Shown: piece by piece, positions 1 to 64,000 of the stretch
Layout of the letters: every line of letters begins with the position of its first letter
How positions within the stretch are numbered: position 1 is the stretch's first letter
Assembly: GCA_013112555.1 (NCBI GenBank)
Contig: JABFGK010000002.1
Coordinates: 992,001 to 1,056,000 of the forward strand
Source of the DNA: Planctomycetota bacterium
GTDB taxonomy: Bacteria > Planctomycetota > Phycisphaerae > Phycisphaerales > UBA5793
Length of the DNA stretch: 64,000 bases
Direction of reading: 5' to 3'
Translations under genes and position numbers: made by a program
Notes under the pieces: model-generated
What the model was told of the DNA's origin: nothing
Seen by the model: only the letters and a program-made list of their open reading frames with translations
Database searches by the model: none

Positions 1-3000
1 GCGGCGGGACGGCTGAGGGTGATGTGTCGGTGGGGGTGCAGTTGCCGGGCAAGCCGAAGTATGATTCGGTATGGATGAACATCATGGTCGGGCCGACGCT
101 GGAGCAGTCGATTCTTGATCTGGCATTGCGTGCCTGGCCTGTTGCTCGCTTTGAGGGGCGTGGCGGTTTGATCCCGACGCACCCGAGTGTGGAGTTGCTC
201 GCGTCGGCCAGTGGGCTGGCGTATGCCAAGAAGACCGGGTCGAACGAAACGGATCGGATGATGCTGCTGGAGCGATCGCGTGCATTGGCAGGGTCGCTCG
301 TCGTGCAGCAGGAAGGGGATGGCGGCTGGGCTGCGATCTCGGATACGGGTTCGGACTGGATGACGACGGCGATGAGTTATTGGGGATTGTCGCTGGCCCA
401 GGCAAACGGTGTGCAGGTGGCTGAATCGGTATTGATCAGTGCTGAGCAGTGGTTGCGGAAGAAGTATCAGTCGATGCCTGCTTCTGATTTCCTGGTACGG
501 CCGGTCGTGCTGCATGCGTTGTCGGTGCGGAAAAAGGCTGATTTTGAATGGGCCAACAGCATGTACCGTCAGCGGAACGCGCTCGACTCGTTGCCGTTGG
601 CATACACGGCGCTGACGATGGCGAATCTGGATCGGCCTGAGTTGGCAAAGGAGTTGATGACGGTTCTTGAGGGGAAGGCGAAGCGTGAGCGGGCTGCTGA
701 TGAATCCGGGAGTATTGGATGGCATTGTTCGTGGCGCTCGGATGTCCGGCAGGGTCTGACGAACTGGTATGACCAGGACACGGTGGTCACGGCGATCGCG
801 CTGATGGCGTATACACAGATCAGCCCGGGCTCGGATCGGGCGGATGAGGCGGCTGCATACCTGATGGATCGGGCTGGTTTGAGCGGGTGTCGGCCGGTCT
901 GGGGTCGGGGATTCGTGGTGGCCGGCCTGGCAGCGCATTACGGCGTGGGCGAGCCGTCGGCAGCCGACTACCAGATTGCGGTGACGGTCAACGGCAAGGC
1001 AGTCGGGACGATTGACAATCGGCGCGGGCGGGACGTGGACCCGTTGACGATCTTTGAGGTTCCGGCTGACATGCTGCGTGCCGATCGGGGCAACGTGGTG
1101 CAGTTGGCGTATCGGGGTCGCGGGAAGTACACGTATTCGGTTCGGTTGAGCGGATTCAGTGGTGAGTTTCACGATTCCGGGGCAGTTTCGACCATCATGC
1201 CGGAGTTTCGGAATCGCCGGTATCTTCACGCACCGTTGAATTATCGCGGCGTGCCGTTGAGTGCCAGCAGTGATTCACCGGTGCAGAATGTTGAGGTTGG
1301 CCAACGGGTGCAGGTGAGGGTGGACTTGCGTCAGCGTGGGTATGGCGGCCATCTGGTGATCGAGGAGCCATTGCCGGCAGGGCTGACGCTTGTGCCGGAT
1401 TCGCCGAGTGGGAATTTCGCATCGTATGAGGTTCGAAACGGGCGTCTCGTGCTGCGGTATCGTCCCGGTTCAGCGGTGTATGGGTATTCGTATGAGTTGA
1501 CGGGCTTCGGTTCCGGTACGTATCGGGTGTCGCCAATGGTGATGCGCGATGCGTTCCGTGATGATCTGTATCGGGTCGGCAAGGAAGCATCGTTGACGGT
1601 GCTGGCCCCGGGCGAGGCGTCAACGGACGAGTATCACATGAGTTCGCAGGAGCGGCTTGAGTTGGGGCGGGCGTATTTTGATGATGGTTTGTATCGCGAG
1701 GCAGAGTCGTACCTGTGGCCGTTGTTTGATCGCGAGAAGAAATATTCGGAACTTGAAGTGGCACGAATGCTGTTGTGGATTCACACAACGGAGACGATAT
1801 TTGATGCATCGCGCGTGGTACAGGCATTCGAGATTCTGTCGGTTCGTCGTCCTGATCTTACGATCCCATTTGATCGAGTGTTGTCTGTTGGTCGGGCGTA
1901 TGGTGCGATCGGGGAGCACGAGATGGGGTGGCGTGTGTATCGGGCGGCAATTGAATCGAGCTTCCTGACGGACTCTGCGATCGGGGCCGTGTTGCAGGAT
2001 GAAGGCCAGTTGCTTGGTTCGGTGGCATACCAACTCGGCCTCTGGCAGCAGTATCCGGACACGAGTGCCGTGATCGGCAGCCACTTTGCGTTGTCCCAGT
2101 TGTTATATGAGAGTTCAGAGCAGGCACATCAACTCAAGGAGCCGCGCAGCCGGCTCGCATCGAACGGCATGCCGGTCGGCGATGATGATGAAGGCGATGC
2201 GGATGCTGATGCAGACGACGCGTTGCCGACACGGGCGTGGATGCTGGGACAGACGATTCGGCTGCTTGATGAGTTTCTCGTGTGTTACTCAGATGAACCG
2301 CTGGCCGACGATGCTGCGTTTTCAATGTCGAATGCGTTCCTTGATCTGCATGACTATCAGCGCGTCGTGTCGTTGAGTGAAGCGTTTGGCGATCGGTTTG
2401 AGGACAGCGAGTTTGCCGGCAGTTTCCAGTATATGGCAGCGTTGGGGCACTTCTGGCAGCGAGCCTATGAGCCGGCCCTTGATGCTGCCACGGCGGTTGC
2501 CGACGGTGAGAGCAAGGATCGCGGCTTTGCCAGGTATATTGTCGGCCAGATTTATCATGCGAAGGGCAAGCCGGCTGATGCGATCACGTGGTATGAGAAG
2601 GTGGAGGATCAGTATTCCGATGCGCGCGAGGCGATTACATATTTCGAGCGGAAGGCACTGTCGGTTGATGAAATCACGACAGTGAAGCCGGGCGAGGATG
2701 TGACGCTGAAGGTTCAGCATCGGAACGTTGATGGGGTCCACATTCAGGTGTACCGCGTTGATTTGATGAAACTGTATTTGCGCGAGAAGAGCCTGAGCAG
2801 TATTACGAAGGTGAACCTGGCTGGGATTGAACCGACGTTTGTGAAAGAGATGTCGCTGGCGGACGCATCGGCATATGCGGATCATGATCTGTCGGTAGCG
2901 CTCGATATTGAGGAGGAGGGGGCGTATCTCGTGATTTGCCGGGCTGAAAATTTGTATGGCAGCGGGCTGGTTTTGGTGACGCCGTTGTCGATTGAAGTTC

Positions 3001-3425
3001 AGGAGGAAGTGGGATCCGGTCGGGTGCGCGTGAATTTGATTGATGATGTGAGTCAAGAGCGGCCGGCAGGCGTGCATGTCAAGGCTGTCGGGAGTATGGG
3101 GGACGGTGAGATTCGCAGCGGTGAAACGGATTTGCGCGGGGTGTATGTGGCCGACGGTTTGGTTGGCGAAGTGACGGTGATTGCGCGTGATGCGGATGCA
3201 CGGTATGCGTTTTATCGAGGCGAGCAGTTGGTGGGGGCACACGCGCAGCAGCAGCGAGGTCGGCCGACGGGGGGCAGTGGTCAGATGGATGCTGGGCGCG
3301 GTGTTGTTGATTACACGGAGAATCTGCGGTTCCAGAACACCATCATGCAGCAGAGTAATCGGGCAGAGTGGGACAAGGCTCGGAGATCGGGTCAGAAGGG
3401 TGTTGATTTGAAGCAGTTGAAGTAG
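1..3425 (+). CDS. Alpha-2-macroglobulin-family protein, C-terminal part, with TPR region (5' truncated)
   Basis: The reading frame is open to the left edge with no stop before the track's GTG, so this is the 3' part of a longer gene. Residues about 1-290 look like the alpha/alpha-toroid (thioester-domain-like) repeats of bacterial alpha-2-macroglobulins, with motifs such as DGGWAAISDTGSDWMTTA and an adjoining beta-rich, receptor-binding-like part to about 530. Residues about 540-890 are TPR-like helices (SSQERLELGRAYFDDGLY). The last 200 residues are beta-rich with a peptidase-regulatory-like module (ETDLRGVYVADGL) and a basic tail. Such proteins are normally exported protease traps. No thioester CxEQ motif is visible in the part present, and any signal peptide would be upstream. 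The domain order A2M-toroid then TPR is the odd point. Confidence 0.75.
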   Translation, partial: GGTAEGDVSVGVQLPGKPKYDSVWMNIMVGPTLEQSILDLALRAWPVARFEGRGGLIPTHPSVELLASASGLAYAKKTGSNETDRMMLLERSRALAGSLVVQQEGDGGWAAISDTGSDWMTTAMSYWGLSLAQANGVQVAESVLISAEQWLRKKYQSMPASDFLVRPVVLHALSVRKKADFEWANSMYRQRNALDSLPLAYTALTMANLDRPELAKELMTVLEGKAKRERAADESGSIGWHCSWRSDVRQGLTNWYDQDTVVTAIALMAYTQISPGSDRADEAAAYLMDRAGLSGCRPVWGRGFVVAGLAAHYGVGEPSAADYQIAVTVNGKAVGTIDNRRGRDVDPLTIFEVPADMLRADRGNVVQLAYRGRGKYTYSVRLSGFSGEFHDSGAVSTIMPEFRNRRYLHAPLNYRGVPLSASSDSPVQNVEVGQRVQVRVDLRQRGYGGHLVIEEPLPAGLTLVPDSPSGNFASYEVRNGRLVLRYRPGSAVYGYSYELTGFGSGTYRVSPMVMRDAFRDDLYRVGKEASLTVLAPGEASTDEYHMSSQERLELGRAYFDDGLYREAESYLWPLFDREKKYSELEVARMLLWIHTTETIFDASRVVQAFEILSVRRPDLTIPFDRVLSVGRAYGAIGEHEMGWRVYRAAIESSFLTDSAIGAVLQDEGQLLGSVAYQLGLWQQYPDTSAVIGSHFALSQLLYESSEQAHQLKEPRSRLASNGMPVGDDDEGDADADADDALPTRAWMLGQTIRLLDEFLVCYSDEPLADDAAFSMSNAFLDLHDYQRVVSLSEAFGDRFEDSEFAGSFQYMAALGHFWQRAYEPALDAATAVADGESKDRGFARYIVGQIYHAKGKPADAITWYEKVEDQYSDAREAITYFERKALSVDEITTVKPGEDVTLKVQHRNVDGVHIQVYRVDLMKLYLREKSLSSITKVNLAGIEPTFVKEMSLADASAYADHDLSVALDIEEEGAYLVICRAENLYGSGLVLVTPLSIEVQEEVGSGRVRVNLIDDVSQERPAGVHVKAVGSMGDGEIRSGETDLRGVYVADGLVGEVTVIARDADARYAFYRGEQLVGAHAQQQRGRPTGGSGQMDAGRGVVDYTENLRFQNTIMQQSNRAEWDKARRSGQKGVDLKQLK

Positions 3426-3683
3426 AGAGGAGGAGAGAGGAGAAGATGGATCCCGGCCTGCGCCGGGATGACGGAGGAGAAAGTAGGCCGGATCAACGCT
3501 GCTTTGAGCGGAAGATCCGGCGGCATGGCATGATGCTTGCGCATCATTCCCCCGGCAGAGCCGGGGGCTAACGGGAGTGGGGAATGACGGAGGGGGGGAA
3601 GAGACCCGGACAATCCGCGGGGCGCGGCTTGTCCGGCTGGCATTGAGCACGTCGTGCCATCCTCGTACCCGCTAGAATCGGGG
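3426..3683. repeat. Mosaic intergenic repeat block 1
   Basis: No gene is seen here. Four dispersed modules follow one another: a dRS3-like hairpin variant (3441-3474, CCCGGC/GCCGGG arms), a GTAGGCCGGATC...GATCCGGC hairpin (3483-3521), a GATGCTTGCGCATC module with a CCCCCGGC/GCCGGGGG hairpin and GGCTAAC end (3524-3578), and a GGACAATCCGC...GTCCGG module (3606-3640). Each recurs elsewhere in the window. The hairpins could end transcription of the upstream gene, but there is no T-run. Confidence 0.8.
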
Positions 3684-5054
3684 ATGAACGCATCAGTAAT
3701 CGCGATCGGTGATGAATTGGTCAGTGGGCACATTGTTGATACGAACAGTGCGTGGCTATCCAATGCGCTGGGCGATATCGGGATCAATGTGGTGGGGCAT
3801 CGGTGCGTACCCGACCGGGTGGAACTGATTGCTGAGCAACTGCAGCAGTGCGCGCAGGTTGCGGATGTACTGGTGGTGACGGGCGGGCTCGGGCCGACTG
3901 CGGACGATGTGACGCGCGCAGGGCTGGCGTGGGCAATGGGTGAGGAACTGATGGAGGATGGGGCAGCATTTGAGGAGATAGTGGCTCGCTATGCAGCGCG
4001 AGGGATTCGGATCCCGGATGAAAATCGGGTACAGGCACTGCGGCCGGCCTCGGCTGTGATCATCCCGAACCCGGACGGGACGGCACCAGGGTTGCAGGCA
4101 TGGTTAGGGGCTGCGGGTGGGGCTGCGGTGTTTGTGATGCCCGGGGTGCCGGCTGAGATGACGTCGATGTGGCATCGGTCGGTGGTGCCGGCGATTCGGG
4201 AGATGAGGCAGGCGAAGGGTGGTGGTGATGGTGATGTGGAGTCGGCCGAGCAAGTGATTGTGACGCAGTTGGTGCGGTGTATCGGCGTGCCTGAGAGCCG
4301 GGTCGGGAAGTTGTTGCGTGATCTGATGGAGCGTGGGGCAAACCCGACGGTGGGGACGCTGCCGCAGGATTCGGTGGTGACGTGCCGGGTGCGCGGGGTG
4401 GGGGCAGCGGGCGTGATTGAGCCGCAGGTGGAGGCCGTGGCGGCCGAGATTGAGCGACGTTTGGGGTCGCATGTGCTGGGTCGGGGGATGGTGACGCCGG
4501 CTGAGGCGATTGTGAAGCGGCTGACGGCAGGGGGGTTGACGCTTGTGACGGCTGAATCGTGCACGGGGGGTCTGGTCGGGGCAGCGCTGACGAGTGTGCC
4601 GGGCTCAAGCGCTTGCTACGCAGGGGGTTGGCAGACGTATTCGAACGAGATGAAGATTGATTGTCTGGGCGTGGATGTGCAGACGCTGCGGGAGCATGGG
4701 GCGGTATCGGGCTTGGTGGCCGATCAGATGGTGCTAGGGGCGCTGGAAAAAAGCGGTGCAGACCTGGGATTGGCAATCACGGGGGTGGCCGGCCCGGATG
4801 GTGGAACGGAGCACAAGCCGGTCGGTACGGTGTATATCGCGTTGGGGGTTGTGGATGAAGATGGGAAGCCGAGCACGATGGTTCGGCGTTTTGCGTTCCC
4901 GGCCGGTGCGGACCCGGTACGTAGTCGGGAGTCGGTGCGTCAGCGTGCCACGACGGCTGCTTTGGGGATGTGTTTTTTGCATTTGGTGAGTGATGTGGGG
5001 GAGTTGCCGGGCTGGCTGACGTGGGAGCATCGGCCGGCGGTTGAGAGCGGGTGA
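3684..5054 (+). CDS. cinA: CinA-family nicotinamide-nucleotide amidohydrolase / damage-inducible protein
   Basis: The product is 456 aa, a usual CinA length. The N-terminal half (about 1-170) is the molybdopterin-binding-like domain, with IAIGDELVSGHIVDTNSAWL at the start and the VVTGGLGPTADDVT loop. The C-terminal half (about 290-440) is the amidohydrolase domain, with TAESCTGGLVGAAL and GVAGPDGGTEHKPVGTVY. Family members deamidate nicotinamide mononucleotide and/or hydrolyse ADP-ribose in pyridine-nucleotide recycling. The track starts at a GTG ten codons upstream; the ATG at 3684 matches the family N-terminus (MNASVIAIGDE) better. TAGAAT lies 5 bases before this ATG, so a leaderless transcript is possible. 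cinA and recA are co-transcribed in some bacteria; here recA is nearby but convergent and separated by the protease gene. Confidence 0.93.
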   Translation: MNASVIAIGDELVSGHIVDTNSAWLSNALGDIGINVVGHRCVPDRVELIAEQLQQCAQVADVLVVTGGLGPTADDVTRAGLAWAMGEELMEDGAAFEEIVARYAARGIRIPDENRVQALRPASAVIIPNPDGTAPGLQAWLGAAGGAAVFVMPGVPAEMTSMWHRSVVPAIREMRQAKGGGDGDVESAEQVIVTQLVRCIGVPESRVGKLLRDLMERGANPTVGTLPQDSVVTCRVRGVGAAGVIEPQVEAVAAEIERRLGSHVLGRGMVTPAEAIVKRLTAGGLTLVTAESCTGGLVGAALTSVPGSSACYAGGWQTYSNEMKIDCLGVDVQTLREHGAVSGLVADQMVLGALEKSGADLGLAITGVAGPDGGTEHKPVGTVYIALGVVDEDGKPSTMVRRFAFPAGADPVRSRESVRQRATTAALGMCFLHLVSDVGELPGWLTWEHRPAVESG

Positions 5055-5425
5055 GGGGGTGGGTAAGAGCGCCAATCAGGAGATTGGCGATCCGGGGGGG
5101 AACACAAAGCCGCCACCGGTGGTGGCGGTAGAGTGAAGAGAAGATGGATTCCCGCGTGCGCGGGAATGACGAGTGAGGTCAATGCCTGTCACCCGACACG
5201 GGTTCTCCCTCGCTGCGCTCGGGGTAACCCGTGGCACCCGGCAGGGGGAGTGAAGAGAAGATGGATTCCCGCGTGCGCGGGAATGACGAGTGAGGTCAAT
5301 GCCTGTCACCCGACACGGGTTCTCCCTCGCTGCGCTCGGGGTAACCCGTGGCACCCGGGGAGAAGCGTTGCATGATGCTTGCGCATCATTCCCGCGGCAG
5401 GGCCGTGGGCTTTAGAAGGAGATGC
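5055..5425. repeat. Mosaic repeat block 2 with 117-bp tandem duplication
   Basis: No gene is seen. Modules in order are a GCCAATC..GATTGGC hairpin (about 5072-5098), a GCCGCCACC/GGTGGTGGCGG palindrome (about 5103-5135), then a segment with a dRS3-like palindrome and a GACACGGGTTCTCCCTC...GGGTAACCCGTGGC module. That segment is present twice as direct repeats (5131-5241 and 5248-5358, offset 117 bp, no difference seen by eye). A GATGCTTGCGCATC module follows just before the protease gene's Shine-Dalgarno. The ORF track's longer protease start reads through these repeats. Confidence 0.85.
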
Positions 5426-8400
5426 ATGGTGAGTCGCAAGTGGATGGTGTTGCTGGCTTCGGTTGCTGTGATTGCTGCGAACGCGATGGCTGGCGAAGGG
5501 AATGTGGGGTTACCGCGGTTCCCGTCGATCAGTCCGGATGGGCAATGGGTGGCGTTTTCATGGCGGGGGGATTTGTGGAAAGTGCCGGCCGATGGTGGGA
5601 CGGCTGTGCGGCTGACGAATCACCCGGGAAACGACTTGCGCTCGGCGTGGAATCAGGATGGGTCATTGATTGCGTTTGACTCGGATCGGGATGGGACGCG
5701 CAACCTTTATGTGATGAATGTCGATGGGACCGACATTCGTCAGGTGACGATGGCGGACCGGGGCTGTGTGCTTGCGGGGTTCGGCGTCGATCGAGCAGGC
5801 GAACCGACACTATTGTTTGCCTGCAGCCTGGAGGGGGATGTGTATCGGGACGGTCGGCCGTATGAGGTGTCATTGCAGCATGGCGGGGAGTTGGTTCGGG
5901 TTCATGATGCGTTTGGTCGGTTCCCGGTGATGAGGCCGTGGGGCGATACTTCGCAGTTCCTGTTTACACGACACAGTTCGAGTTTGAGTCGGCGGCATTA
6001 TCGCGGGCCCGATGCGCGCGACGTGTGGCTGTATGACCGCGATACGAAGGCTTTTACACAGTTAACAACGTGGACGGGCAACGATGCGCAGGCGCAATGG
6101 GGAGGGGGCGGGGAAAACAGTGATGTGCTGTATCTGTCGGACCGCGAGCACAACTGTATGAACCTGTATCGGATGCGAGTGGATCGTGGCGGCGAGCAAG
6201 GCGGGGTTGAGGCACTGACGCAGTTTACCGAGTTTGATGTTAATGGCTTTGATGTGTCGGCTGATGGCAGCCGGGTTGTGCTGATGGCCTGGGACACGAT
6301 GTATGTTCTCGATCTTGATGCTGACAACGACATTCGGCCGTTGACAATCACGGCCCCGGAGGATGATGAGGATAATTTTGAAGTGCGATCGGTGGGGCGT
6401 GAGGTGAGCGAGGCAGCGTTGAGCCCGGACGGCCAGGTGATGGCGTTGGTGGCGTATGGCGAAGTGTATGTGCGCAATGTGGAGGATCTGAGCCCGACGC
6501 GGCGGGTGACGGAGAGCCACGCCCGGGAGCGGGAGATTGTGTGGTCGCCTGATGGGGTGAGTCTGTATTTCGTGTCGGACGAGGATGGGAGTGAATCGAT
6601 CTACCGTGCCGTTGTTGATACGACTCGGGGCGAGGTGAAGCAGTTGTATAAGGATGCGTTGAAGCCGCCTGTTGTTGAAGAAGAGGCGGACGAAGAGGAG
6701 GAGGGGGAGTCGGAAGAGGCGGAGGCAGAAACCGAGGCGGCAGAGGCCGGCGACGAGGTTGCCGCTGTTGATGAAGTTGAGGCTGCCGATGCGGAGGGTG
6801 ATGACGATGGAGCGAAGGAAACAGAAGGCGAAGAGGAGGAAGCAGAGGAAGAGTTGCCGCCGGCTTTTAATCCGGAGCGGTGGCATGATGCGCTGACGTT
6901 TCGGATTGAGCCGGTTCTGGCCGATCCGGAAGTGAATGTTCACAGCCCGAGCCCGTCGCCGGATGGGACCATGCTGGCGTATCGGCGTGGGTTGGGGGCG
7001 CTCGTGGTACGGAATCTGGATGATGGGACGGAGACGGCGCTGGTTGACAGTTGGGATGGGGATGTTAATTGGGTCTGGAGTGGTGACAGCAAGTGGCTTG
7101 CGTATCAGTTGTCAGACATGAATTACAATGCAGATATCTGGATTGCTCCTGCGGACGGGTCGGCCGATGCTGTGAATGTGACGAAGCACCCGGACAATGA
7201 TGAGCAGCCGCGATGGTCAGCCGATGGGAAGATACTGAGTTTTCTGTCGGAGCGGGAAGGCGAGCAGTATGACGTATGGATGGTGTATCTGGACCGGTCA
7301 CTGGAAGCGCTGACGGCGAAGGAACTACAGGCATATTACGATGAGGCGGCAAAGGCCGCGGGCAAGCGTGAGCCGATCAAGCCGCGTGTGCCTGAGAAGG
7401 AAGAGGAGGCCGTCGCCTCCGCGCCCTCTTCTGACGGGAGCGGGGAGCAAGGGCGCCAATCGGGGGAAGGGCGATCGGTAGCAAGAGAAGGAGAAGAGGG
7501 GATGGATTTCCGCGTGCGCGGGAATGACGGAAAGGGAGGGGAAGAGGAGGCTTCCGACGAGGAAGGAGAAGAGGACGAGGAACCGGTGTGGGAGTTGGCG
7601 CTGGATGATCTGGATGATGCGTATCTTCGTGTCAGACGGGTAACATCGCTGCCGGGTGATGAGGGGAACATTGCAATGTCGCCGGGCGGTGAGTATTACG
7701 TGTTCAGCGGGTCGGGCGAGATGAATGATCTGTATTCGATGAAGTGGGATGGGAGTGATCGGAAGCGGATTGGAAGTGGCCGATCGCGTGTACAGCATTT
7801 GACACTTGGCGGGGACAAAGTGGTGTTGGTCAGCGGCGGCCAGGGAGGTACGGTGCGGATCGGCGGGGGCGAGACGGAGTATGTGAGTATTGACGCCACG
7901 ATGCGAATTGATCTGGCCAAGCAATCAAGTCAGAAATTTCTTGAGGCAGCACGGGCGCTGAATGAGATTTTCTATCACCCGACGATGAAGGGTCTGGATT
8001 GGGAATTGCTGACGGCTCGGTATCACGCGCTGGCACAGCAGGCACGAACCGGAGAGGAGTTTGAATACATTGCAAATCGGTTCATCGGCGAGTTGAATGC
8101 ATCGCACCTGGGTATCTATGCACCCGGATACAGTTCTGAGAATGCGCAATCGCTCGGGCGGCTGGGGACGGTGCACTGGCGAAGCGAGGCTGGGTATGAG
8201 GTCGTCGATGTGATTCCCGAGTCGCCGGCAGCGACTGGCGATATGCCGATTGAGGTTGGGGATGTGATTGTTGAGATTAGTGGGGAATCATTTGGTCCAG
8301 GCGATACGGTGGAATCGAAATTGAAGGGATTGGTGGGGGACGAGGTTGTGATCAAAGTTATGCGCAGCCTGGAGGACGGGCGGCTTGTTGAGTTGCCGAT

Positions 8401-9067
8401 TTTGATTACGCCGATCAGTTACGGGCAGGAACGGAATCTGAGGTATGATGCGTGGGTGCATGGGAACCAGCGCACGGTTGATGAGTTGTCGGGCGGGCGG
8501 ATCGGGTACATTCATATTCGCGGGATGAACGAGCCGTCGTTGAATGACTTTGAGCGTGATTTGTATGCGGCAGCATATGGCAAGGATGGGCTGATTGTTG
8601 ATGTGCGCAACAACGGCGGCGGGTGGACGACGGACCGGTTGCTCGCATCAATCATGGAGCGGCAGCATTCGTACACGCTGCCGAAGGGGGCTGACCCGTC
8701 AGTGACGGACTCGTACCCGCAGGATCGGTTGTTTATTCAGAGTTATCGTTTGCCGATGAGCGTTTTGTGTAATGAGAAGAGTTTTTCGAACGCGGAGATT
8801 TTTGCACATGCGTTCAAGACATTGGAGCGCGGGACGCTGGTTGGCGAACAGACGTATGGGGGCGTGATCAGTACAGGCGGGATGTCGTTGATTGACGGGA
8901 CGTTTGTGCGGTTGCCGTTGCGCGGCTGGTTCTTGCCGGACGGCACGGATATGGAGAATCACGGGGCGATGCCGGATATACGGGTGCCACAGACTCCGGA
9001 AGCGGAGTCGCGTGATGAGGATGAGCAGTTGCAGAAGGCAGTCGAGGAGTTGGTGGGGCGTTTGTGA
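5426..9067 (+). CDS. Tricorn-type S41 serine protease, exported
   Basis: The start is ATG 5426, preceded by AAGGAG; the track's start 78 bases upstream lies in repeats. The product is 1213 aa with a signal peptide (VLLASVAVIAANAMA). Residues about 25-410 and 480-640 are TolB/DPP-IV-like beta-propeller repeats (SPDGQWVAFSW, WSPDGVSLYFVSDEDGS). An acidic linker (about 411-478) joins them. A second low-complexity linker (about 655-720) contains a translated copy of the dispersed repeats. A PDZ-like domain (about 915-990) and the S41 domain (1015-1190) follow, with GRIGYIHIRGM carrying the likely catalytic His, and NEKSFSNAEIF, whose second Ser (residue 1121) aligns with the S41 nucleophile. The CtpA-type lysine is absent, as expected for tricorn proteases. 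It probably degrades peptides in the periplasm. Confidence 0.92.
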   Translation: MVSRKWMVLLASVAVIAANAMAGEGNVGLPRFPSISPDGQWVAFSWRGDLWKVPADGGTAVRLTNHPGNDLRSAWNQDGSLIAFDSDRDGTRNLYVMNVDGTDIRQVTMADRGCVLAGFGVDRAGEPTLLFACSLEGDVYRDGRPYEVSLQHGGELVRVHDAFGRFPVMRPWGDTSQFLFTRHSSSLSRRHYRGPDARDVWLYDRDTKAFTQLTTWTGNDAQAQWGGGGENSDVLYLSDREHNCMNLYRMRVDRGGEQGGVEALTQFTEFDVNGFDVSADGSRVVLMAWDTMYVLDLDADNDIRPLTITAPEDDEDNFEVRSVGREVSEAALSPDGQVMALVAYGEVYVRNVEDLSPTRRVTESHAREREIVWSPDGVSLYFVSDEDGSESIYRAVVDTTRGEVKQLYKDALKPPVVEEEADEEEEGESEEAEAETEAAEAGDEVAAVDEVEAADAEGDDDGAKETEGEEEEAEEELPPAFNPERWHDALTFRIEPVLADPEVNVHSPSPSPDGTMLAYRRGLGALVVRNLDDGTETALVDSWDGDVNWVWSGDSKWLAYQLSDMNYNADIWIAPADGSADAVNVTKHPDNDEQPRWSADGKILSFLSEREGEQYDVWMVYLDRSLEALTAKELQAYYDEAAKAAGKREPIKPRVPEKEEEAVASAPSSDGSGEQGRQSGEGRSVAREGEEGMDFRVRGNDGKGGEEEASDEEGEEDEEPVWELALDDLDDAYLRVRRVTSLPGDEGNIAMSPGGEYYVFSGSGEMNDLYSMKWDGSDRKRIGSGRSRVQHLTLGGDKVVLVSGGQGGTVRIGGGETEYVSIDATMRIDLAKQSSQKFLEAARALNEIFYHPTMKGLDWELLTARYHALAQQARTGEEFEYIANRFIGELNASHLGIYAPGYSSENAQSLGRLGTVHWRSEAGYEVVDVIPESPAATGDMPIEVGDVIVEISGESFGPGDTVESKLKGLVGDEVVIKVMRSLEDGRLVELPILITPISYGQERNLRYDAWVHGNQRTVDELSGGRIGYIHIRGMNEPSLNDFERDLYAAAYGKDGLIVDVRNNGGGWTTDRLLASIMERQHSYTLPKGADPSVTDSYPQDRLFIQSYRLPMSVLCNEKSFSNAEIFAHAFKTLERGTLVGEQTYGGVISTGGMSLIDGTFVRLPLRGWFLPDGTDMENHGAMPDIRVPQTPEAESRDEDEQLQKAVEELVGRL
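7420..7530. repeat. Composite dispersed repeat embedded in frame in the tricorn protease gene
   Basis: Three modules that are otherwise intergenic appear in their usual order: CCCTCTTCTGACGGGAG (7420-7446), GCGCCAATCGGGG..GCGATCGG (7451-7478) and GATGGATTTCCGCGTGCG through GGGAATGACGG (7501-7530). The frame stays open and encodes a Gly/Glu/Arg-rich linker that includes GMDFRVRGNDG. The neighbouring acidic codons suggest the insertion fell in a tolerant inter-domain linker. Confidence 0.85.
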
Positions 9068-9311
9068 TGGGGTGAGGAAGAGCGCCAATATCGGGAGATT
9101 GGCGATCCGGGGGCTCGGGCTCACAAAGCCGCCACCGGTGGTGGCGGTGAACGGAGGAAGAAAAGGATGGATTCCCGCGTGCGCGGGAATGACGGAGGGG
9201 GATGGGAGGAGGATTGATCCGGCCGAGCCGATCGCGCTGCTCGCTTGATCGCCTCAACCGGCTTGTGCGTGGAGCCGGCTTGTGGGTACGGAGGGGGATG
9301 TGTGAGTGCGA
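9068..9311. repeat. Mosaic repeat block 3 between convergent protease and recA genes
   Basis: Modules seen are the GCCAAT..ATTGGCGATCC hairpin (about 9079-9111), the GCCGCCACCGGTGGTGGCGG palindrome (about 9121-9150), a dRS3-like palindrome (about 9164-9196), and a longer module GATCCGGCCGAGCCGATCGC...CAACCGGCTTGT (9214-9270). A second copy of the last lies upstream of sod. The position between two 3' ends suggests a terminator role, but that is inference. Confidence 0.8.
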
Positions 9312-10467
9312 TTACTCGGATTTGGATTTGTCGGTGTTGGAACTGTCGGTGTCGCCATCATCGTTGCTGTCGGCAGCGTCAGGCGTTGATGAGATGATGC
9401 CGTGTGTCTCGAGGACCTTGATACGAATCTCGTCGATGAGTTCGGGATTGTCCTTGAGGAACTGCTTGGCGTTTTCGCGCCCCTGGCCGAGTCGGATTTC
9501 GCCGTAACTGAACCAGGCACCGCTCTTGGCCACGATTTCACTGACGACGGCCAGGTCGATGAGGTCGCCGGTGGCGCTGATCCCTTCGTTGAACATGATA
9601 TCGAACTCGGCGTCACGGAAGGGTGGGGCGACCTTGTTCTTGACGACGCGGGCACGGACTCGGTTGCCGATGGCGCGGTCGCCATCCTTGATGGACCCGA
9701 TACGGCGAATATCGATGCGGACGGAGGAGTAGAACTTGAGGGCCCGGCCGCCGGGTGTGGTTTCGGGCGAGCCGAACATGACGCCGATTTTCTCCCGGAT
9801 CTGGTTGATGAAAACGACGGTGGTGCGTGATTTGGAGATGGCACCGGTCAGCTTTCGGAGCGCCTGGCTCATGAGTCGGGCCTGGAGGCCGACATGTGAG
9901 TCGCCCATCTCGCCCTCGATTTCAGCACGGGGGATCAGGGCAGCGACGGAGTCGACGACGACGATATCGACGGCGTTGGAGCGGACGAGGAGTTCGCAGA
10001 TTTCCATAGCCTGCTCGCCGGTGTCGGGTTGGCTGACGAGGAGTTCGTCGATGTTGACGCCGAGTCGCCGCGCCACGAGGGATCGAGCGCATGTTCTGCG
10101 TCGATGAAGGCAGCGATACCGCCTGCTTTTGGGCAGATGCGAGGGTATGGAGTGCGAGGGTTGTTTTACCGGAGGATTCCGGGCCGAAGAACTCGGCCAC
10201 GCGTCCTCGTGGGATTCCTCGGCCGCCGAGTGCAATATCGAGGCTGATGGCACCGGTCGAAAGCCCTGCGACGGGTTGTATGGCCTGGCCATCGAGTTTC
10301 ATGATGGCGCCTTTACCGAACATCTTTTCGATTTGGCCGATGGTGCGATCGAGTGCCTGGGTCCGTCCGTCGTCGTCGGGGTTGCCTGAGGACGATGATC
10401 TGGGATTGACCTCAATGGTCGTGGAGGAGCGGCTTGACGACGATCGTGACTTGGATGAGAGTGCCAT
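9312..10467 (-). pseudogene. recA: recA, interrupted by two single-base deletions 52 bp apart
   Basis: Two overlapping track ORFs together encode RecA. The 5' part carries [20 protein letters not shown] and the Walker A motif [13 protein letters not shown]. The 3' part resumes at [19 protein letters not shown] and contains [41 protein letters not shown] and an acidic C-tail. Between them the third frame encodes [18 protein letters not shown], which includes the catalytic Glu. So one base is missing in the A-run (T-run 10127-10130 on +) and one between 10075 and 10076. Both flanks and the middle are well conserved, so the damage is very recent or is a sequencing/assembly error. The start ATG 10467 ([10 protein letters not shown]) is chosen from several in-frame candidates. 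RecA is the recombination and SOS ATPase. Confidence 0.9.
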
Positions 10468-11090
10468 GTCGATTGGTCGCTTTCGGTCTTTCGGGAACCC
10501 GGGAGGGCGCTGTTTGTGTTTCCGGATCATCATAGGGAGGCGTTGATCGTTGGGTGATGATCGGGGGCGCTGACCCGGTCGGTATTTGTTTGTGTTTCCG
10601 TGAATGATAGGATCGGTGTTTGTTTGGGAATGTCAAGTGGTGTGGTGGGAAATTTGACAGAAAAGTGAAAAAGGGGAGGGGGCGGGGGCGGAAAGGGGAC
10701 GCGCTCCCCTTCGGGTCGCGGCTAACTGGGACTGGATCCCAGCCTGCGCCGGGATGACGGGGAGGGGGGAGATACACGGGCGGTCCTCGTCGCTGTCGCG
10801 ATTCGTACCAGCCGTGCCACCCTCAGAGGGGGCGTGTGTGGATCAGGCCTTCACCCCCAGCCCCTCTCCCGTGGGGAGAGGGGGGCAAGAGTGCCAATCG
10901 GGAGATTGGCGATCCGGGGCGTGAAGATGGATTCCCGCGTTCGCGGGAATGACGGGGAGGAGGAGAAGATGGATTCCCGCGTGCGCGGGAATGACGGGGA
11001 GGAGGAGAAGATGGATTCCCGCGTTCGCGGGAATGACGGAAGGGGGAGAAGATGGATCCCCGCGTGCGCGGGAATGACGGATGGGGAGGT
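10468..11090. repeat. Long intergenic repeat block 4
   Basis: No gene is seen in these 620 bases. Just upstream of recA (10500-10680) is a less repetitive stretch that should hold its promoter; I saw no convincing LexA box there. From about 10690 come a GCGGCTAAC module, a diverged dRS3-like hairpin (10731-10760), a CCCCCAGCCCCTCTCCC module (10850-10881), a GCCAATC..GATTGGC hairpin (10888-10920), and a tandem array of four dRS3-like units. Confidence 0.8.
10923..11080. repeat. Tandem array of four dRS3-like units (period 42/42/41 bp)
   Basis: Units begin at 10923, 10965, 11007 and 11048. Each is GAAGATGGATTCCCGCG, a TTC or TGC centre, then CGCGGGAATGACGG (the fourth reads GATCCCC), separated by a G/A-rich spacer. 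Loop bases alternate TTC, TGC, TTC, TGC. The regular period suggests unit-wise duplication. Confidence 0.92.
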
Positions 11091-12323
11091 TCAGGGGCTC
11101 TGGGGGCGGAGACGGGCGGTGGTGGTGGGGGTGTTGGTGAGTGGGAAGGCATCGGCGACGGCACGGACATCAGCCAGTGTCACGGCCTGGATCCGCTCCA
11201 GTTCCTCATCAAGCGTTCGATAGGGCAGGTCGTAGACACCGAGTTTCCCGAGTCGGCGCATGCGCCCGGCCGGCCGCTCGCCGTGCAGTGTGACGAGTGT
11301 GGCGATCTTGTTGCGCAATCGTTCGAGATCGTCGTCGGTCACGCGATCCAGAAAGTGTGCAAGCGTGTCATTGATCACGGTCTCGACCTGTTCGGCTCGT
11401 TCGGGTGAGCAGGAGGCAAAAGCGTAGAACTCGCCCAGCCCGTCTCGGCCGTCATACCAGAACTGAGCCTCATCTGCAAGCCCCGGGTCCACGAGTGCCC
11501 AGTACAGCAGCGAGCCTTCGGAGTCGCCGATGAGATGAGCAAGGATGTCGGCGGCGTATCGCGACTCATCCTGGATCGGGGGAGCCGCTGCGATCATCAT
11601 GTAATAGTGACGGGCGGCGCGCTCGTCGTCCAATGTAAGGTCCACGCTCGACCGTTGCAGTTCCGGGTGTTCTCGCTGTGCACCGGTCGGCTCCCATGAG
11701 CCGCAGAGTCGTTTTATGTCGGCAGTCATGGCATCAAACTCGATGCGGCCGGCCAGTGTGACGGTGATGCAGTCGGGGGAATATCGTTGATCGAAGTATG
11801 CGCGCATCTGTTCGGGTGTCATGGCTGACACGGTTTCGGTCGTGCCGAGTACACGATTGCTCAGGGGATGTGATTTGTAATGTGCTTCGACGGCTGGGTC
11901 ATAGAGTCGGCTGAAGGGCATGTCCTGGTACATGGCGATTTCCTCGAGGATCACGCCACGTTCGGAGTTGAAGTCGTCGTCGCGCAGTGCCGGCCGCATA
12001 ATATCGGCCAGCAGGTCGGCAGCAGCAGGCAGGTTTTCGGGCAGCACCCAGGCCCAATACCCGGTCATTTCGTTGCTCGTGAAGGCATTATACTCGGCCC
12101 CGAGTTGGTCGAACTCGAGGTTGACGTCGGCTGCAGAGCGAGTGGCCGTCCCTTTGAACAGCATGTGTTCGAGGAAATGGCTGACGCCCATGATGTCCGA
12201 TGATTCATCGCGCGCCCCGGTACGGACAAAAAAGCCACACGCAGCCGTGTGGGCCTCCGGGTCGATTTCGCCCAGAACTGTGAGGCCGTTGGGCAACGTT
12301 GCCTGCTTGTATTCGACACCCAT
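11091..12323 (-). CDS. M16-family zinc peptidase (processing-peptidase-like)
   Basis: The product is 410 aa, the size of single-unit M16B peptidases. The inverted zinc motif HxxEH is present (HFLEH, about residues 49-53) and a third ligand Glu lies in ERGVILEEI about 75 residues later. The conserved NAFTSNEMTGYW segment also fits. It starts 23 bases after the stop of the other M16-like gene, so the two form an operon. Two-subunit M16 proteases often have one active and one inactive chain, which is the likely arrangement here. No signal peptide is seen on this chain although its partner has one, so co-localisation is uncertain. The 3' end lies next to a repeat array. Confidence 0.88.
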   Translation of the reverse strand: MGVEYKQATLPNGLTVLGEIDPEAHTAACGFFVRTGARDESSDIMGVSHFLEHMLFKGTATRSAADVNLEFDQLGAEYNAFTSNEMTGYWAWVLPENLPAAADLLADIMRPALRDDDFNSERGVILEEIAMYQDMPFSRLYDPAVEAHYKSHPLSNRVLGTTETVSAMTPEQMRAYFDQRYSPDCITVTLAGRIEFDAMTADIKRLCGSWEPTGAQREHPELQRSSVDLTLDDERAARHYYMMIAAAPPIQDESRYAADILAHLIGDSEGSLLYWALVDPGLADEAQFWYDGRDGLGEFYAFASCSPERAEQVETVINDTLAHFLDRVTDDDLERLRNKIATLVTLHGERPAGRMRRLGKLGVYDLPYRTLDEELERIQAVTLADVRAVADAFPLTNTPTTTARLRPQSP

Positions 12324-12346
12324 GTATTGTGTTCCTGTGTATTAAC

Positions 12347-13837
12347 TTACTTGGCCTTCAGGACAAAGACGGCTCGATTCTCGTTGTCGAGAAAGTACTT
12401 CGTCTTTGCGTCTTCAATGTCCTTCTTTTTCAGGCTCATCAGCCGATCGCGGTATTGGGCCCAGAAGGATTCGTCGCCGTGGAGTTCCCGGAAGGCAGCG
12501 GCGTAGGCCACGGTATAGAGGACGTCCGGCCGGCCGCGCATCGCCTTGATGAAGTCCGGGGAGAAGTCGTATCCCAGTTGATAGGAAATGGTGCTGAAGG
12601 CATAGCGGCTATATGTTGACTGGCCTTCCGGGTTTTCAAATCGCTTCGTCCACAGGTCGAATGCTTGTTGCGGCCCTTCGGGGAAGCCGATGGCGTGCGG
12701 CGTGAGATAGGCAGCGCGCGGGTCGACGAGCAGATCATATTGGAAGGCAAGGCGTCCTTGTGCTTCGGGGTATTTCGATGCGCGGCGGACGTAGTTCTTG
12801 GCAATGGCCAGGAAGGCAGGGTGATCATCGTCGGTCACCGGCGGGGCGTAGTACGCAACGGTCAGATGATCTTTGTTCCCGGGCAGATGTTCGACGACGA
12901 CATCGCGCTTCACTGCCCCGACCGGCTTGACGTATTCGCGGGTTGGTGGTTCAGGCCAATTGTTGCCGCCGATTTGCTCAAGGGAGACGGTGACGGATGA
13001 GATGACATCGGGTTCGACGGCAGCGCCGCACACGACGACCATGATGTTCGACGGATGGAGTCGAGACTGCCAGGCTTGTGTCACTTCGGCCGGTGACATT
13101 CGTTTGAGCCAATCGGGATTGCACCCGCGTGCATCGCCGGAACTGTGGCGGAATGTCTTTCCGACGAGCCAACTGGAGGGCACGATGAGCGGTTTGTCTT
13201 CGAACCGGCTTTTGACTTCGGCTGCGAGATCGGCACAGACGCGGTCAATGTCGGGCTGGGTGATTTTGAGTGTGCGCAGGCGGTCGATATAGGCTGGGAA
13301 CCTGGTTTCGGCCTGCTCGGATGGGACGGTGATGCCGAGAACGGTGTGATCGGGATGTGGCTGCATACCCCAGCCGGCAGGGAAGCGTCGATCGAACTCG
13401 TCATATGAGACGGCCGGCTCGGATTCAGTAGCACAGGTATCGGCGAGTCGGACGAGCATGCGCGTGAGCCCGACTTCGCGTCGTGGGTCGTGGTTTTCGC
13501 CGGTCTTGAGCACGACGAGCATGCTGACGAAGCGCTGGGAAGGGATTTCCTGTGTAACGAGGATGGTCTGGTTTTTCAGGACGGTTCGCTGGACGGTCTG
13601 TTGGACGGGCTCGGTGGGATAGTCGATTTCGACGCGCTGGGCGGTCATGGTGACGCCCGGCTCGCTCTCGGTCTGCTGTTGCTGCTCCTGCGCGACGGCC
13701 GTGAATGCTGCTGCGACACACGTGGCAGCGGCAAGCAGGGCGGTTGCGAAGCGTGAGCGGGCGCAGGCGTGGGCTGTATTTGTGGGTGATTGGTATGGCA
13801 TTTCGGTCCTCGTCCTCGTCATTTGGCGTGGTTTCAT
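12347..13837 (-). CDS. M16-like protein lacking the zinc motif, exported
   Basis: The product is 496 aa (484 if ATG 13801 is used, which has GAGGACGAGGA upstream). A signal peptide (RFATALLAAATCVAAAFTAVAQ) is followed by an M16 fold: QRFVSMLVVLKTGENHDP matches the strand before the zinc helix, but that helix reads VGLTRMLVRL instead of HxxEH. The C-terminal M16 domain (MSPAEVTQAWQSRLHPSNIMVVVCG) is intact. I therefore call it a non-catalytic M16 subunit, first gene of a two-gene operon with the active M16 gene. The function of the pair is unknown; peptide degradation or protein processing are the usual roles. Confidence 0.82.
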   Translation of the reverse strand: MKPRQMTRTRTEMPYQSPTNTAHACARSRFATALLAAATCVAAAFTAVAQEQQQQTESEPGVTMTAQRVEIDYPTEPVQQTVQRTVLKNQTILVTQEIPSQRFVSMLVVLKTGENHDPRREVGLTRMLVRLADTCATESEPAVSYDEFDRRFPAGWGMQPHPDHTVLGITVPSEQAETRFPAYIDRLRTLKITQPDIDRVCADLAAEVKSRFEDKPLIVPSSWLVGKTFRHSSGDARGCNPDWLKRMSPAEVTQAWQSRLHPSNIMVVVCGAAVEPDVISSVTVSLEQIGGNNWPEPPTREYVKPVGAVKRDVVVEHLPGNKDHLTVAYYAPPVTDDDHPAFLAIAKNYVRRASKYPEAQGRLAFQYDLLVDPRAAYLTPHAIGFPEGPQQAFDLWTKRFENPEGQSTYSRYAFSTISYQLGYDFSPDFIKAMRGRPDVLYTVAYAAAFRELHGDESFWAQYRDRLMSLKKKDIEDAKTKYFLDNENRAVFVLKAK

Positions 13838-14215
13838 GCCGTCTGGTGGCAGGAAGGGGCACTCCTCAGTATAGATCAGACGGGTGAGTGGTTGTTGTTC
13901 CGTCAGGAATCAGGGGGTTGTTGAGGGGATGCGGGGTGAGGGGGTGGCAAGATGCTTGCGCATCATCAATCCTCCCCCGGCAAAGCCGCCACCGGTGGTG
14001 GCGGCGAAGGGCGGATGAAGAGAAGATGGATTCCGGCGTGCGCGGGATGACGGAGGGGGGAAAATGGGGGAATTCGGCTAATGGGTGGGTTGAAGGATCG
14101 TTGTAGTGATGTCGCCGGGCAGGGATTCGCCGATGGTGGGTCCAGGAACGGCGATTGAGATCGCGGCCCCTGTGACAATGGCGGGCGGGGTGATAACTAC
14201 CGGATAGGAGGATGC
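13838..14215. repeat. Divergent intergenic region with repeat modules (block 5)
   Basis: This lies between the divergent M16-like and ECF sigma genes and must hold both promoters. A diverged GATGCTTGCGCATCATC module (about 13950), the GCCGCCACCGGTGGTGGCGG palindrome (about 13984) and a dRS3-like hairpin variant (about 14021-14052) occupy its middle. GGATAGGAGG just before 14216 is the sigma gene's ribosome binding site. No further motif is clear. Confidence 0.7.
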
Positions 14216-14974
14216 ATGAGCGCTCATGCAACCACAAACGGCCTGACGCCGGTCCCCCCCGGGGATGCTGCGGGTTTACCTGCTGAATCGGGCAGCGAGA
14301 CTGCGAGGTCGGAGCCGAAGTCATCGCCGGCCCCGGATGCCGAGTGGATTCGCAGGATTCTGGATGAATACGGCGATCAGTTGCTGCGGTATTCGGCCCG
14401 ATGGCTGCACGGCGATACGGATCGGGCGGCCGACGTCGTTCAGGATGCGTTTGTGCAACTCTGTCGGCCTGATACGAAGAAGCCGGAACCGCAGCATTTG
14501 AAAGCGTGGCTCTATGCCGTGTGTCGCAATCGGGCACTCGACATCGCGCGAAAGGAGCGTCGTATGACGACCTTTTCACCCCAACATGCCAACGAACCGG
14601 ACGCGAACCCATCCGATGCTGCGGTTGCCTCTGCGATGGAGCAGCAGCATGGGAAGGATGAGGCGAACGAAGGGGGCAGCAGCGGTCTGCAGGGGGATCA
14701 TCCGGACTGGTCTGAGCAGCGTCACAAGGTGTATCAGGCGATGGGGGTGCTGTCGGAGACGCAACAGGATGTGCTGCGACTGAAGTTTCAGAGCGACTTG
14801 TCGTATGCGGAGATTGCGCGAGTGCTCGATCTGTCGGTCACGAACGTCGGTTTTCTGATTCACACGGCCATGAAGGCGCTGCGTCAGCACCTGGTGCCGG
14901 AGCCGGCTGTCAGTGGGCCTTCTGTTTCGCCGACTCACCGTAGCCGGGAAAACCAATCTGCCGGAGGCGATTGA
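14216..14974 (+). CDS. ECF-type RNA polymerase sigma factor
   Basis: The product is 252 aa. Region 2 is at about 55-105 (DRAADVVQDAFVQL, LKAWLYAVCRNRALDIARKE). Region 4 is at about 175-225, with the helix-turn-helix SYAEIARVLDLSVTNVGFLI. An acidic, low-complexity linker separates them and a 40-residue Pro/Ser-rich N-terminus precedes. ATG 14216 follows GGATAGGAGGATGC. An anti-sigma-like membrane protein and a VWA protein follow at once, a sigma/VWA arrangement common in planctomycetes, so the three are probably one signalling operon with the membrane protein holding the sigma factor. Confidence 0.92.
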   Translation: MSAHATTNGLTPVPPGDAAGLPAESGSETARSEPKSSPAPDAEWIRRILDEYGDQLLRYSARWLHGDTDRAADVVQDAFVQLCRPDTKKPEPQHLKAWLYAVCRNRALDIARKERRMTTFSPQHANEPDANPSDAAVASAMEQQHGKDEANEGGSSGLQGDHPDWSEQRHKVYQAMGVLSETQQDVLRLKFQSDLSYAEIARVLDLSVTNVGFLIHTAMKALRQHLVPEPAVSGPSVSPTHRSRENQSAGGD

Positions 14975-15057
14975 TCAATCGCATGGATGGCATCATGCCC
15001 TGTATTTCGATTCTCGTAGTTCTTACTGCATGATTCAAAGCAACCCGAGGTGTCCAA

Positions 15058-15594
15058 ATGGAACCGACTCAGAATACCAACGACGATACACACGACCGAA
15101 CTGTTGCGCAGCACGATCCGTTCGATGACCCGAACGTGACGGCGTATGCACTTGGTGAACTTGAGATTCCCGAGGATCTGGCCCGAGTGGAAGCTCTGAT
15201 CGACAGTGACCCGCGGTATCGGGAGGCGGTCGATGCGATTCGTCAGACGGCCTCGGTCTTGACGGCTGAACTTGGCGCTGAGGGCGGGCCGACGCTGTCG
15301 GCAGATCAGCGGGCCACGATGGCTGAGCAGATTCAGAAGCGGTCGACAGAGACGGGCGAAGGGCCGGCGTTGAAGTATGACGGGAAGCCGGTTGACATGA
15401 ACCCGGCGTTATGGCGTCGGCGATCGTTCTGGGCGTGCGCCGGCATGACGGGGATTGCAGCGTGCGCGACTTTTGTGGCGATGTGGCCATCATTGTTTGA
15501 GCCGGCAGGCGGTGGCAGGAGCGAGCTCGCCTTACGGGTTGAATCGGATGCAACGGAGGCGCGCGATTGCGCGCAGCGGGCGGTCGCGGCGTGA
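15058..15594 (+). CDS. Anti-sigma-like membrane protein (N-terminal part of a VWA protein?)
   Basis: The product is 178 aa. The N-terminal region (DPNVTAYALGELEIPEDLARVEALIDSDP) is the short helical domain found at the start of planctomycete VWA/anti-sigma proteins. One membrane segment (about 120-147, FWACAGMTGIAACATFVAMW) follows. GAGG precedes ATG 15058. The stop overlaps a GTG start of the next gene (GTGA). In homologous YfbK-type proteins this domain, the membrane segment and the VWA domain are one chain, so either the pair is translationally coupled or a 1-base deletion split one gene. Without fusion the VWA part would have no export signal. Confidence 0.7.
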   Translation: MEPTQNTNDDTHDRTVAQHDPFDDPNVTAYALGELEIPEDLARVEALIDSDPRYREAVDAIRQTASVLTAELGAEGGPTLSADQRATMAEQIQKRSTETGEGPALKYDGKPVDMNPALWRRRSFWACAGMTGIAACATFVAMWPSLFEPAGGGRSELALRVESDATEARDCAQRAVAA

Positions 15595-17660
15595 GCCCGG
15601 GCCAACCGTCGGCAGCACCGATGGATTCGCTGAGTGCAGCGGCCGACAAAGACGCAAAGATGAAGGGGGCACTGAACAGTATTCAGGGGCGTCGTTCGTC
15701 CGGAACCGTGATTGGCGAGCAGATTGTTGACGGCGAGTCGTTGGGCTTCTTCGTCGAGGGTGCTGCGCCGGCGCGCGAGTACGATCGGTATGCATACGGC
15801 ATCACAGAAGGAGGGAGCGGGGGAATTCCGGCGGATGACTATTCTGAAACCGTGCAGCGTTACTATGCGGACGTGGTGGACCGGGCCGGCGGTGCTGCTG
15901 ATGCACCAATGGATGGGTACAGAGAGGATGATGATACGTGGACGCCGTGGAGCCTGCAGGAAAATACGCTGCCGTCGGGAGAGAGTTTGTTTGGTACGGA
16001 GGCGGATAGTTTTGCCAGCCAGGCGCTTTCTCACACGAACGCGGAGATCAGTCTGGCCAACGAGGCGTATTCGAAGATTGTTGATAACACGTTCAACGTG
16101 GTGACGGAGCAACCGTTGTCGACGTTCTCGATCGACGTTGATACGGCATCATATTCGAACATTCGCCGGATCATTAATTCGAACAGCATGATTCCGCCGG
16201 CACCGGCGGTGCGCATTGAGGAGATGGTGAATTACTTTGATTATAAGTACACGCCACCGGCTGAAGATGATCCGCTGCCGTTTGCGACGGCGGTTGAGAT
16301 TGCAGAATGCCCATGGGAGCCGTCTCACAAACTGGCCAGGATCGGGTTGAAGGGCAAAGAGATTGCGGCAAACAATCGGCCGGCCACGAACCTCGTGTTC
16401 CTGCTGGACGTGTCGGGTTCAATGAGTGATCGCAACAAGTTGCCGCTGGTCAAGAAGAGCATGGCGGAGATGGTCAACAACCTGACGGTTGACGATCGGG
16501 TGGCGATTGTGACGTATGCCGGGAACTCGCAGGTGGCGCTTGAATCGACGCCGTGCTTCCAGCGTCAGACGATTCTGGATGCGATTAATCGTTTGTCGGC
16601 CGGCGGCTCGACGAACGGGGCGGCCGGGATTACCCAGGCATATGACATTGCATCAGCGAACTTTATCAAGGAGGGTGTGAATCGGGTGGTGTTGGCAACC
16701 GACGGCGATTTCAATGTCGGTATCAGTAACAACGGCGATCTGCTGGAACTGATTGATGAGAAGGCAGACACGGGCGTGTTTCTGAGCGTGCTCGGGTTCG
16801 GCATGGGGAACTACAAGGACGACAAACTGGAGACGCTGGCCGATCACGGGAACGGGAACTATGCGTACATTGACACGTATGACGAGGCATATCACGTGCT
16901 GGTGGAGAAGATGGCCGGCACATTGGTGACGATTGCAAAGGATGTTAAGATTCAGATTGAGTTTAATCCTGCGCGGGTGGCATCGTATCGCCTGATTGGG
17001 TACGAGAACCGTGTGCTGGCAGCGCGTGACTTCAATGATGACACGATTGATGCCGGTGAGATCGGCGCGGGTCATACGGTGACGGCATTGTACGAGATCG
17101 TGCCGGCAGCCGGCGGCTCTGAGTCGGGCGCGGTGGTCGATGATCCGGCTGCTACTGAGCCGGCGACGGATGATCTTGTGTATCAAAAGAGTGAGCCGAC
17201 TGACCGGGCGCTGGCGTCTTCAGAGTTGTTCAATCTGAAGTTGCGGTACAAAGAACCGGCCGGCGACGAGAGCAAGCTGGTTGTGATTCCGGTGAGTGAT
17301 TCGGATGGGAATGGGATATCGATTGATGATGCCTCGCCGGACTTCCGGTTTGCGGCTGCTGTTGCATCGTATGGGATGCTGCTTCGGAACTCGCCGTATG
17401 CCGGGAAGTCGACGTTTGGCCTGGTGCTTGAGTTGGCAGCATCGGCAGGGCGCGAAGAATCGGTTGATCGCGTTCGCCTGGCACGAGGCGGGGAGCAGAG
17501 GGGTGGGGCACCGGCGGAGGCTGAGGCTGACGAGACGTCTGAAGTTCGTCGGCCGGAGGCTGTTGATGCAGATGCGACGCGTCGGGCTGAATTTGTGGAG
17601 TTGGTGCGTCGGACGATTCAGTTGACGGATACGGGAGATGGTGATGTGAACGAGCAGTAG
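15591..17660 (+). CDS. YfbK-type von Willebrand factor A domain protein
   Basis: The product is 689 aa from GTG 15591 (the track uses a TTG at 15567). The central region holds the family signature PLSTFSIDVDTASYSNIRR and RIEEMVNYFDY, then the VWA domain with the metal-ion-dependent adhesion motif (FLLDVSGSMSDRN, about residue 275), a threonine segment and ATDGDFNVG. The C-terminal YfbK domain runs to the end with a disordered tail. Homologs are membrane-anchored and extracytoplasmic, with an anti-sigma module at the N-terminus. This ORF lacks a signal peptide, which supports fusion to the upstream ORF. It ends the sigma/anti-sigma/VWA operon. Role inferred: metal-dependent protein binding at the cell surface tied to sigma control. 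Confidence 0.85.
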   Translation: MSPGQPSAAPMDSLSAAADKDAKMKGALNSIQGRRSSGTVIGEQIVDGESLGFFVEGAAPAREYDRYAYGITEGGSGGIPADDYSETVQRYYADVVDRAGGAADAPMDGYREDDDTWTPWSLQENTLPSGESLFGTEADSFASQALSHTNAEISLANEAYSKIVDNTFNVVTEQPLSTFSIDVDTASYSNIRRIINSNSMIPPAPAVRIEEMVNYFDYKYTPPAEDDPLPFATAVEIAECPWEPSHKLARIGLKGKEIAANNRPATNLVFLLDVSGSMSDRNKLPLVKKSMAEMVNNLTVDDRVAIVTYAGNSQVALESTPCFQRQTILDAINRLSAGGSTNGAAGITQAYDIASANFIKEGVNRVVLATDGDFNVGISNNGDLLELIDEKADTGVFLSVLGFGMGNYKDDKLETLADHGNGNYAYIDTYDEAYHVLVEKMAGTLVTIAKDVKIQIEFNPARVASYRLIGYENRVLAARDFNDDTIDAGEIGAGHTVTALYEIVPAAGGSESGAVVDDPAATEPATDDLVYQKSEPTDRALASSELFNLKLRYKEPAGDESKLVVIPVSDSDGNGISIDDASPDFRFAAAVASYGMLLRNSPYAGKSTFGLVLELAASAGREESVDRVRLARGGEQRGGAPAEAEADETSEVRRPEAVDADATRRAEFVELVRRTIQLTDTGDGDVNEQ

Positions 17661-18131
17661 TGAGTGATAGGGGGAGGGGTGGGAGAAAAGGGGGGGAGAA
17701 GATGGATTCCCGCGTGCGCGAGAATGACGGGCAAGAAGTAGGCCGGATCAACGCTGCTTTGAGCGGAAGATCCGGCAGGGAGACCGTGCGGAACACATTG
17801 ATCTCCCTGGATCCCGGCCAATGGGGGAGGCGCCGGGATGACGGAGGGGTTTCCCCCGCGGATAGGAATCCGTGGGCTTGGGGGAGAGGGGATGAGGCAT
17901 CGGACAATCCGTGGGGCGCGGCTTGCCCGGCTTGCATGAGGCATGCACATGGCATGATGCTTGCGCATCATTCCTCCGGCAGAGCCGGGTGCTAACGGGA
18001 GGAGGATGGATTCCCGCGTGCGCGGGAATGACGGAGGGGAGGGGGAGAGAGCCGCGGCTGAACAGTGAGGCGTGGGGTAGAATGCTCTCGTATTCGTCTG
18101 TGAGCACCCGGCCTAATGAGAGTACTACACC
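17661..18131. repeat. Mosaic repeat block 6
   Basis: No gene is seen in these 470 bases. Modules: dRS3-like palindrome (17698-17730), GTAGGCCGGATC hairpin (about 17737-17776), a dRS3-like copy whose centre carries extra AATGGGGGAG (about 17808-17842), CCCGCGGATAGG...ATCCGTGGG (about 17852-17880), GGACAATCCG..GCCCGG (about 17903-17935), GATGCTTGCGCATC with CCGGC hairpin (about 17950-17998), and another dRS3-like palindrome (18000-18034). TAGAAT at 18078-18083 is a possible -10 element for the aminopeptidase gene, about 49 bases before its start. Confidence 0.8.
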
Positions 18132-20306
18132 GTGCCCAATTCTCTTTTGTCGTTTCTGATATCTTTTCGTATACACGTCTGCGCGATTGCGATGGCTGCG
18201 TTTGCCAGCGGCTGTTTCGGCGGCATTCATGTCGAACCAGAGGACGATGGCTCGGCCTCAACCGGCGGCCAGTCGGTTGCTGAAAAGCAGCGTGCGATCT
18301 TTGCCCCGCTTGAGAGTTTGCCACCCGGCAACTCCATTCGGACGGCGTCCGGCGCCCCGGGCCCGGACTACTGGCAGCAGCAGGTTGATTACGTTCTGGA
18401 GGCGACGCTCGATGCCGACACTCGGCGGGTGACGGGGCACGCGCTCATTACGTATCACAACAATTCGCCTGATCCGCTGGCGTACCTGTGGGCCCATGTT
18501 GAACAGAACATTTTCCGGGAGGACAGCATTGGGGCTGCGATTGAGACGCGTACACCGATCGGGATGCACTCGAAGTTTGGTGAAGGGTGCACGATTGAGT
18601 ACGTTCGCGTGCCGGCGTCTGTTGCCCAGCGCGCACAGGAATTGTCATATCATGTGTATGACACAGTGATGAAGATTGATTTGCCGCAACCGGTTGCCGC
18701 TAACGGGGGTCGGGCTGAGGTTGAGATTGCGTGGTCGTTCACCGTCCCGAACGATACGTTCCGTCGATTCGGCGCCATGGGTGTTGAAGAAGGAACGATC
18801 TTTGAAGTGGCCCAGTGGTTCCCTGCGATGGCAGTGTATGACGATGTACATGGTTGGAACACGCTGCCGTATCTCGGGACGGGTGAGTTTTATACCAACT
18901 TCGGCAATTATGATCTTCGTATTACCGTGCCGGCAACGCATCTCGTTGCTGCGACGGGCGAGTTGATGAATCCGAGCGAGGTGTACACGCCCGATCAACT
19001 CATGCGTTATAATCGCGCGCAGCGGAGTCGTGATACGGTCGTGATTCGCTCGGCCGACGAAGTGGCCGACCCGAAGTCTCGGCCGCGTCATGCAGAGACT
19101 TTGACGTGGCATTTCAAGGCAGAGAATGTTCGGACGGTGGCGTGGGCGTCATCGGAGGCGTTTATTCAGGATGCGTGCCGCCACGGGCAGACGCTGATGC
19201 AGTCGTTTTATACAAAGGAGGCGCTGCCGGTCTGGTCGGAGAGTTCACAAATGCTGGCCACAGCGATCGGGCATTACAATGAGCAGTGGTTCGAGTACCC
19301 ATACCCGACGGCGAACAACATTTACGGGCCGGAGTGGGGGATGGAATACCCGATGATCATCTTCTGCCGATCCTCAAGGAGTTCGAAAGGGCTGTATGGT
19401 TTGGTGGCGCATGAGATCGGGCACAACTGGTTCCCGATGGTTGTGAATACGGATGAGCGGCGACATGCATGGATGGACGAGGGGTTTGATTCGTTTATTA
19501 ACTATCTGGCTGATCTGCAGTGGCCGAATGACCCGCCGAAGTCGGAGGAGGGGGATGAGGAGGAGGCCGGTGATGAAAACGGATCGCCGCCTGCTCGTTC
19601 GTTGCCGAAGGAGCCCGCTGTTCTTGGGAATCCGAAGTCGTTTGCCAAGGCGATGCAGCGGCCGAGTAATGTGCCGGTCGACACATACCCGGACCGATTG
19701 CCGCCGGACGCGTTGGGGCGGTTGCAGTATCGCAAGCCTGCGGTCGGGTTGTCGTTGTTGCGGAGTGAGATTCTGGGCAAGGATCGGTTTGACGATGCGT
19801 TTCGCACATACATTCATCGCTGGGCGTTCAAGTCGCCGCGGCCGGCTGACTTTTTTCGCTCGATTGAAGATGCTGCGGGCATGGACCTGGCCTGGTTTTG
19901 GCGCGGATGGTTTTTAACAAACTCGGTGGTGGATCAGTCGGTGGTTCGTGTGTCGCAGGCATTTGAAACGCTTGGCGGAGATGGTGAGGAGGAGGGGGAA
20001 GGAGTGGATGAGGCTTCTGGGGGTGGTGACACGACGGTCGTGGGAACGATCAAGGCAGTGATCGGGACGAGCGGGGGGCTGGTGATGCCGGTGACGATTA
20101 CGGTGCTGTATGAGGATGGGACGACGGATGTGCGGACGCTGCCGGTGGACATCTGGTATAACACGGATGAGTTTGAGGCAACGTGGACATCTGATTCGCC
20201 GGCGGTTTCGATTGTGGTTGATAGCGCGCGGCACTTGCCGGACGTGAATCGGAAGAACAATGTGTGGCCGCACGGGGAGGCGGAAGGCGAGGAGGAGGGG
20301 GAGTAG
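18132..20306 (+). CDS. M1-family zinc aminopeptidase, lipoprotein
   Basis: The product is 724 aa from GTG 18132. A signal peptide ends at a lipobox (AFASGC), so the enzyme is probably membrane-anchored outside the cytoplasm. The exopeptidase motif appears as GMEYP, and the zinc motif is HEIGHNWFP (about residue 426) with the third ligand Glu in WMDEGF. An acidic insert (about 470-495) and an acidic tail (EAEGEEEGE) are unusual. It removes N-terminal residues from peptides. The TAG stop (20304-20306) lies within the AGTAGGCCGG start of a dispersed repeat, so the C-terminus may have been altered by that insertion. Confidence 0.92.
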   Translation: MPNSLLSFLISFRIHVCAIAMAAFASGCFGGIHVEPEDDGSASTGGQSVAEKQRAIFAPLESLPPGNSIRTASGAPGPDYWQQQVDYVLEATLDADTRRVTGHALITYHNNSPDPLAYLWAHVEQNIFREDSIGAAIETRTPIGMHSKFGEGCTIEYVRVPASVAQRAQELSYHVYDTVMKIDLPQPVAANGGRAEVEIAWSFTVPNDTFRRFGAMGVEEGTIFEVAQWFPAMAVYDDVHGWNTLPYLGTGEFYTNFGNYDLRITVPATHLVAATGELMNPSEVYTPDQLMRYNRAQRSRDTVVIRSADEVADPKSRPRHAETLTWHFKAENVRTVAWASSEAFIQDACRHGQTLMQSFYTKEALPVWSESSQMLATAIGHYNEQWFEYPYPTANNIYGPEWGMEYPMIIFCRSSRSSKGLYGLVAHEIGHNWFPMVVNTDERRHAWMDEGFDSFINYLADLQWPNDPPKSEEGDEEEAGDENGSPPARSLPKEPAVLGNPKSFAKAMQRPSNVPVDTYPDRLPPDALGRLQYRKPAVGLSLLRSEILGKDRFDDAFRTYIHRWAFKSPRPADFFRSIEDAAGMDLAWFWRGWFLTNSVVDQSVVRVSQAFETLGGDGEEEGEGVDEASGGGDTTVVGTIKAVIGTSGGLVMPVTITVLYEDGTTDVRTLPVDIWYNTDEFEATWTSDSPAVSIVVDSARHLPDVNRKNNVWPHGEAEGEEEGE

Positions 20307-20426
20307 GCCGGATCAACGCTGTTTTGAGCGGAAGATCCGGCGGCATGGCATGATGCTTGCGCATCATTCCCCCCCGGCAGAGCCGGGGGCTAACGGGAGT
20401 GGGGAATGACGAAGGGCGGGACCGGT
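20303..20426. repeat. Repeat block 7 between convergent genes
   Basis: A GTAGGCCGGATC...GATCCGGC hairpin (20303-20341), starting inside the aminopeptidase stop codon, is followed by a GATGCTTGCGCATC module with a CCCCCGGC/GCCGGGGG hairpin and GGCTAAC (about 20344-20400). It separates two convergent genes and is a plausible bidirectional transcript end. Confidence 0.8.
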
Positions 20427-22169
20427 TTACAGGTTTGGTGGGACGCGTGAGCGTGAGCCGTAGCGGTAGGCGGTGGCGGTCCCCATGAACAGCCAGAAGA
20501 GGGTGGCACCGGCGGACATTTCATGCCAGGCAGTGGTCCAGATGTCTTTGGTGGTCGCCTGCGGGTGGTTGCGGTAGTGGGTGTACTTCGTGACCGGGTG
20601 TGCAATGGCCGGCAGCAGGAGGAGGGTGAGCGCTGCGGCCCACAGGCCGAGTTTCCACGACCCGCCGCGCGGCCTGGAGGTGCGCAGGGCGGTCCAGCCG
20701 ATCAGGAGGCCGGCCGGCCAGATGAGTGTGTCCATCCGGTTATTAAGTAAGACTGCCAGGATGATCCAGAGGACGGCGACGATCAGAGCCGTCAACGAAC
20801 AGGCTGCCCACGGATTGACTCGACGATCACGGTTCGTATCAGGAGTGCTGCGCGGCGTTGATATCGAGGTGCGGCCGGGATCAGTTCCGTTTCCGTTTTG
20901 TGATTCCTGCACACAGTGTAACAATGCACTGACCGGAACGGCATCGTCGGCCGACAGTTCTCGAAGCGTGGTCTGCTGCTCCGGGCTCAGAAGCGGCTTG
21001 TCGGCTGAGGGTTCATTATCATCATCACGATCACGGCGGGTGGAAGGGCGATAGCCGGCCACGGATTGCAGGTACGTCTGTGCACGTGCCTCCAGCGCAT
21101 CTGACCAATCGAGTGACAGTTGTTCGTAGACGAATCGGAGCGTGCCGAGCGCATCGGCGCACAAGTCGTCGAAGTGAATGCAGGCGAGTTGCCCTTCCGG
21201 TATCAAGTCGCGGTCGCGTGCAAAGGCGCGTTGCGATCGTGCGTACTCGTCAATCACTCTGTTAAGTAATACTGAATCGTCCGGCGGGGCCTGGAGGCCA
21301 TAGCAGGCGATCAATCGTTTGGCCATGTTGAAATTGGAGTGAATGACATCTTCGGCGTTGCGTGCAATGTGGACGAAGCGCGGGGGCTGATCGGGCGGGA
21401 AGAGTTGGACGATGTCTCGAACATGGGCTGTGTGGCTGGGTGATTTGAGCAGCAGTGCCCGGGACGCTGCTCGTCGGCTCAGTGTCGTAAGGAAGGCCCA
21501 CTGGGCGTGTCGCCAGCGTTCGTATTCGTGATCGGCCAGGCCGGCCAGGTCGTGAAAGCGCGTGTAGTGGCTGTAGGCACCGGGGATGACAAAGCGGCCG
21601 GGTAAGGCAGAGGCGAGTGCAAGGTTGTTGACGGCAAACTCGTCTTCAGCAGGCCAGTCGGGGCCGAGCGAGACATCATCCTGCGGCCGCTGCTCTGACA
21701 TGAAGGGCACCAGGAAGAGTCGGAGGAAGGTCCAGGAGAGCAGGTGGCCGTGTGGGGCAAGGCATTGGTGCCACCGCGGGGTGTACATCCGGTCATCACA
21801 GGACAGGAGGTAATGCAGGTGGGTGGTGCCTGTGCGGTAGTGACCGAGGACAAAGACGGCTCCTGGGTCGTGTTTGACGGTCGCGTGTGTGTTGGCCGTG
21901 TTTTGTGTTTGGTATTGCCGACGCAATGCCGAATGCCGGAGCAGGCGTTCGGGCAGCGTGATGGCGGTCCCGAGTATTGATGTGGCAAGGCAGGCAGCGA
22001 GGCGCGGCCAGTAGCGTGGGTTGATGCGATCTGACTGTTTCAGGAGTCGCCACCAGACGTCGAGCGGCGCAAAGGCCATGAAGTGCGCGCTGGGTCGCAT
22101 GGCTTGAAGCGCTGCATACCACCGGTGGAGTCGGCCTGGCGGGGAAGATGTTTGCCGATGTTGGGCCAT
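20427..22169 (-). CDS. Sulfotransferase-family protein with C-terminal membrane segments
   Basis: The product is 580 aa. The PAPS 5'-phosphosulfate loop is GHYRTGTTHLHYLL (about residue 107) and the 3'-phosphate motif is ARNAEDVIHSNF (about residue 280), both typical of the Sulfotransfer_3-like family. From about residue 440 come three or four hydrophobic segments (SLTALIVAVLWIILAVLLN and others). The start lies 17 bases after the stop of the GT39-type gene, so the two are co-transcribed. The pair may glycosylate and sulfate a lipid or polysaccharide at the membrane; the acceptor cannot be read from the sequence. Confidence 0.85.
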   Translation of the reverse strand: MAQHRQTSSPPGRLHRWYAALQAMRPSAHFMAFAPLDVWWRLLKQSDRINPRYWPRLAACLATSILGTAITLPERLLRHSALRRQYQTQNTANTHATVKHDPGAVFVLGHYRTGTTHLHYLLSCDDRMYTPRWHQCLAPHGHLLSWTFLRLFLVPFMSEQRPQDDVSLGPDWPAEDEFAVNNLALASALPGRFVIPGAYSHYTRFHDLAGLADHEYERWRHAQWAFLTTLSRRAASRALLLKSPSHTAHVRDIVQLFPPDQPPRFVHIARNAEDVIHSNFNMAKRLIACYGLQAPPDDSVLLNRVIDEYARSQRAFARDRDLIPEGQLACIHFDDLCADALGTLRFVYEQLSLDWSDALEARAQTYLQSVAGYRPSTRRDRDDDNEPSADKPLLSPEQQTTLRELSADDAVPVSALLHCVQESQNGNGTDPGRTSISTPRSTPDTNRDRRVNPWAACSLTALIVAVLWIILAVLLNNRMDTLIWPAGLLIGWTALRTSRPRGGSWKLGLWAAALTLLLLPAIAHPVTKYTHYRNHPQATTKDIWTTAWHEMSAGATLFWLFMGTATAYRYGSRSRVPPNL

Positions 22170-22186
22170 TCTGGCACATGGTACGG

Positions 22187-23905
22187 CTACGGGGTCGGTT
22201 CTTCGCCTGGTGGTTGACGATCGAGTATCACTGGTCGGAGTCGGACGGGCTGTCCCTTGCTGTAGTTGAAGCCTTCGATGGTGGTGCTGGGCTGCTGGGT
22301 GATTTGGTAGTTGTTTGCGAGGGATTTGAGGATATCGGTGCCGGCTTCGCCGTCCGGCAGGAAGCAGAGGATCGGGGCCGGCAGGTCGGCCAGGGGGTCG
22401 CGTTCGGTGTTGGGGGATGCGAATCGGGTGGCGGTGCCCAGTTCAAAGACGACGCTCGGTTCGTGGTAGGTGAAGACTGCGACCGAGGCCGTCGTATCGC
22501 GGTATTGATCGGCAAATTCGGCAATGGCACGGCTGAGCCAGAGTTGGTGCATGTTGGGCAGTGTGAAGGCAAAGACGGAGAGGCTGAGGGGGATGGCAGC
22601 GGCGATGGAACAGAGTGCTGCGGTTTGGAGTCGGCCTTCCCATGATCCCAGTCGGACAGCCAGGACTGCCAGTGTGATGATGATTCCGGCAGCGATGATG
22701 GATGTGGTGCCGGGGAGGTTTGCGATGGTGTGATTGCCGAGATACCACAAGCCGGCGATCGGGGCGATCGCCAGGGCGGTCCCGATGATGATCCAGAGGA
22801 TGAACCCGAGGCGGGGAGCGAGTGATTTGGTGCGTGCTGCTGCGGTGGCGTCCATGATGAAGCGGGCTGTGAGGAGGCAGAGCGCGGGGTACAGGGGGAG
22901 GGCATAGTGGGGGAGTTTGGTGGGCACGAGTTCGAGGATAAGCCAGAAGGGGATGATCCAGGCCAGCAGGAAGCGCTCGCATTGGCCGGTTTTGCGCTGG
23001 TTCCAGGCTCGGCCGAGTGCGAGGCCGGTGAACAGGGAGCCGGGCCAGAGGAGGGCAGGGATGGTGATGAGGTAGAAGCCGGGTGGCAGGCCGTGTGATT
23101 CCTGGCTGGAGACCAGTTTCGACCAGAAGTCTTCGAGGAGGGCTTGTTGGAGGAAGGTGCCGCCGGTTGCTTTTTGCACGGCCCAAAGCCAGGGGATGAC
23201 AATGAGGAGGGTCAGGGGGATGCCGAGCCACGGGCGCAGGCGGACGAGGAGTTTGCAACTGCGATCTGCAATGCACAGCGTGATGAGTGTGAGGAGGCTC
23301 AGGGCTGGGAGGATGGGGCCTTTGGTGAGGATCCCAAATCCAAGTGCGGTCCAGAAGAGGGTGACCCAGGGCCAGTTTCGTTGGTTGTCGGGCGGGAGGC
23401 TGTAGACTCGCCAGAGGGCACATTGGGCTGCGACGACGGTGGTGAGCAAGAGCGCATCGGAGGTGGCCAGGCGGGCTTCGACGATGAGCAGGATGGATGA
23501 GGCCAGGAGCGCACCTGCCAGGGCGTTGGTCGTGCGCTCGGTCGGTTTGCCCCAGAGGAGGACGAGAAGGATGACGGCAGTGGTGGCAGCGAGGGTGGAG
23601 GCGAGCCGGTAGTGGGTGATCCCGGAGTCGGGCGTGCCGCCGGTTGCGCGGACGATTACTCCCTGGGCCCAGTGGGTGAGGATTGGCTTTTTGTGTCGGG
23701 CTTCGCTCTGGAAGTGGATGGTGATCCAGTCGCCGGTTTCGATCATCTGGCGTGTGGCTTGGGCAAAGCGTGCCTCGTCGCGATCGGTGACGGGGACGGT
23801 CCAGAGGCCGGGGAGGTAGAGGATGGCACACAGTGCCAGGAGAAGGAGCAGCACCGGCGGGAACAGGGTGAATCGGTTGCGGCCGAGGGGTCGTCGGTTC
23901 ATCAT
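22187..23905 (-). CDS. GT39/ArnT-like membrane glycosyltransferase
   Basis: The product is 572 aa from ATG 23905; the track start is a TTG 13 codons upstream with no clear ribosome site. The first membrane helix is followed by the GT-C catalytic loop VTDRDEARFAQATRQM, whose acidic residues bind metal and sugar donor. About ten further membrane helices follow, then a soluble C-terminal domain (about 440-570). Family members move a sugar from a polyprenyl-phosphate donor to lipid A or protein. It is the first gene of an operon with the sulfotransferase. Confidence 0.87.
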   Translation of the reverse strand: MMNRRPLGRNRFTLFPPVLLLLLALCAILYLPGLWTVPVTDRDEARFAQATRQMIETGDWITIHFQSEARHKKPILTHWAQGVIVRATGGTPDSGITHYRLASTLAATTAVILLVLLWGKPTERTTNALAGALLASSILLIVEARLATSDALLLTTVVAAQCALWRVYSLPPDNQRNWPWVTLFWTALGFGILTKGPILPALSLLTLITLCIADRSCKLLVRLRPWLGIPLTLLIVIPWLWAVQKATGGTFLQQALLEDFWSKLVSSQESHGLPPGFYLITIPALLWPGSLFTGLALGRAWNQRKTGQCERFLLAWIIPFWLILELVPTKLPHYALPLYPALCLLTARFIMDATAAARTKSLAPRLGFILWIIIGTALAIAPIAGLWYLGNHTIANLPGTTSIIAAGIIITLAVLAVRLGSWEGRLQTAALCSIAAAIPLSLSVFAFTLPNMHQLWLSRAIAEFADQYRDTTASVAVFTYHEPSVVFELGTATRFASPNTERDPLADLPAPILCFLPDGEAGTDILKSLANNYQITQQPSTTIEGFNYSKGQPVRLRPVILDRQPPGEEPTP

Positions 23906-24019
23906 TGATCCGATGTGATGATGCGTGTTTATGCGGGTGAACAATGATAGGACGCGGGCGCGTGGTTTATGTGTGGGGTGGGGCGGGAGAGGGCGCGCGC
24001 GCTCGGCTTCGCCTCGCGG

Positions 24020-24790
24020 CTAACGGTTGTTTTGGGGTGGGTCTGTTGTTGTCGGCCAGAGGACGGCGGCGGCCCAGGTGAGTATGGCCGCTGCCAGCAA
24101 GAGTGCTACGCGTGCCCATTCGGGTCCGGTCACGCCGTAGGAATCGTGCCCGGCTAGTACCCATGCACTGCTGACCGGTGACCAGTAGAGCAGTTCGGAG
24201 ATGCCGGCTGATGTGAGCGTGGCGGTCCCGAATCCGAGGAGGTCTATCAGGGTGATGTCGGCAATCGGGGCCAGGAGTACGACGGCGATGCAGATTGCCA
24301 TCCACTTGGTTCGGGCCCAGGGGGATGAATCACGAAGGCCGATTGAGATCAATGCTCCGATCAGCAGTGCCCAGGCACAGAGTGTGGAATCGAGCAAGGC
24401 GACGCGGATGGGGGTCCAGTGGGTGGACAGGCGCATGGGCCAGAGGACGACCTGGAGCGTGCCGGCGATGGCAAGCCAATCGAGAATCGGGAGCCAGCGC
24501 GAGGCACGCGGCATGCGCATGGAGAAGCGATAGAGGGGCCAGGCGATGCTCAGCCCGAGGCTGACGGAGGTCATCATGGTCTGGGCAGCGGCTCGGAATG
24601 ACTCGGCCGATGGCACGACGGACCAGTAGCGGCTGTAGGCAAGCATCCAGGAGATGAGGAGCCAGCAGGACCACCAGAGCAGGAGCAGGCGGGGCAGTGA
24701 TCCCTTGGCACGCCGTCGGCGTCTGGATCGTTGGCGTCGTCGCCATCGTCGTCGGGGTGTGGGTTGTTCTTTCGGATGGGCGGTCTGCAT
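24020..24790 (-). CDS. Unknown six-helix membrane protein
   Basis: The start is ATG 24790 (MQTAHPKEQPTPRRR); the track's longer ORF reads back into dispersed repeats. The product is 256 aa. An Arg-rich cytosolic N-terminus (residues 10-35) precedes six predicted membrane helices, the first RLLLLWWSCWLLISWMLAY. I do not recognise a family. It lies 114 bases before the glycosyltransferase gene on the same strand, so read-through into that operon is possible. The stop codon lies in the GCGGCTAAC of a repeat-like module. Confidence 0.65.
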   Translation of the reverse strand: MQTAHPKEQPTPRRRWRRRQRSRRRRRAKGSLPRLLLLWWSCWLLISWMLAYSRYWSVVPSAESFRAAAQTMMTSVSLGLSIAWPLYRFSMRMPRASRWLPILDWLAIAGTLQVVLWPMRLSTHWTPIRVALLDSTLCAWALLIGALISIGLRDSSPWARTKWMAICIAVVLLAPIADITLIDLLGFGTATLTSAGISELLYWSPVSSAWVLAGHDSYGVTGPEWARVALLLAAAILTWAAAVLWPTTTDPPQNNR

Positions 24791-24998
24791 CGTGAGGGTG
24801 GCGGTTTTCTTGTTGGTTGGGCAGCGTGCTTGTTTTTGTGTACGTGGTGGGTCGGGTGCTAGATGATGATAGGGGGAGGGGGAGGAAGATGGATTCCCGC
24901 GTTCGCGGGCATGACGGAGGGAGGTCAATACGCTGTCACCCAACACGGGTTCTCCCTCGCTGCGCTCGGGGTAACCCGTGGCACCCGGCATGACGGAG
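24791..24998. repeat. Repeat block 8 (dRS3-like plus GGGTAACCC module)
   Basis: A dRS3-like copy (24885-24918, GCGTTCGCGGGCATG) is followed by the GACACGGG/AACACGGGTTCTCCC...GGGTAACCCGTGGC module (24926-24991). Together they match one unit of the 117-bp duplication at 5131-5358. The first 90 bases hold the leader of the membrane protein gene. Confidence 0.75.
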
Positions 24999-25000
24999 GG

Positions 25001-25041
25001 GGAAAAATGAAAAGGCCCCGGGCGTGGTTTGGCCCGGGGCT
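25001..25041 (-). terminator. Rho-independent terminator of the sigma-70 gene
   Basis: On the minus strand an AGCCCCGGGC / GCCCGGGGCC stem with a short loop is followed by TTTTCATTTTT. It lies about 50 bases after the stop of the sigma gene at 25092. Confidence 0.85.
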
Positions 25042-25091
25042 CATCGTGAAGTCAGTGAGTTATCTGACGAAGTATCGGCGTGATGCCGTCG

Positions 25092-26237
25092 TCAGTTCAG
25101 TGCGAGTTCGTATTCACGAGAAACGGCACCGTCCTGGCCTTCTTCGTCTTCTTCGCCGTCCTGCTTCCGGTTGAGGAAGTTCTCTTCCAGTTCGACCCGG
25201 ATCTTTTCGAGGGCCTTGTTCTGGATCTGGCGAACGCGTTCTTTTGTGACGCCGATGATCTGGCCGACCTGCTCGAGTGTGAGTTGGGTCGGGTTGTCAT
25301 CGTCGAGGCCGAAACGGTGATGGATCACCGTCTGCTCGATGTTCGTCAGGTTGGCCCGGTTCGACAGGACGATGGTGCGGACTTCTTCGGCACATTCGCC
25401 TTCGTGGGTATCGCGCTTGCGTTCCATGTAGTCCGAGCGTTCGAGTTTGGGATCGAAGTCAGCAGGGAAGCGTTGGCGGTACTTGCTGAGTTTCATCCCC
25501 TGACGGCTGAAGGCCTTGAGGATGGCTCGGCAGGCGTAGGTTGAGAACTTGAAGCCGCGGCCACAGTCGAACTTATCGACGGCTCGCAGGAGGGCCATGT
25601 TGCCTTCGGAGACGAGGTCGGCAAAGTCGACTTCGCTCATTCGGGTGCGCTTGGCCATTGCGAGGACGAGCGCGAGGTTCGTGTTTGCGATCTGCTCACG
25701 CATGCGTTCGGCGACGTGGTTCCACTGCAGGATTTCCTCGGCCTGTGTGATATTGGGCTGAGTTCCCTTGAGGTCTTCCTGGATTCGCCGGACGCGGTAG
25801 CGAGCGTAGTTGAACTGGAGGAACAGCACCCGCTCCTCGGCGGCCGTGAGCAGTACCTGGGTGGACTGCTTGGGCGTCTTGCTCGAGGCGGTGAGTGAAT
25901 CCATGACGGGGTGATACCAGCTGGTATCCGGTCGCTGGATATCAGGCGCGTCGTCGTAGATGGTGTTGGCGGCATTGTCTTCGTAGAACGCGGGGTTATC
26001 GATGAAGTCCATCGGTTCCTGCAGGATCCGGCGGAGTTCCTGTTCTTCGAAGGCTGAGAGCCTTCGACGCGTTCGACGCTCTGCAGCGGCCGAAGTCCGG
26101 GCGGTGGCGTTCCGTGCCGTTCGTTTTCGAACGACGACGGTTGCCGATGCTGAGGACATCGACCGAGCAGCAATACCGACGCCATTTCTCCTCTGAACTT
26201 GTTCAAGAGGAGAGCCGGCAAGCATTGTGCGGCCCAT
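25092..26237 (-). CDS. Sigma-70 family RNA polymerase sigma factor (planctomycete type)
   Basis: The product is 381 aa from ATG 26237 (MGRTMLAGSP), which has GAGGA upstream; the track start is 45 codons earlier in non-coding-looking sequence. A basic N-terminus (about 20-55) is followed by a region 1.2-like helix (AFEEQELRRILQEPMDFI). Region 2 is at about 190-260 (DFADLVSEGNMALLRAVDKF, FKFSTYACRAILKAFSR), and region 4 at about 310-355 (TLEQVGQIIGVTKERVRQI). The C-tail is acidic. The -10 recognition segment is STYACRAI rather than STYASWWI, marking it as distinct from the principal-type factor at 62330. It has its own terminator and a long leader, so it is probably monocistronic. Confidence 0.92.
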   Translation of the reverse strand: MGRTMLAGSPLEQVQRRNGVGIAARSMSSASATVVVRKRTARNATARTSAAAERRTRRRLSAFEEQELRRILQEPMDFIDNPAFYEDNAANTIYDDAPDIQRPDTSWYHPVMDSLTASSKTPKQSTQVLLTAAEERVLFLQFNYARYRVRRIQEDLKGTQPNITQAEEILQWNHVAERMREQIANTNLALVLAMAKRTRMSEVDFADLVSEGNMALLRAVDKFDCGRGFKFSTYACRAILKAFSRQGMKLSKYRQRFPADFDPKLERSDYMERKRDTHEGECAEEVRTIVLSNRANLTNIEQTVIHHRFGLDDDNPTQLTLEQVGQIIGVTKERVRQIQNKALEKIRVELEENFLNRKQDGEEDEEGQDGAVSREYELALN

Positions 26238-27009
26238 TTCTATGAGATCCTCTTCGTTGTCGCAATTACTACGATAATGTTTCTGGTTTTGTTCGCAAAT
26301 AGTCGGAGGATCAAGACGTACCGATCGCCTGACCCCGACTGCCACGGCTGCTGCCAGCCAGTATACCAGCACACGTCATGTGCGCCTTGCAATTGTCCCT
26401 ACTTTTCGAAAAAACCGCGCTATTTTACCGTTATGTTGCCCTGTTTAACTGTTTACGTGTTTTCGGTACGCCTCCCACAAGGCGGAGTTCGGAATTCAGG
26501 ACAACCAGTTCCGCTGCAGATTCCCGAACCTGTGTGCGAAAACCAGTATACTACGAAAAACAGTTGTGTTGGGGTTTTTTGTAAGTTTCGCGGTCAGTTG
26601 GTCTTTAGAGCGGGGTATATCGGGTCAATTCCCGAGACCCGGGGTCGTGTGGCATAAAATGGTGGCGACCGCTTTTTTGTGAAGTCCGGGGGGTGTTGTG
26701 GGCTAAAATGGTGTGGAGTATGGGTATTTTGTGGGGGTGTGGGAGGAATGAGCCCCTTTCTATGGGGCAGTGAGAGGGAAAAAGAGGAGATCCGGCCGAG
26801 CCGATCGCACGTTGGTCACTCGATCGGCTCAACCGGCTTGTACCCGGTCTTGTCGTCGGGGCGATGCCAAGTCCGGCTTGCTCGGATTGGTCCCAGATGC
26901 GTTTTCCGGGTGGGGGGGACGCGTGTGGTCATCGCGACTCGCAACGAACCAAAGGGATATGGCCCCGGGTGTGTTCACCGGTGGGCTCAACGAACAGGAG
27001 ATATTGATC
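26238..27009. other. Long divergent intergenic region between sigma-70 and sod genes
   Basis: No gene is supported in these 770 bases. The section 26260-26700 is clearly more AT-rich than the rest of the window and must contain the sigma gene's promoter. TAAAAT hexamers at about 26655 and 26706 on the plus strand are possible -10 elements. A dispersed module GATCCGGCCGAGCCGATCGC...CAACCGGCTTGT occurs at 26789-26850. The length suggests a long leader RNA or unseen small RNA, but no specific structure is convincing. Confidence 0.6.
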
Positions 27010-27669
27010 ATGGCATTTGAACTACCGGCTTTGCCGTATGACTTCGGGGCTTTGGAGCCGCACATTGATGCTCGGACGATGGAGATCCATCATGACAAGC
27101 ATCATGCAGGATATGTGAACAACGCGAATATCGCACTGGCCGGATCGGAATGGGCTGATGCGGGGCCGTGCAAGATTCTGCCGGACCTGGCATCGCTGCC
27201 GGATTCGATTCGGACGGCTGTGCGGAACAATGTTGGGGGGCATGTGAATCACAGTCTGTTCTGGTCGATTATGGGCCCGGGGTGTGGTGGCGAGCCGACG
27301 GGCGATCTGGCCGAGGCGATCACGCGTGACTTTGGGTCATTTGACGGGTTCAAGGAAGCGTTTGCCAAGGCAGCCACGACGCGGTTCGGCTCGGGTTGGG
27401 CGTGGTTGGGCGTGAAGGATGCCAGCAGTGGGTCGCTGTGCGTGTGTTCGACGCCGAATCAGGACAATCCGCTGATGCGCGGGATGGTCGATTGCGAGTG
27501 CCATCCGATTCTGGGGCTGGACGTGTGGGAGCATGCGTATTACCTGAATTACCAGAATCGGCGTCCGGACTACGTGTCGGCATTCTGGAATGTCGTGAAT
27601 TGGGCTGCGGTGGCGGAGCATTTTGCGAAGGTGACTTCGGGTGGCGGCCATTACGGTTGCGGTGGGTGA
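27010..27669 (+). CDS. sodA: Superoxide dismutase, Fe/Mn family (Mn-type signature)
   Basis: The product is 219 aa from ATG 27010, with AACAGGAGAT upstream; the track ORF runs further back without support. Metal ligands are His27 (MEIHHDKHH), the His in [10 protein letters not shown], and the Asp and His in [11 protein letters not shown] together with [10 protein letters not shown] (Gln) is the manganese-type signature, although cambialistic use cannot be excluded. The C-terminus ends in Gly/His/Cys (GGGHYGCGG), which is unusual. No signal peptide, so cytosolic. It converts superoxide to oxygen and hydrogen peroxide. Confidence 0.95.
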
Positions 27670-28005
27670 GGTGGCCGCGTGGCAGGAGAAAACCCCACGG
27701 ATCGGAATCCGTGGGCTTGATTGGCGTTACAGACCCCGTGATGTGCCGATGCATGTTGCGGGGTTTTGTTTCGCGCAGGATGGCCGTTGGGATTGCAACG
27801 AGGGGTGGTGGGCGTGGTAGAATCGGCTTAGGGTGGATTCCTGCGTGCGCGGGAATGACGGGAGGGGGAGGGAGAGGCCCTCACCCCCAGCCCCTCTCCC
27901 GACGGGAGAGTGGGGCAAGAGTGTCAATCGGGAGATTGGCGATCCGGAGGAAGGGGAGAGGATGGATTCCCGCGGTTTTGACTTGATTTGAATGGTAGAT
28001 CAACC
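27670..28005. repeat. Intergenic region with repeat block 9, upstream of the amidohydrolase operon
   Basis: No gene is seen. CCCCACGGAT...ATCCGTGGG (about 27694-27718) follows sod. A dRS3-like copy (27833-27861), the CCCCCAGCCCCTCTCCC module (27878-27912) and the CAATC..GATTGGC hairpin (27917-27950) follow. Last is a dRS3-like copy that stops in its centre (GATGGATTCCCGCGG, about 27960-27975), 30 bases before the first amidohydrolase gene. Confidence 0.75.
27793..27823 (+). promoter_or_regulatory. Possible promoter of the amidohydrolase operon
   Basis: TTGCAA (27793-27798) and TAGAAT (27818-27823) are separated by 19 bases. The spacing is longer than ideal. The same TAGAAT hexamer in a G-rich setting occurs before cinA and the M1 gene. 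Confidence 0.35.
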
Positions 28006-29556
28006 ATGACGACGAGAACGTGGAGGCGGACAATCGGCACTGATGATCGAGCACGTTCGGTGATCGGTGTGGGATTGGGACTGTCGATTCTGCTGGCCGG
28101 TGCGACGAGTGCGCACGGCCAGTTTTTTAATCGCGGCCCGAAGCCGGTTGTGTTTGAACATGCTCATGTGCTCACGATGACGGGGCGTGAACTGGAGGAC
28201 GCGGTCATCATTACCCGTGGCGGGGTGATTGAGCAAGTGGGCGTTGGCGTTGCGATTCCGGACGATGCGCGCGTGATTGACGCCGGCGGCATGACGGTCA
28301 CGCCCGGGCTGATTGATGTGAGCAGTGTGTTGGGGCTGGCATCGCCGAGCAGCAACTCGCCGGTGCATTACGCGATGGATGCATTTGATCCTTTTGACAT
28401 GAACACGTTTCGCGATGCCGTGCGCAACGGGGTGACGACGGTGTATCTGTCTCCCGGCGGCGGGGTCGGCGTCGGTGGTCGGGGATGTGTCGTCCGTTTC
28501 TCGCCGCGCAGCAACGGGGGCGGTGCGGGCGAAGCGGTGGAAGGCGGGGAAGCGCTGCATCTGGACCTGGGGTCGTCGGGGGGCCCGATCGGCCGATTGC
28601 ACACATACAACAGTGTGTGGCGGACATTCAAGGATGCGTTAGATTATCGCGAGTCGCTTGAGACGTATGACGAGGAACTCGAGGAGTACATCGAGAAGAT
28701 CAAGGAGCGGGCCGAGAAGGAAGCGAAGGAAGAGGCCGAGGGCAGCGACAAGAAGGGGAAGGGCGGCAATGGAGGAATGGCCGAGGTCAGCGACGATGGG
28801 CAGCGGCTGTCATTGCCGGGCGATCTGCAGGAGGAGCCGCCGCCGAGACGTCGGCCGCGCCCGAGGCCGCAGCCTGAAGGAAATGGCGGGGGTGGGCCGC
28901 CGGCCAAAGAGAATGGCGATGGCGACAAGAAGGATGAGGAGGAGATCAAGAAGCCGTCACAGCCGCGACCGAATCCCGCTGCAGAGGTTCTGCTGCGTGT
29001 GATTGATCACGAGTTGCCGGTTCGGATTCGGGCCGATCGCGATGCAGACATTCTCAATGCGCTGCAGTTGGCACATGATTTCGACATTGACATTGTGATC
29101 GAAGGGGCGGCTGAGTCGCACCTGGTGGCAGATGCATTGGCTGAGGCTGAGGTATCGGTAGTGCTCGATCCGTACATGGAACGGAGCGGGTATCGCAATG
29201 ATGTCTATCAGCGTCGTCAGGCTGACTTGACGCGCGTGCTGGATGAAGCGGGCGTGGACTGGGTTATTGGGAGCGGCGGCCGTGGCGCGAATCAGAGTCG
29301 TTTCATTCTGTTCCATGCCCAGCAAGCCTTGTCCCATGACACCGATGGATCTTTGCGTGCGTTGGAGGCAGTGACGTCTGATGCAGCAGCGTTCCTGGGA
29401 TTGTCGGATCAGATTGGTTCGATCGGTTGGGGCCGTTCGGCTGATCTGGTGCTGTGGGATGGTGACCCGCGATCGGGTAGTGCGGTGGTTGACAGCGTGT
29501 ACATTGGCGGCCGTCAGGTGTATCGACGGACGCCGGTTCCGGGGATCGGAGAGTGA
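28006..29556 (+). CDS. Amidohydrolase-like protein 1 (metal site lost), exported
   Basis: The product is 516 aa from ATG 28006 (track start is a TTG six codons earlier). A signal peptide (SVIGVGLGLSILLAGATSAHGQ) is followed by the amidohydrolase beta-domain (VLTMTGRELEDAVIITRGG). The barrel entry reads TPGLIDVSSVLG where active enzymes have PGLIDxHxH, and the later His positions are replaced (ELPVRIRADRDADIL). The insertion at about 210-320 has a Lys/Glu-rich helix, a Pro/Arg-rich stretch and Gly-rich spacers. The C-terminal family motif is present (QIGSIGWGRSADLVLWDGDP). First gene of the array, four bases before the next. Predicted to be non-catalytic. Confidence 0.82.
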   Translation: MTTRTWRRTIGTDDRARSVIGVGLGLSILLAGATSAHGQFFNRGPKPVVFEHAHVLTMTGRELEDAVIITRGGVIEQVGVGVAIPDDARVIDAGGMTVTPGLIDVSSVLGLASPSSNSPVHYAMDAFDPFDMNTFRDAVRNGVTTVYLSPGGGVGVGGRGCVVRFSPRSNGGGAGEAVEGGEALHLDLGSSGGPIGRLHTYNSVWRTFKDALDYRESLETYDEELEEYIEKIKERAEKEAKEEAEGSDKKGKGGNGGMAEVSDDGQRLSLPGDLQEEPPPRRRPRPRPQPEGNGGGGPPAKENGDGDKKDEEEIKKPSQPRPNPAAEVLLRVIDHELPVRIRADRDADILNALQLAHDFDIDIVIEGAAESHLVADALAEAEVSVVLDPYMERSGYRNDVYQRRQADLTRVLDEAGVDWVIGSGGRGANQSRFILFHAQQALSHDTDGSLRALEAVTSDAAAFLGLSDQIGSIGWGRSADLVLWDGDPRSGSAVVDSVYIGGRQVYRRTPVPGIGE

Positions 29557-29560
29557 TTGG

Positions 29561-30820
29561 ATGAAGATGACGATGATCAACAGGGCCGGTGTTATTGGTA
29601 TTGTCGGGTTGGCTGTGGCAGCAGCCACGGCGTCGCTTGTTTCGGGAGATGAGCCGATTGTCACGGCGCTGCGCTCGGAGGTTCTGCGTGCAGCGGGCGT
29701 GGTGGTGCTGGCCGACCATGCTGTCGGGCCGGACGGGCACTTGATTGATGATGCGGTATTGGTTGTCGATGCTCGTGGCCGGATCCGTGAGTTCGGGTCG
29801 GCTGCCGAGTTGGGATATGGGGAAGGTGAGCCGCGTCGTTCCGGGGGTCGTGAAGTGATTGAGTTGCCGGACGGGGCTGTTTTATGCCCGGGTCTGGTTG
29901 CGGTGGGATCAGAGTTGTGGGTCAGCGGGGGGAACTACGAACAGACGAAGTCGATTGACCCATCATTGTCGGTGATCGAGGCGTTTGACGGCTCGCAGTC
30001 GTCAGTGGTCGATGCGTTGAAGGCAGGGATCACCTCGACGATGGTGATTCCGAGGCCGAACAATGTTGTGTGTGGAACAGCAGCGGTGCTGAAGACGTGG
30101 CCGTGCGGGCCGGAGACGGGTTCGCTGCCGGGTGACCGGGTGTTGCGTGATGACGGCCCGGTGGTGTTGGCGCTCGGTCCTTCGACGTGGGATTTTGCCG
30201 GCGAGCCGACGTCGCGAGCCGGTGCACTTGCGTTGATTCGGCGTGAGTTCGACAGCGCGAAGGATGCCGATGGAGACGACGAGGCGTCAGTTCGGATGCG
30301 GCAACTCGTATCGGGCGAATTGGATTCGATCGTGTGGGCGGCAGAGGTTGAGGATGTACAGGCGGTCGTCCGGGTTCTGATGCCGCGCGGCGTGAATCCG
30401 GTTGTGTTTCACGGCGGGAATCCGCTTGAGTGCGGTGCATGGTTGAAGGAGACGGGCAAGCCGGTGGTTCTGGGGCCGCTGGGTTTTGGGAGCGGGCCGG
30501 GTCAACTGTATGGGCCGGCTGCATTGTCTCAGAGCGGTGTTGAGATTGCGTTTGCCGGGCAGATGCCGGTGGCAGCGCCTGACAGTTTGCGGATTTCGGC
30601 TGCGTTGGCAGCGCGATATGGGATGGATGCAGCGGCCGCTCGGCGTGCGATTACCTCGGTGCCGGCTGCGGTGGCCGGCGTATCGGATCGCGTCGGTTCG
30701 TTTGCCCCGGGGCTTGATGCCGACTTCGTGGTGTTTTCGGGTGACCCGATTTCGCTGAGTTCGTCGGTACTCGAGGTTTGGGTGAACGGGACGCGGGTGA
30801 TGCCCGGTGCGATTGAATAG
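29561..30820 (+). CDS. Amidohydrolase-like protein 2 (metal site lost), exported
   Basis: The product is 419 aa. The track ORF begins far upstream inside gene 1; ATG 29561, four bases after that gene's stop, starts a signal peptide (MINRAGVIGIVGLAVAAATASLVSG). The barrel-entry motif reads CPGLVAVGSELW, without HxH. No Lys/Glu-rich helical insert is present, unlike several paralogs. The end motif is DRVGSFAPGLDADFVVFSGD. Tight spacing implies translational coupling to gene 1. Catalytic activity is unlikely. Confidence 0.8.
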   Translation: MKMTMINRAGVIGIVGLAVAAATASLVSGDEPIVTALRSEVLRAAGVVVLADHAVGPDGHLIDDAVLVVDARGRIREFGSAAELGYGEGEPRRSGGREVIELPDGAVLCPGLVAVGSELWVSGGNYEQTKSIDPSLSVIEAFDGSQSSVVDALKAGITSTMVIPRPNNVVCGTAAVLKTWPCGPETGSLPGDRVLRDDGPVVLALGPSTWDFAGEPTSRAGALALIRREFDSAKDADGDDEASVRMRQLVSGELDSIVWAAEVEDVQAVVRVLMPRGVNPVVFHGGNPLECGAWLKETGKPVVLGPLGFGSGPGQLYGPAALSQSGVEIAFAGQMPVAAPDSLRISAALAARYGMDAAAARRAITSVPAAVAGVSDRVGSFAPGLDADFVVFSGDPISLSSSVLEVWVNGTRVMPGAIE

Positions 30821-30892
30821 TCGGATATCGTGGAAACGGGACAGAACGGGACGCGGGATTTTGTTATTTGGACAGCGACACGGAGGTGTGTC

Positions 30893-32474
30893 ATGATGAA
30901 CCTCACGAGGCAACGAAATCGAATTTGGCCGACTCTCGCCGGGGCTGTTGCGTTGGCGATTGCAGTTGGTTTTTCTTGTTCGGATGGGTACGCAGCGTCT
31001 GATGAGGCGGCGTACTACATTCATGCCGGGACGGTTCACGTTGGGAACGGGACGGTGATTGAAGACGGCGCGGTCGTGGTGCAGGGCAGCACGATCGTTG
31101 CAGTAGGGTCGGCCGGCGAGATTGCGGTTCCTGATGGGGCAACCGTGATTGAGTTGGGTGACGGGTCGGTCAGCCCGGGGCTGATTGATGCGAACGCCCA
31201 GGTCGAGCCGGGTGATCTGGTTTCGTCCGGTCCTCGTGGGGGTCTGGGTGATGAGCCGGGCCCGGCTGATGACTCATCCCCGAATGCACTGCGCTTGATG
31301 TTCTCGAATCCTGACGGTCATGGCGGAGATCATGAGCACGTGCCGATGGCCTGTGATGGGACGGTGGCCTGTGCGCTGGCTTCGTCGCATGAGAATCTGG
31401 GCCCGGATCAGATCTGCCCAGTCTGCGGCGGCGGGCCGGGGCGCGGGTCCGGGTGCAGCATTGCGCGCGGCTTTTGCTTCGGGAGTCGGTGGCCAGAGTT
31501 CGGCGACGGAGGCATCGTCGGAGGTGGTGCCGCACACGCTGGTGATTGACACGATTCGCTTTGGTTCGCCGGACTGGGAGCGGTTGGCCCGTGGCGGGGT
31601 GACGACGGTGTTCGCATCCCCGGATTCGGCAGCCGTGATCGGGCCGCGTGGTGCGATTCTGCATACGGCAGGCCCGTGGGCCGGTCGGATTGTTTCCGAG
31701 GCCTCGGATGTGAAGGCCACGATCGGGACGGACACATATTCGCAGGGTGGTGGGAACAACTCGCCATATCGGAACTATGTGACGAATCGAACCCGGCGGC
31801 CAAACTCGCGGATGGGTGTGGCCTGGGTATTCCGGAAGGCCATGTACGACACGTTGCGGTATCGGGAGGGGCACGAGTTGGAGGGGACGGACGTTCCGGA
31901 CGCGCCGGCCATGGAAGTGCTTTCTGAGGTGTTTGCCGGGCAGATTCCGTTGCGTATTCAGGCACGGCAGCAGTTGGACATTGCGACGGCGTTGCGGGTC
32001 TCGGAGGAATTCGGTTTGCCATTCACGCTGTTGGAGGCGACGGAGGCATACCGGTGTCTGGACGAGTTGAAGGCTGCGAACGTGCCGGTGATATTCGGCC
32101 CGATTTACACGGACCCGAGCGGGTTGCGGCAGCGTTCTTCGGAGACGCGGGAGTCGCGGCTGGGGACGATTACGGAGTTACTGGATGCCGGGATCGACAC
32201 GGCCTTGAGCGCGCAGGACTTGCGTGAGGAGGACGGATTGATTCGTCAGGCAATGTATGCCGTGCGGGCCGGGGTGGAAGCCGAGACGGCGTTGCGTCTG
32301 GTCACCGAAGTGCCGGCACGGATGTTGGGTCTGGGGGATCGGCTGGGCACGGTGGAGACCGGCAAGCAGGCTGATTTGGTCGTGTGGTCCGGCGAGCCGC
32401 TGGAGGCGACCTCGAAGCCGTTGGTCGTGATGATCAAGGGTTCCGTGGTTGTTGATGAGCGGGCGGAAGGTTGA
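30893..32474 (+). pseudogene. Amidohydrolase-like protein 3, split by a +1 frameshift
   Basis: Two track ORFs (to 31549 and from 31320) form one gene. ATG 30893 follows CGGAGG. Frame one encodes a signal peptide (LAGAVALAIAVGFSC), the beta-domain (VHVGNGTVIEDGAVVV), the barrel entry SPGLIDANAQ without HxH, and a His/Cys-rich stretch ending in QICPVCGG. Frame two resumes with AALRAAFASGVGGQ and GVTTVFASPDSAAV and continues to the family end motif DRLGTVETGKQADLVVWSGE. One extra base, probably between about 31425 and 31460 in a GC-rich run, would explain the break. The rest is undamaged, so it is recent or an assembly error. The barrel His positions are replaced (IPLRIQARQQLDIATALR). Confidence 0.78.
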
Positions 32475-32614
32475 AATGAATCATGCTGACGACGCTGATG
32501 TCGTTGGGTCGTCGGTTGATTGAGATACGGCGTTTTGTTGTGTTGTCCATGTTTTTTCGTCACGTGAGAGTCCTGCCTTTATTGGGTGCGGCTCTGAGCG
32601 ACGGGAGTAGAGGG

Positions 32615-34171
32615 ATGCGATTTCGAGTGAGGTCGACCGTCGGATCGATGGTGGCTGCAGTGATGGCGGTTGGATTTGTATCGTTCATGCCGACGGGGTT
32701 TGCCCAGCAGCCGGAGTCTGCAGCATCAGGCCCGCCGCCTGCCAAGGTGGCTTTGACCGGCGGCCGGATTATCCCGGTGGTCGGCCCTGAGATTGCGACG
32801 GGCACCATCGTGGTTGAGCACGGCCGGATCACGGCTGTGGGCCCGACCGACGAGGTGAAGATTCCGTATGACGCGATGGAGGTTGACGTGTCCGGCAAGG
32901 TGGTGATGCCGGGGATGATTGACCCGCAATCGTGGCGTGGGCTGGACGTGTCAAACGAGAATCTGCCGGTGGCGCCGTTTCTTGATGTGTATGACGCGAT
33001 TGATCCGTCTCGATTGTATTTTGAGGATGCATTGCGTGACGGTGTGCTGGCCATCCATGTGATTCAGGCTGACAACTGCGTCATCGGCGGGTTGAGCCGT
33101 GTGGTGAAGCCGATCGGGTTGACGCCGGATGAGATGACGATTGCCGCCCAGAATGGGATCAAGATGTCGATCACGCCGAAGCGCGGGTTCGATCGGATGC
33201 GGCAACTCACGACGTTGCGAGAGACGTTTGCGGAGTTGGATTGGTATCTTGAGCAGTTGGCCGAGCAGAAGTATGAGGAATCGCTGGAGGAGAAGGAGAA
33301 GAAGATCGACGTTGGGCCGGCAGAGGCCCGGGAGCGTGGGAAGGATCTGATTAAGGACGAGGACTACGACGACAAGCACGCGAATCTCATGAGATTGCGT
33401 CGTGGGGATTTCGGGGCCTGGATATTCTGCGGTGCTGCGATGGACGTGCAGCCGGGCATTACGCTGGCGACCGATGAGGGGTTCCTTGACAATGCCGTGT
33501 TCATTCTCGGCGCGGAGGCGCATAAGGCCGTCACGCAGTTGAAGGCTGCCGGTCGCCCGGTGCTGCTGCCGGGGAATCTGTATTATCGGGAACGGGATCA
33601 GTTGACGGGCGAGTTGAAGGAAGTGTTCATCCCGAGCGAGATCCATGACGCCGGGCTCATGTTTGCGTTGCAGCCGAACCCGGGCGGCTCGCTCGCTGAG
33701 GCGTATCTGAACTATCAGGCAGCGATGTGTGTGCGGAACGGGATCCCGCGGCAGACGGCCCTTGAAGCGATCACAATCAACCCGGCGACGATGATGGGTG
33801 TTGGCGATGAGCTCGGCTCGATTGAACCGGGCAAGATTGCGAACCTCGTGGTCATGTCGGGTGACCCGTTTGATTTCGAATCATGGGTGGAACTGTGTTA
33901 CATTGACGGCATTCTGGCATACGACCGTGCCCGCGACTACCGGCTGGAGAAGCAGTTGGAGTTGGAGGCAACGCGTGCCGAGCAGGCCAAAGCGGAAGAG
34001 GATGCCACCAAGGGTAAGCCTGACGATGACGACGGGGACGACTCGGCTGAGGAGGGTGACGAAGCAACGTCGGAAGGAGCATCAGCCGAGGGTTCTTCTG
34101 AGGAAGGCGACGGCGATGGTGACGGCGACGGCAGCGGCGAGTCCGGTGACACGGGAGGAGGCGATCAATGA
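32615..34171 (+). CDS. Amidohydrolase-like protein 4 (metal site lost), exported
   Basis: The product is 518 aa from ATG 32615 (GGGAGTAGAGGG upstream); the track start lies 44 codons earlier in the spacer. A signal peptide (SMVAAVMAVGFVSFMPTGFAQ) is followed by the beta-domain and the barrel entry MPGMIDPQSWRG, without HxH. A Glu/Lys-rich helix (LAEQKYEESLEEKEKKID) is inserted at about 215-245. The end motif is DELGSIEPGKIANLVVMSGD, followed by a 60-residue acidic, Gly/Ser-rich tail. Its stop overlaps ATG 34168 (ATGA). Predicted non-catalytic. Confidence 0.82.
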   Translation: MRFRVRSTVGSMVAAVMAVGFVSFMPTGFAQQPESAASGPPPAKVALTGGRIIPVVGPEIATGTIVVEHGRITAVGPTDEVKIPYDAMEVDVSGKVVMPGMIDPQSWRGLDVSNENLPVAPFLDVYDAIDPSRLYFEDALRDGVLAIHVIQADNCVIGGLSRVVKPIGLTPDEMTIAAQNGIKMSITPKRGFDRMRQLTTLRETFAELDWYLEQLAEQKYEESLEEKEKKIDVGPAEARERGKDLIKDEDYDDKHANLMRLRRGDFGAWIFCGAAMDVQPGITLATDEGFLDNAVFILGAEAHKAVTQLKAAGRPVLLPGNLYYRERDQLTGELKEVFIPSEIHDAGLMFALQPNPGGSLAEAYLNYQAAMCVRNGIPRQTALEAITINPATMMGVGDELGSIEPGKIANLVVMSGDPFDFESWVELCYIDGILAYDRARDYRLEKQLELEATRAEQAKAEEDATKGKPDDDDGDDSAEEGDEATSEGASAEGSSEEGDGDGDGDGSGESGDTGGGDQ

Positions 34172-34249
34172 ATCCGGTGTGCCAGACGGGACAGCGTGAT
34201 GCGGGGATGACGACCCATCGCCGGGGCGCGTTGCGGCCGATCGTCCGTT

Positions 34250-37117
34250 GTGACGTGGGGCAAGGTGGGTGCGGCTTCGGCTGTGCTTGCCGGCGCTGCG
34301 TTGTCGGGCGCGTGGGCGCCAGGGGCCGGGATGCGCGATGTCGAGGCCGCAGCGAATTCGTTCGTTGTTTGCGCCGGTCGGGTGATCACATCATCGTGGC
34401 GCGGCGAATGGGACATCGCCGACGGCATAATTGTGGTCCGGGACGGGCGAATCGAAGCCGTGGGCAGTGCGGATGACGTTGACGTGCCGCTCGGCCTGCC
34501 GGTGTATCACTACCCGGACGCGACGGTCATGCCGGGCATGGTGGCTGCGTGTTCGAACGTCGTGGGCCAACGGTCCGGCGACGAGTCGATCGGTGCGGGT
34601 TATTCGGCATTGGACGCGTTCAACGTGTACGGCGATTATCGCGGGATCCTTGCCGGCGGCGTGACGACGGTGCACATTGATCCCGGGTGGTATCGCCTTG
34701 TTTCGGGGCAGGGTGCCGTTGTTAAGTTGGGCGGCGAGCCGGGGTCACGGGTGTTACAATCACCTTCGGATATGACGTTCAATCTGGGCCCGCGTGCGTA
34801 CCTGCCTCCGGATATCGTGGAGGAGGTGTACCCGTCTTCGGGCGCCGAGCCGATTGAGCCGGGTGTGCCCCAGCGGCCGGATTCTCGGATCGGTCAATAT
34901 CTGGCATTGCGTGAGGCACTTGATTCATCGGTGATCGGAACGGGTGAGTTCAACGTCCATCTGCGTGATTTGAGTGCCTGGTGGCAGGCCGGCGGGACGG
35001 CCCGTGTGCAGGTGAACGACGCGGCCGATATTGCCGGGGCCATTCAGTTTTTCTCATCGAATTTGATGGGGTCGCCGGTCAGTCGTTCCCGTTCGAATTC
35101 GAATGGTGTGAAGCCGTATCTGGTTGGTTGTCGCGAGATTGGGGACGTTCTTGATCTCGTGTCTGATGCCAATATGGGATTCGTGTACACCTTGCCCAGC
35201 CCGCTGGGGCAGCCGGGCGGGAATCTCGGGAACAATCCGGAGGCACGCGATGCAGACATCACGGTCTTGTCCGGTCTGTTCGAGGCAGCGGATGAAGGCC
35301 GAGTGAGTTTGAGCACCGGTTCGGGTGCCAGCCCGTCGGGGTTGCGGTTGGCTGCTGCGACGGCCTTGCGCGCGGGATTGACGGAGCGACAGATTGTCAA
35401 TGCGATTACGAGTGTGCCGGCTCGTCAGTTGGGGCTCGGTGGTCGTGTGGGGACGATTGCGCCGGGTGCCGATGCTGACTTTGTCGTGCTGTCCGGCGCG
35501 CCGTTGTCAATTGAGACGCATGTACTGAAGACGTTTGTCAACGGCGTCGAGGCGTATTCGATTGATCAGGATGATGAATGGGGCGAGGCGTTGGTGGTAC
35601 GGGCCGGGACGATCTGGCTCGGGCCGAACAACTGGCTGCATGATGGGGCCGTGCTCATAGAGGATGGGAAGATTGTGTCGGTGGGTCAGCGGGTGCCGAC
35701 GCCGCCGAATGCGCGCGTGATTGATGCCGGTCCGGATGCGTTTGTGACTCCTGGGCTGATTGATGCCTACGGGCATCTCGGGTTGGCCGGCGACCAGTCG
35801 GCAATCCCGCCGAACCTGCCGTTGGAGCGTCTGGTCGGGTACCCGGATGTCTCGGCCGGTCGGGTGGCGCGATCGGGTGTGACGACCGTGCTGACCGGGC
35901 CGTACCGCTTTGATAACAACGGATCGCGTATTGCAGCGATCAAGACGTGGGGCGGTTCGCGTGAGGCTCGGGTTGTGAATGGGACGGCTGCGATTGCGTT
36001 TGATGTGCGTGGCGGGAACCCGCGTTCATTGGCGAACCGGATCAAGCAGCGTCTCGAAGCGGGCAAGAAGTATGTTGAGAAGTGGAAGAAGTATGAAGAG
36101 GAACTGAAGGAGTGGGAGAAGAAAAAGGCTGAGGGCAAACTCGAAGGAGATGCCAAGCCGAAGACGGAGGAGATTGTCGAGGAAACAGCCAAGGAGGATC
36201 CGATCACGGGTCGGTGGTCGATGCGTATTTTCGGCGGTCCGATGCCGAATGAGGAAGAGGGGGAGATCGCGCTGAAGTTGACCGGGTCGTCGATTGAGGG
36301 TCGTGTGACGGAGCCGTATGTGCCGATCGAGCACAAGATCATCGGGACGCTTGATGGCACGCACATTACCGGCACGATCGAAGTTGATACCGGTGGGATG
36401 GGGACGCCGACGTGGGAAGCCGAATTGCAGGGCGAAGACTTCATGTCCGGTACGGCCGGGATTGAAGGGCTTGCCACGGTGAACTTTGAAGCCACGCGCA
36501 CAAGTAAGGAGGCGGTGGAGTTCAAGGTTTCGAAGCGGAAGCGACGGACGACGGGGAAGGACGGCCGGCCATTGCCGCCGAAGGTTGATGAATCACTGGA
36601 GCCGATTCGGGCCCTGTTGAATAAGCAAATCCCGGCCTTGGTGGCGGTGAGCAGTGCGGATGAGATTGATGCACTCCTCAAGTTGATTTCGGAGTATGAA
36701 CTCGGCGTCGTGCTGCTCGGGGCAGAGGGGGCGCGAGATCGGACCGATCTGTTGAAAGAGAAGCAGGTCGGCGTGGTGTTGCCGACGCGCGTTCTGCGCC
36801 AGGATGACTGGGAGTGGTATCACCAGGGCGATGATTTGTCACGCCGGGGGATTCCGGTTGCGTTCCAGAGTAATGCGGAAGACGGAGCCCGGACATTGCC
36901 GGAAATGGCGTTGTATGCCGTTTCGCGTGGCATGTCGCCGGAGTCGGCGTTGGCCGCGTTCAGTGTCGATGCTGCCCGGATGTTCAAGTTGGATGATCGG
37001 ATCGGGTCGATTGCTCCGGGTCGCGAGGGTGACCTGGTGATCTTCTCGGGATATCCGTTTGAGGCACAGACGGTTGTTGAGCGAGTGATTGTGGGCGGCA
37101 AGGAGATTCAGCCGTGA
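34250..37117 (+). CDS. Double amidohydrolase-like protein 5 with inserted beta domain, exported
   Basis: The product is 955 aa from GTG 34250. An ATG at 34168 overlaps the previous stop but reads another frame; one extra G in GTGGGG (34255-34260) would join them, so the real N-terminus may be about 27 residues longer. A signal-like segment is followed by two amidohydrolase modules. Module 1 (about 30-440) has entry motif MPGMVAACSN and end motif GRVGTIAPGADADFVVLSGA. Module 2 (about 445-955) has TPGLIDAYGHLG and DRIGSIAPGREGDLVIFSGY. Neither keeps HxH. Module 2 carries a Lys/Glu-rich helix and a beta-rich domain of about 100 residues (DPITGRWSMRIFGGP ... GTLDGTHITGTIEV). Predicted to be a structural or binding pseudoenzyme. 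Confidence 0.82.
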   Translation: MTWGKVGAASAVLAGAALSGAWAPGAGMRDVEAAANSFVVCAGRVITSSWRGEWDIADGIIVVRDGRIEAVGSADDVDVPLGLPVYHYPDATVMPGMVAACSNVVGQRSGDESIGAGYSALDAFNVYGDYRGILAGGVTTVHIDPGWYRLVSGQGAVVKLGGEPGSRVLQSPSDMTFNLGPRAYLPPDIVEEVYPSSGAEPIEPGVPQRPDSRIGQYLALREALDSSVIGTGEFNVHLRDLSAWWQAGGTARVQVNDAADIAGAIQFFSSNLMGSPVSRSRSNSNGVKPYLVGCREIGDVLDLVSDANMGFVYTLPSPLGQPGGNLGNNPEARDADITVLSGLFEAADEGRVSLSTGSGASPSGLRLAAATALRAGLTERQIVNAITSVPARQLGLGGRVGTIAPGADADFVVLSGAPLSIETHVLKTFVNGVEAYSIDQDDEWGEALVVRAGTIWLGPNNWLHDGAVLIEDGKIVSVGQRVPTPPNARVIDAGPDAFVTPGLIDAYGHLGLAGDQSAIPPNLPLERLVGYPDVSAGRVARSGVTTVLTGPYRFDNNGSRIAAIKTWGGSREARVVNGTAAIAFDVRGGNPRSLANRIKQRLEAGKKYVEKWKKYEEELKEWEKKKAEGKLEGDAKPKTEEIVEETAKEDPITGRWSMRIFGGPMPNEEEGEIALKLTGSSIEGRVTEPYVPIEHKIIGTLDGTHITGTIEVDTGGMGTPTWEAELQGEDFMSGTAGIEGLATVNFEATRTSKEAVEFKVSKRKRRTTGKDGRPLPPKVDESLEPIRALLNKQIPALVAVSSADEIDALLKLISEYELGVVLLGAEGARDRTDLLKEKQVGVVLPTRVLRQDDWEWYHQGDDLSRRGIPVAFQSNAEDGARTLPEMALYAVSRGMSPESALAAFSVDAARMFKLDDRIGSIAPGREGDLVIFSGYPFEAQTVVERVIVGGKEIQP

Positions 37118-38385
37118 GCGAAATAAAGAGGTTGACACAGATTCCGGTATTGGTTGCCGCGATTGGGCTTGGTTCGGCGTGTGTTGCCGGGAGTGCATTC
37201 GGCAGCAGCGGCGGCGACGACGTACTCGTGCTGAAAGTCGGCAAGATTCTGACGATGAACGCTGACGACGATGTGATTAACAACGGCACGATCGTGGTTC
37301 GCGGGACAACGATCGCCGAGATCGGCAAGTGGGGCGAGGTTGATGTGCCGGCCGGTGCAGACGTTATTGAAATGACGGATTGCTGGCTCGTTCCCGGGCT
37401 CGTGGAGGCGCATAACCACACCGGTGGCTCGATGAGCGACCTGCATGATTATGTCTATCTGACGAACCCTGGGTTGCGCACGCTTGATACCGTGGCACCG
37501 CAGACGCCGGACGTTGAATGGGCTCAATCGGGCGGGGTGACATCGGCCTTGCTGATCCCGGGCAGCGGGACGAATATGAGCGGTTTCGGGACGGTTGTTA
37601 AGTTTGCCGGTAAGTCGGCTGACGAAGCGGTTTTGAAGTTCCCGGCATCGATCAAGATTGCCCAGGCCGGCAACCCGGAGGGGTATTGGTGGGGCGTCGG
37701 CCGGATGTTCATGAACTACAACCTGCGGGCTACGCTTGAGCAGGCACGGGAATACAACGCTGCCTGGGAGCAGTATGAGTCCGGGCAGTCAGAAACGAAG
37801 CCGTTGTTCAATCCGATGTGGGACGACTTTCGGGGTCTGTATCGTCGCGAGTTCGTTGCCTCGGTTCACACACAGATTTATCAGGTCGTCATGACGACGG
37901 TGGACATGCTGGCAGACAAGTTAGCCATTCGGACGGTGCTGGATCACAGCACGTTTGACGGGTGGAAGACGGCCCGTCTGGTGACGGAGCAGGGTGACAT
38001 ACTGACGATGAACGGTCCGCGGCAGTTTCACTTTGATCGGACGCAGCGGAAGATTCACGGCAATGCCGCCCGTTGGTGGCAAAGCGGGATTCGCCGGCTT
38101 GGTGTAAATACGGATGCGCCGGTCATCCCGCAGCACGAGTTGAGTTATCAGGGGGCGATGGCATGCTGGTACGGCTGGACGCCGTATGAAGCACTGCGCG
38201 GCATTACGCGCGTGTCATCTGAGGCGTTGATGGTGGATGATCGCATCGGGTCGATTGAAGTGGGGAAGGATGCGGATGTGTGCATCTGGTCCGGCGACCC
38301 GATTGACCCTCGTTCAACGTGCTGGATCATGGTTATCAATGGGGATGTGGTGCGGGATGCGCGTGACGAGTTACGGCGTTTTTAG
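37114..38385 (+). CDS. Amidohydrolase 6, metal-ligand set intact, exported
   Basis: The product is 423 aa from GTG 37114, which overlaps the previous stop (GTGA) and has AAGGAG 8 bases upstream. A signal peptide (VLVAAIGLGSACVAGSAFG) is followed by the beta-domain. The barrel entry is VPGLVEAHNHTGG with HxH. Later ligands look present: His in ASVHTQIYQV, His in VLDHSTFDGW, and Asp in VNTDAPVIPQHE. The end motif is DRIGSIEVGKDADVCIWSGD. This is the only array member with a full set, so it is the likely enzyme, resembling imidazolonepropionase/adenine-deaminase-like hydrolases of unknown substrate. It has only a short helical insert without the Lys/Glu repeats. Confidence 0.87.
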   Translation: MSEIKRLTQIPVLVAAIGLGSACVAGSAFGSSGGDDVLVLKVGKILTMNADDDVINNGTIVVRGTTIAEIGKWGEVDVPAGADVIEMTDCWLVPGLVEAHNHTGGSMSDLHDYVYLTNPGLRTLDTVAPQTPDVEWAQSGGVTSALLIPGSGTNMSGFGTVVKFAGKSADEAVLKFPASIKIAQAGNPEGYWWGVGRMFMNYNLRATLEQAREYNAAWEQYESGQSETKPLFNPMWDDFRGLYRREFVASVHTQIYQVVMTTVDMLADKLAIRTVLDHSTFDGWKTARLVTEQGDILTMNGPRQFHFDRTQRKIHGNAARWWQSGIRRLGVNTDAPVIPQHELSYQGAMACWYGWTPYEALRGITRVSSEALMVDDRIGSIEVGKDADVCIWSGDPIDPRSTCWIMVINGDVVRDARDELRRF

Positions 38386-38450
38386 TTCGCGTGTTTGTCG
38401 GTTGATTGACTTGCGGGCGAGGCCGTTTTGTGAGACGAGAAGGTGAGCGA

Positions 38451-39920
38451 ATGAATTTCCAGGTTGCACAATCCATCGCACCGGTTGCCGCAGGGTTATG
38501 CACGGCCGGCGTGTTCGTGTCGTCTGTGGTTGCGACTGCTGCCGCCCCGCCGCCGGGCGATCCGATGCGGCAGGAAGTGGTGGTGATCAAGGCCGGGAAG
38601 GTGATCACGGTATCGGGCGAGGAGTATGCCCCAGGCGAGATCGTGATCATTGACGGCAAGGTTGAGCTGGTGGGTCGAGGGCTTGAGTACCCGAAGCCGG
38701 CTCGGGTGATCGAAGCACCCTATGAGACGGTGATGCCGGGGTTCGTGCATCCCCATTCGCGGTATGGGATGGCCCGGTACTCGGCTTCGGGTGTCCATGG
38801 AAATTACAAAGCGGACGAGTATGCCGTTGTTGATGATATTGAGTTCGAGGATTTTCTGAAGGCCGGTTTTACGACGGTGTGCTACTTCGCCAATGGGACC
38901 GGGATCCCGGGCACATCGGTGGTGTATCGCACGGGCGGTGCTGAGGATGATCGAGTACTCAAGGGGACGTCGTATCTGCGTGTGACGATGTCGCGGCCAT
39001 CGCGTGACAAGCGAGCGTTTGCTGGCGCTTTGGATAAGGCCAAGGCAGAGATCGACAAGGTGGAGAAGGCAAAAAAGGAGTGGGAAGAGGCACAGAAGAA
39101 GAAGAAGGAGGAGGAAGAGGCGGCCAAGAAGAAGCAGCAGGAGGAGGACGCGAAGAAGGAGGGGGGCCAGCCGGAGAAGAAGGCAGATGCTGCCGGCAAG
39201 GGGGATGAGAAGAAGGAGAATGGTGAAGACGGTGAGAAGCCGGCGGAGCCTGAGAAGTTTGAGCCGCCGAAGATTGATCCGGCGGTGCAGCCGCTGGTTG
39301 ACTGGCTGGAGGGGAATCTGGCGATGCCCCCGTTGATTGAAGTGTCGAGCGCCTCGGATGTCGTCCATTTTGATGATGTGATGAAGAAGTGGGAAGACAA
39401 GGAACTGGCGTATCGGCTCTATCTGACGCGAGGCGGTGATTACAACTATGTCATGAATCGCCTGGTTGAAGGTGAGACGATCGTGATGTCGGATCTCGGT
39501 GTCCGGACGCTCCCGCAGACGATGATTACGTTCAACATGGTCGGCGAGTTGTTTGCTGCCGGGTGTGAGATCGCACTCGTGCCGGTGTATGACGCTCCCG
39601 TCGGGTTTGATCGATTCCGTGCTGATGTGACGGAGTTGATTCGATATGGGATCACCCGCGAGGAAGCGCTGCGAGCGGTCACTTTGAATTCGGCGAAGTT
39701 AATCGGGGTGGATGATCGGGTCGGCTCGATTGAGAAGGGGAAGGATGCGGATTTCGTCTTTGTGAACGGCGACGACCCGCTTGACCCGTTGGCCAGGATT
39801 TCGCGCGTGATGATTCTGGGTGAGACGGTTTGGGAATCAGAGGATGACGCCGACCCTCGGGCGATGCGGTCGATGTCTGTGCCGCAGGGCGGCGGTCGAG
39901 GCGGAAGGCGGGGTAACTGA
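38451..39920 (+). CDS. Amidohydrolase-like protein 7 (partial metal site), exported
   Basis: The product is 489 aa from ATG 38451 (AGAAGGTGA upstream). The signal peptide is VAAGLCTAGVFVSSVVATAAA. The entry motif MPGFVHPHSRYG keeps HxH, but the later barrel histidines are not evident (PPLIEVSSASDVVHFDDV; ALVPVYDAPVGFD). At about 200-275 lies a very charged helical insert (KKEWEEAQKKKKEEEEAAKK), probably a coiled coil, followed by a Lys/Glu/Gly-rich linker. The end motif is DRVGSIEKGKDADFVFVNGD and the tail is Gly/Arg-rich. The stop overlaps the next start by one base (TGATG). Confidence 0.82.
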   Translation: MNFQVAQSIAPVAAGLCTAGVFVSSVVATAAAPPPGDPMRQEVVVIKAGKVITVSGEEYAPGEIVIIDGKVELVGRGLEYPKPARVIEAPYETVMPGFVHPHSRYGMARYSASGVHGNYKADEYAVVDDIEFEDFLKAGFTTVCYFANGTGIPGTSVVYRTGGAEDDRVLKGTSYLRVTMSRPSRDKRAFAGALDKAKAEIDKVEKAKKEWEEAQKKKKEEEEAAKKKQQEEDAKKEGGQPEKKADAAGKGDEKKENGEDGEKPAEPEKFEPPKIDPAVQPLVDWLEGNLAMPPLIEVSSASDVVHFDDVMKKWEDKELAYRLYLTRGGDYNYVMNRLVEGETIVMSDLGVRTLPQTMITFNMVGELFAAGCEIALVPVYDAPVGFDRFRADVTELIRYGITREEALRAVTLNSAKLIGVDDRVGSIEKGKDADFVFVNGDDPLDPLARISRVMILGETVWESEDDADPRAMRSMSVPQGGGRGGRRGN

Positions 39921-41482
39921 TGAATTGGCAGCATGGAGTCACAGTGAGAACGATGGGCCTTCAAATGATGTCAATGAAGCAGAATCGGCAGTGGCGGTTC
40001 GGCAGTTGGGTCGGCAGCATGTTGAGCGTGTGTTGTGCGTTTGCATTCATACTGCTTGGACTAACGACGGCCACGGCCGAGGCGGCGTCTGCCAGCACGA
40101 CTACAGCGAACATGATGTCCGGGACCGAGGGCGTTCTGTTGGCCGTATTGGGGCAGGAGCCGCAGCGGCGCGGGCGTCGCGGTTCTGATGATGATGCAGA
40201 TGAAGCGTCAGAGGATGGCACAGAGAAGAGCGGTGCCGATGAAGATGAGGCTGTTGAGGAGGAAGAGGAGGAGGACCCGGATACGTATCTGGCACTGACG
40301 AACGCGACCGTGTATGCGATGACGGGTGCAGTGCATCGCAATGTGACGGTGCTGTGCAAGAATGGGAAGATTCACGAAATCGGGACAGGGGTACAGGTTC
40401 CGGACACGGCAGAGATATTGGATGTCGACGGGTATCGGGTGTACCCGGGCTTGATCGCCGTGCGGAGTTCGGGGATTCTGGGCGGCGGCGATCCGAGTGA
40501 TTCGAGCGATGTGTATTCGATGAATCTCACGCTTGCACTGGCAGCCGGGATTACGACGGCCAACACGGGGAATCTGGCAGCGAAGTTAACGTATGGCACG
40601 CTTGAGGACATGGTGCAGAAGCGGAATCTGTTTGAGAGTCTGCGGTACAGTTCACGCAATCCCCAGGGGAAGAAGTCGGTCCGCGATGGGTTGCGAAAGG
40701 TACGAGATCATCTGCGCGATGTTGCTTCATATGAGGAAGAGAAGCGGGACAATCCGGATGCGGAGAAACCGGACGAGAAGTGGATCACGGGCGAATACGC
40801 GAAGTACATGCGGCTGATTAAGGGTGAGGCTGCGGCCGAGGTTGATGCGAACACGGTGCACGAATTGATCGATTTGTGTGATTTGTCGGAGGAGTTCGGG
40901 ATCGAGTTGGTGATCCGTGGGGCGTATGAAGGCTGGGCAGTGGCACCGAGGCTGGCTCGAGCGAATGTGAGTGCCATTGTTACGCCGCGTGACACGGTCA
41001 ACGCGAACCCGCGGTCAAATCGCCCGAGTGGTTCAACGATTGAGAACGCTGCGATTTTGTATGAGCATGGGATTCGGCTGACGTTTATGCCGGTCGGAAG
41101 TTGGTTCGGCAGCGGGACGGGGATCAGTATGGGTGGCCTGGCCGGTCGCGACTTGCAGCACTTGCCGATGGAGGCTGCATTTGGTGTACGTGGTGGATTG
41201 AGCGGCGAGGCAGCGATGCGGGGGTTGACGATTGATGCAGCCCGGATCATGGGGATTGATGATCGTGTCGGGACGATTGAGGTGGGGAAGGATGCGGACT
41301 TCTTTGTCTGTGACGGCGACCCGTTGCATTACATGACGCAATCACGGTGGACGATTGTGAACGGTCGTATTGCGTATGACAAGGACAAGGAATCGCTGTT
41401 TGAGCACATTCGCAAGGGTGGGGATGTGGATGCACCACCGCCGACTGATCACTGGCCGAGGCGTTTGGGTCAGCCGTGGTAA
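39920..41482 (+). CDS. Amidohydrolase-like protein 8 (metal site lost), exported
   Basis: The product is 520 aa. ATG 39920 overlaps the previous stop; ATG codons a little downstream are also possible. A long N-region precedes the signal helix (MLSVCCAFAFILLGLTTATA). A short acidic segment (EDEAVEEEEEEDPD) lies ahead of the beta-domain. The entry motif is YPGLIAVRSSGILG, without HxH. A charged helical insert (about 230-290) and the end motif DRVGTIEVGKDADFFVCDGD are present. It is the last gene of the array; repeat block 10 follows. Predicted non-catalytic. Confidence 0.82.
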   Translation: MNWQHGVTVRTMGLQMMSMKQNRQWRFGSWVGSMLSVCCAFAFILLGLTTATAEAASASTTTANMMSGTEGVLLAVLGQEPQRRGRRGSDDDADEASEDGTEKSGADEDEAVEEEEEEDPDTYLALTNATVYAMTGAVHRNVTVLCKNGKIHEIGTGVQVPDTAEILDVDGYRVYPGLIAVRSSGILGGGDPSDSSDVYSMNLTLALAAGITTANTGNLAAKLTYGTLEDMVQKRNLFESLRYSSRNPQGKKSVRDGLRKVRDHLRDVASYEEEKRDNPDAEKPDEKWITGEYAKYMRLIKGEAAAEVDANTVHELIDLCDLSEEFGIELVIRGAYEGWAVAPRLARANVSAIVTPRDTVNANPRSNRPSGSTIENAAILYEHGIRLTFMPVGSWFGSGTGISMGGLAGRDLQHLPMEAAFGVRGGLSGEAAMRGLTIDAARIMGIDDRVGTIEVGKDADFFVCDGDPLHYMTQSRWTIVNGRIAYDKDKESLFEHIRKGGDVDAPPPTDHWPRRLGQPW

Positions 41483-41755
41483 GAGTGGGTGTGGCGAGAG
41501 GGTGATGTGACCCCACGGATTCAGATCCGTGGGTTCACAAAGCCGCCACCGGTGGTGGCGGTAGAAGAAGGAAGAGTGCCAATCGGGAGATTGGCGATCC
41601 GGGGCGAACGGGAGAAGATGGATTCCCGCGTTCGCGGGAATGACGGAGGGGGGGAAAGAGCCCCGGACAATCCGCGGGGCGCGGCTTATCCGGCTTGTCG
41701 GAATGGGGGCTTGCTATGATGCTTGCGCAACATTCCCCAGACGGAGCCGGAGGGG
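41483..41755. repeat. Mosaic repeat block 10 between convergent genes
   Basis: Modules in order: CCCCACGGATTC..ATCCGTGGG (about 41511-41536), GCCGCCACCGGTGGTGGCGG (41540-41562), GCCAATC..GATTGGCGATCC (41573-41603), dRS3-like palindrome (41614-41646), GGACAATCCGC..GGCTTATCCGG (41664-41697), and a diverged GATGCTTGCGCA module (41715-41762) whose GGCTAAC end supplies the stop codon of the next minus-strand gene. Confidence 0.82.
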
Positions 41756-42325
41756 CTAACGAGTCTGGCGGAGGTCTTTGACGAGTGTGAGGCAGGATTT
41801 GAATGCGGGGTGGTCGCCGTGTTTCATGAGTTCGTAGGCGGCCGAGACACAGCCCGTGGGGATGGCGCCGCAGCGAGTCATGCGCTGGATAGACGGGTCT
41901 ACTTGTGAGATTTCGCCACCCGATATGGCATCGGTGAGCAGCCAGACCCGGTAGCCGGCGGCCAGCAGGTCGAGCGTTGTCTGTAAGACGCAGATGTGGG
42001 CTTCGATGCCGCCGACGATGATGTCGCGCCGACCGGTGGCAGTCAGCCACTTGCGCACGTCATCGGTACAGGCTGAAAAGTAGGTTTTCTGATAGACGGC
42101 CGTGTCGGGAGGCAGGGCTTGTGCAATCTGCGGCACGGTTGGGCCGAAGACGCGCTTGACGTGCTCGGTGATGACGATGGGTAGTTTGAGGTTGGTTGCC
42201 AAATGGGCCAGGAACACGTTGCCCTGGATAAGTTTGCCCGGCTCGTGCATTTCGGTGACGATGCGTTCCTGGACATCAATGATGAAGCAGGCAGCGTGGT
42301 CAATTTCGAGTTTCGGGATGGCCAT
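41756..42325 (-). CDS. Isochorismatase-family cysteine hydrolase
   Basis: The product is 189 aa, the usual size. The catalytic Asp is in FIIDVQERI (about residue 17), and the catalytic Cys is in GGIEAHICVLQTTLDLL (about residue 112). ITEHVKRVFGPT is close to the ISOC1/YcaC-type subgroup. Substrate is unknown; amides are likely. It starts 44 bases after the znuB stop and is probably the last gene of the zinc-uptake operon, although a functional link to zinc is not obvious. Its TAG stop lies in a dispersed repeat, followed by an imperfect hairpin. Confidence 0.88.
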   Translation of the reverse strand: MAIPKLEIDHAACFIIDVQERIVTEMHEPGKLIQGNVFLAHLATNLKLPIVITEHVKRVFGPTVPQIAQALPPDTAVYQKTYFSACTDDVRKWLTATGRRDIIVGGIEAHICVLQTTLDLLAAGYRVWLLTDAISGGEISQVDPSIQRMTRCGAIPTGCVSAAYELMKHGDHPAFKSCLTLVKDLRQTR

Positions 42326-42369
42326 GTGCTATTGATCTCCCTCGGCATAAGGCAGCGGCGATTCCGTTA

Positions 42370-43221
42370 TTACGCCCGTGCCGCCCGTACTCTTCGGATA
42401 ATAACTGAGATGAGATAGACGCCGCCGGCTGCCAGGACGATGGCGGATTCGGGGCTCATTCGGGTGCCGTAGACGGCCATGCGCGGGACGGTTGTGAGCA
42501 GGATGCACAGGAGTATGGCACCCCACTGGATGGCAACGAGTCGGCTCAGGTGGTGAGCGGCCGTGGCAGCGGGCAATGACAGGAGGGCAATCACCAGAAC
42601 GAGCCCGACGACCTTGATCAGACAGATGACGGTCAGGGCCACGAGGATCAGCAGGATCAGGTGGGTTGAGAACACGTGAACGCCCTGGAGTTCGGCCTGC
42701 TCCTCATCGATGCAAACGGCCAGGAGTTGCTTGTGCATGAAGCAGACGCAGCCGATGATGACGATATCGAGCGCAGTCATGAGCCAGATTTGTGACCAGG
42801 TGACGTAGACGATGTTTCCAAACAGGAAACTCATGAGATCGGTGTGATATCCCGGGGTGTACTTGATCAGGAGGATGCCGATGGACATGCCGACGGCCCA
42901 CATGGCCCCGATGAGGGTGTCCATTCGTTCAGTGACTCGTTCGTAGACGACGGCAATGAGGACGGCTGCGAGGACGGCTGCGATGAGTGCCCCGTGCATT
43001 GGTTTGAGCCAGCCGAAGAGTTGCGGGAAGTGTGCAGCGAGGAAGATTGCAGCCCCAAGCCCGCCGACGGCCATGTGTGCAATGGCCCCGCTGAGAAACA
43101 CGATTCGTCGTGTGACGACAAAGGGGCCGATTGCCCCGCAGGCGATGCTGGCCAGCAGACCGGCAATGAGTCCGGTCAGCAGCAGGGGATTGGTTGGCAT
43201 GTCCTGTATGAACTGGATCAT
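42370..43221 (-). CDS. znuB: Zinc/manganese ABC transporter permease
   Basis: The product is 283 aa with eight or nine hydrophobic helices, typical of the ABC-3 permease family (GPFVVTRRIVFLSGAIAHMAVGG near the start, and LLSLPAATAAHHLSRLVAIQW later). ATG 43221 overlaps the stop of the ATPase gene by four bases. It forms the membrane channel for the metal brought by ZnuA. The family also includes manganese importers, but the His-rich loops of its partners favour zinc. Confidence 0.92.
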   Translation of the reverse strand: MIQFIQDMPTNPLLLTGLIAGLLASIACGAIGPFVVTRRIVFLSGAIAHMAVGGLGAAIFLAAHFPQLFGWLKPMHGALIAAVLAAVLIAVVYERVTERMDTLIGAMWAVGMSIGILLIKYTPGYHTDLMSFLFGNIVYVTWSQIWLMTALDIVIIGCVCFMHKQLLAVCIDEEQAELQGVHVFSTHLILLILVALTVICLIKVVGLVLVIALLSLPAATAAHHLSRLVAIQWGAILLCILLTTVPRMAVYGTRMSPESAIVLAAGGVYLISVIIRRVRAARA

Positions 43222-44117
43222 GGCTGTTCGTCCGGCTCCTGCTCGTGGCTGTGGGCATGGTCGTGGCCGGCTGCGGGGCAGTTCTCATCGTGGATGATCT
43301 GGTGGACGTGGCCGTGGTACATGTCAGCGATGACGGTCTGGGAGATATCGCCGGCTTCGTGCATGGTGAGTGTGCGGCTGAGGCAGGCGACGCGCTGGGT
43401 ATAGGAGGAGACGAAGCCGATATCGTGGCTCACGAGGACGATGGGGATTTGCTCATTGAGTGTGTAGAGCAGGTCGAGCAGACCTTGTTCCATATGTGCA
43501 TCGACGCCGGCGGTCGGTTCGTCGAGCAGGAGGATGCGGGTATCGGAGGCGAGTGCGCGAGCGATGAGGACGCGTTGTCGCTGGCCGCCGGAGAGGGTGC
43601 CGATGCCCCGATCAGCGAGATCCTGGGTGTTGGTTTTCTCAAGGGCAGCGCGGGCGGCCTCGACATCCTGGGTCGAGTAGCCGAATCCCCAGCGGGAGCG
43701 GGCGAGTCGGCCCATGAGGACAATGTCGAGGACGGTGGCGGGTGCTTCGCAGTCGATGCGGGCGTACTGGGGCACGTAGCCGATCTGCGGCCGAACCTGG
43801 GCCGGCGGTTTGCCGAGGATTCTGACGGCTCCCTTTTGCGGTTTGAGGAAGCCGAGCATTATTTTGAGGAGTGTGGTTTTGCCGCCGCCGTTCGGGCCGA
43901 TGAGGCCGAGAAAGTCATTGGTGCACACGGTCAGCGAGACGTCTTCCAGGACCGGCAGTGTACTTTTGCTAGTTGGATAGGAGAAGGTGATGTGTTCGAT
44001 TTCGACGATCGCTTCGCACGGGGTGCGGTGCTGATGCTCGTGCTCGTGTTGGGCGTCGGCAGTCGGCGATGTCGGGGGCGTGTGATTCATGGAGGAACGG
44101 ACGGCCTTTGTGAGCAT
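43218..44117 (-). CDS. znuC: Zinc ABC transporter ATP-binding protein with His-rich ends
   Basis: The product is 299 aa (an ATG at 44090 is an alternative start). Walker A is GPNGGGKTTLL, the signature is LSGGQRQRVLIARAL, Walker B is ILLLDEPTAGVD and the switch His is in VSHD. It is longer than usual because of an N-terminal segment with HEHEHQH and a C-terminal tail (GHVHQIIHDENC, GHDHAHSHEQ) that probably bind zinc in the cytosol. The gene lies 35 bases after znuA. Confidence 0.93.
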   Translation of the reverse strand: MLTKAVRSSMNHTPPTSPTADAQHEHEHQHRTPCEAIVEIEHITFSYPTSKSTLPVLEDVSLTVCTNDFLGLIGPNGGGKTTLLKIMLGFLKPQKGAVRILGKPPAQVRPQIGYVPQYARIDCEAPATVLDIVLMGRLARSRWGFGYSTQDVEAARAALEKTNTQDLADRGIGTLSGGQRQRVLIARALASDTRILLLDEPTAGVDAHMEQGLLDLLYTLNEQIPIVLVSHDIGFVSSYTQRVACLSRTLTMHEAGDISQTVIADMYHGHVHQIIHDENCPAAGHDHAHSHEQEPDEQP

Positions 44118-44152
44118 GAAGGCTAGGGCATAATGGTAGCCGGTCTGTGCGG

Positions 44153-45106
44153 CTAGCCCCCGGCTTCGTCAAAAGATGCGATGATTGCATTGGCAACGGC
44201 ACGGAGGTTGTCCGGGACATTCGGTTCGAGCGGGTCGATTCGTTTGACGCTTCCGCCGATGGTTGTGGCGACGGCCTCGGCTGCAAAGCCGGCAATCTGT
44301 GGTTGGACGAAGATGGTCTTCGTGCCGGTTTCAGTTGCCATGCGCTGGAGTTCCGTCAATTCGCGGTCGGTCGGGTTCTTTCCTTCGATCTCGATCGCGA
44401 TCTGGTTCAGGCCGTAGGCATCGGCAAAGTAGCCCCAGGCCGGGTGGAAGACGAAAAAGGACCGGTCTCGATAGGGCCGAAGGAGTTCGACGAGATCGGT
44501 ATCGAGCGTGACCAGTTCCGAGGCAACTGCCAGCGCGTTTTGCTGGTAGGCATCGGCATTGGCTGGGTCGAGTTCGGCGAGCGCTCGTGCGATGGCATCA
44601 GCCTGGACTCTGAGATTCGATGGGGCGAGCCAGGTGTGGGGATCTTTGCCGAGCAGTTCGTCGTTGTGATCATGTTCGTCGTGGCCGTCATCGGCGCTGT
44701 CGGCATGGTCGTCGTGGGAGTGGCTTTCCATGTCTCGGAGTTCGATGCCGGTGCGCAGGTCGATGGTCCGGAGCGATTTGATGTTGCTGAGGGCTTGAGC
44801 CCAGGCACCTTGTTCGAATGGGACGCCGGCTGCAAACAGGAGGCGCGCTTTCGAGAGTTGGCTGACCTGGATGTCGGTGGGCTGATAGGTGGCGGGGCTC
44901 GCACCGGGCGGGACGACGGTAATTACTTCGACGTTGGGCAGATTGGAGGCGACCTGCTGCACGAGCCAGGCATGGGGCGGGACGCTGACGGCCACGATGA
45001 GCGTGTCATCGGTGGATAGATCTGCAGGATCTTGTTTGCAGCCGGAGGTGGCCAGCAGGAGAAGCGTCGGGAGCAGGACTGTGATCAGGAGCGATTGCCA
45101 TCGCAT
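44153..45106 (-). CDS. znuA: Zinc ABC transporter substrate-binding lipoprotein
   Basis: The product is 317 aa. The signal peptide ends in a lipobox (LLLATSGC), so it is a membrane-anchored extracytoplasmic protein. A His/Asp-rich loop (SHSHDDHADSADDGHDEHDH) at about 130-150 is the hallmark of ZnuA-type zinc binders, followed by GKDPHTWLAPSN with a ligand His. The second lobe contains FFVFHPAWGYFADAYG. First gene of znuA-znuC-znuB. I looked for a Zur-type palindrome in the 130 bases upstream and did not find a convincing one. Confidence 0.93.
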   Translation of the reverse strand: MRWQSLLITVLLPTLLLLATSGCKQDPADLSTDDTLIVAVSVPPHAWLVQQVASNLPNVEVITVVPPGASPATYQPTDIQVSQLSKARLLFAAGVPFEQGAWAQALSNIKSLRTIDLRTGIELRDMESHSHDDHADSADDGHDEHDHNDELLGKDPHTWLAPSNLRVQADAIARALAELDPANADAYQQNALAVASELVTLDTDLVELLRPYRDRSFFVFHPAWGYFADAYGLNQIAIEIEGKNPTDRELTELQRMATETGTKTIFVQPQIAGFAAEAVATTIGGSVKRIDPLEPNVPDNLRAVANAIIASFDEAGG

Positions 45107-45394
45107 GGTTGATTGGCTCCGTCTATATATGTGGGTGGATGTAGGTGTTCTGAAAAAGGGTGCTATTACGGTTGAAATGCACGATTTGCTGCTATCTGTA
45201 CGCAGGAGTCGTATTCGGGTGCGGGTGTGATTGCAAACAGCGCTGGAAATGGGGGGTGAGGGGGAGGACGGGCAAGAGCGCCAATCGGGAGATTGGCGAA
45301 CGGAGCGGCCACAAAGCCGCCACCGGTGGTGGCGGTAGAGGGAAGAAGAGGATGGATTCCCGCGTGCGCGGGAATGACGGAGGGTGAGCCGGGG
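45107..45394. repeat. Repeat block 11 upstream of znuA
   Basis: 45107-45260 is the znuA leader, with no clear operator. Then come the GCCAATC..GATTGGC hairpin (about 45275-45298), the GCCGCCACCGGTGGTGGCGG palindrome (about 45313-45336) and a dRS3-like palindrome (about 45346-45381). A GAGCCGGGGCTAA half-module at its end overlaps the stop codon of the EEP gene. Confidence 0.75.
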
Positions 45395-46474
45395 CTAATG
45401 GGGGTTGGCGGGGATGGTGAATCCGACGAGGATCGGGCGGTGGTCGGAGCCGATGTCCTCGAGTACCCGGCAGGATTCGAAGCGGACATCGTTGCTGCCC
45501 CAGACGTGGTCGAGCATGAGGCGCAAGGGGCCGATCGGGAGGCCGGCCGGCCAGGTGCCGGACAGTCGGGCGACGTCGTCGGCAGAGTGCAGATCGCTTT
45601 CCTGTTTCATGGCTCGGTATCGGTAGCCGCTGGGAGTGGAGTTGAAGTCGCCGGCGACAATAACGGGAAACCCGGTTGGCAGGAGGTATTGCAGCGTGCA
45701 TTGGATCAGCAGCGAGACGGTCTCGTTGCCCATGGCCCAGGTCTCGGCTGACCGGGGGCTGGGTGCGTGAATACCGGCCAGCAGGAAGCGGCTGCCTGAT
45801 GGGAGGTCGACATAGAGCGATCGGCGGTAGGCAAAGAGGTGCTTGAAGTGCTCGAAGTCGGTTTGGTTGAATTGGATCGGGCGGAGGGGCCATCTGCTCA
45901 GGACGGCCATATGCCAGGACATTTCGCGCCTGACGACCTCGGCAAATGGGTATTCGTCTTCGACTTCGGGTCGGCTGACGAATGCTGACGCGACGGGCGG
46001 ATTGACTTCGGCCAGCAGAATCACGTCGGCCCGCTCACGTTGTGCCGCCTCCCAGAGCGGGGTGAGTGCTTCGTATCGGTCGCCGAGATTGCACAGCAGG
46101 AGCCTGACGGACTCGCGTCGTCCGGTGGCGCTCGGGTTACCGGCAGAGGCGGAGGAGGAGGACGAAGTGGGTGGGTGATTCCTGCCCAATGATTGGCCAA
46201 ACGGCGTCACTACCGAGTTTTTGATCATGGGAGCGACCGGGAGTGCTGCCCAGGCACCGGCAGCAAGGAGGACCAGACACCAGAGGACGGTACCGACTCT
46301 GTTTGGTCGGCCCTTCCATATCCCGATCTTTTGTGTACCGACCAGGGCTCGTCGAATGCGCGCGATGATGATGCACAGAAGCGCAAAGCCGAGCGTGGCG
46401 AGTGATGCGAGCACGACCAGATAGGAGAGGTTGGCGATCAGGCCGATGATCCAGGGCCCGTTCGCGGTACTCAC
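45395..46474 (-). CDS. Membrane-anchored endonuclease/exonuclease/phosphatase (EEP) family protein
   Basis: The product is at least 359 aa. Two membrane helices (LSYLVVLASLATLGFALLCIII and VLWCLVLLAAGAWAALPVAP) precede an EEP domain with VAGDFNSTPSG (Asp/Asn), and the final GSDHRPIL catalytic His. The same frame upstream of GTG 46474 encodes a further membrane helix (LIRTLAWAWALALVLVAV) back to a stop, with no usable start. An ATG at 46646 (METPKPANKDPRHRSE) lies in another frame and would join if one base were removed, for example in the G6 run 46567-46572. The true N-terminus is therefore probably 46646. The substrate may be nucleic acid, a phospholipid or an inositol phosphate. Confidence 0.82.
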   Translation of the reverse strand: MSTANGPWIIGLIANLSYLVVLASLATLGFALLCIIIARIRRALVGTQKIGIWKGRPNRVGTVLWCLVLLAAGAWAALPVAPMIKNSVVTPFGQSLGRNHPPTSSSSSASAGNPSATGRRESVRLLLCNLGDRYEALTPLWEAAQRERADVILLAEVNPPVASAFVSRPEVEDEYPFAEVVRREMSWHMAVLSRWPLRPIQFNQTDFEHFKHLFAYRRSLYVDLPSGSRFLLAGIHAPSPRSAETWAMGNETVSLLIQCTLQYLLPTGFPVIVAGDFNSTPSGYRYRAMKQESDLHSADDVARLSGTWPAGLPIGPLRLMLDHVWGSNDVRFESCRVLEDIGSDHRPILVGFTIPANPH

Positions 46475-46931
46475 ATGACGGCAGACGGCAACCAGTACCA
46501 GCGCGAGTGCCCAGGCCCAGGCAAGGGTTCGTATCAGCCGGGTGATAGTGAATCTTGGCCGGCCGAGGGGGGATCCATCGTGTCGTTGTCGAGGTACGTT
46601 CGCTGCGATGTCTGGGATCCTTGTTGGCGGGTTTGGGCGTTTCCATTAGCCGTGGCTTGGTACCGGCGCAACATAGGCGCGCGAGGGCTCGGAGGCGAAG
46701 CATGGGGCTGTGCAGCAGTGTTGCAGCCTGATTGCCGTCACAAGGCGGCCAAAACTGTGGCCAAATGATGAATCTTGAGCCCACTCGTAGTTTATGTGTA
46801 TCGCCATATCCTTGTTTTCGTACGATGCGGGCATGTCTGTGTTGGTTCCTCGTTCAATTTCCGGGCTGGCACAGGCATTGCAATACACATTCTCGGCACA
46901 GCACAGGCGAAGACAGAAGGAGCCGATACAA

Positions 46932-48656
46932 ATGTGTTTTACAGTAAAGAATGTTCAGTTTTCGGGCACCATGAGCGTATTGAGTTTCTTGATAGTCGGG
47001 TTGTTGGGCGTTCAGAGCGCATCGGCTCAAGTTGTGACGGTCACGATCGCTAAGGACACGATCGATGTTGACCCGTGGACCGCGACGATCGACGATCTGC
47101 CCGGCCCGGACGGGGAAGTGTCGTTTTCGGAAGCCATGATTGCGACCAACAATACGCCGGGACATCAGACGGTTGCCTTCAATGTTCCGCAGGCACTCTG
47201 GCCCTTTCAGTGGCTGTACCCGGGTCGGCTGGTGCTGACATCAACGATCGGGTATTACTGGCGGGCGAATGATTCCGTGACAATTGACGGCACGACACAG
47301 ACGGCGTTTACCGGCGACTCCTATGCCGACGGTAACGAGGTCGTCATTGACACACTGACGTTCTATTTGAATGCAGATGACAGTACCTTCATTGGTTTCG
47401 ATCACAGTGCCGTGTCGGCGACGGCGAACAACGCACTGATTGAAGGCAATACCGGTAACATGCGCATCACGGTGTATGGCGGCAGCGGCTCTGTCGTGCG
47501 TGGTAATGAAGCCAGTACCATTGTGGTTGATCGGTCGACCGACAACCGGGTCGTAGGGAATACGACGTCGCGCATCAGAGTCCTGGGGTACATCGGGGGC
47601 GGGCAGCCGGCTGCCAACAACATCATCGGCGGGCCGAATCCCGAGGATCGGAACTACGTGACCGGCTACGGCTCGTACAACAGTGAGGGGATGCCGAACG
47701 GTTCGGCTATGCAGCTGTTCGACACCGTGGACTGCATCATTGAGAACAATTGGATAGGCACGACTCCCGATGGCCTGGCATCCGGAAACCCGGCGTGCAC
47801 GATCGGGATTAAGTTCGAAGGTGAGAACTACGGCACTATAGTGCGCGACAACATGATCTCAGGCATCCTCGGAATCGGAACCTGGCCTCATCACAACGGC
47901 CAGTTCTTCGGATGGGCTGTTTACTTCCAGCAGATTGTGGACAATGTCGAGTTTACGAACAATGCGATCGGGCTTGATGCCAACGGTGATCCGACGCTCG
48001 GCAGCGTTACGGGCATTGAGATCGGGACGTTCAACTACTACGGCATATCCGACCTTCGTCTCGGCGGTTCTGAGCCGGGGCAGGGGAATGTGATTGCCGG
48101 TCATATGTTCAATGGTATTACGATCGGCCGGGATGTGCCCAACGTCAGGATCGCCGGCAACTCGATTTATGGCAACGGCGGCCTGGGTATTGATCTGGTG
48201 CCGACCGGGTTTGGGTATGGTGTGACACCGAATGATCCGTTGGATGCAGACAGTGGAGCCAATGGGTTGCAGAACTTCCCGGTTTTGACATCGGCAGCCA
48301 CGATTGGCGATACACACATTCGGATTGCCGGCGACTTGCATACGAGTGCATCGAGTCGGTGCACCGTTGAGTTCTTTGCTTCGCCGGAGTGTGATCCGAG
48401 TGGGCATGGCGAAGGGCAGATATATCTCGGCATGACAGAAGTTTTGACTGACGGGGCTGGAGATGCGGCCTTTGATGTGATGTTGGCAGCCTCGGTCCCG
48501 GTTGGATGGTTTGTAAGTTCGACGGCCGCGCTGGAGCCGGTCGGTGCAACGTCCGAATTTTCGGCATGCGTGGACGTGACGGGCGGCGGCGGGTTCGGCA
48601 ACGTGGTACCGGGCACCGTGAATGGGATGGGTGGAAGCCGAAGGTTGAAGAAGTAG
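46932..48656 (+). CDS. Secreted right-handed beta-helix protein
   Basis: The product is 574 aa from ATG 46932, preceded by AGAAGGAGCC; the track start lies 46 codons upstream in sequence without coding character. A signal peptide (SVLSFLIVGLLGVQSASAQ) is followed by repeated short beta-strand units rich in Asn, Gly and Val (GNTGNMRITVYGG, NRVVGNTTSRIRVLG, VEFTNNAIGLDANGDP). These fit a parallel beta-helix with turns similar to NosD or pectate-lyase-like proteins. No catalytic residues can be assigned. The C-terminal 100 residues form a separate beta-rich domain. The gene converges on the kinase gene with only 29 bases between stops. Confidence 0.75.
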   Translation: MCFTVKNVQFSGTMSVLSFLIVGLLGVQSASAQVVTVTIAKDTIDVDPWTATIDDLPGPDGEVSFSEAMIATNNTPGHQTVAFNVPQALWPFQWLYPGRLVLTSTIGYYWRANDSVTIDGTTQTAFTGDSYADGNEVVIDTLTFYLNADDSTFIGFDHSAVSATANNALIEGNTGNMRITVYGGSGSVVRGNEASTIVVDRSTDNRVVGNTTSRIRVLGYIGGGQPAANNIIGGPNPEDRNYVTGYGSYNSEGMPNGSAMQLFDTVDCIIENNWIGTTPDGLASGNPACTIGIKFEGENYGTIVRDNMISGILGIGTWPHHNGQFFGWAVYFQQIVDNVEFTNNAIGLDANGDPTLGSVTGIEIGTFNYYGISDLRLGGSEPGQGNVIAGHMFNGITIGRDVPNVRIAGNSIYGNGGLGIDLVPTGFGYGVTPNDPLDADSGANGLQNFPVLTSAATIGDTHIRIAGDLHTSASSRCTVEFFASPECDPSGHGEGQIYLGMTEVLTDGAGDAAFDVMLAASVPVGWFVSSTAALEPVGATSEFSACVDVTGGGGFGNVVPGTVNGMGGSRRLKK

Positions 48657-48685
48657 CAGGTGGGTGGGGGAGAGCAGAAGGGGGG

Positions 48686-50977
48686 TTACCCGCCATCATT
48701 CTCGGTTGGGTCAACCTCCTCCAGTGCAGCGTTGCCGGGAGGAAGGGGCGGGGGCCAGTCGATGAATATGGGGGGAGTTATTGGGTACCGGCCTTCGTCT
48801 TGCAGTTGCAGGAACACGTCATCAAGTTGGCAGGAAACCATCTCCCCGTGCACATCCAGTACGACGGTAAACCCACCCTGCAGAATCTCTTGATTCCGAG
48901 GCGCGTATGTAATCTCAATGCTCCGGGCATCATGCTGTATTCGGCTTCCGGTAACTGACCCGCCCGTGTGTGTTGAACAGTACGTGGCAGGCTGTAGTGT
49001 TCGATACCACATGACACAGTCCATTATCTGCGCATCAGTTTGATCGCTCTCCGGCCAGTCATAATGATTCACCCATCCCAGTTTCTCGCCTAGTTTCGGG
49101 CGAAGCGCAAAGACAACAATGGGCCAATCCGGCCACTCGTAGCCGTACTGCTGCACTTCATCGCGCCAGTGACGGTCGCCATCACACACCAGCAGAGACT
49201 CTTCCTCCCACCATGTAACATCGCGCAAGAAGCCGTAATGCCACGCTTCGAAGAGGATCGTGCCCTGTGCACTAAGGATTCTGATAACGTTCGATGATGA
49301 GTGTCGATGATTCTGCAGAGTCAGTATTTCTGCGCCCGGTGACTCCGGAAAGACGTCCGCAACACGAAACACTCGCACTGTGAAGTCCCCACGATCTCGA
49401 CCGAGTTCGGCAGTGTTGTCGGGGAAATCCGGCTGATGAAATCCGCTGGAATCACTTGTGCTCCAGAGTGGCTGTTCCAAGTGCTTCGGTTTGTACATAC
49501 ACAGTTGACCGCCGGTTGAGCGGGCCCCTTTGTCTACAAGAACCAGGGCCACTTTTCCGCCGCCGAGTTCTTTGGGCATCATTACCATCTGACACAGTGC
49601 ATTACCGGGCCACAGGTCGGGTTCTCCAAAGTACGCAACAGGAGCGCCCAGCCGTGATACCAGTGTGCAGTCCCCTTGCATCTGCTTTTTCGAGAATCGA
49701 GACGGCTGCACCAGTCCATACCAGACAGTGCCGGCCAATGCGGTCATGATGAGAGCGAAGACACCGATTGCCCCGACCGCAGACGTCCAGATTGGGTGAC
49801 GTCCCATCCATCGTGTCAGGCGGATCCATCCGGAGGGTTTTCTTGCGCAGATCGAATCACCCGTCAGATATCGGCGCACATCGTCGGACAGTTCGGAAAC
49901 GGATTGATACCGATTCCCGGGACGTTTGGCCAGTGCTTTGTCGACGATGACCTCCAGATCGCCGCGCATGCGACGATGCACTGTCGACAATGGGGGCGGC
50001 TCCGCCTCTTCCACTCTCTTCATGGCTCTCGCAATCGAGAGGCCATTCACGTCGTATGGAAGCGAATCGGTCAGTAACTCATAGAGCAGCAGGCCGAGGG
50101 AATAGACATCCGTGCGCGTATCGATGGCGCCTGGGTCGCCGGCGCATTGCTCCGGGCTCATATATTGAACGGTACCGACAATCTCACCCGCGCCGGTCTG
50201 CATCGTCGTGACGGCCACATCCGAGTCGGTGACGCGAGCAACGCCGAAATCAATCACCTTGACGCGACCGCCTGCATCCACAAGCACGTTGGGGGGCTTA
50301 AGATCGCGATGGACGATGCCGCGTTGGTGGCCGTGTTGGATTGCTGCACAGGCATCACAAAAGAGCTGAAGGCGTTCCTTTGTCGGTAGCATATTCTGTT
50401 GTGCGTACCCGGTAATCGGACGCGCATCGTCAACATATTCCATCGCGAAGTATGGTAACGCATCCTCTGAATCACGTGCCGATTCGAAGTAATGAACGCC
50501 CGCATCGTAGACCTGGGCGATATTCGGATGCACGAGCCGAGCGAGCGTTTCAGCCTCGTACCGGAATCGCTTCTGAGTCCGGCGCATCATCATGCCTCGG
50601 CGCATGACTTTCAGTGCCACGCGTCTGCTCGGGCTCAGTTGCTCTGCTTCGTACACGACCCCCATCCCACCGATCGCAAGAACGTTCGTCACTCGGTATC
50701 GGCCCCCGATTATCCGATCGTTCGGCAGCCATTCCAATGCCTCGCTCTCACTGATCGGCGCCTCCGGCTCTAGTTGATCAACCGGCGAACTGTCCATGAA
50801 GTCGCCCCCGCTGTCGTGCGCAGCCAGCAGTGCATCAACCTGTCGTCGGACGTCAGCCAGTCCGGCACAGGCGCGATCGAGATAGGCCGATCGATCGGCG
50901 GCTGATTCGTAATCGATGGCGTGCTCGAAGATGGCCTTGACCTGCTTGAGTTGTGCTTGTTCCGCATTCACAGGCAC
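48686..50977 (-). CDS. PknB-type Ser/Thr protein kinase with extracytoplasmic sensor domain
   Basis: The product is 763 aa from GTG 50977. The 80-residue helical N-terminus is typical of planctomycete kinases. The kinase domain runs from about 92 to 360 and is intact: glycine loop AIGGMGVVYEA, Lys123 (ALKVM), HRDLKPPN (223-230), DFG (243-245) and SPEQ. A membrane helix (about 388-412, SAVGAIGVFALIMTALAGTVWYGL) leads to a 350-residue beta-rich exterior domain of unknown fold. It lies 78 bases downstream of an ECF sigma gene, so the kinase may regulate that sigma factor by phosphorylation, as reported for some ECF-kinase pairs. Confidence 0.92.
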   Translation of the reverse strand: MPVNAEQAQLKQVKAIFEHAIDYESAADRSAYLDRACAGLADVRRQVDALLAAHDSGGDFMDSSPVDQLEPEAPISESEALEWLPNDRIIGGRYRVTNVLAIGGMGVVYEAEQLSPSRRVALKVMRRGMMMRRTQKRFRYEAETLARLVHPNIAQVYDAGVHYFESARDSEDALPYFAMEYVDDARPITGYAQQNMLPTKERLQLFCDACAAIQHGHQRGIVHRDLKPPNVLVDAGGRVKVIDFGVARVTDSDVAVTTMQTGAGEIVGTVQYMSPEQCAGDPGAIDTRTDVYSLGLLLYELLTDSLPYDVNGLSIARAMKRVEEAEPPPLSTVHRRMRGDLEVIVDKALAKRPGNRYQSVSELSDDVRRYLTGDSICARKPSGWIRLTRWMGRHPIWTSAVGAIGVFALIMTALAGTVWYGLVQPSRFSKKQMQGDCTLVSRLGAPVAYFGEPDLWPGNALCQMVMMPKELGGGKVALVLVDKGARSTGGQLCMYKPKHLEQPLWSTSDSSGFHQPDFPDNTAELGRDRGDFTVRVFRVADVFPESPGAEILTLQNHRHSSSNVIRILSAQGTILFEAWHYGFLRDVTWWEEESLLVCDGDRHWRDEVQQYGYEWPDWPIVVFALRPKLGEKLGWVNHYDWPESDQTDAQIMDCVMWYRTLQPATYCSTHTGGSVTGSRIQHDARSIEITYAPRNQEILQGGFTVVLDVHGEMVSCQLDDVFLQLQDEGRYPITPPIFIDWPPPLPPGNAALEEVDPTENDGG

Positions 50978-51007
50978 ATGCTGCTTTCCCAGGTATCGAT
51001 TGGCCGA

Positions 51008-51036
51008 ACCCCACGGATTCGTATCCGTGGGCTTGA
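51008..51036. repeat. Short ACGGAT/ATCCGT hairpin module
   Basis: CCCCACGGATTCGTATCCGT plus GGGCTTG is a perfect hairpin between the ECF sigma and kinase genes. Related copies lie near 17855, 27697 and 41514. It could weaken or trim the sigma-kinase transcript. Confidence 0.75.
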
Positions 51037-51055
51037 TCTCCGGTGGCGATTGTTT

Positions 51056-51610
51056 TCACTCTCCCAGTTCATTTCGCAGCCAGGCGCGAGCAAAGGCCCA
51101 GTCCTTTTCGACGGTGCGCAGCGATACTCCCAGGACGGTGGCGATCTGCGGCATGGTCATCCCGCCAAAGAAGCGCAGTTCGACGACCTGCCCCGCACGC
51201 GCTTCCAGTTTTTCAAGTCGATTCAGCGCTTCATGCAGTTCCAGATAGTCGAGGCCAATCCCATCGTCAGCGATGAGATGCCCCGTGTCGAGCGCCACGC
51301 GCTGCCCGCCCCCTCCCCGCTTGGCAGCGTTACGTTTGCGTGCTTCTTCGATAAGGACATAGCGCATGGCGCGGGCGGCTTGAAAGTAGATTGCGTTCGA
51401 GTCACTTGCCGTACCCCCCTCGCTTTCCCGGCTTAACTTCAGAAACGTTTCATTGATCAGGGCAGTGGTTTGGAGCAAGTGGCCGGCTCTCTCATCGCGC
51501 ATTTTCGCATGGGCGATGGCACGTAGGGTCTGGTAGACGTCCGAGTCCAGCCACGGCATCTCAGCATCCATTGGCCGAACCGGCCGTGCAGTGTCATTGT
51601 CTTGATTCAT
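51056..51610 (-). CDS. ECF-family sigma factor paired with Ser/Thr kinase
   Basis: The product is 184 aa. Region 2 is at about 25-95 (LLQTTALINETFLKLSRE, AIYFQAARAMRYVLIEEARKR), and region 4 at about 125-175 with the helix-turn-helix MPQIATVLGVSLRTVEKDWAF. This sequence style (TALINEAYLRL, RRILVDHAR) is the planctomycete/acidobacterial ECF group that lacks a classical anti-sigma factor and is often linked to protein kinases. GGGAG precedes ATG 51610. First gene of an operon with the kinase. Confidence 0.92.
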   Translation of the reverse strand: MNQDNDTARPVRPMDAEMPWLDSDVYQTLRAIAHAKMRDERAGHLLQTTALINETFLKLSRESEGGTASDSNAIYFQAARAMRYVLIEEARKRNAAKRGGGGQRVALDTGHLIADDGIGLDYLELHEALNRLEKLEARAGQVVELRFFGGMTMPQIATVLGVSLRTVEKDWAFARAWLRNELGE

Positions 51611-51914
51611 GAATCGGTCTCCCGCACGCTGGGCTGCGCATCGCTAACCGTGGGCGTAGTAATGAGTTGCGCTGAGTCAGTTGAATGGTCTGCCCGCATC
51701 TTCAGAACGTGCAAGAGGGGGAGGAACACCATCATACCACACCGCCTGGCCCCGATGAAGCCGGGAAAATGGCGATTGGCGAGAAAACAGTTTCATTCGC
51801 AGAGCGGGGCATGATGCGGTTTTGCGCCTTGGACTTCACGGGTACGGTGGCAACGTCCTTCGCCACTTGCCAGCGAATACAAGTCCTTTTTGAATAGGCA
51901 AAGGAGCGTAAACG
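51611..51914. other. Divergent intergenic region, no gene seen
   Basis: These 300 bases separate the ECF sigma gene from a secreted-protein gene and should hold both promoters. Two small track ORFs on the plus strand have no coding character. GGCAAAGGAGCG just before 51915 is the ribosome site of the downstream gene. No dispersed repeats were found. Confidence 0.5.
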
Positions 51915-52829
51915 ATGAACTTATTCACTCGTCATTCAGTGCTTGTTGTGGCAGTCCTGGCGTGCGCGCCGCTTGTTGTTGGGCAGAATCCTATCTACAA
52001 CGGCGATTTTGAGCAGGGCAATGAGGGGTTCGACACAGATTTGCTCTACAGCAACGATTTGTCATGGAGTGGCCACTACACCATTGGCACAGACCCATCG
52101 AATCATCATGATGGATTCCCGTCGTATGGTGATCATACAACGGGCTACACCCTCATGATGATTATCAACGGCAGTACGTCAGAAAATCAGATTGTTTGGC
52201 GACAAGAAGTTGCGGTGGAGCCTCTTCAAGAGTATTCCCTTGAGGGCTGGATATCCTTGTGTTCCCTCGGCCAAGCCCCTGACATTGAGGCAAGAGTCAA
52301 CGGCGAAGTAATAGGAACCTATGATAGCGCGGTAATCGAAAACAGAGGAGAGTGGCATCAGTTTCAGTTTGTCTGGACATCGGACAACAGCGGCACCGCA
52401 GTCATTGAATTTGCTAACCTTACGGGATGGGAGGGCGGAAATGATTTCGCTATTGATGATATTAGTCTGTCGCCCACCCTTCCTTCATGCCTAACTCTCA
52501 CCGTTGACAACCTCGTTGCGGGCGACGTAGCAACCTTCACCGTGTCTGACGGCGTCCCCGGTGCGGATTGTGCGATTCTGTGGAGTATGGTGGAGGGGTC
52601 GTATGTTGTCGACAATGGTGTGTGGTGTGCGCGGTTCGAGTTGAAGCTCCCCCCGAATCCGCAGACGCACCTGGTGGCCGCCGAGCGCTTTGACGTGAAC
52701 GGCGTGTTTGAGGCAAAGGTCCGAGTGCCGAAGGGGGCGGCTGGGCTGGACGTCTGCTTCCAGGCCGCGTTGAAAGGCACCTGCCCGGACATCTGCATGT
52801 CAAACAAGTGGTGCGGCATCATTCAATGA
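51915..52829 (+). CDS. Secreted protein with carbohydrate-binding-like domain
   Basis: The product is 304 aa; ATG 51915 follows AAAGGAGCG. A signal peptide (SVLVVAVLACAPLVVGQ) is followed by a jelly-roll-like domain (about 24-185) with NPIYNGDFEQGNEGFDTDL and WHQFQFVWTSDNSGTAVIEF, resembling DUF642/CBM4-type galactose-binding folds. The second part (about 190-304) is a Cys-bounded beta domain (SCLTLTVDNLVAGDVATFTV) of the kind found in many planctomycete secreted proteins. No catalytic motif is seen. It probably binds a polysaccharide outside the cell. It converges on another secreted-protein gene across a bidirectional terminator. Confidence 0.75.
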   Translation: MNLFTRHSVLVVAVLACAPLVVGQNPIYNGDFEQGNEGFDTDLLYSNDLSWSGHYTIGTDPSNHHDGFPSYGDHTTGYTLMMIINGSTSENQIVWRQEVAVEPLQEYSLEGWISLCSLGQAPDIEARVNGEVIGTYDSAVIENRGEWHQFQFVWTSDNSGTAVIEFANLTGWEGGNDFAIDDISLSPTLPSCLTLTVDNLVAGDVATFTVSDGVPGADCAILWSMVEGSYVVDNGVWCARFELKLPPNPQTHLVAAERFDVNGVFEAKVRVPKGAAGLDVCFQAALKGTCPDICMSNKWCGIIQ

Positions 52830-52870
52830 TCGGTCGTGCCGGTGTGTCAGTACCGGTGCTCTTGATAAAA

Positions 52871-52920
52871 GGAAACAGTGCACGCTCGCCAGATGAGGGT
52901 GCACTGTTGTCCTTTTTCTT
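52871..52920. terminator. Bidirectional rho-independent terminator
   Basis: A perfect AACAGTGCAC / GTGCACTGTT stem is followed on the plus strand by GTCCTTTTTCTT and on the minus strand by TCCTTTTATC. It sits between the 3' ends of two convergent secreted-protein genes. Confidence 0.9.
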
Positions 52921-52977
52921 GCATTGTCGATTGTCATTGAGTTCGAGGGATACACAACCGCCCGGTTCGGCTGTCGG

Positions 52978-53913
52978 CTACTCAATCATGACCGCGGCGC
53001 TGACTTCGCAGGACGTCAGATCAACTGCCTGGATATACCAGCCACATACGTTAGAGGGCACGTTGACCATCAGTTCCTTCTCTCCCTGGGCGTTGCTTTT
53101 TCCGGTGTAGCCGACGGTGATGCCGGATGCACTCAGGTCCAGCAGTGTGCCGGCGCACGGTTTGTTATTCGGGATGACGAGTGAGCCGAGGTTTGGTCCA
53201 TAGACGATTGCCATTTGGCCGCCGGGTGTCCCGCCGGCCCAGGCGAGACGTGTTTGCCCGCCGTTCGGGCAGACTGGGTCAAAGTCGAGTTCAATCTGCG
53301 GCGCGCGTGCGGCAGCATACGTGAAGTTGTCGGCACCCCACACGGTATGCTGTTCCATGTCGAGCACACGAAACTCGGTGAATCCGACTGTGTCGATGAC
53401 GCCGACGAAGTGGTGCCCGAATCCGATCTTGACCCCATCGACAATCTGGCCGTTGACCTCGATCGTCATGTCCCCGCCGTCGGGACTCGTATTGATCCAG
53501 CCGCCGACGGCATAAAGGACTCGATCGGCGACACCGAACAGTTCGCTTGAGCTGAACCCGGAGCGCTGGTCTTCGAAGATGCCCCAACTTCGCTGCCCCC
53601 AATTCGTGTTCGTCGTCACCATGTTGTCTGGTCGAGCATGCCAGGTGATGCCCAGGTTTGTGACGGACGTTGCCGAGATCAGATTGAACGGATCGGTTGA
53701 GCGCACGTGATCCCAGGCCGGCCCTTCGAATCCTTCCCGGTACGCCTCGTACCCGAGCGATGCGATATCGGCCAGGAACTCGGCTTCGCTGCTGTAGACA
53801 ACAGGCGCTGCGGTCTGGGCAGCGGCGGTGCCGGCAAGCAGTGAGAGCAGCGCGGCCCCGATCACTACACGAGTTTTCAGCGGACAACAAGACATGTTCG
53901 TGATCACGGTCAC
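52978..53913 (-). CDS. Secreted protein with Cys-bounded C-terminal domain
   Basis: The product is 311 aa. GTG 53913 has AAGGAAGTG 8 bases upstream, which favours it over ATG 53895. The signal peptide is VVIGAALLSLLAGTAAAQ. The middle (about 40-200) is a beta-sandwich-like domain (EGFEGPAWDHV, WGIFEDQRSGFSS, GFTEFRVLDME) reminiscent of PEP-CTERM-associated proteins, but no sorting signal is present. The C-terminal 105 residues (VCPNGGQTRLAWAGGTPGGQ, NNKPCAGTLLDLSASG, NVCGWYIQAVDLTSC) form a module that I associate with planctomycete exported proteins. Function is unknown. Confidence 0.75.
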   Translation of the reverse strand: MTVITNMSCCPLKTRVVIGAALLSLLAGTAAAQTAAPVVYSSEAEFLADIASLGYEAYREGFEGPAWDHVRSTDPFNLISATSVTNLGITWHARPDNMVTTNTNWGQRSWGIFEDQRSGFSSSELFGVADRVLYAVGGWINTSPDGGDMTIEVNGQIVDGVKIGFGHHFVGVIDTVGFTEFRVLDMEQHTVWGADNFTYAAARAPQIELDFDPVCPNGGQTRLAWAGGTPGGQMAIVYGPNLGSLVIPNNKPCAGTLLDLSASGITVGYTGKSNAQGEKELMVNVPSNVCGWYIQAVDLTSCEVSAAVMIE

Positions 53914-54218
53914 GGCTCACTTCCTTCTTCGAATCGTTTGTGGGTGGTTCGGTCGGGATCGTTTGGTTCCCATGCCAGCATACACGCGATCTACGGAAGT
54001 GCGAATGTTAAAATCTGTTTTTCGCGCGTTCGCCTGTTCAATATGGTCAAACCATGTTGGTAATCAGCAAGACTGCAGGTGGTGCTTTGTTTCACTTCTG
54101 CAGATATTCGGATTCGTACATGTGTATATGGTCGTGTTGACGCTCATCATGCGGCTTGGTACGATGGCTCGTTTCAGGGCGAAGACTTTCGTTTACTTGT
54201 ACTTGGATTGGGATCACT
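53914..54218. promoter_or_regulatory. Divergent intergenic region with an inverted repeat
   Basis: This lies between a secreted-protein gene (minus) and the phosphatase-cytochrome gene (plus). An imperfect inverted repeat CAATATGG-TCAAA-CCATGTTG is at 54039-54059 and could be an operator for either gene. No repeat modules or ORF of substance are present. Confidence 0.3.
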
Positions 54219-55169
54219 GTGCTTCGATTGGCCGGCTTGTTGACTGTGCTTGTGCTCGCTGTTGTTGTCTCCTCGTGTGCCTCATCTCCTGGGACAGCGC
54301 GGCATGTGTCGGCCCCGGCCGTGGACGCGACGGCCCCGGTCGACTGGCCCGGTCTGCACAACGTCGTCGCGTACTATGACGACTTCTATTCCGGCGGGGC
54401 ACCGGAGGGGCGCGAGGGGTTTGCGTTGCTGGCTGACCTCGGGATTGTCACGATCATCAGCGTGGATGGGGCAGCCCCGGATGTTGAGGCAGCGCGTACA
54501 CATGACATGCAGTACATTCATTTACCGATCGGGTATGACGGCATTGAGCAGGCACGAGTTCTCGAACTGACCCGTGCAACCAGGGACTCGATTGCAAACG
54601 GTCCGGTGTATGTTCATTGTCATCACGGGAAGCATCGGAGTGCCGGTGCAGCGGGTGCTATTGCCGTCTCACTGGGATGGCTGACTCACGACGAAGCGGT
54701 TGCCCGGATGCGGGTCTCGGGGACTTCGAATGACTATCCGGGGTTGTATGCCGCAGCCGCAACGGCAACACGACTCTCCGATGAGATTCTTGATGCCGTT
54801 GCTGCGAACTTCCCGGCTGTGTCACGGCCGGCAGGGATTACCAGGACGATGGTCGAGATTGACTTTGTCAATGATAATCTGAAGGCGATTCGCGATGCCG
54901 GTTGGCAGACGCCGGCTGATCACCCGGATCTGGTGCCGGCTGCCGAAGTCGGTCGGCTGGTGGATCTGATGCGATTCTTGAAGGATGACCCGTCCGTTCA
55001 GGACCAGCCGGGCGACTTCTTTGCACAACTCGATGCAGCCCTTGGGGCAGCCAATGCGCTGGAGGCGTTGGTTACAGCACGCGAGCCGGTGCCGGCTGAG
55101 CACCTGACGAGTCAGTTTGCGTTGATTGGTCAATCATGCAAGTCGTGTCACCGGGCATTTCGCAACTGA
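54219..55169 (+). CDS. Lipoprotein with tyrosine-phosphatase domain fused to cytochrome c'-like domain
   Basis: The product is 316 aa from GTG 54219, whose signal peptide (LRLAGLLTVLVLAVVVSSC) ends at a lipobox; the track start is a TTG 21 codons earlier. Residues about 45-185 form a dual-specificity/tyrosine phosphatase fold with the signature VHCHHGKHRSAG (Cx5R, catalytic Cys and Arg present) and an upstream loop without an obvious general-acid Asp. Residues about 200-316 are helical and end in SCKSCHRAFRN, a CxxCH heme site at the C-terminus as in class II (c'-type) cytochromes. Both halves would be extracytoplasmic. The 3' end overlaps the convergent CBM9 gene by 22 bases. Confidence 0.82.
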   Translation: MLRLAGLLTVLVLAVVVSSCASSPGTARHVSAPAVDATAPVDWPGLHNVVAYYDDFYSGGAPEGREGFALLADLGIVTIISVDGAAPDVEAARTHDMQYIHLPIGYDGIEQARVLELTRATRDSIANGPVYVHCHHGKHRSAGAAGAIAVSLGWLTHDEAVARMRVSGTSNDYPGLYAAAATATRLSDEILDAVAANFPAVSRPAGITRTMVEIDFVNDNLKAIRDAGWQTPADHPDLVPAAEVGRLVDLMRFLKDDPSVQDQPGDFFAQLDAALGAANALEALVTAREPVPAEHLTSQFALIGQSCKSCHRAFRN

Positions 55170-56026
55170 TCGGCCATCGCTTCATTCACAATGACATTCT
55201 TGAACACGACGTTGCCCCAATGTTCCGGCAGGTGCATATTCACGGCGCTCTGTGGCGACCAGACCCAGTTATCCTCCGGTGTGTCGGGGATCTTCTGATA
55301 GTGCCCGTTTACGATCTCGTGCTGCCATTGGACACGGGAGAAGTTAATGCGCCATGGCTCTTGTTCTAATCCGGTTGGCGGGCAGGAGCGGCGGGCACAG
55401 ACTGCCAGGTGACTCCAGGGCAAGGCGAACTCGACGGACCAGCCCTTGTCGATATCCGTTGGATCGTTTAACGTGCCATCGATCCAGACGGCATGTTTCA
55501 TGCCTTTCAGGTCCCAGTCATGCAGCGCTGGTCCGCCGTTGATATACGTCTTGACGAGGAACAGGTCGAAGATGTTGTTCAGTGCATTGATTTCGATTTC
55601 GTAATATTCCTCGGTGTCCCCGTTCGGATCGATGAAGATTTCAAAGTCGTTGTCGTGGAACACGATCTGGTCGTACTCGGTCAAAGTCCCCCAGACGTGC
55701 GGTTCATCCATCCAGGCACCGACATACAGATATTCTTCGTCCCACAGCATCTTCACGCGCGTGGCAAAGCGCGGAGCCGGCCTGGGGCTGTCTGTGCCTT
55801 CGATATCAACGAAGTCCTCGGTCCAGTCGGCTGACTTCCAAGCTGCCTCATCCATTCTCCCATCGACGACGATGCCGTCTTTTACAGGCACGCGCCGACA
55901 CACATACCACCGAGGCACCTGGCCCTGACCGGGTATCTGCATGACGGTGATGTTTGCCTGGCATCCGGCCAACAGGAGCCCGATTGCCACCATCATCGCT
56001 TGCAGCCATTTGGCGTTACTCGTCAT
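55148..56026 (-). CDS. CBM9-like carbohydrate-binding lipoprotein
   Basis: The product is 292 aa from ATG 56026, with AAGGGTGG upstream; the track start is 31 codons further inside the transporter gene. The lipobox is GLLLAGC. The rest is a family-9-type carbohydrate-binding domain (DGIVVDGRMDEAAWKSADWT, VKMLWDEEYLYVGAWMDEP, DNDFEIFIDPNGDTEEYYEI, WSVEFALPWSHL). Its first 11 bases overlap the end of the symporter gene, so translation is coupled. It probably captures glycans or glycosides at the cell surface for the symporter/mannosidase locus. Confidence 0.85.
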   Translation of the reverse strand: MTSNAKWLQAMMVAIGLLLAGCQANITVMQIPGQGQVPRWYVCRRVPVKDGIVVDGRMDEAAWKSADWTEDFVDIEGTDSPRPAPRFATRVKMLWDEEYLYVGAWMDEPHVWGTLTEYDQIVFHDNDFEIFIDPNGDTEEYYEIEINALNNIFDLFLVKTYINGGPALHDWDLKGMKHAVWIDGTLNDPTDIDKGWSVEFALPWSHLAVCARRSCPPTGLEQEPWRINFSRVQWQHEIVNGHYQKIPDTPEDNWVWSPQSAVNMHLPEHWGNVVFKNVIVNEAMADQLRNAR

Positions 56027-58061
56027 CGCGTACCACCCTTCCATCATCGGTCGCATCGATTCGGGCTGCGCGCAGGTCGCTGAACATGGCCCGCAGATCC
56101 ATGAAGCCGCCGATGACAAACCAGATCGTCACAGCGATCCCGCACAGCAGCGTGAACCAGGTGTACCCCCACCAGAACGTCAGCCACTTCTCGTCCGAGA
56201 CATCGAAGTTCAGTGCATAGACGGTGCCTGCCACGAAGACGGCCGTCCAGACGAGTGGCCAGGCGAGCGTGACATAGGCAATCAGTTTGTCTCGGCCGAC
56301 GAACTCCTTGGTAAACCCGAGTTTCTCCCACATGGTCTTGCACTCGGTCGGCGCAACGGAGTCATCCCCTTCAATTCGATACTGGCCTCGGTGCAGCATG
56401 CGGTCCAGGTTGAACGGTTTTCGATATGTCAGCAGTGACACGACCACATACAGGCCGGCAGCCAGACAAATCGTGGCAAAGTTCAGTTCCTGGCCGGTGA
56501 TATTGGTCCGCACATGCCACAGCAGTCCTTCACAATACAGCATTGCATGACTGAGCCAGCCGTACTTCAGCGGGATAATGGGGAACGCGGATTCCGGTAC
56601 CTGTTTTACGACCACGCTGACGGTTGCCATGATCGACCCTGTGAGCATGGCTGTCCAGGCTCCTGCAGCCGTGCCGCGGTTCCAGTATAGGCCGCCGATG
56701 ATGGCAGCCCCGGCCCCACCAACAAAGACGGCCCCGGTGATGATGAGGAACATGGAGACGTATTGCGTCGGTCGCCACATCATGCTGAATAGAAAGACGA
56801 ACAATGCCACGCTGAAGATGGAAGCGCGCAGGAGCCGGAGGTGTTGGCGCTGCGTGAGCGGTTTTCTGCGGAACGGCAGGACGACATCCTGGATGAAGAT
56901 GACGCCCCATGAATGGAGGTATGTATCGTGCGTGCTGATGAATGCTGCGAGCATGGCAGCGCACCAGAGTCCGAGCAACCCGGTTGGCAGCAGGACGCCG
57001 AGTGCTGCGGGTGTGCGCAGTTGCTTGCGTAACTGTGTGGTCATTTCCTGGTCGTCATAGATGCCGCCGGTCTGAGTTTCGAGATTCTGCTCGATCGCAG
57101 TCTTCTGCTCCGTGAAGTCGGCATGGTTCACGGCCGTTCGGACACAGATCGGAACGACGAGGACGATCAGCATGAAGACGCGGAAGCGCCAGCCGGCCAA
57201 CAGATTGGCCATTTTCGCTTCATGGGGATTGCGGGCAGCACAGTTGTATCCCTGTGTTCCCTGCCAGCCGAGCGTGATGTAGAACAGCGAGATGACGCCG
57301 ATGATGAAATACCAGAGGTTGAAATGTGATTGCTGCCCGATATCGAGCGGGTCCACCATCGACTTCCCCGCTGGGGCCTCCAGCAATGTTGTGCTGACCT
57401 GATCCCAGCGAAAGGCAAACAGCAGCAGGTACACCATGACGACGGCAAAGACAATATTGGCAAACGAGCCTTGCAGGAAGTCTGTGACCATGACGGCGAT
57501 CTGGCCACCCATGAACGTGAACGCGAGACTGATGCCCAAGAGGATCCCCATGAGCAGTGGGAACGTTGAGATGGAAAACGCGTCGGTGATGAGGATGTCG
57601 GAAGGCAGGCCGCAGAGTGCCATGAAGAAGCGTGCGCCGACGGCCGGGAAGATCCCGAAGTTAATAATGCCGGAGAAGTAGGCAATGAGCCCGGCAAAGA
57701 CTCGGAAGTTTCGGCTGTAGCGCATTTCAAAGAACTGGGCCAGCGTCATGGCTCGGGTCTGTCGAAAGCGATAGACGACCCAGCCGCTGATGGCAATGAT
57801 GATCATGGCCGGCCCCTCGGCCAGCGGCCACCAGATTCCGGTGTACGCGACTTCGTAGTTCTGCTCGAAGAACCAGACGAGTGAGATGACGCCGACCTGG
57901 GCCATGCTCGTGGCCACGCAGATCAGGTAGCGCCCCCCGCAGCGTTCGGCTGCGAGGAAGCCGCTGACACTGCGGGCATAGCGTGCGGTGATCAGTGCCC
58001 CGCAGATCAGGACGACCACCATCCCCACCACGATGGCCCAGTCTATGGCATGCATTGTCAT
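56016..58061 (-). CDS. Sodium:solute symporter family transporter
   Basis: The product is 681 aa from ATG 58061 (MTMHAIDWAIVVGM); the track start 32 codons upstream lacks hydrophobic character. It has about 13-15 membrane helices with SSS features (ARSVSGFLAAERCGGRYLI, MAQVGVISLVWFFEQ, GLLGLWCAAMLAAFISTHDTY). A soluble loop (about 310-350) is present and two terminal helices follow a basic loop. The likely substrate is a sugar or related product, from its link to the CBM9 lipoprotein and the divergent alpha-mannosidase. Confidence 0.88.
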   Translation of the reverse strand: MTMHAIDWAIVVGMVVVLICGALITARYARSVSGFLAAERCGGRYLICVATSMAQVGVISLVWFFEQNYEVAYTGIWWPLAEGPAMIIIAISGWVVYRFRQTRAMTLAQFFEMRYSRNFRVFAGLIAYFSGIINFGIFPAVGARFFMALCGLPSDILITDAFSISTFPLLMGILLGISLAFTFMGGQIAVMVTDFLQGSFANIVFAVVMVYLLLFAFRWDQVSTTLLEAPAGKSMVDPLDIGQQSHFNLWYFIIGVISLFYITLGWQGTQGYNCAARNPHEAKMANLLAGWRFRVFMLIVLVVPICVRTAVNHADFTEQKTAIEQNLETQTGGIYDDQEMTTQLRKQLRTPAALGVLLPTGLLGLWCAAMLAAFISTHDTYLHSWGVIFIQDVVLPFRRKPLTQRQHLRLLRASIFSVALFVFLFSMMWRPTQYVSMFLIITGAVFVGGAGAAIIGGLYWNRGTAAGAWTAMLTGSIMATVSVVVKQVPESAFPIIPLKYGWLSHAMLYCEGLLWHVRTNITGQELNFATICLAAGLYVVVSLLTYRKPFNLDRMLHRGQYRIEGDDSVAPTECKTMWEKLGFTKEFVGRDKLIAYVTLAWPLVWTAVFVAGTVYALNFDVSDEKWLTFWWGYTWFTLLCGIAVTIWFVIGGFMDLRAMFSDLRAARIDATDDGRVVRDDE

Positions 58062-58261
58062 CCGCAGCGTGCCGCCTCTCAGGTCGCCCGTACCCCCCGC
58101 CGGTGACTGTCTGGAATGCCGGTCGATCGTCCTTGAGCACACTGGCGTGACCGGCATCCGTTGTGTGCCTGTATCCTCCTGGCGTCACCCATGGTAGACT
58201 CATGGCAGGCAATTCCACACACTGACTCACAGAGTCCCACATAAAGGCGGGCCGAACGATC

Positions 58262-61200
58262 ATGGCTCACGAACTCGAACATGCAGCCGGGCGATTCATC
58301 ACGTTTGCCAACGAGGTGCTGGCCCCGGCCGTGCGCACGCACAAATACGTCGACGACCTTGCAACCGCAATCACAGCCTGGCAGAGTCCGGAGGCCGTGC
58401 CGTTTGCGACTGCGGTTGCACAGCAGGACTATCAACCGGTGGCAGCCGGGTGGCGCTGGGGGCCGGCCTGGTCGACGTGCTGGTTCCGGATCAGGACGGA
58501 AGTACCACAGCCGAGGGATCTGCTCCAGCTGGCACTTCGGTTTTCCTGCGGTACGGAGGCCATGCTGTGGGATGAGCACGGCAGGCCGATTCAGGGATTT
58601 GATCGGAACCGCGATCTTTGCGTGTTGCCGGAGTCGCTGACTCAGGGGCAGGACCGGGTTACGATGTATGTGGAGGCGGCGTGCAATCACCCGTTTGGCA
58701 CGGCCTCGTTTTCATGGGATGATTCAGAACGGGCAGCCCGCTGGCGCGAACAGTTGCCCGGACGGTTGGAGCCGTGCTATCTCGTTGCCTTCAACCCCAC
58801 GGCCTGGCGCCTGCATCACACGTTTGAGTTTGCTCGTCAGATGATGCAGACACTGCCGCTGGACTCGCCGCGCGCCCACGAGTTGAAGCACGCGCTGGAC
58901 CGTGTGATACGAGCGATCGATCCGGCCGGCATCATCAACACAGCACCGATCGCCCTGTCAATTCTTGACAAGGCCCTGTCGGGCGACGGCGGTACTTCCG
59001 GTTCACAGGCGATTGCCGTCGGCCATGCGCACATTGATACGGCCTGGCTCTGGCCGATCTGCGAGACGAAGCGCAAGTGCATTCGCTCGTTTACCAATGT
59101 CATCGGATTGATGAAGCAGTTTCCTGATTTTCACTTCATGTGTTCGCAGGCACAGCAATATGAATGGGTCCGGCAGGATTGCCCGGCCCTGTTTGACGAG
59201 ATCACGACGGCGGTTGAAGATGGCCGCTGGGAGCCCGGGGGGGCCATGTGGGTTGAGCCGGACTGTAATGTTCCGTCCGGGGAATCACTCGTGCGTCAGA
59301 TTCTGTATGGGACACATTACTGGCTGGAGACGTTCGGAGAAGAACGGGGTGAGCAGCGCCATCTGTTTCTGCCGGATACATTCGGCTTCCCGGCCTCGTT
59401 GCCGCAGATCATGGCCCATGCAGGGCTTGACACGTTTATCACGAACAAACTGTGGTGGAATCAGCACAACGAGTTCCCGTTTGTTAATTTCCGTTGGCGT
59501 GGGATTGATGGGACCGAAGTGCTGGCACATCTGACGCCCGGCCGTGATTACAACGCGACGAACTCGCCGGCTGAGTTGGCACGCGGCGTTGAGTACGCCT
59601 CACGAAAGTGTAAGCCGGAATATAACGTCTGGCTTCAGCCGTTCGGCTATGGGGACGGCGGGGGTGGGCCGACCGACTGGATTGTCTTGAACGCTGAACT
59701 TAGCAATCAGACCCAGGGGCTGCCGTCGGTCACACAGTCGTCTGTCTCTGACTTCTGTGATCAACTTCATCAACGGCGGGCAGCAATTGTTAATACCAGC
59801 GATCGGCCTGATCTTGATGATCTGCCGGTGTGGGACGGTGAACTGTACCTGGAGTTGCATCGCGGCACGCTGACCACCCAGGCATGGCTTAAACAAGCAA
59901 ACCGGGCAGCCGAGCGGGACCTGCGGACTGCGGAGTGGTTGATGACCACGGCACCGGATGGTCGCCCGATTTCGGGTGCAGCGCGTGAACGTTTGCACGG
60001 CGTGTGGAAGACACTCCTGCTGAACCAGTTTCACGATATTCTGCCGGGTTCATCGATCACGTGGGTGTATGACGATTCGCGTGCCGACCACAGTGCGGTC
60101 GCAACAGGAACGTCCGAGGTGATTGCCGCGGGGCTTGAGCGTTGGGTATCGGCCTGTGATGCCACGGGTATGCAACAACCGCTTGTGGTATTCAATCCGT
60201 GTTCTCATATTCGAGGGGGATTTGTTGTACACCCAGAAACCAAGATGCCGGCATACGTTCCAGAAGTCCCGGCACTCGGTGTGTGCGTGGTGGATGTTGC
60301 AGCACAACCTCCACAGACGGATTTGTTGCCAGTTACCATTGCAGACAATGTGATTGAGAACGGCATTCTTCGAGCGGTGATCGATGAGGCGGGGCGCATT
60401 GCATCGCTGTGTCGATTGGATCACGGGCGCGACGCCGTGTGTGATCCAGCGCACTCGCTTCAGCCGCAGCGCGGCCCGTTGAACCGGTTGATGTTGTACG
60501 ACGATCTGCCTCGTGCCTGGGAGGCGTGGGACATTGACCCGGAATACACGCATCGGGGCCGGTGTATCAATGACACGCCGGCGGACAGGTGGGAAGTTGC
60601 GGAGCAATCGCCTGCGCGGGTGGCGATCCGAACCCGGCGTGCCTTTGGCCAGGGGTCGATCGTGGTCCAACGGATCGTGCTTGAGGCCGGCTCGCCCCGG
60701 CTCGATATTCATACGTATATTGATTGGACAGAGGATCGCAAACTGCTTCGGGCGCTGTTCCCGGTTGATGTGCGCTCCCCGCATGTAACGTGTGATATTC
60801 AGTTCGGACATGTGTTGCGGCCGACGACGGCCAACACGTCATGGGATTCGGCCCGTTTTGAGTTCTGCGCGCATCGCTGGATGGATCTGTCTGAGCCGGG
60901 GTTCGGGGTGGCACTCTTGAATGATTGCAAGTACGGCCACTCCTGTCGCGAGAATGTGATGGGTCTGTCATTGCTTCGGGCCCCACGATTTCCTGATGAG
61001 AGCGCGGATTTCGGCCATCATGTGTTTTCATACTCATTGATGCCTCACGACGGTGACTGGCGTGCCGCCGGCGTGGACTGCGCTGCAGATGAACTTAATA
61101 CGCCGTTGATTACGCGTGAGTTGCAACAGGAGCAGGCGGGAGCCATTCGTGATGCGTGGGCACCCTTTGAGATAACGCATGCTGATGATGGTGGGCCGTG

Positions 61201-61471
61201 TCGCGTGGCGGTGTCGGCAGTTAAGCCGCTGCATGTTCAGGAAGGGGCCGGGCCGTCGTTCGTGTTGCGATTGGTCGAGACGGGAGGCGCTGATGGGCGG
61301 GTGGTGATTCATTGGAATGTGCCGGTGGGGGATGTGCGGGCCGTTGATTTGCTGGAGCGTGAGAGTGGGGAGGTACGTGGGCCGGCCGAGATGCAGACGG
61401 ATGATGGCCGGACGACGTTTGCAGTTCGGAAGTTTGAGATTGTGACGTTGCGCGTGGGGTTGAAGGGATGA
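58262..61471 (+). CDS. Glycoside hydrolase family 38 alpha-mannosidase
   Basis: The product is 1069 aa, the usual GH38 length. Catalytic-domain motifs are GHAHIDTAWLWP (zinc ligands, about residue 256), the nucleophile Asp in WVEPDCNVPSGESLVRQ (about residue 334) and HLFLPDTFGFPASLPQI. NKLWWNQHNEFPFVNFRWRG is a substrate-contact segment. The middle helical and C-terminal beta domains are complete. No signal peptide is seen, so it probably acts in the cytosol on imported oligomannosides. The start is ATG 58262, 200 bases from the divergent symporter gene, suggesting shared regulation. The 3' end adjoins a dispersed repeat. Confidence 0.93.
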   Translation: MAHELEHAAGRFITFANEVLAPAVRTHKYVDDLATAITAWQSPEAVPFATAVAQQDYQPVAAGWRWGPAWSTCWFRIRTEVPQPRDLLQLALRFSCGTEAMLWDEHGRPIQGFDRNRDLCVLPESLTQGQDRVTMYVEAACNHPFGTASFSWDDSERAARWREQLPGRLEPCYLVAFNPTAWRLHHTFEFARQMMQTLPLDSPRAHELKHALDRVIRAIDPAGIINTAPIALSILDKALSGDGGTSGSQAIAVGHAHIDTAWLWPICETKRKCIRSFTNVIGLMKQFPDFHFMCSQAQQYEWVRQDCPALFDEITTAVEDGRWEPGGAMWVEPDCNVPSGESLVRQILYGTHYWLETFGEERGEQRHLFLPDTFGFPASLPQIMAHAGLDTFITNKLWWNQHNEFPFVNFRWRGIDGTEVLAHLTPGRDYNATNSPAELARGVEYASRKCKPEYNVWLQPFGYGDGGGGPTDWIVLNAELSNQTQGLPSVTQSSVSDFCDQLHQRRAAIVNTSDRPDLDDLPVWDGELYLELHRGTLTTQAWLKQANRAAERDLRTAEWLMTTAPDGRPISGAARERLHGVWKTLLLNQFHDILPGSSITWVYDDSRADHSAVATGTSEVIAAGLERWVSACDATGMQQPLVVFNPCSHIRGGFVVHPETKMPAYVPEVPALGVCVVDVAAQPPQTDLLPVTIADNVIENGILRAVIDEAGRIASLCRLDHGRDAVCDPAHSLQPQRGPLNRLMLYDDLPRAWEAWDIDPEYTHRGRCINDTPADRWEVAEQSPARVAIRTRRAFGQGSIVVQRIVLEAGSPRLDIHTYIDWTEDRKLLRALFPVDVRSPHVTCDIQFGHVLRPTTANTSWDSARFEFCAHRWMDLSEPGFGVALLNDCKYGHSCRENVMGLSLLRAPRFPDESADFGHHVFSYSLMPHDGDWRAAGVDCAADELNTPLITRELQQEQAGAIRDAWAPFEITHADDGGPCRVAVSAVKPLHVQEGAGPSFVLRLVETGGADGRVVIHWNVPVGDVRAVDLLERESGEVRGPAEMQTDDGRTTFAVRKFEIVTLRVGLKG

Positions 61472-61709
61472 GGGACGATGGATTCCCGCGTGCGCGGGAA
61501 TGATGGAAGAGGTCAATACGTTGTCACCCGACACGGGTTCTCCCTCACTGCGTTCGGGGTAACCCGTAGCACCCGGCCGTGCCACGCTCGGGCGGGTGTG
61601 GCATGATGCTTGCGCATCATTCCCCCGGCGGAGCCGGGGGCTAACAAGAGCGCGGGAATGACGACGAGAAGGGGATACGGACAGAAGGAGATGTTGGAGC
61701 GCCATGTGG
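61472..61709. repeat. Mosaic repeat block 12 between convergent genes
   Basis: Modules: dRS3-like palindrome (about 61478-61505), the GACACGGGTTCTCCC...GGGTAACCCG module (about 61509-61577), and the GATGCTTGCGCATC module with CCCCCGGC/GCCGGGGG hairpin (61600-61645). A right-half fragment GCGCGGGAATGACG follows. It separates the 3' ends of the alpha-mannosidase and RNase HI genes. Confidence 0.8.
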
Positions 61710-62222
61710 TTATTTGTACTGTTCTGATGCTTGGACGGCGAGTTCGTCGCATCGTTCGTTTTCCGGGTGGCCGGCGTGGCCGCGGACCCAGTTGAATCGG
61801 AGTTCGTGTTGGGTGCGCAGTTCGTCGAGTTGCTGCCAGAGTTCGATGTTCTTCACTTTCGGGCCGCGTTTCCCCCGGCGCCAGTTGTGTGTCTTCCAGT
61901 TATCCATCCACTCTTCGAGGCCCTTGAGTACATACTGGCTATCGGCGTACAACTCGACAACGCATCGTTTCTTGATTGACGTCAGGCCCTGGATGACGGC
62001 CATCAGTTCCATGCGATTGTTCGTCGTGTTTGCTTCGCCGCCGCTGTGTTCGCGGACGGTTCCTGATGGTGGGTGTTTCAGGATGAATGCCCAGCCACCC
62101 GGGCCGGGGTTGCCGGAGCAGGCACCGTCGGTGAACAGTTGGACCACGTCGAGTGTTGATTCAGTGTCTTTGGCCGGCTTGGGGGATGCTGCTTTTCGTG
62201 CCGTCTTTTTGCGCTGGGTCAT
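61710..62222 (-). CDS. rnhA: Ribonuclease HI
   Basis: The product is 170 aa from ATG 62222 (MTQRKKTARKAASPK); the track uses a TTG 17 codons upstream. A basic, disordered N-terminal extension of about 25 residues precedes the RNase H fold. Catalytic acidic residues are in LFTDGACSGNPGPGGWA, NNRMELMAV, YADSQYV and GHAGHPENERCDELA, and the basic handle ENERCD/WRRGKRGP is present. It removes the RNA strand of RNA-DNA hybrids in the cytosol. It lies 107 bases after the sigma gene on the same strand. Confidence 0.95.
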   Translation of the reverse strand: MTQRKKTARKAASPKPAKDTESTLDVVQLFTDGACSGNPGPGGWAFILKHPPSGTVREHSGGEANTTNNRMELMAVIQGLTSIKKRCVVELYADSQYVLKGLEEWMDNWKTHNWRRGKRGPKVKNIELWQQLDELRTQHELRFNWVRGHAGHPENERCDELAVQASEQYK

Positions 62223-62329
62223 AGTGCGACCATCGTACCGCCAAAGGCAATCGGAATCACGTGCCCGGGGCAATGAATCGGCGGTGCGTGTATTTGTCGA
62301 ATGGGTGATAAACGAAATACGTCGAGTGA

Positions 62330-63736
62330 CTACCCGGCAGCAGCGCGGCGATAGAACGGCTCATCCGGGTCGGAGGATTGCTGCGCCGGCGATTCGGATT
62401 CAGTATCCGATTCATCGGTGTTCGCTTGCGTTGACTGATGCGGCGGCGGTGTTGTATTGCGCCGTATTCTGCGGCGGGCGCGAGGCCTGTTCTCGTCGTC
62501 GGCCTCATCGTTCGACGTTCCGATCGCCCGGTCATCGTCATCGGCTCCGGTGCATCCATTGCGCTTCAGTGCGCCGATCGGTGCATCCGGGTCGGCCTTG
62601 CTGCTGATGACGTCGTTTCCGGTCAGGATGACGCTGTCATTGAGCGAGCGGCTCTGCCGGCCATTGGCACGGGCGGGCTCAGTGTTATCCTGATCGTTTT
62701 GGTCGACGGCCTTTTTTTTTGCGTGACCGATTTGATTGCACGCAGCAGGCTTCCTCCCTCGGCCGTTGGTCGGGGGGCGGTCTTCTTCCTTAAAGAATCG
62801 GCTCGGTCGATCGTCGCTGAATTGTTCGTTGAGTTTGCGCAGCGCCTCGCACTCGATCTGGCGGACTCGTTCGCGTGTCAGGCCGATGCGGCGGCCGATT
62901 TCCTTGAGTGTGAGCGGCGGTCGCCCGTCGAGGCCGAAGCGCATTCGCAGGACCGTCGCCTCTCGTTCGTCGATCGCAGCGAGCAGCCGTCGGATGGTCC
63001 GCACCTGGTCGTCATGCAAGATGATCGAATCAGGCTGGAGATTCCGGCTGTCAGCAAAGAGTTCGGAGAAGTTGACCTGTTCGCCGTCATCACCGACCGG
63101 CGCCTGGTTCGAGCACTGCCAGGCCCGCACCGCTCGACGGATGATCATGAGTTTCTTGACCGGCACCTGCATGGCTTCAGCGAGTTCGGACAGTGTCGGC
63201 GGGTGCCCGAGGCGGCCTTCGAGATCCTGACTGACCTGCTTCCAGCGTGCAATGTGCTCCACCATGTAGGCCGGGATGCTGATCGGCTGTCCCGCATTGA
63301 TCAAGGCACGCTTGATAGCCTGCTTGATCCACCAGGAGGCATAAGTGGAGAAACGGGTCCCTTGAGCAGGGTCATATCCCTCGACGGCTCGTATTAAGCC
63401 GACATTCCCCTCTTCAATAAGGTCCGCTAACGTCAGGCCGCGGTTCGTGTACTTTTTGGCAATGGAAACGACGAGGCGCAGGTTGGCTCGGACGAGTTGA
63501 TCACGGGCCTCGGGGTCGTTGTCGTTGACGATGCGCCAGCCGAGTATCTTCTCTTCGGTGGCCTTGAGCAGCGCAGTATGGTTGATCTGCTTGAGATAGA
63601 GTTGGAGTTCCGTCTGGAGCCCCGGACCCTTGCGACCGGCTTTTTTCGACCTTGCTGTGCTCAAGATCAGGTGTCCATCCCGATTCAGGACGTGGTTCAC
63701 GAGGATCAACTGGCCAACAGCCCAATTGCCAGACAC
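62330..63736 (-). CDS. Principal-type sigma-70 factor with long disordered C-terminus
   Basis: The product is 468 aa from GTG 63736; no ATG exists near the N-terminus and GTG 63700 is an alternative. The planctomycete signature [20 protein letters not shown] opens the protein. Region 2 follows ([38 protein letters not shown]), then region 3 ([19 protein letters not shown]) and region 4 ([20 protein letters not shown]). Region 1.1 is absent. After region 4 comes an unusual extension of about 150 residues rich in Asp, Arg, Asn and Ser. It could be the housekeeping sigma factor or a close paralog; the window cannot decide. Confidence 0.93.
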
Positions 63737-63751
63737 CGAGAGTTCAACTCG

Positions 63752-63937
63752 TCAGATCGAGTTGCGCCATCGCATGTCGGGGGTGCAGTGCCACACCTCC
63801 TCTGATTCGGCTATACGAACTCGGACCTTGAGCGGTTCCCACTCCCCGGATATCCACCTGTCCTGCCAGGCATGCGGGTGTGTCTGAAACCGGCCATTTC
63901 CATGCAGTGCTGCGTGGGGCAACAGGCATTTCCTCAT
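63752..63937 (-). CDS. Small hypothetical protein upstream of the sigma gene
   Basis: A 61-aa ORF from ATG 63937 (MRKCLLPHAALHGNG) ends 15 bases before the sigma start on the same strand. Its sequence, rich in Trp, His and charged residues (RWISGEWEPLKVRVRIA), looks more protein-like than the other frames here. I recognise no family. It could be a small leader gene, part of a longer gene disturbed by an indel, or chance. Confidence 0.35.
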   Translation of the reverse strand: MRKCLLPHAALHGNGRFQTHPHAWQDRWISGEWEPLKVRVRIAESEEVWHCTPDMRWRNSI

Positions 63938-64000
63938 TCCTCGCGACCGTCTTTTTTCTTGCTGCTCAGGCGGCGACCACACTGCGTCCGAAATGCACGG

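Follow-up and report, generated by a model that had tools for sequence, protein, structure and literature searches.

A predicted lipoprotein of Planctomycetota fuses a cysteine-phosphatase domain to a class II cytochrome c domain

Results

The fusion gene and its neighbourhood

Within the window (the whole stretch of DNA that was analysed, 64,000 nucleotides), inspection of the open reading frame and its translation revealed one uninterrupted frame at positions 54219–55169 on the + strand that encodes both a cysteine-phosphatase domain and a C-terminal heme domain. Residue numbers are counted from its GTG start codon. The features of this gene, with the evidence for each, are as follows.

54219–55169, + strand: fusion lipoprotein gene P0001, 316 amino acids, GTG start (open reading frame and translation)
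54219–54278, + strand: predicted lipoprotein signal peptide, with lipobox VSSC (Cys20) at its end (sequence reading)
54351–54773, + strand: cysteine phosphatase (DSP/TpbA-type) domain, residues 45–185 (profile, Foldseek and Pfam matches)
54465–54467, + strand: Asp83 of the SVDG motif (Asp in 202 of 204 relatives)
54615–54641, + strand: P-loop HCHHGKHRS, residues 133–141, with nucleophile Cys134 and Arg140 (conserved in 204 of 204; GKHR as in AtPFA-DSP1)
54720–54746, + strand: GTSxxYxGL motif, the expected equivalent of the PTP Q-loop (conserved, in split relatives too)
54813–55166, + strand: class II cytochrome c domain, residues 199–316, a four-helix bundle (model, Foldseek and profile)
54849–54851, + strand: Met211, proposed sixth (distal) heme ligand, with ligation inferred (203 of 203)
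55137–55151, + strand: CKSCH covalent heme-binding motif, residues 307–311, with proximal ligand His311 (200 of 200)
55161–55163, + strand: Arg315 of the CxxCHxxxR signature (198 of 198 where covered)

The translated protein begins with VLRLAGLLTVLVLAVVVSSC, in which Cys20 is the lipobox cysteine, and its C-terminal helical domain ends in CKSCHRAFRN. An alignment placed a Cys at the lipobox position in 68 of 102 relatives. From these sequence features the fusion protein is predicted to be an exported, membrane-anchored lipoprotein, in agreement with the proposal of an initial annotation of this DNA that both halves would face the periplasm.

The gene stands alone, with its 3′ end overlapping the end of a convergent CBM9-domain gene by ~22 bases, and its neighbours encode a sodium/solute symporter, an alpha-mannosidase, an ECF sigma factor and a protein kinase. 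The CBM9-like lipoprotein gene, which overlaps the fusion gene tail to tail, lies together with the sodium/solute symporter (SSF) and GH38 alpha-mannosidase genes at 55148–61471 in what is probably a glycan-use cluster. The ECF sigma factor gene (51059–51610, − strand; PF07638, E 4.4e-42) adjoins the Ser/Thr protein kinase gene (48689–50977, − strand; PF00069), whose product has a probable transmembrane segment, and the two resemble the planctomycetal ECF–kinase pair. Elsewhere in the source genome, PF01578-type c-cytochrome assembly genes are present, and a search of the genome's reading frames returned the fusion protein as the sole class II cytochrome match (PF01322, 27.4 bits, above the cut-off of 26.5).

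Distribution and conservation of the fusion

Relatives were drawn from the GTDB collection (110 confirmed, 80 kept), from genomes related to the source and from sampled Planctomycetota genomes, and conservation was counted over a set of 204 distinct relatives. The initial annotation had proposed looking for the same fusion in other Planctomycetota, and it proved to be common there: 145 of 392 sampled genomes (~37%) matched at E ≤ 1e-20, about ten of these 145 carrying heme-less relatives, and among good genomes the count was 94 of 217, nearly always in single copy. Genomes related to the source matched in 26 of 61 cases, a few of which were weak matches to phosphatases without a heme domain. 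Relatives span at least three phyla, with 5 of 68 Hydrogenedentota genomes holding one; in Verrucomicrobiota they are rare (1 of 195 sampled genomes, this being the seed itself), with several MAG loci in the GTDB collection.

Both halves are strongly conserved. On the phosphatase side, Cys134, Gly137, Arg140 and Tyr106 are present in all 204 relatives, His133 in 203, Asp83 in 202 and His139 in 200; P-loop position 138 is Lys in 152 and Arg in 31 of 200, and in the GTSxxYxGL motif Gly175 and Leu176 are each kept in 203 of 204 and Tyr173 in 202. On the heme side, Met211 is invariant (203/203), Cys307, Cys310 and His311 are kept in all 200 relatives that reach the C-terminus, and Arg315 in all 198 in which it is covered. 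Four sequences lack CxxCH: L038, L063 and L138 stop where their locus sequence stops, which we read as contig ends, and L114 is a stand-alone phosphatase. Because both motifs are invariant over the 204 relatives, the fusion is more than chance, and the initial description of a phosphatase and a heme domain in one lipoprotein, with an intact HCx5R loop and a C-terminal CKSCH, holds across the family. One sequence with a diverged P-loop (L022/L124, at G023:C1:1254496–1255296) has TCETGRDRA in place of HCHHGKHR, with CxxCH and the Met intact; it may help to identify the P-loop residues that depend on the substrate.

The heme domain resembles a class II cytochrome, probably a six-coordinate one

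An AlphaFold2 model of the whole protein, built with a 78-sequence alignment, consisted of a DSP fold and four long helices (mean pLDDT 96.9, pTM 0.89), and the heme domain modelled alone gave a pLDDT of 95.8. The CxxCH motif sits in helix 263–285 of the model, near the C-terminus. When the heme domain alone was compared with known structures by Foldseek, the first 12 matches were all cytochromes c′ (E 0.03–0.17, best 0.031; TM 0.5–0.7), and Kuenenia Kusta0087/0088 had the highest TM-score among the matches listed (TMt 0.73–0.78). These E-values are modest for a small helical bundle, and sequence profiles agree independently with a class II cytochrome: a profile search of the domain reached cytochrome c′ at 1.1e-6, the Pfam Cytochrom_C_2 model matched residues 258–315 at E 2.8e-5 (25.5 bits, just below the curated cut-off of 26.5 bits), and PF01322 matched 69 of 78 family members (E ≤ 0.01, best 6.2e-9). 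The helical class II cytochrome domain of the initial annotation is thus borne out by the four-helix-bundle model and by cytochrome c′ matches in both Foldseek and profile searches; the outcomes named there as contrary to it, a failure to obtain a four-helix model and homologs without CxxCH, did not occur.

Six-coordinate class II cytochromes such as c556 and b562 carry a Met ligand near the start of helix A, and five-coordinate cytochromes c′ have a non-ligating residue at that distal position. The AlphaFold2 model places Met211 at the sixth position of helix A. Because this Met is invariant and near the helix A start, the heme is probably six-coordinate with Met/His ligation, like c556 and b562, rather than an open cytochrome c′ gas site. 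In an HMM alignment to cytochrome b562 the ligand Met7 lies three residues off Met211, and ligation by Met211 is therefore likely rather than proven. A low-spin Met/His heme would favour redox reporting over gas sensing.

These observations bear on the proposal that the domain is cytochrome c′-like and could sense NO or CO, of which the fold survives and an open gas site becomes less likely, the invariant Met favouring a redox role. For gas sensing to operate, the heme would have to be effectively five-coordinate or shed a labile Met on encountering NO or CO, with the gas then switching the phosphatase. The closest folds are indeed cytochromes c′, a class known to bind NO and CO, but the Met found in 203 of 203 relatives occupies, near the start of helix A, the place of the six-coordinate class II ligand. 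We therefore consider a gas sensor unlikely, and gas binding by the heme domain less likely than a redox role.

The phosphatase domain combines a TpbA-like fold with a Siw14-like loop

Among solved structures, TpbA was the best profile match to the phosphatase domain (2m3v, E 3e-11; 4r0s, E 2.7e-10), followed by the DUF442 protein 3gxg at 1.6e-6. A Foldseek search of the PDB with the whole model likewise placed TpbA nearest (4r0s, TMt 0.76), ahead of VHZ, DUF442, Cdc14, PFA-DSP1 and Siw14, and the Pfam matches were to PTP-SAK, Tc-R-P and DSPc. The domain thus has both the HCx5R P-loop and the DSP fold of cysteine-based DSP/PTP enzymes. The general acid of TpbA is Asp105 (PMC4409338), which corresponds to position 107 of the fusion protein. 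Among the 204 relatives there was no conserved general-acid Asp at this position (D 124, N 21, S 19, K 15, R 9) and no conserved Ser/Thr after P-loop Arg140 (position 141: G 137, S 61, A 6). The fusion protein itself has Asp107 and Ser141, and its turnover may thus be closer to that of a classical DSP than is the turnover of many relatives.

The P-loop has the CxxGKHR pattern of the Siw14/PFA-DSP type. In AtPFA-DSP1 the loop reads H149-C-K-R-G-K-H-R156, His155 is required for activity and the WPD loop lacks a general acid, Siw14/PFA-DSP enzymes operating without a protein general acid (PMC9038691). Membership in that family fell short of its cut-off, with PF03162 scoring the fusion protein at E 0.061 (13.4 bits vs a cut-off of 27) and matching 27 of 78 family members (best 1e-5). 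The domain had been called a tyrosine phosphatase; its fold is that of TpbA and DSPs, but by the Asp count (124/204), the Gly that mostly follows the P-loop Arg (137/204) and the GKHR loop it is not of the standard type. A more fitting description of the phosphatase half is a cysteine phosphatase of DSP fold whose loop is Siw14-like; its substrates may be pyrophosphates or molecules with several phosphates. That Asp107 and a Ser/Thr after Arg140 are not conserved could point to slow turnover or to a role other than that of a phosphatase.

One such role would be that of an oxidoreductase: Cys134 in the Cx5R loop would hold an oxyanion or a sulfur compound, such as thiosulfate, persulfide or arsenate, and the heme would donate electrons to it or accept them from it. 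DUF442/Blh sulfurtransferase models match 69 of 78 members (best E 6.4e-9), DUF442 is the next profile match after TpbA, the residues expected of a general acid and of a Ser/Thr after the Arg are variable, and a six-coordinate Met/His heme is typical of an electron carrier. TpbA, however, scores far above DUF442 (3e-11 vs 1.6e-6), and because of this far better match we ranked Blh/DUF442 sulfurtransferase membership below phosphatase; the GKHR P-loop is, moreover, that of a proven phosphatase family. The tight pairing of phosphatase and cytochrome described below would suit an electron path, but genes for sulfur, arsenic or respiratory functions are not conserved next to the fusion gene. We allow this oxidoreductase more room than a gas sensor, while still regarding it as improbable.

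The two modules also occur as neighbouring genes

Three relatives from three different families of Planctomycetota (L114, L115 and L116) are stand-alone phosphatases with no heme domain. Their P-loops (HCHAGRHRAS, HCKNGKHRSA and HCHHGKHRGG, respectively) all contain [K/R]HR, and all three have the YxGL motif. In each case the next gene on the same strand encodes a small, lipoprotein-like product with a C-terminal CxxCH. PF01322 matched two of the three adjacent cytochrome-like proteins (4.3e-5 and 0.0016, both under the curated cut-off), and a heme-domain profile of the fusion relatives matched all three (3.5e-6, 2.3e-4 and 5.6e-4). In whole-genome searches with this profile, the adjacent gene was the best match in each of the three genomes and the sole match in two. 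The same whole-genome search gave no match in the six genomes that carry a TpbA-like relative with an HGxDRTG loop, one of which (G283) has a weak PF01322 match elsewhere in the genome. The L116 reading frame (G198:C171) seems to contain two phosphatase-like domains, of which the second lacks a Cx5R motif.

In a tree of the phosphatase domain, L114–L116 fell outside a single clade of the fused forms (supports 0.82, 0.87 and 0.68), a result to which we give moderate weight because of long branches. Apparently, then, the modules were paired as neighbouring genes in early branches and were fused once. Because the pairing persists in two forms, adjacent genes and a fusion, we take it to be functional and to be strong evidence that the two halves work together.

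Evidence for and against coupling between the halves

Apart from the lipid- and heme-bearing cysteines, Cys134 is the only Cys in the fusion protein, and no further Cys is conserved in more than 20% of the relatives' sequences; with no other free or conserved Cys, no internal disulfide can protect Cys134. Between-domain covariation was weak, with the top scores of a mean-field DCA on 199 sequences barely above shuffled controls. Pairs joining the active site to the heme side made up 6 of the top 20 vs 1.5 expected, an excess that we treat as a hint because the residue sets were chosen after viewing the list and most scores lay within the shuffled range. A placement of the helix A start and the heme end facing the active-site loops is only hinted at by these pairs.

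The flanking genes named no substrate or partner, and, apart from the cytochrome gene next to each split phosphatase, no conserved operon partner was found; genes resembling those of iron ABC transporters, cytochrome b561 and NrfAH, named by sequence reading, recur in only a few loci. By the same kind of reading, the downstream gene in L044, L045, L051, L058 and L065 resembles an iron(III) ABC-transporter binding protein, and in L029, L030 and L038 genes like those of the nitrite reductase NrfA and of NrfH lie a few genes away, upstream and on the opposite strand.

Weak covariation would fit a phosphatase that acts independently of its cytochrome, the latter serving to carry electrons, to dock or to tether, and class II cytochromes are ordinary electron carriers. 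Such independence fits poorly with the retention of the fusion in about a third of the sampled Planctomycetota genomes and with the pattern among sampled members with an HR-type P-loop, where no heme-less form was seen without an adjacent cytochrome. Of the readings weighed here, a lack of regulatory coupling seems to us the least likely, just behind gas sensing.

Discussion

Our preferred reading, to which we give about as much belief as doubt, is a membrane-anchored periplasmic cysteine phosphatase under the control of a c-type heme of its own, which would set or report the redox state of the enzyme. Cys134 would attack a phosphate of a periplasmic substrate, which, because of the GKHR P-loop and the lack of a conserved general acid, is more likely to be a small molecule with strong negative charge or a pyrophosphate group than a protein carrying phosphotyrosine. 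The Met/His heme would exchange electrons with the periplasmic (envelope) pool, and its oxidation state, or loss of the Met and binding of a gas, would alter the active-site loops or keep Cys134 reduced, such that phosphatase output would track the state of the envelope, be it respiratory or redox. That the halves are coupled is our inference; cysteine phosphatases are redox-sensitive, and a redox link between the heme and the catalytic Cys, as first proposed, remains the leading idea. In a bolder form of this proposal, the covalently bound Met/His heme would directly set the redox state of the catalytic Cys, linking the electron pool of the envelope to a periplasmic phosphate signal, with a Siw14-like, pyrophosphate-type active site that needs no general acid from the protein; this we hold to be doubtful, less probable than the oxidoreductase and more so than the gas sensor.

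The fusion suggests that electrons or gases might switch the phosphatase. If coupling is true, it would tie phosphate signalling in Planctomycetota directly to the flow of electrons in the envelope, and would provide a clean system for electron transfer to a phosphatase cysteine and possibly a new regulatory principle. Relatives with the two modules in separate genes supply a ready-made control, as the halves can be separated or combined in an assay. The initial annotation knew of no characterised protein of this kind, and our literature searches, outside which most subscription journals lay, agree, with no report found of a heme- or cytochrome-linked phosphatase. Both folds are known; we know of no precedent for their being combined or for the conservation of the combination.

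Comparison with known systems

TpbA, the periplasmic dual-specificity phosphatase of Pseudomonas aeruginosa (4r0s/2m3v), is like the fusion protein exported, with a DSP fold and an HCxxGxxR P-loop. It differs in lacking a heme domain, in its general acid Asp105, which has no conserved counterpart among the fusion relatives, and in its P-loop, HCKHGNNRT vs HCHHGKHR[GS] here, where the residue after the Arg is mostly Gly. Siw14 and PFA-DSP1, inositol-pyrophosphate phosphatases (PF03162), are eukaryotic enzymes without heme. They share with the fusion family the GKHR P-loop and the lack of a conserved general acid, and appear among the Foldseek matches (6byf and the 7mo* series). The AtPFA-DSP1 loop, HCKRGKHR (PMC9038691), has the same GKHR, and its catalytic His155 corresponds to His139 here, present in 200 of 204 relatives.

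The heme domain shares with cytochromes c′ and c556 (PF01322) a four-helix bundle, a CxxCH in the last helix and a CxxCHxx[YF]R ending, but here it is fused to, or encoded beside, a phosphatase. Known members of that group are stand-alone carriers or gas-binding proteins. Kusta0087 and Kusta0088 of Kuenenia (NaxLS, 6r6m/6r6n) are likewise planctomycetotal four-helix class II-like cytochromes; the two form a complex that lacks an enzyme domain.
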